64,000 nucleotides of DNA. It comes from Argopecten irradians (lineage: Eukaryota > Mollusca > Bivalvia > Pectinida > Pectinidae). Shown here piece by piece: positions 1 through 64,000 of this stretch; the first letter of the stretch is position 1, and every line of letters begins with the position of its first letter. The notes under the pieces were generated by a model that saw only the letters and a list, made by a program, of their open reading frames with translations, was not told where the DNA came from and searched no databases. Made by a program: the position numbers and the translations under genes. The DNA lies in the NCBI RefSeq assembly GCF_041381155.1, contig NC_091142.1, forward strand, positions 30,617,528 through 30,681,527, written 5' to 3'.

Positions 1-476
1 CTGATAGGTCGAGGTGTTTATCATCTTATTCTGACTATCTACCATGTCCCTTTACTTTTCCTTATTTCTGATAGGTCCAGCTGTTTATCATCTTATTCTG
101 ACTATCTACCATGTCCCTTTACTTTTCCTTATTTCTGATAGGTCCAGCTGGCTATCATCTTATTCTGGCTATCTACCAAGTCCCTTTACTTTTCCTTATT
201 TCTGATAGGTCAATGTGTTTATCATCTTATTCTGGCTATCTATAATGTCCCTTTACTTTTCCTTATTTCTGATAGGTCGAGGTGTTTATCATCTTATTCT
301 GACTATCTACCATGTCCCTTTACTTTTCCTTATTTCTGATAGGTCCAGCTGTTTATCATCTTATTCTGACTATCTACCATGTCCCTTTACTTTTCCATAT
401 TTCTGATAGGTCAATGTGTTTATCATCTTATTTCTGGCTATCTGCCATGTCCCTTTGCTTTATTTCTGATAGGTTA
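1..476. repeat. 67-bp minisatellite at the left edge
   Basis: About seven direct copies of a 67-bp unit, each starting with the motif CTGATAGGTC and containing CTATCTACCATGTCCC. Copies differ by a few substitutions, and the last is shortened. The array begins before the window. It keeps short frames open on the plus strand, but these translate the repeat and are not taken as genes. Confidence 0.9.
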
Positions 477-1179
477 TCCTCCATACATTACTTGCATGTT
501 TTAACGAGGGAAAGTCTATTCTCTGTAATAAAACACGAAGTAAACAGTACATACACATACAAATCCACTATCTGGTATAGGCCGCTGTTATAGGCCTTCA
601 CTATTGTGTCTTGTGTGTGCGCGTATATTTAGGGAGACTGCGGTATGTTGTGTTTGAGTATTAAACTGTTGTCCGTTTATAGTGTTTTCTCACTGAATCA
701 CACCGCCAACACAAAGGGACTTTGGTGAGTTTGTTAATCAGTTATCAGAAATGTTAAATTCAGCGCTGTCATCCTAACGCGGATAAGATTTTTATAGAAG
801 TGTATAATTTAGTGATGTCGATATGTAGATCATCATGTTCTCATTATAATCAACTTCTAAACAGGACTGTGTTTCTGTCAAAACAAAGGTAGTAAGAATA
901 GAGTTAACCGGTGAAATATTATATTTGCTACTGTTTAAACAAATATTTATCTCCCAACTTGAAAATGTGCATTAATAATGTTTACTGTATACATAAATAC
1001 ATTAAATAAAAATTTTATTTTGATAAGAGCTGCCAGGTTTAGGGCGCGCTGGGTTCAACTCCCAAGCAAACGAACATATGTAATATATATATAATTATGA
1101 CTGAATTCACAAAAACGATAATGATTTCAATGTTATTAAAGGAATACAGTTTTTAGGAGAAAAAAGGTAAAAAGCTTAA
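477..1179. other. AT-rich intergenic stretch with an old repeat fragment
   Basis: No gene is seen. Around 600-735 lies a degraded copy of the interspersed repeat that is longer at 14558-14885; both share a core near TTTATAGTG followed by a run ending in CCGCCAA. The rest is unremarkable AT-rich DNA. Confidence 0.5.
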
Positions 1180-1536
1180 AGGTGCTCCACCGCCGACAAA
1201 TGGTATTTTTTCACTATCAAAAAGAGGTGCAGACGATTTAGTATTTTTCTCTGGTTACAAAAGTTACTTACTTTACACTATTACCGCCATTGAAAAGCTT
1301 GAGCTTCTGAATTTATTTTAAGTTAAATATATAAAAAAAAAATTAATTGCATCCCGAAAAAAATCCGTGGCACTATATCCTATATGGAATGAAGTACTGA
1401 TTGCGCATGCACCAAAGGCAAAATATTTTTTTTCCATTATTTTTTGTGTTAATTAGACATATATATACATGATTAAACACCAGTTATTGTTCAAATGATG
1501 AACACCATTTATGCTCTGTCGGCGGTGGAGCATCTG
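1180..1536. mobile_element. MITE with TTAA-type ends, family 1, copy 1
   Basis: Terminal inverted repeats of about 20 bp: the left end reads AGGTGCTCCACCGCCGACA, and the right end is its near complement. TTAA lies just outside the left end, and the right flank is one change away. A second, more decayed copy at 28972-29261 aligns along its whole length and has intact TTAA on both sides. There is no coding capacity, so it is a non-autonomous element. TTAA target sites are the hallmark of piggyBac-type transposases; the family assignment is inference. Confidence 0.75.
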
Positions 1537-3226
1537 TAAAAGGATCATCTTGATTATCTGAAGAAGAATATATTTGCTAATCCATTCGTATCTGGTATTT
1601 ATCTTGGCTTGGCTAAACGCAAATCCGCTAGCCAAGGGTATTAGGGACCTAAACAACCCTTGTTAGGAAGGGTATCGTACTATAAATGCACTTGGCTAGC
1701 GAAGTTGGGCTAAATTTAACCTGCTCCAGCAAAGAACTTAGGATTAAATGCAGGCATTGCTGATCACAACTACAAAGGCAGCGAGAAGTCTTCATTTCAT
1801 CAATGGAAAATGATTCATGTTGTTGTTAGCAAAATCAAAAAAAATTTGTGAACTATTGAACATTGTACAATCATCATTGATATAAAATATCGATCTCTAC
1901 AAACATGTTGTTGTTTTTAATTTCAAAGAGAGAGAAAAAAAAACATCAATAAAGCCTGTTTTTCAAACTTTGCAATCATCCTTAATTAAACCATTTTATT
2001 CGCCAAATATTGACCTTTTTTGCACTTTGTCAAACCCAGCATCTTTCACGAAACAGAAACCCGTCATATATCATACTCACGATTACATGCGAGGGCCTGA
2101 TCAACAAAAAATGACTTTGTACGTTGATTCCTGTAATTTTGTCACGAGACCAGAATAGATTTCCCACAATTTTTCTATGTAGATGGATAACAACAGTGGT
2201 ACTTTCAATGAAAACTCCATATCTAACATAGCTTAACATCGTATGTAGCATATAGCATTTTCATCCGTGTGGGATTAATTAACAATACTAAGGGCTGCAC
2301 AGATTAAATGATTTCATGTAAATTATGGTCAGATCTGCACGAACAGAGCATAAAACACAATCGACCTGAAATTGGCCTTAAGTTTATCGAATTTTTATCG
2401 ATTAAAATTTTTTCATCTGTCCCATTGTTCTCTATTTATTTACCTGTTTACTGCATACTTCCAACCCCTCACCAATAAAAAGTGTGGCTAGTAAATATCT
2501 TCCTCTTTCAAGACCAATAAGGATTCGATGGTTATGAAAGGTCAAGATTACATGACCATGGAAGGAGCTGGACATGTGTGCAGTAAACCATGGTAACAAA
2601 TGCTGTAAGAGAGGGGATATAATCATTACTGACCTTGTTATAATGATTTGGTCAATCAAAGCTAACCAATGTTGACACGATTTTTGAAAAGACAGTGCAA
2701 TTAAGAAATATGATTTATTTAAATGAGTATCAAAAAGCTTTATTTTTATTAAAATAATGTTTCAATCAATTTCCATTTGATAGCTGAAAAGCAACTTCAA
2801 AGTGTTGTAAAGTAAATATTTAACTCTTCAGGAACCTTTATATCAAGAAATAACACTTTGGAATTAAAATATGCATTCTATCATTTGAAAATAGAGATGG
2901 AATTGATTTTGAACACATTTTACTTATATATAAAGGTTCCGACAGTTATTTTTTTCATTTACTTATTTTCTTCTGATAGAAAGCCAAGAGCAGAGCTTAA
3001 TGATAAGCCAATTGTTTCATACTGTACATCTCCCTAAACTTTATTTTGATGCAGTATTTAGCAGAATCAAAGGTCTTATATCTACACATGGCAAAACTAT
3101 CTGTGCTCCTTACGATGGACAGTGACAAACTGATATGTATTAACATTGAGCAAAGAACCCCTTATACTGAAAAGTGCTGACAAGCATAATAGCTACAGGT
3201 AAACAAAACAGAAAACAATGGGGAAT
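1537..3226. other. Intergenic, no gene recognised
   Basis: AT-rich DNA. A short inverted repeat (CGCTAGCCAAG at about 1625 and its complement ending near 1703) brackets about 78 bp and could be a small fold-back element. The open frames here are short, unlike any family I know, and overlap on both strands. Confidence 0.4.
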
Positions 3227-3237
3227 GGGGTATAGGG

Positions 3238-3460
3238 GCCGCGGTGGCCGAGTGGTTAAGATGTCCCGACATATTACCACAAGCCCTCCACCTCTGGGAT
3301 GCGGGTTCGAATCCCATGTGGGGCAGTTGCCAGGTACTGACCGCTGGTCGGTGGTTTTTCTCCGGGTACTCCGGCTTTCCCCCACCAACAAACCTGGCAC
3401 GTCCTTATATGACCCTGGCTGTTAATAGGACGTAAAAATAAATAAACCAAACCAAACCAA
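3238..3460 (+). mobile_element. tRNA-derived SINE, full length
   Basis: The head resembles a leucine tRNA, with an A box TGGCCGAGTGG at 3245-3255 and a B box GGTTCGAATCC at 3304-3314. A conserved body follows (CTCCGGGTACTCCGGCTTTC) and then an A-rich tail ending in repeats of AAACC. An exact 11-bp target duplication, GGGGTATAGGG, flanks it at 3227-3237 and 3461-3471. The body resembles the central domain of the MetaSINE superfamily as I remember it; that label is inference. Related copies are at 45640-45835 and, degraded, near 31885-31970. Confidence 0.88.
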
Positions 3461-3471
3461 GGGGTATAGGG

Positions 3472-4844
3472 ATGGAAAGGTGTGTATTTTTCAATCAACC
3501 TGTCTTTTTGTTCAAGGTTAAGAGCCATACTGTAAGTCATTTATTGCGTGATTTCTCGTCACTCTGGAGTTATTAATAGAAAGTCATACAACAAACTTAA
3601 CTTGTAGGCCTGTAGGAATCGAGGTGTCTAATTATATCACATTGATCATTCGTACATAATGTAAGTATAAATCATGTCACATGGTCAGATATGAGGCGAG
3701 GATAAGCATAATGTAGAGGAGCAAGTAATCTCTATACTAAGTTCAACAACATATGGGCAATGACCATATTGTTTTCTAAAAAGATAAAATATCATTTTTT
3801 AGCAAAAAAAAAAACCAAAACAAACCCAATAAATATATATATATTCCCCAGACACGAAAGACTTAATTGACTGCCGGGGTTGGGACCCTGGATTCAGCAT
3901 CCGTACATAATTGTCTCACACCGAGGGCTCTCATTCAATATTCATTTTCCTATAATCTCTCTAACGTTTCAATTATTTACCTATTCTTTCTCATTCTTGA
4001 TATTATTCATTGGTAAATTCATTATATGAATCTTTCATACTATACACGTTTATTACATTTCTTTCATTCTGAATTCATCCTCGCATTCTGTAGTTCATTC
4101 CTTTATTCTTAAATTTATCTGAGTTTATCTAAAATATTCTAAACATAATTTTAGACACAATTTTCTTTTTCTTCGATGACAAAATATCCTTAATATATCC
4201 ATAACGATATTTCATTGACATCGTGATCTTTCTTTTCTGATAAAAAACGAAATTCACTGTTCCATAGTACGTGACGATATAGTTTTTAGTCCTGGGTAGA
4301 GTTTCTTAACATCAATTAATATTAAGCAATTTCTTAATTTAAAGAAGAAAAACATTACAATAGTAAAGAAAATAAATCTTCAGAAACATTCCTCAAAATC
4401 TGTTGTGTTTTCCAATATAGAGGTTAAGTTAATAAACTCTTTGAATTGATAAATGGCCGTGAAACTATGCCCTACATCCTGCTTCACGGAAAGACGTGTC
4501 CTTGTTCAGTTCATGTAGTTTATTCATTTGCTTTAAACCATCACGTTTATGAGGTGTGTTTTTTATTGTAGTCATCTCATTTTGTAACATCGGTCTATAC
4601 ATCTTAAATCTAGCTGTTTATAACGAGTTGTTTAAGCATTGATGTCTCAAGTTTTATTTCTTGCACGAAATTGAGATTTGTACCTACCAAAACTCTCTCT
4701 ACACATCGTAATGGTCCATTAGTATACATTGCTGAAGGCTCTCTCACACTGACGTAGGTATTAGCAGTAAGATTAGTATCTACCCATTACACTATCATTG
4801 AGGTATATTAAGTTCAAATGGTGCGGTATGAAAGGTTTCTAATT
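3472..4844. other. Intergenic, no gene recognised
   Basis: AT-rich DNA with short homopolymers and a TA-repeat near 3830-3845. No coding pattern, RNA gene or clear repeat was seen on either strand. It ends where the segmental duplication begins. Confidence 0.4.
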
Positions 4845-4881
4845 AATTCTCGTATCGAACCATAATGTAGCACGGTCAGTG

Positions 4882-4889
4882 TGACGTCA
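4882..4889. promoter_or_regulatory. CRE-like palindrome, copy A
   Basis: TGACGTCA, the full cAMP-response-element palindrome, is kept at the same place in copy B (18586-18593). It opens a block of about 110 bp (to about 4995) that is more conserved between copies than its surroundings. It is about 740 bp upstream of the inferred end of the first exon. A regulatory role is inference. Confidence 0.4.
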
Positions 4890-5396
4890 TACAATTTGCT
4901 ACATTGTTTGTTTGTGACACTATTTTCGGACATTGATCCTAAGACTAGTTTTTGTGTTGTAAAGCGCGAAAAGGCCTGAGTAACGTCTTAAAATAACCAA
5001 GATAAAGAATAAAACACAAGATGGAATAAATAGTAGCATTTACCGAGTTTGGTGTTTATGACTGTCACGAACGGGTGTATAAGGACAAAGACATCCCTGA
5101 AATGAATAAAAAAACAAATTGGTATTGAGGGGTCATTTACATCAACACCTGAACACGTCATCCAGCCGGAACAGACAACAAATGGATCGTCAGAAAAACA
5201 GCTCGCCATGTCGGATGTGGAATATACTTATGCCATTTAAAACAAGTAACCACCATATCCGTGTGTAATTTTAAAATAAACTCTATCACCTGGACGGAGT
5301 CATAATCGCTTCAGGAACTTCTCTATCGTCACTGCAGGCTTAAGTCTGGAATAGATTGTAAGGATAGGACACACTCTCCGGTAGATGGTCGTGAAC

Positions 5397-5612
5397 CCTC
5401 TGTGGTCTAGTGCACTCTACAGAAACCTATAGTCGTCAACGTATGTGGTCTAGTTCACTTCACAGAAAACTAGTCGTCAATCTTCTGTGTTCTAGTACAC
5501 TCTGAAGAAACCTAGAGTCATCATCCCTCTGTGGTCTAGTACACTTTACATAAACCTATAGTTGTCAACCCTCTGTGGTCTAGTGCACTCTACAGAAACC
5601 TTTATATAAAAA
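5397..5612. repeat. 48-bp tandem repeat in the inferred 5' exon of copy A
   Basis: About five imperfect units containing CTCTGTGGTCTAGTGCACT followed by CAGAAACC. Copy B has a single unit at about 19139-19187. It lies just upstream of the conserved splice donor at 5630, so if the exon model is right it lengthens the 5' UTR of gene A only. Confidence 0.8.
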
Positions 5613-5782
5613 CAGGCAATATCAACAAGGTAAGTTCAATATCTACATTAAATCACTCAGTGTAACTAGTGATTGGACACCCACCAATACATTCTTATAT
5701 TGTCAGCCAAATTTATCTCCACCATGATTTTATTCGCGGTCTGTTATTATACTTTAATATTGATTGAATTTCACGGTGATTG

Positions 5783-5878
5783 ATGTGCGAGATATCAGAC
5801 AAGGTTTTAAGTGTTTAATAATTTATAGCTGTGCGAGATATCAGACAAGGTTTAAGTGTTTGGTGATTTTTAGCTGTG
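5783..5878. repeat. 51-bp direct duplication
   Basis: Two copies of a segment starting TGTGCGAGATATCAGACAAG, with a 1-bp length difference. This is private to copy A. Confidence 0.75.
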
Positions 5879-5886
5879 CATAATAT

Positions 5887-6212
5887 TCCAGGTGTTACTA
5901 TCACTGCCGTTACATCAACCCCTAGACTTTGTCATACTGAAATTGCATCCTCTGTGCACGACAGTTTAAGAATAAGGTTAGATAGGATAATTTGATCATT
6001 TGGTGTACATTACAAGTATTCTCTTGATCGAATAACGATACACTATATCGGCTGAGAAATTGGGCGCCACTCTCTGTAATATTCTAAAGAAAGATATGTA
6101 GACCTATAGTTGGTCAGATTTTTATTGATGAAATTCCTTCAGTGTAACTGTGGCATATTCTAGGTATGGATATTATTATATACAGACAGTGATAGTAACC
6201 CCTGGAGTATCC
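5887..6212. mobile_element. MITE with CCAGGGGT-type ends, copy in duplication A
   Basis: The left end contains a degenerate CCAGGTGTTACTATCACTG, and the right end carries its inverse, CAGTGATAGTAACCCCTGG. Orthologous to 20115-20426 in copy B, so it predates the duplication. A third copy at 29545-29852 has better-preserved arms of about 60 bp. There is no coding capacity. The superfamily is not clear. Confidence 0.7.
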
Positions 6213-6547
6213 GGATAGGACACATAGGACAATTCTGGATGTTACTTAAGAATTCTGAACCGTGAGTCTAATTTTACCACGATATTTAATCGGTGTATTC
6301 CTACTCCTACATGCCATGATATTACATTATAGCATAGCCGAAATTAATCACCGATAGCCGACGGTTCTAGCTCACTCATAAACAAAATGTCCATTGCACA
6401 CAATGGTAAATACGGTATCTGTCCAAATGTATTCCCTGAAGAGTTTGTGAATTTTAAATGTTATCGCTGTAAGGAAAGTGTAAATTCCAGTGTGATGCTT
6501 TGGTCATAAACCTTTCCTATTAGGCCTAGGATGTACTCCTGGTATGA

Positions 6548-7370
6548 TATTTAGCCATTTTGGCCTGGTCCCCGGTCTAAAACCAGACACTGTCGGTCAG
6601 TGACCGGGGCTCTCAGGCAGAATCGGCGTTTGCTGTAAGAGTTTTAACTGGAAGTTAAAAACTCTCCAGTGTCCTGTAGATGTCCATAACCGGCCACATA
6701 TCCTTCACACATCGTTTAGATATCGTCCGGGAATTAAGTGGCAATCACACCACCCAACATTCGGCCGCGCCTGCTACAACTATCTTTCATTATCCGTAAA
6801 ATACTCAGCCGAAATTCGTACGATGTCCGACGAATGGGTCGGTTATCGCCAAAGCATAATGCTTGGGTCACACTGACCGGCCGATATCCGGGCATAGGGG
6901 GTAATCGGAAGTATACTGCTGGTTTTGGCCATTTTCCCGACATCGGACAATACCGGTTAGAAAATGTGTCTCACATCATTTACATAAAAGGGAGACCGTG
7001 CGGTAATCACATGGCGTCTATTTCCAAAGAATGTTTTGAGGGATAACGAAGCTGTGAATGCCGACCGAGCGTCTAATACTCATCGGCCGATTATCTTAAG
7101 ATGTCCGGGCGATAACCGGCCTATTCTCCGAACACCGTACGAATATCTTATGGATAATGAACGATAGTTGTACCAGGCCCGGCCGAATGCCGGGCGGTGT
7201 GATTGCCACTCGATTCCCGACCGCATATCGGACGATACTTAAACGATGTGTGAAGGATATGTGGCCGATTTTTGGAAATCTACGGGATACCGGAGAGATT
7301 TTAACTCGAGTTAAAACTCTTTGGGCACCTCCCCGATGCTGCCTGGTCCGGTCGGGAACCGGGCTAAAAA
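6548..7370. mobile_element. Fold-back (long inverted repeat) element in copy A
   Basis: Two arms of roughly 240-300 bp are imperfect reverse complements: about 6630-6870 against 7095-7330, both including GAGTTTTAAC and GGCCACATATCCTTCACACA. The stretch is G+C-rich with many CCGG/GGCC steps, unlike its surroundings, and is absent from the same place in copy B. It ends about 108 bp before the ATG of gene A, inside the inferred 5' UTR intron. Short open frames here are products of the palindrome. No transposase was seen; the exact ends are uncertain. Confidence 0.75.
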
Positions 7371-7478
7371 GCAAAACTGTAAAACGGTATATTTTTCTCT
7401 GTCTTGATTAAGGTCGTATTACATTCTATTCTGTGCATCCACTGTTTTCTTAAGGTAAACTAAATCCCTACGTTGTAG

Positions 7479-9764
7479 ATGTTGCAGACAAGTCTATTCC
7501 TACTGATGATTGTCCACGTGACCAGGAGCTGGGATCCTGACGCCGGTCTCATCACCTCATGGACCAAGATGTCTGGGGTCACTGCGAACGCGTCGAGTGG
7601 TAATTATCCGGAACGCGTTCTGGACGGCGATGACAACACGCATTGGTCTTCCGGTTCCTGCCTGCCCACAGGTTACATGACACGGCCGGGCCTTAATGTC
7701 CTTCTGAATCTGTGTCGGACGTCTGCTTGTCAGATAAACGGAGTGTCCACCAGTCAGGGTTTCCACGAGTTGACCGACGCATCTACGTACACATCACTCC
7801 AAATTGATATTGGACAGAACAACAAGGCTATGTTAACTTTAGACACGAGTGGTAAGGACTTCAAGCAACTGTCTGTGTGGGGAGGTTACCATGGAGATAC
7901 CCATCTGAAGGTTGTGGACAGTAATGGAACGGAAACATTGATACACACCCTTACTTCGAGCGACAACTATCAGCGCAAAACGTTCGATATCTCGACTCAA
8001 GTGAACAGAATTAGTCTGGAATCGGCTACCGCTTTCCGGGTGACGGAGATAGCGGCCCTAGGTCGGGTGAACTGTTTGGAGAGGATAGTGGTAGACTTGG
8101 GGGTACTACGAAGGATTGGCGTGGTACGCACCAGGCACTGGGCAGGTACAAACACGGCCTATAGTACCAGTCTCGCCCTTTCTACAGACGGACAAACCTG
8201 GGACAAGGTCAGAGATTTACAGCCCTCCGCGTTACATGCCGTTACGACCAGACTTCAATCTCCGACCGAGTACAGATACATAGCGCTGGAATATAACGTA
8301 AAACTCAGGAACTACAACAAAGTCTACTGCTGGGAGGTAGATGCCTACGACGAGTTTGGGGTCTGGGGAGCCGCGCCCAGTGCTCAGCCGAATCCCGTGT
8401 GTATACGGGATATGCTGGGGGTGAATGGTATATGGGGATGGGGATACAATCCTAAAGGACAGACATTGTACAGTCGAGTCGCATCCTACGCGAGGAATTA
8501 CCACAATCTCAACTGGGACGTAAAGGACCCGGATTTTGACCCTCAGTTTGACCAGATGGGTGAAGGCCATGGCACTAATGCGTCCTGGTGGCTTAATTGG
8601 GACAATGAATATGGTAAGTGGCGGGCGGCCGGTCTCCAAGTAGACGCGTCAATCCAGTTCCTAAACAAGACCTTCGGAGCCAGTGTTTGGAACACACCGA
8701 GACAATCTGCATACAATTATGGTAGGGAATTCGCTCGGCATTTTGGTCCTCAAGTCGGCAACGGCTTGGTGACTGCCTTCGAGGTAGGGAACGAGCCATG
8801 GGATTACAGTGCAGACTTCTATGCCTCAGTGTTAAAGGGCATGGCTACTGGGGCTAGAGACGTCGATCAAATAATAAACGTCCTTCCTGGGGCGTTCCAG
8901 GCGTATACGATTGCCCCAGAGGAACCGAAACATGGAAATTACATCGGGACAAGGGTAAAACAAGGTGTGTCACCGTTCATTAGTGCCATCAATATGCATT
9001 CCTACAGCTTTATAACTAACGACAATGGTAAACGGGTGGCCACATATCCGGAGCATAAAGATTCCACATTCAACAGTATTCGGAACATGATTCGGTGGCG
9101 GGACACTAATGTTCCATATAAACCGATCTGGCTGACGGAATGGGGCTGGGACGCTGACGGCGGTCAGGAGGACTGCGCAGCCTCCGAGTGCGTAACAGAG
9201 AGGGCCCAGGCTATCTACGGCGCTCGTGGTCTCTTTCTGTCTGCACGTCTTGGCCTCGCTAGGGCCACGTGGTATTTCTACGCGAACTTACCGACCTGCA
9301 ACACCTTGTTCTGTAGAAGCGGTCTAACTACATCTACGAAACATAACTTCACAGAGAAAGCAGTTTTTCATATGTTTGAGTCAGTGCTGAGTCGACTGGG
9401 AGAAGCTCACTTCCGCTCTGTGGTGACGGAGGATGAACATGGATATGTATACTTATTTGGACCATCAGGCACAACTTTACAGAAAATCACTCATCTTGTC
9501 GCCTGGCTTCCCGTCGATGCCGGTGACGTTTCAACAAGAACGGTAACACTAACGATGCCGATGGCATTAACACCAGTGGCGACATGGCGTCTAACCGGAG
9601 GTGACGTAGCTGTGACGGAGGATTCAAACCCTGTCGTGGACGGCCTCGTTATGACATTGTCCTTGACAACCAGGCCCCTGATTGTACAGGTGCAATCTCC
9701 AATCCCTGTATCGATCATTGAATCCGGGGACAAACGAAAATTTGAAACTTTTTTCGAGATGTGA
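7479..9764 (+). CDS. Secreted clan GH-A-like glycoside hydrolase with discoidin-like domain, copy A
   Basis: Uninterrupted 761-codon gene. A signal peptide (about 1-17) is followed by a discoidin-like (F5/8 C or CBM32-like) sandwich: first half about 33-72 with RVLDGDDNTHW, second half about 203-291 with VVDLG, STDGQTW and YRYIALEY. A second sandwich-like segment (about 73-197) is embedded between them. Residues 305-640 look like a clan GH-A TIM barrel: Glu439 in VGNEPW fits the acid/base and Glu554 in WLTEWGWD the nucleophile. A beta-rich tail follows. Sequons (NAS, NGT, NAS, NKT, NFT) suit secretion. An in-frame TAG directly before the ATG fixes the start unless an upstream exon is coding. 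Substrate and CAZy family are not recognised; a beta-glycosidase or glycanase acting on extracellular or dietary polysaccharide is inference. The gene is visibly richer in G+C than its flanks. Paralogue at 20800-23046. Confidence 0.9.
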   Translation: MLQTSLFLLMIVHVTRSWDPDAGLITSWTKMSGVTANASSGNYPERVLDGDDNTHWSSGSCLPTGYMTRPGLNVLLNLCRTSACQINGVSTSQGFHELTDASTYTSLQIDIGQNNKAMLTLDTSGKDFKQLSVWGGYHGDTHLKVVDSNGTETLIHTLTSSDNYQRKTFDISTQVNRISLESATAFRVTEIAALGRVNCLERIVVDLGVLRRIGVVRTRHWAGTNTAYSTSLALSTDGQTWDKVRDLQPSALHAVTTRLQSPTEYRYIALEYNVKLRNYNKVYCWEVDAYDEFGVWGAAPSAQPNPVCIRDMLGVNGIWGWGYNPKGQTLYSRVASYARNYHNLNWDVKDPDFDPQFDQMGEGHGTNASWWLNWDNEYGKWRAAGLQVDASIQFLNKTFGASVWNTPRQSAYNYGREFARHFGPQVGNGLVTAFEVGNEPWDYSADFYASVLKGMATGARDVDQIINVLPGAFQAYTIAPEEPKHGNYIGTRVKQGVSPFISAINMHSYSFITNDNGKRVATYPEHKDSTFNSIRNMIRWRDTNVPYKPIWLTEWGWDADGGQEDCAASECVTERAQAIYGARGLFLSARLGLARATWYFYANLPTCNTLFCRSGLTTSTKHNFTEKAVFHMFESVLSRLGEAHFRSVVTEDEHGYVYLFGPSGTTLQKITHLVAWLPVDAGDVSTRTVTLTMPMALTPVATWRLTGGDVAVTEDSNPVVDGLVMTLSLTTRPLIVQVQSPIPVSIIESGDKRKFETFFEM

Positions 9765-10079
9765 TTATACGTGTATCGGTATTTTATTGTATTGTGGGAT
9801 CTTTTTATAAATCAGTACGTGTATGCATACGATTTTATGCTAAATACAATATAGGAACAAATTAATTAACGTCGAACTGTCAACTATAAAAAGAGGTTCG
9901 ATATTTAACCGAATTTGATCTGGGGCCCTTAAACATATGATAATGTACCTTGGATGCTTTACCAGGTACACTATTACTGATTTCCATTGGGTTTCTTTTA
10001 CACTTTCCTGTTTCCCTTGGAATTCACTGAATATTCCGAAATACCATTACACATTCCTATGCCGCAAGATGCTTGATGA

Positions 10080-10085
10080 AATAAA
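10080..10085 (+). terminator. Polyadenylation signal, hydrolase gene A
   Basis: AATAAA about 316 bp after the stop, in the matching place to the AATAAA of copy B (23415-23420). It lies just before the minisatellite. No other canonical signal closer to the stop was noticed. Confidence 0.55.
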
Positions 10086-10171
10086 ATCATTACTTTTGAT
10101 GTGTAGCTGTCATTGTCTGCTGGTAGAGTCGAAGGATACATCCCTGTTATACCCGACGACGTCAAATACTT

Positions 10172-12046
10172 AGTCTACAGTTAAATGGATGTAAGACAGT
10201 TGTAGTGGAGAGCCATGCTCACAAGTCGACGATTAAATTGATGTTAGACAGTTGTAGTGGAGGGTCATGCTCACTGGTTACAGTTAAATGGATGCTAGAC
10301 AGTTGTAGTTGAGGGTCATGCTCACTGGTTACAGTTAAATGGATGTTAGACAGTTGTAGTTGAGGGTCATGCTCACTGGTTACAGTTAAATGGATGTTAG
10401 ACAGCTGTAATGGAGGGTCATGTTCACTAGTCGACAGTTAAATGGATATTAGACAGTTGTAATGTAGGACCAAGCTCACTAGTCGACAGTTAAATGGATG
10501 TTAGACAGTTGTAGTGGAGGGCCATGCTCACTGGTTACAGTTAAATGGATGCTAGACAGTTGTAGTTGAGGGTCATGCTCACTGGTTACAGTTAAATGGA
10601 TGTTAGACAGTTGTAGTTGAGGGTCATGCTCACTGGTTACAGTTAAATGGATGTTAGACAGCTGTAATGGAGGGTCATGTTCACTAGTCGACAGTTAAAT
10701 GGATATTAGACAGTTGTAATGTAGGACCAAGCTCACTAGTCGACAGTTAAATGGATGTTAGACAGTTGTAGTGGAGGGCCATGCTCACTGGTTACAGTTA
10801 AATGGATGTTAGACAGTTGTAATGGAGGGTCATGTTCACTAGTCGACAGTTAAATGGATATTAGACAGTTGTAATGTAGGACCAAGCTCACTAGTCGACA
10901 GTTAAATGGATGTTAGACAGTTGTAGTGGAGGGCCATGTTCACTAGTTGACAGTTAAATTGATGTTAGAAAGTTGTAATGGAGCGCCATGCTCACTAGTC
11001 GACAGTTAAATGAATGTTAGACAATTGTAGTGGAGGGCCATGTTAACTAGTTGACAGTTAAATGGATGTTAGACAGTTGTAATGGAGGGCCATGCTCACT
11101 AGTCGACAGTTAAATGAATGTTAGACAATTGTAGTGGAGGGCCATGTTAACTAGTTGACAGTTAAATGGATATTAGACAGTTGTAATGGAGGGCCATGCT
11201 CACTAGTCGACAGTTAAATGAATGTTAGATAATTGTAGTGGAGGGCCATGTTAACTAGTTGACAGTTAAATTGATGTTAGACAGTTGTTGTGGAGGGCCA
11301 TGCTCACTAGTCGACAATTAAATGGATGTTCGACAGTTGTAGTGGAGGACAATGCTCACTAGTCGACAGTTAAATGGATGTTAGGCGGTTGTAGTGGAGG
11401 GCCATGCTCACTAATCGACAGATAAATGGTTGTAAGATAGGTGTAGTGGAGGGCCATGCTCACTAGTCGACAGTTAAATGAATGTTAGGCGGTTGTAGTG
11501 GAGGGCCATGCTCACTAGTCGACAGATAAATGGTTGTAAGACAGGTGTAGTGGAGGGCCATGCTCACTAGTCGACAGTTAAATGGATGTTAGACAGTTGT
11601 AGTTGAGGGTCATGCTCACTGGTTGCAGTTAAATGGATGTTAGACAGTTGTAGTTGAGGGTCATGCTCACTGGTTACAGTTAAATGGATGTTAGACAGTT
11701 GTAATGGAGGATCATGTTCACTAGTCGACAGTTAAATGGATATTTGACAGTTGTAATGTAGGACCAAGCTCACTAGTCGACAGTTAAATGGATGTTAGAC
11801 AGTTGTAGTGGAGGGCCATGCTCACAAGTCGACGATTAAATGGATGTTAGACAGTTGTAGTTGAGGGTCATGCTCACTGGTTACAGTTAAATGGATGTTA
11901 GACAGTTGTAATGGAGGGTCATGTTCACTAGTCGACAGTTAAATGGATATTAGACAGTTGTAATGTAGGACCAAGCTCACTAGTCTACAGTTAAATGGAT
12001 GTTAGACATTTGCAGTGGAGGGCCATGTTCACTAGTTGACAGTTAA
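10172..12046. repeat. 52-bp minisatellite downstream of gene A, with higher-order repeat
   Basis: About 36 units of 51-52 bp, each containing CAGTTAAATGGATGTTAGAC and GCTCACTAGTCGA or GCTCACTGGTTA. A rare variant (GATGCTAGAC at 10291 and 10548) shows a 257-bp higher-order period made of five units. The same family occurs 3' of gene B (23505-24815) with other variants. It ends directly against the NHL relic. Confidence 0.93.
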
Positions 12047-12054
12047 ATGGGGAA

Positions 12055-12950
12055 AAAAATAAGCACGTTCTTAAATAACTTCACTGGTTGGTGACATCAT
12101 AAGATAGGCATCATTGAGAACAAGGAAAGCGTTTGCTATTTGTGACGACGAACAAGTCAAGACAAGGGATAGTTCTTCTTCTTAGACTTATAAGGAATAC
12201 GAACGTTAACTATGATGACTCTATAACTAGGCATTTCCTCCGTTATTACGAGCACTCGAACACGTTGCTAGGGGCAGCTTACCTTCCGTTCCGGAAGGTT
12301 ATCATCACATGTTATGCCCATGTTTACTTCTAGTTTTTGGACTACACCTCTATCATAGATACACATATATACGTCACCGAACGACATTACCTCTAGACCA
12401 CTGGGAGTCCATTTGGACTCATGAACAAATTTTAGGTCTCCTTTCGTTTTTCATACATACAAGTTCCCTTCGTCTTGAGTCTGAAACAAGCACGTATCGA
12501 TAAGCAAAGCACGTGACACACGCTGGGGTACGGAATATCCCGGACTTTCGATAAGCAAAGCACGTGACACACGCTGGGGTAAGGAATATCCCGGACTTTC
12601 GATAAGCAAAGCACGTGACACACGCTGGGGTACGGAATATCCCGGACTTTCGATAAGCAAAGCACGTGACACACGCTGGGGTACGGAATATCCCGGACTT
12701 TCGATAAGCAAAGCACGTGACACACGCTGGGGTACGGAATATCCCGGACTTTCGATAAGCAAAGCACGTGACACACGCTGGGGTACGGAATATCCCGGAC
12801 TTAGTGTCATCCGTCAACAGCACATCACCATCAAACGACAGAATATCTACTGATCCGTGTCCTTTCGCATAACATCCGGCCATAAGGCGCATTTCGTCTA
12901 GACAGGCAATGGATTGGCACTTCCGGTTAGTTCGTCTTAATGAACTTTAT
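12055..12950 (-). pseudogene. NHL/beta-propeller gene relic, copy A
   Basis: Aligns with the intact-looking gene at 25236-26267, covering the part equivalent to about 25312-25957. It lacks the N-terminal third and the last residues, and shows frame disruptions and small deletions. In the middle, the segment for a 17-residue propeller strand is amplified to six 51-bp copies (about 12490-12802), where copy B has one. All six keep one frame open by chance of length (51 is divisible by 3), but the frame leaves the homologous one soon after. It probably makes no functional protein; what product it might give is unknown. Confidence 0.8.
12490..12802. repeat. 51-bp tandem repeat inside the NHL relic
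   Basis: Six nearly identical units containing AAGCAAAGCACGTGACACAC and GGAATATCCCGGACTT. Only one or two single-base differences are seen among them, implying recent expansion. The unit contains the E-box palindrome CACGTG. Confidence 0.92.
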
Positions 12951-14345
12951 TGGTGTAGGCTTTCTCATTCTGATGTAGATTTTAGTGGTTTATCATCTAC
13001 TTTATCACCGAAGTTTAATTTTATTCAATTCAAATGGAACACTAGTTCAAGTACTTATAGTTCTATATGAAATGTTTAATATGAATCATGTACGGCATCA
13101 TGAAGAAGGCATAATTTAGAAATAAAAGGACGCACTTTAAACTAAAGAATTATATGATATAATAATTGTCCAGCATAAACTCAAAGAAATGAACTCAAAG
13201 ATTCGGATTTCTCTGTGTCCATGCAAGGCCTGGAGTGCCGCGTATGCGAATCCTATGATTTCGCGCCATTTGTTGACGTGATGTGACGTCATGATTCCTT
13301 GTGCTCATCTTCGCTTGGCGGATATTTTAACTGCTTTCGATAGCTTTTAATTTTCAAAGTGTTATTATCATTATTGAAAAAAAGTTTATTTACTCCTGTT
13401 ATGCATTTGCATTAGTTAAATATATATTTACTGGGGAGAGCAGAGCCGGAGCAACGCACAAAACGGAGCAGGTTTAACCGGAAGTACGAAAAAAAAATAG
13501 CCATCCATGTATGCAGGTCATTGATCTCAATATGTACTTTTGCTTGTGTACGTGTTACCGGAACAGAGCTTTAGAGCTTCTCTCTTAATATGACTGAAGG
13601 CAAGGCCTTAAATGGCGCAGCCAGATGTTTGAGTAACCAAATAAACAAATTGACTGAATTTATACGATAAAACACAAGTGAATATTGTCATAGCATGAGG
13701 TCCCTAACCTAACGACAAATATACTTGACAGAAAGTTTTTTCTTGAAATAAACAATACATTTTAAAATGTGCAAGATGATATTCGTTGAAAATAGGTGTA
13801 TATACAGTACATATCAGTGATATCTACAAAACGTTGACATATGTTTACTATTCAATGACGCTGTCAATAGAATGGGATTCAATTTTCATAACAAGGCCTG
13901 GAAAGCTTCATGAGAAAACCATTTTCATAATTCTGATTCCTGGTTTCTTCACACAGCCTTTGTAAACGTTGAATATCCTGAGATCCAGCCCTTGTAAGAG
14001 GTTATCAACCATACATATATATTCGTTTACCAAGGTGCTTGGATGGATTATACATTTTTAACCATTCAAGTGCTGATTGTACAGTATATCTTCGTACATT
14101 AAACTATTTACTGGTGTTGTTAGTTGCCTATCAACACTTGTTTATCATTGCAGTCCGGTATGTTTCTTGACAGTTGTGTGTATGTCATGGTGAAGAGAAA
14201 CATGATCTTGAAAGAAATCCCAGTTGTTGTATATATGTTCACAAATCAAGAGCATAAGGTCATTTGAGTGATTGAAATTCCCATGCATTAATAACTGACA
14301 CACGAAAAGAAATAATTCCCATCACCTGGTACATCAACTACGAGT
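12951..14345. other. Spacer between the duplicated copies, left part
   Basis: AT-rich DNA. No coding pattern was recognised. A TGACGTCA palindrome near 13283 is noted, but nothing around it resembles the duplicated promoter block. Confidence 0.4.
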
Positions 14346-14480
14346 TGGTTGACATGGTTTGTGATTCGTCAGATTAACATCACCTTCTTTGGAATTAACA
14401 TTATCAACTATGCGATGAGTGGTTGACATGGTTTGTTATTTGTCAGGATAACATCACCCTCTTTGGCATTAACATGATCA
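14346..14480. repeat. Short direct duplication
   Basis: Two diverged copies, about 80 bp apart, of a segment with GGTTGACATGGTTTGT followed by TAACATCACC and TTTGG.ATTAACAT. Confidence 0.6.
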
Positions 14481-14557
14481 TGATTGACGTTCATTTTCTC
14501 CTGCATGGGTGGATCATTTGTTTGATTATGGGTCATGAAAGGACAGCCTCCTATGTA

Positions 14558-14885
14558 TGCCGTTTGTTGCGTGTATGTGTGCGAGGTGCGTGTTTTGGGA
14601 GACTGTGATATATTCGTGTGGTGTGTTCTTGTAGAGTGGAACTGTTGCCCTTTTTATAGTGCTATATCACTAAAGTATGCCGCCAAAGACACCAAGCAAC
14701 ACACCCCACCCGGTCACATTATACTGACAACGGGCGAACCAGTCGTCCCACTCTCGTTATGCTGAGCGCTAAGCAGGAGCAGAAACTACCACTTTTATAG
14801 ACTTTGGTGTGTCTCGGCCAGGTGACAGAACCCAGAGCCTTCCTCACTGCGGCGAGCTCTCAACCAAAGGCCAAAAGTAAGGTGG
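14558..14885 (+). repeat. Interspersed repeat, unclassified
   Basis: More G+C-rich than its flanks, with a sharp composition change. It shares its first ~140 bp with the degraded copy at 600-735. I recall similar sequence as a common dispersed repeat of bivalve genomes, but could not assign a class. Two short open frames in it are not convincing genes. Confidence 0.45.
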
Positions 14886-15585
14886 TGTCAAGGGAGACGT
14901 TAGGAAGTAAAACGTAAGTTAGGAAGAAAGAAAAGATAACATCCTAAATTTAGTTGCCTTTTACGATCATGCAAGGGACATCAGGAAATTCTAACGCTCT
15001 ACCTGCAGGGTGAATAAATTTTGATTTGGCTCCAGCGAAGGATTCTTGACCATAGGTAAACTAAGAGTGGAAAAAAATCTGTAAGATCAGATGGGTAACT
15101 GTTTAGATCAACTGTACTAGAATGAGCCAAATAAGTTAGCTATTTTAAAAAAATGGGTAAAGTAATCAGGTCATAGTTTAAATAATAAAGTTTCCAGTGG
15201 GCAATGATGAACATTTTGGAGATAAACTTGACACTTGTGTTTGGTCTACTCAAAATATTGATTACAAGCTGAATAGCACAAGACTGGTGTAGCAGACGAC
15301 ATGTATGTCAAACGTTTCGCAACAAAATTGACCATTGAGTCGACATGTCCCAGACGTTTCGCCCCATAGTTTATTAGTATTCTACATTCAAAATTTAGTT
15401 TGATTCGAATTTTATTACTCGATTCATTTCGTTACTTTAATAATACAAATGTATTCATTGAAATTAACACACTGTATTATATTTTGAACAATTTTAATGG
15501 AAGTCCGAAATGTCTATGTTTTTACTGTTTTAACATTCAACATTTCGTATGATTCAAATTTTATTAAATTGTTTATTTTATTATT
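14886..15585. other. AT-rich spacer
   Basis: No gene seen. Two diverged copies of a TTCAAAATTTAGTTTGATTC-like segment (near 15388 and 15537) suggest an old internal duplication. Confidence 0.35.
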
Positions 15586-15589
15586 TTAA

Positions 15590-15989
15590 AGGCCCACTAC
15601 CTTTCCGAAACGGCTTTTAATTTTTAAAATGGGAATGTAAAACAAGATCGATAATTTTGTAGAGTCCTAAAAATTATTAACTTACCGTTAATACTACATT
15701 TATCATCACCTTCTGAACGATTTGATTAAAATAAATAAAATGTTTATTTTCATAACGCGGGTCGTATTATGTTTCCCGCCGTCGTCCTAAATACCGCGCG
15801 GTAGTTGACTATCACTGCGCCAGACGGCAAAACAGCGAAGTGACTCTCCACTGTTTTCATATATTACGCAGGCAATCTTGCATATGTTTGGTGTCGTAAC
15901 CTTATTTTAGATCATCGGTATGCATTTTCTGGTGTTATTAATGTTTTTTAAGAAACCTTTATATTTTGCTCCGGAAAGGTAATGGGCCT
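15590..15989 (+). mobile_element. 400-bp TTAA MITE, family 2, copy 1
   Basis: Exactly flanked by TTAA (15586-15589 and 15990-15993). The ends AGGCCCACTACCTTTCCG and its inverse CGGAAAGGTAATGGGCCT form the terminal inverted repeats. No coding capacity. The second copy at 17181-17580 is also exactly 400 bp and lies in the opposite orientation. TTAA target sites point to a piggyBac-type transposase working in trans (inference). Confidence 0.88.
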
Positions 15990-15993
15990 TTAA

Positions 15994-16577
15994 ATATTAC
16001 AAATATACTAATTAAAATTAATATACTGTAGTTTACTATTCACAGTTTTGGTATTAGGTCGAAACGTCAAGTTTATTTTTATGTTGGGTGTCGTTAATGA
16101 GGCTCGATAGTGAGGCGAAAGTCTGTGTTTCTTCCAATTCACTTGAACTCTTACAAATAAAAACCAATAGCACTGAGCTTCTGTCGGATTACGTTCGTCG
16201 GATCATAAAAGCGTTTGAACCGCTCGATTATATAATGAGCTGACTTCAAAGCATCGCAATCACGCTGATGGGATTTTGTACAGTGGGTAAATAATGGCGG
16301 CCGCAAACTGAAGCTGTCAGTATGTAGGACTGCATTTGGAAGATTGTGTTTTTTCTTATATTTTCATGTATGTGTTACCTTAGAAGTGATTCGCACTTTG
16401 TGCCCCTCAGTAATCGTTTTTTTCTTTTATGTCGATGGTTTATAAATACTTACCATTGCAGCCTTGCATTTTATGTTCTGGTATCCAGAATTTCATAACA
16501 ATCAGAAATTAAAAAAAAAATGAAGTTATGAAGTACACAGGTGAAATTCATTGTCAACGACGGGCAATGCATATGCC
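15994..16577. other. Spacer between MITE and SINE
   Basis: No gene recognised on either strand; AT-rich with short runs of T and A. Confidence 0.35.
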
Positions 16578-16589
16578 ATTAAATAGTAA

Positions 16590-16725
16590 ATATCAAAGAA
16601 ACACAATTTAACAAAGCATGATAATTTATTGACTCGTGCCCTATCCGGGCCTCGAACTCACGATCTACGGCACCCAACCGCCTAGCCAAACATACCTGCG
16701 CTTTTTACCACTGCGCCACATCCAA
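16590..16725 (-). mobile_element. Short tRNA-derived SINE
   Basis: Read on the minus strand: A box TGGCGCAGTGG (16718-16708) and B box GAGTTCGAGGC (16659-16649) in a tRNA-like head starting near 16723, then a short body. A 12-bp target duplication, ATTAAATRGTAA, with one mismatch, flanks it at 16578-16589 and 16726-16737. The spacing between the boxes is wider than in a functional tRNA, so it is not called as a tRNA gene. It is a different family from the SINE at 3238. Confidence 0.8.
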
Positions 16726-16737
16726 ATTAAATGGTAA

Positions 16738-17176
16738 TAGACATGTACAACAATTTTTAGCATATGTTGCGAAGATTGATAACACACATTTCCTATGATT
16801 GATTCTAAAATTGCATCCATTACGGTATTTTACAGTAGAGGTTTTTCATTACTTTAATATTCATTATCTGAATTGTATAAATTTATCAACATCATTTTGA
16901 TAGCGGTAAGCGTTTGTTTTCGTTTTGTTTTCGTACAGCATTTCAAAGTCGACCATTTATAAGTTCTTATGAAGTCCTGGACGTTCTCAAAATGAAAACA
17001 TGGATTTTGAAAAACATGGCCGTTATAATCGTTGAAGTGATGTATATACATTTGTATGTAGATAATTATTATGATATGCAGAGATTTTAATATGATATTA
17101 GATATCTGGTGAATGTAACTAATACATGTATCTCTTTCATAACAACAGAGTTCCGATAACAGATAAGATATATACG
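16738..17176. other. Spacer between the inverted MITEs
   Basis: AT-rich; a 116-codon open frame on the minus strand (17204-16854) begins inside the neighbouring MITE and has no recognisable family, so it is not called. Confidence 0.35.
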
Positions 17177-17180
17177 TTAA

Positions 17181-17580
17181 AGGCCCATTACCTTTCCGGA
17201 GCAAAATATAAAGGTTTCTTAAAAAACATTAATAACACCAGAAAATGCATACCGATGATCTAAAATAAGGTTACGACACCAAACATATGCAAGATTGCCT
17301 GCGTAATATATGAAAACAGTGGAGAGTCACTTCGCTGTTTTGCCGTCTGGCGCAGTGATAGTCAACTACCGCGCGGTATTTAGGACGACGGCGGGAAACA
17401 TAATACGACCCGCGTTATGAAAATAAACATTTTATTCATTTTAATCAAATCGTTCAGAAGGTGATGATAAATGTAGTATTAACGGTAAGTTAATAATTTT
17501 TAGGACTCTACAAAATTATCGATCTTGTTTTACATTCCCATTTTAAAAATTAAAAGCCGTTTCGGAAAGGTAGTGGGCCG
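17181..17580 (-). mobile_element. 400-bp TTAA MITE, family 2, copy 2
   Basis: Reverse complement of 15590-15989, nearly identical along its full length. It is flanked by TTAA at 17177-17180 and 17581-17584. The pair could fold into a long stem with a loop of about 1.2 kb. Confidence 0.88.
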
Positions 17581-17711
17581 TTAAAACAAACAATATACTC
17601 AAACGAATGTGTTAAAGACAAATAATTAAGATTTAAATTGATACACAAACCTTTCCTTGCACCAACTCGAGCTACGATAATTTTCCTAGTTGTTCTAAGT
17701 TTATTGATACA

Positions 17712-17714
<3 letters not shown>

Positions 17715-17769
<55 letters not shown>
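17715..17769. repeat. Poly(A) run of 55 bases
   Basis: Uninterrupted A55. No retroelement body was recognised directly upstream, so it may be a microsatellite or the tail of an unrecognised retrocopy. Runs this long are also prone to sequencing error. Confidence 0.9.
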
Positions 17770-17770
<1 letters not shown>

Positions 17771-18110
17771 AAACGTTCCACGGTATTCCGAAACAGTTCA
17801 TTTTTTTTCACCATTATCAATCTCTATCTCATTTCCATATTTAATTTCTGTTTCTGAAGAATTTGCTTTCGGTTTTATTAGTAGAGAAAGAATTACGAGG
17901 CCAATAAACCATACGGAGACGAAAAGCGAGACCAAAATTCTCTAAACCACAGAACATCTTGTCTAAATTAATAAAATGACTTTAGTGTAGGCCTAGAGCC
18001 AATTTCTTCTCTCCTCAAATTTTTAAGTAGTTTTTTTCGGGTGCACGAAAAAATAATGCCAGAATGACGCATCGTTGGGAACCCACGAACCATCGATATT
18101 ATAGTTGTAG

Positions 18111-18298
18111 TGTTCACAACAGGGATATGAGAATTAGTTACAGATTATATAATCTTGGACTTGGTACTAGTACTATATATAGTATGATTTTGACCTTTTT
18201 TATCTAGACCTTTAAAACGTCTTAAATGATCTTAGGGCACTCTGGTGGGTCCATGATTATATAATCTGTTCCTAATTCTCAGATCCCTGTGCTGTTCC
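18111..18298. mobile_element. Small MITE with ~37-bp inverted ends
   Basis: The left end contains GAGAATTAGTTACAGATTAT and the right end holds its near complement (ATAATCTGTTCCTAATTCTC). About 188 bp in total with no coding capacity. Target duplication not clear. Confidence 0.65.
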
Positions 18299-18384
18299 CA
18301 AGCGGCTGTGGGTTTTCGACCATATGGGAAAGGCGAAAAGCACAGTTTCCTATGTGCCATCATAACGACGTTTCTGATTAGTTG

Positions 18385-18500
18385 TCAAGTTTAACGCGTT
18401 AAATGTTAACGTGATAAAATAATTATTGACGTGATAAAAAAACATTTAGCGCGTTAGCATTTAACGCGTTAAAAGTGTGATTAACGCGTTAAATTATCTG
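18385..18500. repeat. Cluster of TTAACGCGTTAA-type palindromes
   Basis: Four or five copies of TTAACGCGTTAA or close variants within about 115 bp, separated by AT-rich spacers. Function unknown. Confidence 0.6.
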
Positions 18501-18585
18501 GTTTCTGACATGAACGGCCTTTCATAGAAGGGCTGCGCCCTTAAAATTTATTCTCATATCGGATCACTATGTAGCAGAATAAGTA

Positions 18586-18593
18586 TGACGTCA
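18586..18593. promoter_or_regulatory. CRE-like palindrome, copy B
   Basis: TGACGTCA, matching 4882-4889 in copy A, at the start of the conserved upstream block that runs to about 18700. Confidence 0.4.
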
Positions 18594-19311
18594 TACGATT
18601 GCCCCATGTTTGTTTGTGACACTATTTTCGGACATTGATCCTAAGACTAGTTTTTGAGTTGTAAAGCGCGAAAAGGCCTGAGTAACGTCTTAAAATAACA
18701 AAGATTAAGATTAAAACAAAGCGTTTGTGGATTATCTTTAGATTGTAAAGATGGAGTAACTGATGACATTTTCCGAGTTTATGATTAACACAAACGGGTG
18801 CATAAAAGCCATTCCCTTAAAAAACAAACAAACAAGTTATATCGAAAAATTAATATTAAAATCGGTACACGTCATCCGCAGCCGGAACTTACAACAAATG
18901 GACCGTCAGAAAAAATGTAAATAGCTCATCTTGTCGGGTGTGTGGAATGATTTTATGTCATTTAAAAAAATATATAAACCACCATATCCGTGTGTGATCT
19001 ATCCCCTGGATGGTGTCATCATCGCCTTAGGAACTAGTCCATCGACAGGGTTAGTCAATCATTGTTTTATAAAACCGTCAGTGCAGGCCTACTGAAGGTT
19101 TGTAACAGGTGGCATTGATAGGACACTCTCCGATAGATAGTCAACTCTCTGTGGTCAAGTGCACTTCACAGGAACCTTTATATAACAACAAGGTAAGTTT
19201 TGTCACGTCATTTCGAACTTTCTAACGCTTGGAAACCAAGCAATACAACCCCATATTGTAAATTGTAGTATTGTAAAATTTATTTTGATATCTACTTCAT
19301 TTCCATAATGA

Positions 19312-20085
19312 CTTAATTCCACGATCCAGACTCTTGTAATTATACTTCACCATTGTTTGAATTCCACGATCCAGACTCTTGTAATTATACTTAAACCATT
19401 GTTTGAATTCCACGATCCAGACTCTTGTAATTATACTTCACCATTGTTTGAATTCCACGATCCAGACCCTTGTAATTATACTTAAACCATTGTTTGAATT
19501 CCACGATCCAGACTCTTGTAATCATACTTAAACCATTGTTTGAATTCCACGATCCAGACTCTTGTAATTATACTTCACCATTGTTTGAATTCCACGATCC
19601 AGACTCTTGTAATCATACTTAAACCATTGTTTGAATTCCACGATCCAGACTCTTGTAATCATACTTAAACCATTGTTTGAATTCCACGATCCAGACTCTT
19701 GTAATCATACTTAAACCATTGTTTGAATTCCACGATCCAGACCCTTGTAATCATACTTAAACCATTGTTTGAATTCCGCGATCCAGACTCTTGTAATCAT
19801 ACTTAAACCATTGTTTGAATTCCACGATCCAGACTCTTGTAATCATACTTAAACCATTGTTTGAATTCCACGATCCAGACTCTTGTAATCATACTTAAAC
19901 CATTGTTTGAATTCCACGATCCAGACTCTTGTAATCATACTTAAACCATTGTTTGAATTCCACGATCCAGACTCTTGTAATCATACTTAAACCATTGTTT
20001 GAATTCCACGATCCAGACTCTTGTAATTATACTCCACCATTGTTTGAATTCCACGATCCAGACTCTTGTTATTGTAATTAAAAGA
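19312..20085. repeat. 46-bp minisatellite private to copy B
   Basis: About 17 copies of a 45-46-bp unit containing TTTGAATTCCACGATCCAGA. Copy A has one diverged unit near 5740-5775. Units differ mainly by ATCATACTTAAACC against ATTATACTTCACC. Confidence 0.93.
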
Positions 20086-20114
20086 AGTTGAAACAGTTTA
20101 GCAACCTTGATGTT

Positions 20115-20426
20115 CCAGGTGTTACTATCACTGCCGTTACATCCACCCCTGGACTGTGTCATAGTAAAGCTGCACGTTCTGTATACAACAAAATGAGACC
20201 GAATAGTTTGATCTTCTAATGTAAATCAATAGTATTCGCTTGTTTGAATAACGATACAATATATCGGCTTTGAAGCTGGTCATCGCTAACTTTAATTTTC
20301 AAAGGAAAGATATGTAGGCCTGTGATGGTCAGAATATTTATTTTGAAATTCCTACAGTGTAACAGTGACATATTTTAGGTATGGATATTATTATATACAG
20401 ACAGTGATAGTAACCCCTGGAGTATC
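20115..20426. mobile_element. MITE with CCAGGGGT-type ends, copy in duplication B
   Basis: Orthologous to 5887-6212. The left end contains CCAGGTGTTACTATCACTG and the right end CAGTGATAGTAACCCCTGG. Confidence 0.7.
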
Positions 20427-20799
20427 CAGATTGGATACATAGGACAATTCTGGATGTAACTTGAGAATTCTCAACCGTGAGTCTAATTTTACCATGATAT
20501 TTCATCGGTCCATTCCTACTCCTACATTCCATGATGGTACATTATAGAATAGGCGAAATGAATCACCGATAACCGACGGTTCTAACTCACTCATAAACAA
20601 AGTGTTTATAGCACACAAAGAGAGAGAGCATGTGTTCAAATGTATCCCCTGAAGAGTGTGTGAGTTTTGTAAGTAAAGTGTAAACTCCAGTATAAGTGCA
20701 GTAAACAGTGTATTTCTTTAAGTCTTGATTTAGGGCTTATTTCATTTTATTCTGCGCTTCCATTGCTTCTATGACTCTAACTAAATCCGTACGTTGTAG

Positions 20800-23046
20800 A
20801 TGTTGCAGATAAGTCTGGTCCTACTGGCGATTGTCCACGTGACCAGGAGCTGGGATCCTGACGCCGGTCTCATCACCTCATGGACCAAGATGTCTGGGGT
20901 CACTGCGAACGCGTCAAGTGGTAATAATCCGGAACGCGTTCTGGACGGCGATGACAACACACATTGGACTTCCGGTTCCTGTCTGCCCACAGGGTACATG
21001 ACACGCCCGGGCCTTAATGTCCTTCTGAATCTGTGTCGGACGTCTGCTTGTCAGATAAACGGAGTGTCCACCAGTCAGGGTTTCAACGAGCTGACCGACG
21101 CATCTACGTACACATCACACCAGATTGACATTGGACAGAACAACAAGGCTAGTTTAACCATGGACACGAGTGGTAAAACCTTCACTCAGTTGTCTGTGTG
21201 GGGTGTATACCACGGAGACACCCAGATGAAGGTGGCGGACATCAATGGTACGGAAACATTGATACACACACTCACTTCGAGCGACAACTATCAGCGCAAA
21301 ACGTTCGACATCTCTACTCAAGTAAACACTATTACTCTGGAATCGGCTACCGCTTTCCGGGTGACGGAGATAGCGGCCCTAGGTCGGGTGGACTGTGTGG
21401 AGAGGATAGTGGTAGACTTGGGGGTACTTCGACGGATTGGCGTGGTACGCACTAGGCACTGGGCAGGTACAAACACGGCCTATAGTACCAGTCTCGCCCT
21501 TTCTACAGACGGACAAACTTGGGACAAGGTCAGAGATTTACAACCCTCCGCGTTACATGCCGTTACGACCCGACTTCAATCTCCTACCGAGTACAGATAC
21601 ATAGCGCTGGAATATAACGTCAAACTGAGGAACTACAACAAAGTCTACTGCTGGGAGGTAGATGCCTACGACGAGTTTGGGATTTGGGGAGCCGCGCCCA
21701 CTGCACAGCCGAACTCTGTGTGTATACGGGATTTGCTGGGTGTAAATGGCATATGGGGGTGGGGACATAATCCTAACGGCCAGGCACTGTACAGTCGAGT
21801 CGCATCCTACGCGAGGAATTACCACAATCTCGACTGGGACGTAAAGGACCCGGATTTCGATCCTCAGTTTGACCAGATGGGTGAAGGCCATGGCACTAAT
21901 GCGTCCTGGTGGCTTAATTGGGACAATGAATATGGTAAGTGGCGGGCGGCCGGTCTCCAAGTAGACGCGTCAATCCAGTTCCTAAACAAGACCTTCGGAG
22001 CCAGTGTTTGGAACACACCGAGACAATCTGCATACAATTATGGTAGGGAATTCGCTCGGCATTTTGGTCCTCAAGTCGGCAACGGCTTGGTGACTGCCTT
22101 CGAGGTAGGGAACGAGCCATGGGATTACAGTGCAGACTTCTATGCCTCAGTGTTAGAGGGCATGGCTACTGGGGCTAGAGACGTCGATCAAATAATAAAC
22201 GTCCTTCCTGGGGCGTTCCAGGCGTATACGATTGCCCCAGAGGAACCCAGACATGGTAATTACATCGGCACAAGGGTAAAACAAGGCGTGTCAACGTTCA
22301 TCAGTGTCGTCAATATGCATTCCTACAGCTTTATAACTAACGACAATGGTAAACGGGTGGCCACATATCCGGAGCATAAAGATTCCACATTCAACAGTAT
22401 TCGGAACATGATTCGGTGGCGGGACACTAACGTCCCTTGTAAACCGATCTGGCTGACGGAATGGGGCTGGGACGCTGACGGCGGTCAGGAGGACTGCGCA
22501 GCCTCCGAATGTGTAACAGAGAGGGCCCAGGCTATCTACGGCGCTCGTGGTCTCTTTCTGTCTGCACGTCTTGGCCTCGCTAGGGCCACGTGGTATTTCT
22601 ACGCGAACTCGCCGACCTGTAACACCTTGTTCTGTAGAAGCGGTCTAACTACATCTACGAAGCATAACTTCACAGAGAAAGCAGTTTTTCATATGTTTGA
22701 GGCAGTGCTGAGTCGACTGGGAGAAGCTCACTTCCGCTCTGTGGTGACGGAGGATGAACATGGATATGTATACTTATTTGGACCATCAGGCACAACTTTA
22801 CAGAAAATCACTCATCTTGTCGCCTGGCTTCCCGTCGATGCCGGTGACGTTTCAACACGGACGGTAACACTAACGATGCCGATGGCATTAACACCAGTGG
22901 CGACATTGCGTCTAACCGGAGGTGACGTAGCTGTGACGGAGGATTCAAACCCTGTCGTGGACGGCCTCGTTATGACATTGTCCTTGACAACCAGGCCCCT
23001 GATTGTACAGGTGCAATCTCCAATCCCTGTATCGACCATTGGATGA
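20800..23046 (+). CDS. Secreted clan GH-A-like glycoside hydrolase with discoidin-like domain, copy B
   Basis: 748 codons with the same layout as copy A: signal peptide, split discoidin-like domain with an embedded second sandwich, TIM-barrel hydrolase domain and beta-rich tail. The putative catalytic residues stay at Glu439 (VGNEPW) and Glu554 (WLTEWGWD); no length change separates the copies up to there. Differences crowd in the first half: around residues 117-150 the embedded sandwich differs at many sites, whereas the barrel is nearly identical. Near the end a 4-base difference shifts the frame into an early TGA, so the last residues end STIG and the tail is 13 residues shorter than in A. 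One barrel change, Tyr to Cys in NVPCKP, adds an unpaired-looking cysteine. An in-frame TAG directly precedes the ATG. Substrate unknown. Confidence 0.9.
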   Translation: MLQISLVLLAIVHVTRSWDPDAGLITSWTKMSGVTANASSGNNPERVLDGDDNTHWTSGSCLPTGYMTRPGLNVLLNLCRTSACQINGVSTSQGFNELTDASTYTSHQIDIGQNNKASLTMDTSGKTFTQLSVWGVYHGDTQMKVADINGTETLIHTLTSSDNYQRKTFDISTQVNTITLESATAFRVTEIAALGRVDCVERIVVDLGVLRRIGVVRTRHWAGTNTAYSTSLALSTDGQTWDKVRDLQPSALHAVTTRLQSPTEYRYIALEYNVKLRNYNKVYCWEVDAYDEFGIWGAAPTAQPNSVCIRDLLGVNGIWGWGHNPNGQALYSRVASYARNYHNLDWDVKDPDFDPQFDQMGEGHGTNASWWLNWDNEYGKWRAAGLQVDASIQFLNKTFGASVWNTPRQSAYNYGREFARHFGPQVGNGLVTAFEVGNEPWDYSADFYASVLEGMATGARDVDQIINVLPGAFQAYTIAPEEPRHGNYIGTRVKQGVSTFISVVNMHSYSFITNDNGKRVATYPEHKDSTFNSIRNMIRWRDTNVPCKPIWLTEWGWDADGGQEDCAASECVTERAQAIYGARGLFLSARLGLARATWYFYANSPTCNTLFCRSGLTTSTKHNFTEKAVFHMFEAVLSRLGEAHFRSVVTEDEHGYVYLFGPSGTTLQKITHLVAWLPVDAGDVSTRTVTLTMPMALTPVATLRLTGGDVAVTEDSNPVVDGLVMTLSLTTRPLIVQVQSPIPVSTIG

Positions 23047-23414
23047 ATCCGGGGACAAAAGAAAATTCGAAACTTTCAGATATGGTTATACAAAACAAAT
23101 TTGATTTTACGTTTATCATTGTGTTGCAGTATTAAAATTTTATTGTATTGCGGAATGTGTTTAAACAGCTTTATAAAACAGTACGTGTATGGATAAGGCT
23201 ATACATAAATACAATACAGGAACAAAGTAATTAGAGTCAACTGATACACTATACAAAGTGGTTCGATATTTAACCGAATATGATCTGGGGCCCTAAAACA
23301 TCTGTTAATGTTCTATGGACACTGAGACAGGTTGCTGTTACTGATTTCCAGGGTGTTTTTGCGCAGCACTGAAACAAGTTGTGTTTATACTCCCCTGTAA
23401 GTACATCGATATGA

Positions 23415-23420
23415 AATAAA
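23415..23420 (+). terminator. Polyadenylation signal, hydrolase gene B
   Basis: AATAAA about 369 bp after the stop, matching the position of 10080-10085 in copy A. Confidence 0.55.
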
Positions 23421-23504
23421 AGCACTCTTTATATGATCGTGACGTGAAGCTGTCCTTCTCTGGCGAACTTTACATCCCAGTTATAGCTGAATAGTTCACA
23501 TAGC

Positions 23505-24815
23505 TCACTAGTCGACAGTTAAATGGATGGTAGACAGTTGTAGTGGAGAGCAATGTTCACTAGTCAACAGTTAAATGGATGTTAGACAGTTGTAGAGGAG
23601 GGCCATGCTCACTATTCGACATTTAAATAGATGTTAGGCAGTTGTAGAGGAGGGCCATGCTCACTAGTCGACAGTTAAATGGATGGTAGACAGTTGTAGT
23701 GGAGAGCCATGCTCACTAGTCGACAGTTAAATGGATGTTAGACAGTTGTAGTGGAGGGCCATGCTCACTAGTCGACGGTTAAATGGATGGTAGACAGTTG
23801 TAGTGGAGAGCCATGCTCACTAGTCGACAGTTAAATGGGTGTTAGACAGTTGTAGAGTAGGGCCATGCTCACTATTCGACAGTTAAATGGATGGTAGACA
23901 GTTGTAGAGTAGGGCCATGCTCACTAGTCGACAGTTAAATGGATGTTAGACAGTTGTAGAGGAGGGCCATGCTCACTAGTCGACAGTTAAATGGATGGTA
24001 GACAGTTGTAGTGGAGAGCCATGCTCACTAGTCGACAGTTAAATGGATGTTAGACAGTTGTAGTGGAGGGCCAAACTCACTAGTCGACAGTTAAATGGAT
24101 GGTAGACAGTTTTAGTGGAGAGCCATGCTCACTAGTCGACAGTTAAATGGATGTTAGACAGTTGTAGAGGAGGGCCATGTTCACTGGTCGACAGTTAAAA
24201 GGATGTTAGACAGTTGTAGTGGAGGTCCATGCTCACTAGTCGACAGTTAAATGGATGTTACAGTTGTAGTGGAGGGCCATGCTCACTAGTCGACAGCTAA
24301 ATGGATGGTAGACAGTTGTAGAGTAGGGCCATGCTCACTAGTCGACAGTTAAATGGATGTTAGACAGTTGTAGAGGAGGGCCATGCTCACTAGTCGACAG
24401 TTAAATGGATGGTAGACAGTTGTAGTGGAGAGCCATGCTCACTAGTCGACAGTTAAATGGATGTTAGACAGTTGAAGTGGAGGGCCAAGCTCACTAGTCG
24501 ACAGTTAAATGGATGGTAGACAGTTGTAGTGGAGAGCCATGCTCACTAGTCGACAGTTAAATGGATTTTAGACAGTTGTAGAGGAGGGCCATGCTCACTG
24601 GTCGACAATTAAATGGATGTTAGACAGTTGTAGTGGAGGGCCATGCTCACTAGTCGACAGTTAAATGGATGTTAGACAGTTGTAGTGGAGGGCCATGCTC
24701 ACTAGTCGACAGTTAAATGGATGTCAGACAGTTGTAGTGGAGGGCCATGCTCACTAGTCGACAGTTAAATGGATGTTAGACAATTGTAGTGGAGGGCCAT
24801 GCTTGCTAGTCTTTT
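23505..24815. repeat. 52-bp minisatellite downstream of gene B
   Basis: About 25 units of the same 52-bp family as 10172-12046 (CACTAGTCGACAGTTAAATG). Here the common variants are GATGGTAGAC and TTGTAGAGGAGG, largely absent from copy A, so the arrays have been homogenised separately. Confidence 0.93.
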
Positions 24816-25235
24816 CGTAGGCATCCAACTGTAACGAAGAAAGGTATTATGATACACAGGAGAACACATAAAATGTGACATAAGAATTGTATAAGAATAC
24901 CATTACATCCCGGGTACAGGACATAAATAAATAAAACTTTTAAACCTTCAAACAGATGGGATCAGACCAAGATAATAATGTGGTTATGATGGCTAACATT
25001 CTACCAATTAAACTCAACTTGTAACTTGTGATGTGAAAGTCCTAGTTACATGGTTTGAGTACATTGTACAATGTTCAAAACATTATATAATCACGAAGCT
25101 TATATTTGTGTCATTCCCTGGTATTGACTGAACATTAGAAATGATAACTTTATACTGATGTCTTTAAAATTGGTGGGTTGGCGGCTGACGCCAGACCGAG
25201 GTAGCAATATGGTCTTGGTGGCAACAATTCAGCCA
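24816..25235. other. Short intergenic gap between minisatellite and NHL gene
   Basis: AT-rich; probably holds the 3' UTR of the minus-strand NHL gene. No canonical AATAAA on the minus strand was noticed. Confidence 0.35.
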
Positions 25236-26267
25236 CTAGCTCACAATTTGTGATTTTGTATTAGACATCATATAGCCAATAACCAAGTGTTGACCACTGG
25301 CTCTGCTCCTCCAAAACAAGCATGTCCTTAAATGACTTGACTGGTTGACAAGAACGTTATCATTCTGAACCAGGAAGGGAGCTGCTGCTTGAGACGAACA
25401 AGCCAAGAGCAGGGAATTGTACTTCTTCTTAGACTTATAAGGAATACATACGTTAACTATGATGACTCTATCACTAGGCATTTCCTCCGTTATCACGAGC
25501 ACTCTGTCTTCAGACAAACACGTTGCTAGGGGCAGCTTAGTTTCCACTTCCGGAAGATAATCACATGTTGTGCCCATGTTTACGTCTAATTTTTGGACTA
25601 CACCTCTATCATAGATACACATATATACGTCACCGGACGTCGTGACTCCTAGACCGCTAGGAGTCCCTTTGGGGTCATGAACAAATTTTAGTTCTCCTTT
25701 CGTTGTCACACATACAAGTTCCCTTCGTCCCGAGTCTGAAACAAGCACGTACCGACCAGCAAAGCACGTGACACACGCTGGGGTGCGGAATATACGGGAC
25801 TTGGTGTCATGCCTCTCTATAGAAAACAACACATCACCATCAAACGACAGAATATCTACTGATCCGTGTCCTATCTCACAGCATCCGGCCACAAGGCGCA
25901 TTTCATCCAGACAGGCAATGGATTGGTACTTCCGGTTTGTTCGTCTTGATGAACTTATCGACATTTTCCCGCCTTTTTCGGCGGAAATGAAGGTTATAGT
26001 CTGTTGCTGCGGCTGCGTCACAGCAACATGGGAGGATAGATAAAGCTTTGTGACGCCACACGGGTCCTCTAGTTTCACACTGTCGAACAAAGTCATTTGG
26101 AAGGTAAATCTTTTGACAGATTGATTTTCATTGTCAATGACGATGAAGGAGTCGGGAAGCACCGCGACATCAGTGAGAAGACATTGTGATTCATGTGGAA
26201 GTTTGGCACTTAAAACAGTCACAGGGTCCCGGAATATCTCGCGTAACGCCATGTTGACTAGATACAT
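25236..26267 (-). CDS. NHL-repeat/beta-propeller protein (TRIM-like C-terminal half)
   Basis: 343 codons without introns. The repeating pattern of short strands (SVDILSFDGDVLF, RYVLVSDSGRRELVCVTTKG, GLGVTTSGDVYMCIYDRG) is that of the beta-propeller at the C-terminus of TRIM2/3/71-like proteins, which are greatly expanded in bivalves. No RING, B-box or coiled coil is present, and none was seen upstream to about 27.5 kb, so either it is a stand-alone propeller or its N-terminal exons are lost or far away. The start could be the first Met or the sixth residue (MALREIF). It is convergent with hydrolase gene B across the minisatellite. Its duplicate at 12055-12950 is broken. TRIM-type propellers usually bind RNA or protein partners; the role here is unknown. 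Confidence 0.7.
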   Translation of the reverse strand: MYLVNMALREIFRDPVTVLSAKLPHESQCLLTDVAVLPDSFIVIDNENQSVKRFTFQMTLFDSVKLEDPCGVTKLYLSSHVAVTQPQQQTITFISAEKGGKMSISSSRRTNRKYQSIACLDEMRLVAGCCEIGHGSVDILSFDGDVLFSIERHDTKSRIFRTPACVTCFAGRYVLVSDSGRRELVCVTTKGELKFVHDPKGTPSGLGVTTSGDVYMCIYDRGVVQKLDVNMGTTCDYLPEVETKLPLATCLSEDRVLVITEEMPSDRVIIVNVCIPYKSKKKYNSLLLACSSQAAAPFLVQNDNVLVNQSSHLRTCLFWRSRASGQHLVIGYMMSNTKSQIVS

Positions 26268-27689
26268 ACTAGATTGACATCATTCGGGAATGCAGACTTC
26301 TAGTTACATTGAGGAGCACGTTCCTTGGCATTTATTGAAATGGTTGATATTAACTCTGGGTCAATCATAAACATTCACTCTGGGTTAATTATAAGTTTCA
26401 TTCATTGCAAAGAGTATTCAATACAAACGTACGTTGTTATGTATAGGTTACATTGTATACTACCAGTTCCATTCCAAGTAGTTCCATGTCAGATATTACT
26501 CAGCACGCGAGGGGTTATTCAGTAGAAAACTCTTGACGACATTATGTACAATTTATTTTGGTCCATTGATAACTGTCCAATACAATTTGACGCCGACAGG
26601 TAGTTATAACTGTTAACAAAAGCGGATCGAGGTGGTACTCACCTATATACACGTACACAGTGTGTTAGATATACTCCATTCCTGGAGTCATTGTTCCTTT
26701 AACACGTCACTGACCTCACATTCCGGATATACCATGTACCTTCTCGTACCCTGATGTTACTATTTGCATCTGTACAGGTCCAGCACATGTTTTGGTGACG
26801 TTTTTAGTTGTTGCACCGCGTTCCATTTCTCCCGACTTTTACCTGTCCCTATATACCTGGCCTACCTGTACATACCTGTACCTACACCTTACACTCTGGT
26901 GTGTATATTTAAATGTATTGACGGCCAGTGATCTGCCAGTATTGATCGATATTGGGTTATGGTCCGTCATAAAGCCGAGGTGTTCTACTGAAATCAAAAG
27001 ATAAATGTTTGGATCTTGTCTACCACACAGGAATTTCCTCTTTATCAGCAGTGAAAGTTCAAATCTGTTGACGTCATCGAATGACATCGTTAGTTTTAAA
27101 ATATACGACACATTACTAGTGTACCTATGGAATGACGGATATTTGATCCCATGTTTTATTCCATATCTTCGCTGTAGTTTCAACATAATAACCTCTAAAC
27201 TGAAAATTATATCTTAGTCTCCTTCCTTGTATTCGACCTAATATCAAAGACTTTTCTCCGTTTCAATTCTCGATTGCACTGCAAACATCACGGTATGCTC
27301 TCGTTTATCATTTTAATTGTCACTTCTGTTTTTTTGTGACAATTTAAAAGAAAATCATACGTTCTGATGTCAACGTGGCAATAACTAATAAGTCCGTTTT
27401 TGTATTTGACATAAACGGCTTGCTTCACAGCTAATGAAACAACCATACAGCCATTACATTCCACAGTGAAAATGTATATATACAAGATATTCCCCATGTC
27501 ATTTCCCCGCTCTCTTTCGTTTGATTCACGGATATCAACATTAGTGATCTCATCAAACCATTCTGTGAGTCCACAGCACTGTTACGTGCGTTACCTGACG
27601 GACGTCATGCATTTCATGCAGCATCGCTAAGGGGGAACGAAAGTTAAACCACATTAAAATAATTGCATTTGCCTAGTATTTTGTGTTAC
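26268..27689. other. Intergenic, no gene recognised
   Basis: Contains the upstream region of the minus-strand NHL gene. Several 60-115-codon open frames on both strands overlap each other and match no family; none is called. Confidence 0.4.
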
Positions 27690-27714
27690 CAAGTATTTTC
27701 TGTTACCTAGTATT

Positions 27715-28125
27715 TTATGAGGTGACCTTGGACTTTATAATTGCCAACAAACGGCTAGGTATTGAATTATACGAAACCCATAAAATCGTTAGAAACAGCT
27801 GGTCTACTGATTCAATGTTCATTGTTTTGCAAAGTCCTTTGATTCTAAGCCACAAATTTTCAATAATATTATTATGTGCAGGCCATGTAATGGGTGGTAT
27901 ATTATTTTGCAGCTTAAAACACGTTTGTAACATATCGGCGAGATTATCATCTAGTATATTTTTGTATTTCTGGGCATTTATATTTCCGTCAACTTTACAA
28001 AAGTGCCTAGCGCGCTCATGTAATTCGCCTCTGTCCAGTTCGCATTCATATGGGCTATGAATGCCAACTGAGAAACGTTCAATGCTTAAATAATCGCACG
28101 AAGTGCACAGTGGCAGAGCCGCCAT
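27715..28125 (-). pseudogene. Tc1/mariner-type transposase fragment
   Basis: A 136-codon open frame whose C-terminal half reads like the end of a Tc1-type DDE transposase: GNINAQKYKNILDDNL, then ITWPAH...IIENLWLRIKG (compare the family's WPAQSPDLNPIENLW), then a run ending in SIPSRLLAIIKSK. The segment that normally carries the second catalytic Asp is missing between the two motifs, and the DNA-binding N-terminal half is absent, so it cannot be active. Terminal repeats were not found. Confidence 0.75.
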
Positions 28126-28264
28126 TTTGAAAAATCGCGAATACTTTAGTCATTGTTCCGTATGTTGTTGGCCCCATTAGGCAGAGTCAGTGCGATGAAG
28201 ACTGTATGGCAGTTTTATTGTCGATAACAGAATCCCGTATCCTCGTGCATGTGTGATCTGTTGC

Positions 28265-28945
28265 TCTGACGCCGTGTGGTTCCGTGCTGGACCCTCGATT
28301 TTGTTTAATCTGAGTTTTGACTCTAGACGCCGTGTGGTTCCGTGCTGGACCCTCGATTTTGTTTAATCTGAGCAGGCGCGTGTAGTTTCTATAGACTTCT
28401 TGCCTCCCGTTCATCCACATCATTTACAATAAATCTATGAGAACTCACATTTTACTTGAATCGCAAATAGTGTATATGATAGCTTTATTATGACATTTTA
28501 TTGGTGCCAATCAAACTGTATTTCATTGCAACTGTTTTACAGCATTTGGTAATGCAACATTCGAAAATCATGGAGTTTTTACACATTGCTAACTGTGCTT
28601 TATGTATGATAATCATTGTACAAGTATCTAGAGTGTAAATTGAATTTGTCAAAAAAAACGGATTTTTTCCTCACTTTAATAATTGAACTATAAACATTTT
28701 TCAATAAGAAAGTAAGTCACTACCTCTCAGAGTACCAGGGAATCGCTAGAGAGAGGATTAACATGTCATACTTTTCTGGGGAGAGGCCCAGAGGGTAAAT
28801 CAATGTACCTGATGTACATCGGGGAATAGGATTTGCATCCATATTATTTCAACCCTGGCTACGCTCCTGCTGAGTTTTGACTCTAGACGCCGCATGGTTC
28901 CGTACTGGACCCTCGATTTGTTTAATCTGAGTTTTGATGCCTTGT
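28265..28945. repeat. Direct repeats interrupted by unrelated sequence
   Basis: Two adjacent copies (about 28268-28372) of a segment with GCCGTGTGGTTCCGTGCTGG and CTCGATTTTGTTTAATCTGAG, and a third, diverged copy at about 28873-28942. The ~500 bp between carries no recognisable gene and may be an insertion. Confidence 0.65.
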
Positions 28946-28971
28946 GGTCTTTTCGGTACGAGTTATGTTAA

Positions 28972-29261
28972 AAAAGTTCCACAGCTGAGAAATGGTATTT
29001 TACTCTATCGAAAACATGAGAAAACAAATAAGTATTTTTCTTCAGTTACCATTGAAAAGATTGAGCTTTCAATTTTACTTAAATATATTTAAATAATTAA
29101 TTGGAATTAATGGAATGAAGTACTCTTTGTGCATACACCAAAAACAAAATGAATTGTCTTAAATTATTTTTGTATTAATTAGACATATACATACAAGAGT
29201 AAACACCAATAAATGTTCAAATGGTGAGTATCGTTTATCCTCTGTCAGCGATGGAACATCT
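28972..29261. mobile_element. MITE with TTAA-type ends, family 1, copy 2
   Basis: Flanked by TTAA at 28968-28971 and 29262-29265. It aligns with 1180-1536, including the inner segment around ACATTTATGT/ATTAATTAGACATATA, but is shorter and more diverged. Confidence 0.7.
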
Positions 29262-29544
29262 TTAACAGTTCTCAACAAACATTGTTCTGGTCACAATTGT
29301 GTTTTGTCAGTTTTGCGTCAGCATGCTGGTGTATTTTAGGAACAGTAAAAGACATATACAACATTGACAAGTTAATGTCATCTTCAAAGATCTATAAAAA
29401 CACTTCTCAATCAATCCTTCGGGTCAGGCCAGCTTAACAATTGGATCAAAATAGAACTTGACACTACACCCACACACATACAGATGTACCAATACATATC
29501 TGCTACCAATGACGCATATAAATACTCCTTCATTCCACCATCCT

Positions 29545-29852
29545 CGATACTCCAGGGGTTCCGATCACTTACGATCTTTACACCCCTGGACTATCTCATA
29601 GTAAAACTGGAGGCAACAGAACAGAACAGGTAATTAAGTCGTTTGATGTACATCAAAAGAGCCGTGTAAGGGTACACTGTGGTTGACTGTGTGGTTTTGA
29701 TGTTAGGCGTTTTCCTCTCTGTAGTCTCATAAGGAAATCTTTGCTGGCCTGTGATTGGTCAAATGTTTTTCGCTGAACTGCCTTCAATTTCACTATGAGA
29801 TAGTCCAGGGGTGTAGAGATCGTAAGTGATCGGAACCCCTGGAGTATCGAGG
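29545..29852. mobile_element. MITE with CCAGGGGT-type ends, best-preserved copy
   Basis: Long terminal inverted repeats of about 60 bp: CTCGATACTCCAGGGGTTCC at the left and its exact inverse at the right, with ATCACTTACGATC in both arms. About 308 bp in total. The interior shares a GGTCA.AT..TTT segment with the copies at 5887 and 20115. No coding capacity. Confidence 0.82.
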
Positions 29853-29855
29853 ATG

Positions 29856-31330
29856 TCATTCCACAAGAAGAAGAGTATACAGACGCTAAAATTATGAAGT
29901 TGTTTAAAAGTGTGTCTTTCTGTATTGTCTGACTCGTTTAATGAAAAGAAGCTTAACAGAACATTTCAATTTATAAATATGTGATATTTACGAGACATGT
30001 CGGTCGAGTATACTTTGAAGAACTACTACAACAGATAAATAATTTTCTTGGTCAATAGCAACTTCTGATTTTAGAAAGTAACGCATTGTATGTTGTTTTC
30101 TGGCTGACTCCGTGAGGCAGAACCGCGGGATGTTGACGGATATATGTATATCTGTAGTGCGATGAAGACTAAGGGGAAGCTGTATGATCGACATCATGAT
30201 CTTAATAAAAAAACGCCTTGCTATAATGCCTCATAATGTATGTTACAACATCTCCATTTGAGATTCTGAACTTTGTATCTAACTATGAACAATTTAGAGT
30301 GATCAATTTATTTCAAATAAGGTATGAATAGTGTAAGGAATTACAGTATAAAGACCCCTCGACCTTGTGTAAACTTGTCTATAAAGTAATTTGTTATGAT
30401 GACTAAATATAAGGACATAACTTACTAGTAAACACTTAGAATGAGAGTTGCCTCCCTTCTAACATAAAACCTAGTCGGGAGTATGCTGACCTTCTTTCTG
30501 TTTTAGGAAGTCAACCCTTACTACAGCGAATTAACTCTGAAGTCCTGTACGATTCCGAGAATACTCGATATCTTCCTGTGCTTGACTCCTCAAACTACAT
30601 GGATATTTCTTTGTATAAGCGGAGACATAGCTAGTTTTTACTATAGATATGTCTCTGGTATAGGCGTCATGGTCGAGGTCTTCATGTGTACAGAAAATGT
30701 TATGTTCCAATCTTACTCTTCATTCCATTCCAAATTTTGTAGAACTTTCACTTCTAATCAAGCATCTCGATCTTCTAAAAAATGATTTTCAATAACACAG
30801 AAGTTTTGTAAATGTTATGTTTTTTTCATAAGATCAGTGCATGTCCTTTGTACATTGTAGGTTATGTGAGAGAAAAGCAAGAATCATTTCGACAATCTGC
30901 ACCATATCAGCCTTGTCTTTCTTACAAGTATATTAACTTCAAAAAAGAAATCATTGGAATCACCGAATGCTCTGATCTGACTCCTGTAGCAAGTTTTCAA
31001 AACATAGAAGGCTTAATGATTGTGATTGTCAGCTCATCTTGAAACAGTCGCACCTCATCAAATCAACTGGAAGGCCCTGTGTAATTTGTAGAGTTTTCTT
31101 AGTCGAAACCAGTAAATGGTATAAAGTGTTAACAGGGGATTTAGTGGGTTCATCTCATTCAACATAACCACCAACTTGTAGACCAGTCAGTAATGGATAG
31201 GATAATCAGCTCACCTTGAAACATTGATATTTAAAGTTGAAGCATCATCTCACTCCCAGTCTGCCCTATGTAATATTGTAGTCTCAGCTAAAATTTTCAC
31301 TTAATCTTTAAAGCATATTAAACTAGAATA
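29856..31330. other. Intergenic, no gene recognised
   Basis: AT-rich; the open frames at 30582-30785 and 30812-31042 match no known family and lack a convincing gene context. Not called. Confidence 0.35.
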
Positions 31331-31334
31331 CTGT

Positions 31335-31858
31335 AATAACACAAAGGGCCTCACCGCTGCCTGGGTGACTGCCTTGGTGGCTGCCTGGGTGGCTGTCTGG
31401 GTGGCTGCCTGGGTGGCTGTCTGGGTGACTGCCTGGTTGGCCGCCTGGATGACTGCCTTGGTGGCTGTCTGGGTGACTGCCTGGGTAACTGCCTGGGTAA
31501 CTGCCTGGATGGCTGTCTGGGTGACTGCCTGGGTGGCTGTCAGGGTGACTGCCTGGATGGCTGTCTGGGTAACTGCCTGAGTGACTGTCTGGGTGGCTGT
31601 CTGGGTGACTGCCTGCCTGAGTGACTGCCTGGGTGGCTGCCTGGGTGACTGCCTGGGTGACTGCCTGGGTGACTGCCTGAGTGACTGCCTGGATGACTGC
31701 CTGGGTGACAGCCTCGATGACTGCCTTGGTGGCTGCCTGGGTGACTGCCTGGGTGACTGCCTGGATGGCTGCCTGGGTGGCTGCCTGGGTGACTGCCTGG
31801 ATGACTGCATGGATGACTGTCTGGGTGACTGCCTAGTTGGCTGCCTGGTTGGCCCTAT
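31335..31858. repeat. 12-bp minisatellite
   Basis: More than 40 variants of a 12-bp unit (GTGACTGCCTGG). Since 12 is a multiple of 3 and the unit has no stop, several frames stay open on both strands (for example a Gln/Arg/Pro-rich frame at 31301-31810, minus). These are low-complexity artefacts. Confidence 0.92.
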
Positions 31859-31884
31859 ACATTATTACCACCCCTTAGATATGA

Positions 31885-31970
31885 TTTTGAATTCCATGTG
31901 GAAGAGTTGCCAGCTGCTGATTTGTCTAGTTGTTTGTGGTTTTTATCTGGGTACTCCGGCTTAGAGATGT
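31885..31970 (+). mobile_element. Degraded SINE fragment
   Basis: Retains GAGTTGCCAG, TGTGGTTTTTATCTGGGTAC and TCCGGCTTAG from the body of the SINE at 3238-3460. It directly follows the 12-bp array. Confidence 0.55.
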
Positions 31971-32107
31971 ATAAAACAAACCTGTTTAAACCTCTGATAA
32001 TTATACTATTAAGGACCTGAGCTAAGTCTTAGCAATATTGATTGACCCAATTTGGTTGTAAGTAACAAACTTTGCTATTGAAAGAAGCACTCCTGTTAAC
32101 AACATAT

Positions 32108-32335
32108 AGCACAATGGACGAAAGGCTACAAAACCCATGACAAACAAAGCATAATGGTTGAAAGGCTTCCAAACCCATGACAAATGAAGCACAATGGCTG
32201 AAAGGCTTCCAAACCCATGACAAACGAAGCACAATGGTTGAAAGGCTTCCAAACCCATGACAAACGAAGCACAATGGCTGAAAGGCTTCCAAACCCATGA
32301 TAAACAAAGCACATGGCTGAAAGGCTTCCAAACCT
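32108..32335. repeat. 40-bp minisatellite
   Basis: About six units of 40 bp containing GAAAGGCTTCCAAACCCATG. Overlapping minus-strand open frames here translate the repeat. Confidence 0.9.
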
Positions 32336-32339
32336 ACTA

Positions 32340-35181
32340 GGTCAAAAAATAAAACAGAAACAAATATTGTTTTTTTAATATTGTTTAATTTGTGTGCTTC
32401 TATTTCATAGAAACCAAATTGTTTCAATTTAAAGAGACATTTCATCATATGACACACAATTGAGTTGCCATAAGAATGGCCGTGACTTTAACTATATACA
32501 TATATTTTAAAACATTTATTCCATTTCATCTTCATGAAAAAATATAAGAAAAAGTCAATCTATATATAATGTGTAAAACGCAGTGTTCTGGAATATTTGG
32601 TTTAAAAATTTATCATATTATGAATATTTCATAAATAGATCTATTTCATCAGCATGTAGGGACGAGTTTAGTCGCCATGGAAACGATATGAAGGAGTGGA
32701 ATAAATTAGCACATTCCCTCATTCTTAAATAACACACACCTGCATTCTCCATAAATCACTACAAATAAAACATGCAACATTTCATCTTTTGTTCATCTTA
32801 AAATCCATGTATAAATACAGAGTCTGTTTCATACATCTCCAACACATACTTATTCAATCATATTTAATATCATAAATTCATTCTTATCCACATGCAAACT
32901 TTGATAAGTAGTTTAACATTATAACGTTTAGTCCCATCATTCCAATCACTTACAATAGTAGTATCACTGATCGGAATCACATTTAATGACGTATAATATC
33001 AGAAAATTAACAATCGCTTTGATTCAATTAAAACCTGGTTATCTGCCCTTGTTTACAAGTAATTAAGTATGATTTTAAATGTTTCTGAGACTAACGTTAC
33101 ACATTTATGAGAAATTCTCTCAAATTAAAGACCAGACTCATCAATACTTGCTCCAAAGGGCAAATAACTAAGAAATTATGTTGGAGTTTAAAATTTTCTT
33201 ACAAACATTTACGAAGTAACAGTGGATTCCCTGCTTTCACAAGAGCAGACAACTCTATGATAAGGGAAATGTTCAATAGCTGCCACTCATAAGGAATTCT
33301 TATTAAATAAATGAAGCACTTAATTTTGATACAATAATCCATTTCTTTTCTTTACACTAACAGGCTATAAACAGAAGATCAAAGAAAAGCTTTTATTCTT
33401 TTGAATCTATCTTGACAAGTCAATTAAAAAAAATCCTAAATGTGGATCTGGATAATTAACACCCGTCAACAACAGCCACTCGTTGTTGAACTTTTCCTTT
33501 TGGTAATTTATCAGATTACGACACATTGAACTCTGAGCCGCATCCTAATTTGTGTTTTACACTGAAATTGACAAATAATCATCTATGAGAAATATATCTT
33601 ACATTCTTTGACAGGCAGAAATGTACATGTGTAGCCTTATATTATCAAGGAACCTATTTTCGGCAATAATAAAACATTTTAATAGATATTTTCCAAATTT
33701 TGATGGCATGTTCCAATTTTGATATGCAAATCAGGAGACATATCGTCAGTTAAAGAAATGACTTAACAGAACTGTCCATGACTGGTTTAGATATATCTAA
33801 ACAGTCCTACAAGGCCACAGTATCTAAGTAAGATATAGAAGATAATTGATTGGAAGTGGAAATGAAAAAAACAAACAAAAAAACCACCTCTAGTTCAGTT
33901 TTTAAATAGAGCAGAGAAAACCTGAGAAATTTACACATTTTCATGATGCATCGCAACACACATTTTCATGATGCATCGCAACTTACAGCACTTATAAACA
34001 CATTCAAACAACATTTTAACATCTGTAAATAAATCACACATCCTCTTAACAACCTAACAAACATAACATTCATGCTGTAGTCATTTAACACGAATCTTCA
34101 AACACATCCATTAACCTTGGAGGCCTAGACATAGCCTGGAAAACACGTTTGGAAAAAGAACACTTTTTGGATTAATCATGTCAGGTTATATAGATATGCA
34201 AGTTTGAAAGTGACAAAGGCCTGTGGTATATATGCATCTATAGTGTGACTGGGACTACATGTCCCCCTCCCTCTAAATGTGAACAATTCTGATGATAGTG
34301 TTAAGACCCTTCGGTAATGTTAAGACCCTTCGGTAGTTGGAATCTTTGGTTGTGAAAAATCGGCCCTGCTATCAACAAAAGCTATTCCTCAAGTGTGAAA
34401 ACAAAATTCAATTCCACCTTACTAGCAGGACACTTTTATGGGGAGCCTCACATTCGCACCAGAAAGACCAGTCCTTGGATTTGATCTAATGGTGATCATG
34501 ACATTGCCCCATTCTTTACCCCCGGTCCTCACTTCTGACATCCCAACCTGGCTCCTTGGGGTCCATTAACCTACACTTTGGACATCAGAAATTCCAACTA
34601 GGGATAGGAAATGCCTAATTTCATTGATGGATTCAATAACACAGGATTTAAGTCTTTCTCAAGGTTACAAATTCATTAAATACCTCATTTATTACAAACG
34701 CCTATCCTGATATTCCCAGTTGTATTAAAACTTACCTCAGACCATTGTGTGTCACAAAACCTCTACCTGGTGGTGACAACTACACACCATTACATACATA
34801 TACTGAACAAGCTATCCAATTACACTCTTGTAAATTCACTTTAAAGTGAAGGAATGTTTCATTTTTATATTTTTGAAAATTGAATAACTGAAATCTTCAT
34901 TGTAATCCATGGACAATTTTATAAAATTTCATCACATTCTAATCACACAGAATGAGTGACTCTTTTCAAGGTGAATTCTGATTCAATTTCCAAACATAGT
35001 ACAATATCCTGGTCCAGGATAACCTGGGATATTATAGCACTGTAACACTGTATTTTTTGACCAGACGAAGGTTTCACTGACGTTTCTGAAGGAGATCCGA
35101 TTCCTAGAATCACTTGCCAAAAGGCCCTGTAGCTGAGCTGCCTAATGTAATCACAAGAACGCTTATGTCTGCCGAGCCCCA
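32340..35181 (-). other. Downstream/3' UTR region of the AUTS2-family gene
   Basis: AT-rich, without coding pattern. A minus-strand AATAAA at 34693-34688, about 490 bp after the stop, is the first canonical polyadenylation signal noticed; AUTS2-family 3' UTRs can be long, so it may extend further. A 24-bp segment is directly repeated at about 33937-33985 (CATTTTCATGATGCATCGCA). Confidence 0.4.
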
Positions 35182-53762
<18,581 letters not shown>

Positions 53763-56700
53763 CTGAAAATACACAAAGGGAAAAGCAAATTGAAAATTCA
53801 GTCATTCTGGTTCATTACATAAAAAATTTCTCATTTAATATTTTCAAACATCACTCACATACATGAAGTTGATTATAGCATTGGTTAATTGTTTATAGCC
53901 ATACCAGATCGTTAACTATTGTAATATTCTCTCGATGTTTAAGGAGTGATTCGGCCCGTGAACATCACATCTGGTGCACTATCATATCAGGCATTTCTAT
54001 TCCTATACCGGACGTTCATTATAAACACTTCCTCTGATATTATCACAGGGAAAGTGACACCAGAATACCAATCATAATAATATAGATTTATCTTCAGTGA
54101 ATATGTACCCGGCCCCATTTCCTCTACACAGCACTTTACAAGGGGTCAGGGGGCACACTTATTGTGGGAGATCGCACTTCAAATGCTTTCAGCAACAATT
54201 CTCTATCGCTGGTAACAAATTACTTTAACAACTAAGGAAAAAACTGACACGTTTTAAAATTCATATTCACAATATTGGTGATATATAAAGATGATAAAAT
54301 TTCATAATGTTTTCATCATCGGCTCGCCTTTATAAGAACTGCCTTGTAGCACAGACACACTTGTTTTTATACCTATTTGGATTTGCTCCAATCTAGATAA
54401 CATTGTCACAGCCTTTGTGTCGAGTATCGGGCCATGATCACAATCACAGATGGGCATGATCACTGGGGGGCTAGGTCACAGGTCAACTCAATTACACGCC
54501 AAATGCACATGACTGCACACGTAACAAGGTGCATTAAAATGGTCGACATCTTCATTACAGTTTATAACAACAAATTGACATGTCTGGGAGTAGGCTGTGA
54601 GGTGTTTATACTAGTCGGGTAACACTATACGACTGTTCATCACTTTTTATATTATTCTGACACAAAAAATAACTAATGGACATAAACCTGTGAACATGTC
54701 ATATAAACCTGAACAGTTTGACACCCCCACATATTGTCTTCCAGTTCTCTCGTTTTGGACAAGGACAAGATCTGTTTTCCCCTCTATGTATAAACTATGT
54801 AGCTTTGATTCTCAATATGGTAAAATTTGGAGTGATAAGTAAGGCATTTAAGTACCAACACCTCTTGGTACACAACCCACCATTTTTCTGAGAAGGTCGG
54901 AGAACAGGAAGCGATGGGGACCACTTCCTTTGGATCCCCAGTTATGCTGTCTGTCATGACACGATGAACAACACTTTTGTCTAGACATAATGTGCTGGTC
55001 AATAGGATTTGACCAGAACTTGAAATGAAGGCATCACTTCCTATTGAAAGTCTATGGCATTACAATCCTCGGTTAAATAAGTAACAATTAATATTTGTGG
55101 TTGTTAATTTCTGAGTTACAGCGACTTCATCATTATCTATAGACATGGTCCCACCACTGCTTTGCCTACTCTATAGCGATGGTCTGGGAGACATCCTATA
55201 ACAAATATCCAGTGAGAGCGCTTCACCACCACAAATATCCTTTGTAGGATCCCTTCCTCACAACAAATCAGTCACTACAACTTTCCCAACAATTTCTTTC
55301 TTGGCAAATATATTTCTGGTCAAATTTCCCTCACTGCAAATATCCATTGGTTACATATTTGTAAATTTCACATCAGTATATATATATCTATAACAACTAC
55401 TAATCTTCTGTCATATCACATCGGGGAGTGCAAAAAATGTAAATATCCAGAAGGTCAGCGTCCATCATGTAACAGTAGATCAGTAACGACACAGTTGTCC
55501 GTGCCAACATTTCACACTTTATATTTTACAGACGTGCCTCATTACTGCATCACTCATGACAGCATGTCCGACATCACTAATAGTCACATCAGCGGTGGTT
55601 ACGACCTCATGACAGACACAACTACAGTAAACTCCAATACAAGAACTCGGATACATCACGTCCCATATGACAATTCTTTCGTGCTAATAACTCCATTCAT
55701 TGCTCATTAAAGCACATATTATTTCAGTTATATTTAGAACTGTTTATAAGTTTCATCTATTTTCACAACAGAGGTTACAGAGAAGTACATAAATATGATA
55801 ATAAACAGTGTTATTCAGCATGAAGTGTTACCACCATTATTTACCCAGGATATGCCTGGTTAATGTGAAATTCCTCCTAAGACAGTCAGTCACATCCCCG
55901 CCACTGCATCCTTTGTAGAGTAATCCCATTCAAATTGGTAGATCTAAATATCCAAAACATAGTAATGTTGATGTTTTATCCAAATAGTTCATCTGTGAAA
56001 TCATCACATAATAACAGGTGCCCCTTGACTGTAAGCATATTATCTCTGGAATTACTATAAGGGGGAGTTTAAAATCCCAGTAATGGGGATATCTTCATCA
56101 ACAGAAGGGGTCCTGTGTCAGCCTTAGGACACAGGAGAACCTCCCTCAGAGCTACGGAGCATGTCTAAGGGAGCGAGGACAACAGGTAGTAGTAAGGCGC
56201 GGATGGATAATCACATGCCTGCATACAAACATCTACTTGTAGGTGATGAATTAGGCTTTGTATCAAAGTGCAGTGTCAGAGCACAAATCACACCACCCCA
56301 TATAAACTTCATCATATTTTAACATAACATCCTATAATTCCACACAGTATACCCACAGCTGTCTACATTATCATAGCTCGTACTCCCATACACTCGTCAC
56401 CATAAACAAATATCACATAATACATTAAATTGTTAAGAACCTTTGCTCTCAGATGAATTTCAGAGTTAAATCATTCTCAAAATATACAACATGTACTTAT
56501 GTTATGGTGCATACATTACCACCGTACTATTATCACTCTGGACTTTATTGTATCAATTTCATCTTAAAAATCTCTCAACAATGAAAACCTTCCGCAATAC
56601 ACCAGGAGGATACACCTACAATTGATGAAGTAAAATGGTGATGGACTCCTTTTCTAAAGGCTTTTAACAATATAAGACCTCAATTTTGACTGATACTTCA

Positions 56701-59700
56701 GCCAAGCTTCATAATTCCAACACCCCCTCCAATATCCCCATTTTTCTCCCCAAAATCTCTCAACCCTCCACAACATAGCTCTGACCACTTCAACAACCTG
56801 ATAACTGTAGTGTTCCCTTGACATTCTTTTGAGGTTAAAATGTTTTGCATTTAAATATTGCACAATGTTTATGTTGAGTGTAGGGAGACGGATGAGAGGG
56901 TCGTACCCCCTGTTAATGAGTCATGACTACCGGCAGGACCAGCAGACACACTCATCTATCTTCATCTATCACGGTGCTTATTAATTTACACACATGCATA
57001 ATGATAACAGTATTACAGGGTGACATCCTCCATGTTAGGCACATGTTTATAGGCGTTCTTCCTTCTACACAAATCAACATGGCTACCTGTTCATCAACAC
57101 ATCAATCCAATCATTCTTGACTGTTCATGAATTCCCCTTTACCAATTCAATTTAATTTTTTTTTAATGGAATTGTAGTTTTAATAATGGTTCAGTGAGTG
57201 ACCTTGCCTATTTTACACATGACCTAAGTTTAAGTTTCAGACAACTACAAACAAAATCAATATCTCTGGTTTTCTTCCATCACCAACACCAAAGAAAAGC
57301 TGCAACTGACAGACGAGACAGCCCAGCCAGAAGATAAACAATCTTCAACCCTATCTATCTGTCTTTGTAGCTTCTACAAGTAAACAAAAACTTGTGAAAA
57401 CAAAGCATATCTGTCTCTGTGACTGGCCCAGACAGATGACTGACAGCTAAAGTGGAAAGCAGATCAAGGTTTTTTTCCCTCTACAATCATGTTTTTAAAG
57501 CAAGGGAAGAGATCAGGTACAGGTAGACATGGAAAGAGCAGCTATCTTGGATTTCTTGGGGGAATCAAGCTCCTTAATACACATCTTTATTAGCTTATAA
57601 TAGCTATCACCGTGTGCAACCTCAAAACACAAACTATGCCTGTTGAATTTTGTGGAACTCAGATAAACTTTGTGATATCTCTGATGTAGGGCCCTAATAT
57701 ACTTTGGTATTACAGCACGGAGACCGCTGAGAAACCAATATTTAATATTCGTTTTTGGACTGATAATTTTTTTTTTTTTTTTTTTCTCTGGCAGTTTTAA
57801 TTGTGTGGTTGAAGTGTATGGGTTAGAGAAATAACAGAGATCAAGATATTACAATACGCACACTATAATATAAGTATATCAATGTGTGATGGGTGGTGAG
57901 ACATTCTCGGACTAGATTATGTGATAGGGTTATAGACTCTACCACAGAAAGCAACAGCTGTTCTAACTCCCATCTACAACATTACTACATAAACATTGCA
58001 ACCTCTTACACATTTTTCAAATTGTGTTATTTTTTCCCCCCTTAAATGAATCCTGTTAACTGCTGCCTCAAAATGTAAAAAAAAAAAAAAACCTTTTAAA
58101 AAAACCTTTGAAGATAAACACATATTTGAAATGCTGGCAGTGCTGCCACTACTGATAATAGTAATCTATGTTTGACAATGGATAGTGTTTACAAAAGGTC
58201 TCTCTGTAAACTCTCCTGTCTATACAAATCTCATTTTACCTCAAATGTTATCAGTTAAATAGACAAACTAAATGAATTTACAATCATTAGAATTAGTTGT
58301 AGCTGTATAAATATTGATATTTCAACATGTGCTTTGCTAATGTCAACATGGTATTGTGGATGGTGGAGTAATCTTTGGCAGGTAAAGCTACTGACACACA
58401 CAGCTTTTTCTGATCGAGGCGATTACTTCAGCACTTGATCTCAAAACAAACCAATTCTCCAGATGAGTTAGAAAAACAACATGACAACTGGTATTTGTTT
58501 ATAAGTAGTATATATGCCATGTTTTCAAAAGTGCAAATTTTAACAAACCCAGTATATCAACATCATGTCTCCCATCTTAGTTATAACTATAACTATTTAT
58601 TGCTTTTTATCCACAACTTTTCTCCCACATACCCCACCATCTCAATTGGTAGTACCAAGTCTTCCATCTACATGGCTCTGACTATTGCTATGATTCCATC
58701 TATGGCTCTGACTATTGCTATGATTCACCTCATTATGAAGTCATCAATTTATTGAGGAAATAAATTGAAGGGTTGTTGTACTTGGAGCGGATCTCGACAC
58801 CAGTCTAAACAATATTCCATTGAGGAAAGGAGTTGAATCTGTTTGAAAGGTTTCTCGGGAGATTATCCTAAGTATGGTTTGTATTGGCATTGCTATAACA
58901 GTTATAAAGAGCCATAATTACAGACACCATAACCCTAACATGTGTACCGCCTTATGCAATAATGACAGAGATCAGACAACTGTTTTGTTGGAGTGAGCTA
59001 ACACACCCTTGTTCTGTTAACAGCTCTCACATATGTTTCTCTCACACAATCGTCTTACATGGTGAAGGGCTCTCGAGGGCGTTTGAAGAACACGGATCTA
59101 CAGAGCACTCGAGCACACTACACACTTGTTTACAGTGCCTTTAGCCCTTGTCGAGGGTTACACCACTAGAACTACCTAGATTGCTTTTAATTTGGAGCCT
59201 TTCCACTACCCATCTGTGCCCTCTTGGCCACACATTACCAGAAGGTTTGTCATCCGAAGCCTCTCATTCACCATCTTCTTTAGTCCCCTTCACATAAACT
59301 TTAAGTAGGGGAATATTTTTTATACTACAGTACACAAGTCCCTATCACTTTTAGCCCGGTCTACTAAAGCTGAAGGAGTTGTGTGCATAGACCTTATGTT
59401 TACAATAAACTTATGTTTGAAATGTTGGAGAGGAAATTAATCTATTGGGATAGCAGTGTTTGTATTGGGCGATAACCTGTGTTTGAAATTCAATACAAAC
59501 TCTATACTTTGTATGTTGTCTGATAGGAGAGAAATCTTATACCCTCCGAGCAAACACACACCAAGTCTACTGTTGTATTCCACAGACAAGTTCATACTCT
59601 TGAACTAATCAATACATTCTCCCAGTTGGCAACTATATTTTTACTTCACATGATTATATCATATCATAATGTACTTCAGAAGAAAATTCCCTACTGAATT

Positions 59701-61039
59701 GAATCTAATCTCTATGTATTTTTTTATGAAACCTTGTAGAATCGTTGTAGAGCCATGACAAGCAGCGTTACAAGCCCTCCGAGAGCAGAAATAACACTTA
59801 CGAGTACTGCTGATAATCCAACCCCAACACATGGTACAATTGGATGGCTGCCGACATTCCCATAATGCCTCAGTCAAACAGATAAAAATGCACTTGGCAC
59901 CAGAGATAAGCTGGAGTGACAGGGCCGTTCATGTACAATGATAAAGCCGTGGATTCCTTTACACGATAGACAATCTCATACATGTTCACGTTTTTTATTT
60001 CCATTTAATCCTCCCCCCCTAACCCTCAAATGCTGTCTACCATAGTTGACATATAACAAATTCTATATTTTTTATTATAGGTACTGTTCTTTGTTTTGAA
60101 GAATTTCAAATGATATTTTCCCCCATTTAATGTAAACATACACCTTTTAGCGGTAATCAGATTTTAGCATTTTTTGCCCTAGATAGAAATGCTATGATAA
60201 ATCTGATTTTAGCGTTTTTTGCCCTAGAAATACTAAGGTAAATATGATTTAATGTATTTTTCTGTATATTGTGTTTATAGACATTATGTTAACTGTATGA
60301 ATTAGTCATTGTGCTAATCTGTTCCAGCATCACATTTACACTAAATTTTGATTACACAAAAAGGAGTGTGTTAAAATATCAAATATTTCACAAATAACTT
60401 TGCCACTGAATATCAATTAAATTCTTGTTTGGTAATATTGCATCCTTTTTCTGTCATATCAAGCTATGTTATATAGAGTTCACCCATGTAAGATAAATTT
60501 CAAGCCTCAGGTTTTACCACATTTTCCGACCCCTCAGATGGAATACCCCTATCCTCCATGTATACATATGAAAGATTCTTAAAATCTTACTTTTGTTCTA
60601 ATATCTAAATAATATTTCTAAATGAATGATAAATTTGAATTTTTGAATCATAGCATTAAAATACAAAAATTTACTACTTCCATGATAATTGAATGATTAA
60701 AATATGACAACAAAACATATCTTTGTTATTTTAATGATTTCTTTATCGGTTTGAAATTTGTTGTCCATCTTTTCAGTAAGCTAACTGGCCTTAATGTTAT
60801 TCTTACAAATTAGAGCCACCCTTTGTCAGAAGTGTGGGTTGATCTTTCCTGGAAAATACCAATATTCTCTTGAACTTACATTCATATGCATTTCAGGTTG
60901 ATAGAATTCCTTGTCATTTACACACCTACAAACACAGGATTCAGACAAGTCTTCTCACACACTTTTCAAATACAGAATATATGTTTGAATTCAAAAGTTT
61001 TCCCAGTTATATATCCATGGAGTTTCAGCATCATTTCAG
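53763..61039 (-). other. Large upstream AUTS2-family intron
   Basis: Over 7 kb with no recognisable exon of the family's N-terminal part on the minus strand and no convincing plus-strand gene. A 30-bp direct duplication (ATGGCTCTGACTATTGCTAT) lies at about 58672-58731, and T/A runs near 57770 and 58078. AUTS2 genes are known for very long introns, so a small missed exon or regulatory elements cannot be excluded. Confidence 0.5.
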
Positions 61040-61325
61040 CATTAATCCTGAATTATCCTGTCTCCTGACTTTAGAAATCCTGAACTATCCTCTCTCCTGA
61101 CTTGAGAAATCCTGAACTATCCTTTCTCCTGACTTTATAAATCACGAACTATCCTTTCTCCTGACTTTAGAAATCCTGAACTATCCTCTCTCCTGACTTG
61201 AGAAATCCTGAACTATCCTTTCTCCTGACTTTATAAATCACGAACTATCCTTTCTCCTGACTTTATAAATCACGAACTATCCTTTCTCCTGACTTTATAA
61301 ATCACGAACTATCCTTTCTCCTGAA
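61040..61325. repeat. 32-bp minisatellite
   Basis: About nine units of 32 bp containing GAACTATCCTTTCTCCTGAC, alternating with a variant having CTGACTTTAGAAATCC. Confidence 0.9.
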
Positions 61326-63440
61326 GAACAAATCACATCCATTATACCAAATGAGAGAGGTGCACGATCTCCAAATGTAGTCGAGGAATTTAATGTCAGG
61401 AATGTAAGACAAATCTCACCTGACTAGATTCCTAACTATAGAAATCTTCTAGGAAATTTCTTCCATGTTTTTTACATTTGTTGTTGGTTTTTTCCCATAC
61501 AGCAGTGAAAATATTGTAATATAAAATGTTAACCTTTGTTTTTTTCACCTTCGTGAATCGTTGATATCTTGTTTAATCACTAAATACAGCCTATTTTAAC
61601 TAATAGAACACTAAGTGTGACAATCATTTGTTCACAACAGGGAAGTTTCTTTTGGTTGCCAAGGTTATTAGGTCAAGTATGACATCATTATCCCTCGGTG
61701 TATCTCTTTTCGTTTTGAGGGACACCAATGGACAAACACAGAGTTCCTCCATTGCTTTCACATTAGGTCCACATCGGAAAGACCAATTCCATTTGTATGG
61801 TGTCAAAAACAAATTCTCCACTCCAACTAACCTGGTGCGACCTTGTTACTCAGTGGCGACAGTTACATAGAGTTGTACACTGTAACTTCCGTGAGCATGA
61901 CCAGTTTCCTCTGACTGTTCAGATGAATTTCCTCGTATCAATAATGAGCATCCGACTGATGACTAATGCTTTGATAGAAGCTCAAAACGAAATAAAATAA
62001 ATATTGGTAAATATAAAGATTCAGGATTAGAAAAGACGTCCATCCTCGGCCTAGAACGGTCTTGTGATCATGAGTGTATAGCTATGACAAGAGGCTCACC
62101 AACAATACCCCGTTATGATGACTTCACATCCCACAAACATCTAAGTGACAATGACAACATCACACAACAACACATGATGTTAAAACATCTGTATGATTCA
62201 GATGAAGCCTGTTTAGACGTGTATGGAAGTATAGCACTTCTGAGCACTTTCCCGACCACTTACCTTTCCTACAATGAGTTAAGATTTCACAAGTATAGCT
62301 GTTGAAGAGATCTTTATGAGATGTCACTAGAGGGTCTGTTGAATAAAGCCCAACACTCACAAGAACCTCTTGTCCTGGTTGGTTTGTATATACTCACTAG
62401 CACTAGAGAACTAACACTCTAACTCTCCTGGCCTCTAATTCCTGAAGAGTTCCTATCACAACAGATGGGAGCCGACTTTACAAGTCTCACTATCGCGCCT
62501 GCCGATGTGCATTTATAAATATCTTTCAAGTGCCTTTTGGAAAAGCTGTGTGACCCTGAGAGTCTTAGAAGGCATTATATTGGCCTACTGCACAAAAAGC
62601 GTTAGTATTTGCTAGTGTGGTGTACATCTCTGCGTGTATGAAGCCATGTATACTTTGGCTGTGTGTGTGGATCACCAGTACATGGCCTGTAATTGGTATA
62701 AACAGCCATTGTAAACTGACTAGCATTTGTTTCCACTTTTCTCCCTTGGTCTTTGATATGGGTACCTCTGCCAATAGGCCACTCAATAATATATCACTGT
62801 AAATTTCTGGTAATTACCATCTAGCTAATTACCCATGTGCGGAGGTCGTCAGAAAAACCTTCAAATAATAAACTACTGCTGGACATCGTTCTCAATATAA
62901 AGAATTGCGACAATTCTAATTGAGCCAATTATCTCTGTACGTAACTTGTTACAAAAAACTTCAATATGTTTTCTACTGAACAGAATTATGGTTCAATCAG
63001 CAATAGAATAAAGTAGTTTTCATAAGACCAATCAGATATCAATTCAACAGCAAGGTAAAATACCCCAAAACTAACACCAGATCTAAATAGCTATATCAAT
63101 TAAGTTAACAAAAGAATAATAACAATAATATTCTTCGCCTAATTGTTACATTTGAATGACGCCAAATTTTGATAGCATAATTAACTTTAAAATGAAGACG
63201 TGCTACATAGCTGACATATGGTGTATGTAAATGGCGTATGGTGATTAATGTATAAAAACCCGCCATCGTCTGGCCCTAGTGTCAGGGGAGGTCACTCTTA
63301 CACAACTCATCTCCGACTCTTCACACATTAGGAGCAGGTCAGCATGCTACCATTAATATAATTGTGACATACTGTGGATATCAACAAGCCTAGACAATCC
63401 TAAGGGAGATGGCATGGTGTCGACAGGAATGTATAGTTAC
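61326..63440 (-). other. Intronic/upstream region, no gene recognised
   Basis: No coding family seen; overlapping open frames at 61624-62305 on both strands lack homologous motifs or splice context. Confidence 0.4.
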
Positions 63441-63446
63441 TGTAAA

Positions 63447-63678
63447 TACTGCACATGGCATGAAATACCGCACATGGCATGAAATACTGCACATGGTATG
63501 AAATACAGCACATGGCATGAAATACAGCACATGGCATGAAATACTGCACATGGTATGAAATACAGCACATGGCATGAAATACTGCACATGGTATGAAATA
63601 CAGCATATGGCATAACATACTGCATATGGCATAACATACTGCATATGGCATGACATACTGCATTTGGCATGACATACT
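63447..63678. repeat. 19-bp minisatellite
   Basis: About 12 units of 19 bp (ACATGGCATGAAATACTGC). The period is not divisible by 3 and has no stop, so all three minus-strand frames stay open; these frames are not genes. Confidence 0.92.
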
Positions 63679-63679
63679 A

Positions 63680-64000
63680 TTCAATATAGTGAGTGGTTAC
63701 ATGTATCCCAGACTAGTTAATATGGTGAGTGGTAACAGGTATCCCAGACTAGATAATATGATGAGTGGTAACAGGTATCCGAGACTAGTTAATATGTTGA
63801 GTGGTTAATATGGTGAGTGGTAACAGGTATCCTAACAGGTATCCCAGACTAGTTAATATGTTGAGTGGTAACAGGTATCCCAGACTAGTTAATATAGTGA
63901 GTGGTTACAGGTATCCCAGACTAGTTAATATGGTGAGTGGTAACAGGTATCCCAGACTAGTTAATATGTTGAGTGGTAACAGGTATCCCAGACTAGTTAA
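63680..64000. repeat. 36-bp minisatellite running off the right edge
   Basis: About nine units of 36 bp containing GGTATCCCAGACTAGTTAAT and GTGAGTGGTAACA, some partly deleted; the array continues beyond the window. Confidence 0.9.

Follow-up and report, generated by a model that had tools for sequence, protein, structure and literature searches.

The Locus and Its Tandem Copy

The window, i. e. the whole stretch of 64,000 nucleotides from Argopecten irradians analysed here (placed at C9:30617528-30681527), carries a long open reading frame for a multidomain protein and a second copy of it in tandem. The features are as follows.

7479..9764, + strand: focal gene, an uninterrupted open reading frame of 761 codons
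7479..7529, + strand: putative signal peptide (residues 1-17), recognised by eye; residues 2-14 are modelled as a helix
7530..7667, + strand: residues 18-63, conserved WDPDAG start, then the outer CBM32/F5_8C sandwich as far as the THWSSGSCLP motif
7668..8075, + strand: residues 64-199, inner module inserted into the outer sandwich and modelled as beta-rich
8076..8351, + strand: residues 200-291, remainder of the outer CBM32/F5_8C sandwich (201-271 matched by Pfam)
8379..9398, + strand: residues 301-640, (beta/alpha)8 barrel, GH39-like according to the predicted model and fold matches
8793..8795, + strand: codon of Glu439 (GNEPW), the predicted acid/base, directly following strand 4
9138..9140, + strand: codon of Glu554, predicted nucleophile, in strand 7 (LTEWGWD)
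9408..9701, + strand: residues 644-741, C-terminal beta-strand domain in the model
10080..10085, + strand: AATAAA 3' of the focal gene, a candidate polyadenylation signal
20703..23076, + strand: duplicated DNA block, 94% match to 7382-9751
20800..23046, + strand: second tandem gene copy, 748 codons, both Glu retained

A search of the whole genome (846 Mb assembly, 1508 contigs) returned two matches, the focal gene and the 748-aa copy, which is 95% identical to it and is followed by another AATAAA at 23415. The scallop coding sequence is free of introns. Over 748 codons, the tandem copies show a dS of 0.13, a dN of 0.026 and a dN/dS of 0.19 (own Nei-Gojobori-type script), as would be expected if one or both of them are under purifying selection.

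The surroundings contain long arrays of ~52-bp tandem repeats (10172-12050, 23471-24811 and 46981-50253), the first two of which, ~88% alike, each follow one of the gene copies. On the minus strand, a 347-aa open reading frame at 25236-26279 resembles an NHL-type propeller by eye, with no Pfam match; a partial copy ~13 kb away (12419-12946, minus strand) shows an in-frame repeat of SGIFRTPACVTCFAYRK, and both probably belong to the same tandem duplication as the hydrolase gene. Also on this strand are a Tc1/mariner-like transposase fragment, again by eye (27715-28149; WPAHNNIIENLWLRIK; no Pfam match at E<=0.01), and an Auts2 open reading frame identified by Pfam (36409-36909, E 2.7e-12). More minus-strand Pro/Arg/Glu-rich open reading frames, four of which were tested without a Pfam match, are found at 35-52 kb and may, judged by eye, be further exons of an AUTS2-like gene.

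A Module Nested Within the CBM32-Like Domain

The first-pass annotation had described a secreted hydrolase with one beta-sandwich nested inside a discoidin-like domain. The nesting is confirmed, with residues 18-63 and 200-291 forming the outer module around residues 64-199. The outer module is recognised by Pfam as F5_F8_type_C (34.0 bits versus a curated cut-off of 28.2) and shows a discoidin jelly-roll fold in the predicted structure. It differs from CBM32/F5_8 type C modules such as chitosan-binding 4zxe, CBM32-6 of CpGH89 (4a42) and AlyQ (7d29) in that one loop is interrupted by the 136-residue inner module. The protein is probably secreted.

No sequence family was found for the inner module, whose best PDB profile match has an E of 0.065, and relatives such as L031, L034, L037 and L067 lack it. 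Its origin as a copy of the outer module was considered, yet no homology between the two was detected (hhalign of nine inner against four outer sequences, prob 6.2). A natural pair is provided by P0126 and P0138, two metagenome proteins placed among Saprospiraceae in the tree. Their catalytic parts are near-identical, while their N-terminal modules have diverged, being plain in P0126 and nested in P0138. Judging from these sequences, the difference looks like a swap or recombination of the whole N-terminal binding cassette rather than a clean excision of the insert. A single loss of the insert is rejected in view of at least five state changes on the tree, four of them forced by starred branches. 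Natural pairs of this kind offer a ready comparison for the effect of nesting on targeting.

The Predicted Catalytic Centre

The proposal that Glu439 and Glu554 constitute the catalytic pair of a clan GH-A barrel is supported by the prediction. In the predicted model, the (beta/alpha)8 barrel of this clan is formed, the Asn-Glu motif N438-E439 follows strand 433-436 (strand 4), and E554 lies within strand 550-555 (strand 7). E439, E554, N438, H507, E435 and E525 are invariant in 277/277 sequences, and R339, E377 and Y378 are kept in 276 of them, with one gap. This conservation argues against a catalytically dead lectin-like protein, as does the comparison of the tandem copies, which differ at 15 of 340 residues in the barrel (301-640) versus 14 of 136 in the inner module; we regard such a protein as extremely improbable. 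With the catalytic centre invariant across the family, an assay of one member would provide a lead for all, covering scallops, oysters, mussels and abalone as well as bacteria such as Crenothrix and Saprospiraceae.

Relation to GH39

The catalytic part was suspected to fall outside known families, and for curated collections this holds: Pfam recognises only the F5_F8_type_C part of the scallop protein and no catalytic family, and NCBIfam gives no match. A fold comparison with families such as 5, 39 and 79 had been expected to yield a TIM barrel of no confident family. The barrel and the lack of a curated family stood, whereas its isolation did not, as GH39 structures are closest. Among the best 50 VIA rows, the GH39 enzymes 5jvk and PslG rank above GH79-, GH30- and GH51-type rows (the Acidobacterium glucuronidase and heparanase rows are presumably GH79) by a clear margin for the predicted model, and PslG is also the best Foldseek match (E 1.4e-18). 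The GH39-type matches span the C-terminal domain (644-741) together with the barrel. Identities are low throughout: 19% to 5jvk from Bacteroides cellulosilyticus WH2, 17% to PslG, a GH39 endo-beta-glucanase acting on Psl (4zn2, 5bx9, 9g17), and 9-15% to the GH30, GH51 and GH79 enzymes of clan GH-A, whose Z lies below that of GH39. The matches to 5jvk and PslG begin at model residues 307 and 301, respectively, and neither of the two has anything equivalent to the N-terminal module. In BFVD, the top fold matches span the barrel and are phage proteins annotated as GH5.

Conceivably, the scallop protein is a remote member of GH39, perhaps a subfamily, with an insertion-bearing CBM32, set apart by sequence divergence only. 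Besides the structural ranking, this is favoured by direct profile matches to 5jvk (E 9.3e-6 with A1, 0.018 with the barrel alone) and PslG (0.019 and 0.066), and by the intermediate P0265, which bridges the scallop family and GH39 structures (PslG 1.4e-20, 5jvk 6.8e-11, beta-xylosidase 4ekj 1.4e-7). Through P0265, Glu165 and Glu276 of PslG align with Glu439 and Glu554, the nucleophile also directly. The Pfam GH39 model (PF01229), however, fails to match the scallop protein P0001 even at E<=10 and is reached by one of 40 barrel sequences, at E 0.058; the identities of 17-19% speak against membership as well. Furthermore, a search with the barrel alone returned 64 proteins among 2,351 candidates, 62 of them at E 3.5e-12 or better (many being family fragments, with P0253 very divergent), before dropping to two short relatives, P0265 (1.7e-4) and P0266 (5.1e-4), neither of which matches a Pfam model at the cut-off. 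We lean against this reading while taking it seriously. The evidence on GH39 membership is split: the curated model misses the scallop protein, while fold and active site agree. On the basis of the model, the scallop enzyme is predicted to work like a GH39 enzyme.

Distribution of the Family

The restriction to molluscs that had been suggested is refuted. A first protein search yielded 206 proteins at E<=0.001 (7,998 candidates scored). Among the matches listed (120 of 206) are 16 named mollusc genera, comprising bivalves and gastropods, as well as the brachiopod Lingula, the alga Astrephomene, Chloroflexota and Bacteroidota, with many bacterial proteins. The closest named relatives among them are from Pecten (77%), Ylistrum (71%) and Mizuhopecten (71%), all three of them scallops. 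A pattern-limited scan of a genome collection added 69 bacterial loci in Methylococcaceae and Crenothrix, other proteobacteria, Deltaproteobacteria, Saprospiraceae, Bacteroidales and other Bacteroidota, and one Chlorobiota bin. The original observation is confirmed as real and more than chance, and its interpretation is partly supported: enzyme class and architecture were right, the mollusc restriction was wrong.

Altogether, at least 265 distinct proteins came out of three protein searches, and almost all of them belong to the family, in full or as fragments. Most have no protein name, and the names of the others are mainly uncharacterised, hypothetical or discoidin domain-containing. The JGI label 'serine/threonine-protein kinase ATR' on P0037, P0056, P0064, P0065, P0091, P0162, P0211 and P0221 is unsupported by the sequence. 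The Astrephomene proteins P0097 and P0098 are paralogues with neighbouring gene numbers. A description of the family was not found in those portions available to us of the literature on GH39, PslG and new GH-A families, nested CBM32, scallop CAZymes, intronless or horizontally transferred bivalve glycosidases, mollusc-brachiopod gene transfer and the founding members, and a literature search for six LOC identifiers of relatives returned no paper.

Bacterial contamination as the source of the scallop genes is rejected: both copies lie on a contig spanning at least 30.68 Mb, an AUTS2-like exon shares the window, and relatives occur in the 16 mollusc genera. A phage or plasmid origin is likewise rejected, as tblastn against a phage and a plasmid collection gave no match and none of the 34 viral-contig stretches that fit a search pattern encodes a relative.

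Evolutionary History

In a tree of 132 rows, 19 mollusc rows fall into a single clade together with nine unnamed ones (SH-aLRT 99), within which the bivalves and those nine rows form another (99); Lingula and the alga join the molluscs at 95. A second tree, extended by EukProt rows and by an outgroup that is distant, keeps the mollusc clade (96) and pairs Lingula with the alga (85) at a position relative to the molluscs that differs from the first. Both trees come from quick searches in which SH-aLRT is the sole measure of support, and the root is the midpoint or a very distant outgroup (branch 9.6). With this caveat, bacterial and unnamed rows surround the mollusc clade. A single origin of the mollusc genes is supported by these sequences; one shared by molluscs and brachiopods is uncertain.

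The simplest reading is an old transfer from bacteria followed by vertical descent, with no donor lineage picked out, and the direction of transfer is uncertain since it depends on the root. Alternatively, the eukaryotic genes could go back to an early eukaryote by vertical descent, with losses in most lineages. The scattered members (molluscs, Lingula, Astrephomene and the EukProt transcriptomes P0235, P0236 and P0263) and the grouping of Lingula, alga and molluscs in the first tree would suit such a history. Once P0235 and P0236 are included, however, the eukaryotic rows split over several places (weak support; P0236 on a long branch), the scallop gene lacks introns, and the bacterial members are more diverse among the matches listed, so that we consider early-eukaryote descent improbable.

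Proposed Function and Gene Neighbourhoods

Taken together, the evidence probably reflects a secreted and active retaining glycoside hydrolase, on an uncharacterised branch of clan GH-A that splits off deeply next to GH39. The CBM32-like N-terminal module, with the second module nested in one loop, would hold a polysaccharide that the barrel cleaves by double displacement, with Glu554 as nucleophile and Glu439 as acid/base. The target would most likely be a beta-linked extracellular polysaccharide, as for the GH39 relative PslG; since scallops are filter feeders, an exopolysaccharide of microbes or algae is our best guess. The gene probably passed from bacteria into the mollusc line long ago and was inherited vertically, before a later tandem duplication in this scallop. 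A bolder version, whose prospects we put slightly short of even, is that the protein represents a glycoside hydrolase family of its own, the sister of GH39, directed at a polysaccharide for which no enzyme has yet been assigned. It would have moved from bacteria to the mollusc line, been kept since at least the bivalve/gastropod split, and carry an exchangeable targeting cassette with one sandwich folded inside another.

A real rival is that the enzyme acts not on food but on extracellular glycans made by the organism itself (matrix, mucus or sheath), which it would remodel by hydrolysis or transglycosylation. Long proline-rich linkers are typical of algal matrix proteins, and P0097 from Astrephomene has one, joining an extra discoidin-like part to the nested module and barrel; P0236, also eukaryotic, has a Ser-rich stretch and a hydrophobic tail at its end, GPI-like by eye. 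The gene of PslG sits within a polysaccharide-making operon. In the Bacteroidales clade (neighbours named from one representative each), a Dpp5-type S9 peptidase lies downstream in 20 of 25 loci, at 19-555 bp in 19 and at 2.4 kb in L036; two of the five loci missing it have less than 1 kb of downstream sequence. Further downstream are a nucleotide-sugar dehydrogenase (15/25), an epimerase and RmlD (14/25), and a phosphohexomutase (12/25). The conserved order is hydrolase, Dpp5 peptidase, DUF3078, nucleotide-sugar dehydrogenase, epimerase, RmlD and phosphohexomutase (the last not in L036), complete in L033, L035, L036, L041-L043, L048-L050, L053, L055 and L061 and partial in L040, L045 and L054. 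These neighbours could point to the cell's own glycans. Yet the block is a conserved chromosome order that may be coincidental, and beyond this clade a downstream Dpp5 peptidase occurs in a single locus, L019. Remodelling of own glycans appears rather unlikely, and a microbial or algal beta-linked polysaccharide is the favoured substrate in our analysis.

Outside the Bacteroidales clade, neighbours were taken as mechanical open reading frames rather than gene calls (up to two of 150-1100 aa per side); 128 were chosen in 43 loci, and 122 in 41 loci were scanned. A role as PUL enzyme finds no support, in that SusC, SusD and glycoside hydrolase families are missing from the 25 commonest of 147 families in these 122 frames, where rarer single matches are possible. 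Their commonest Pfam domain is the T9SS tail (nine). In the Crenothrix locus L001, a PA14 open reading frame runs into the start of the hydrolase gene.
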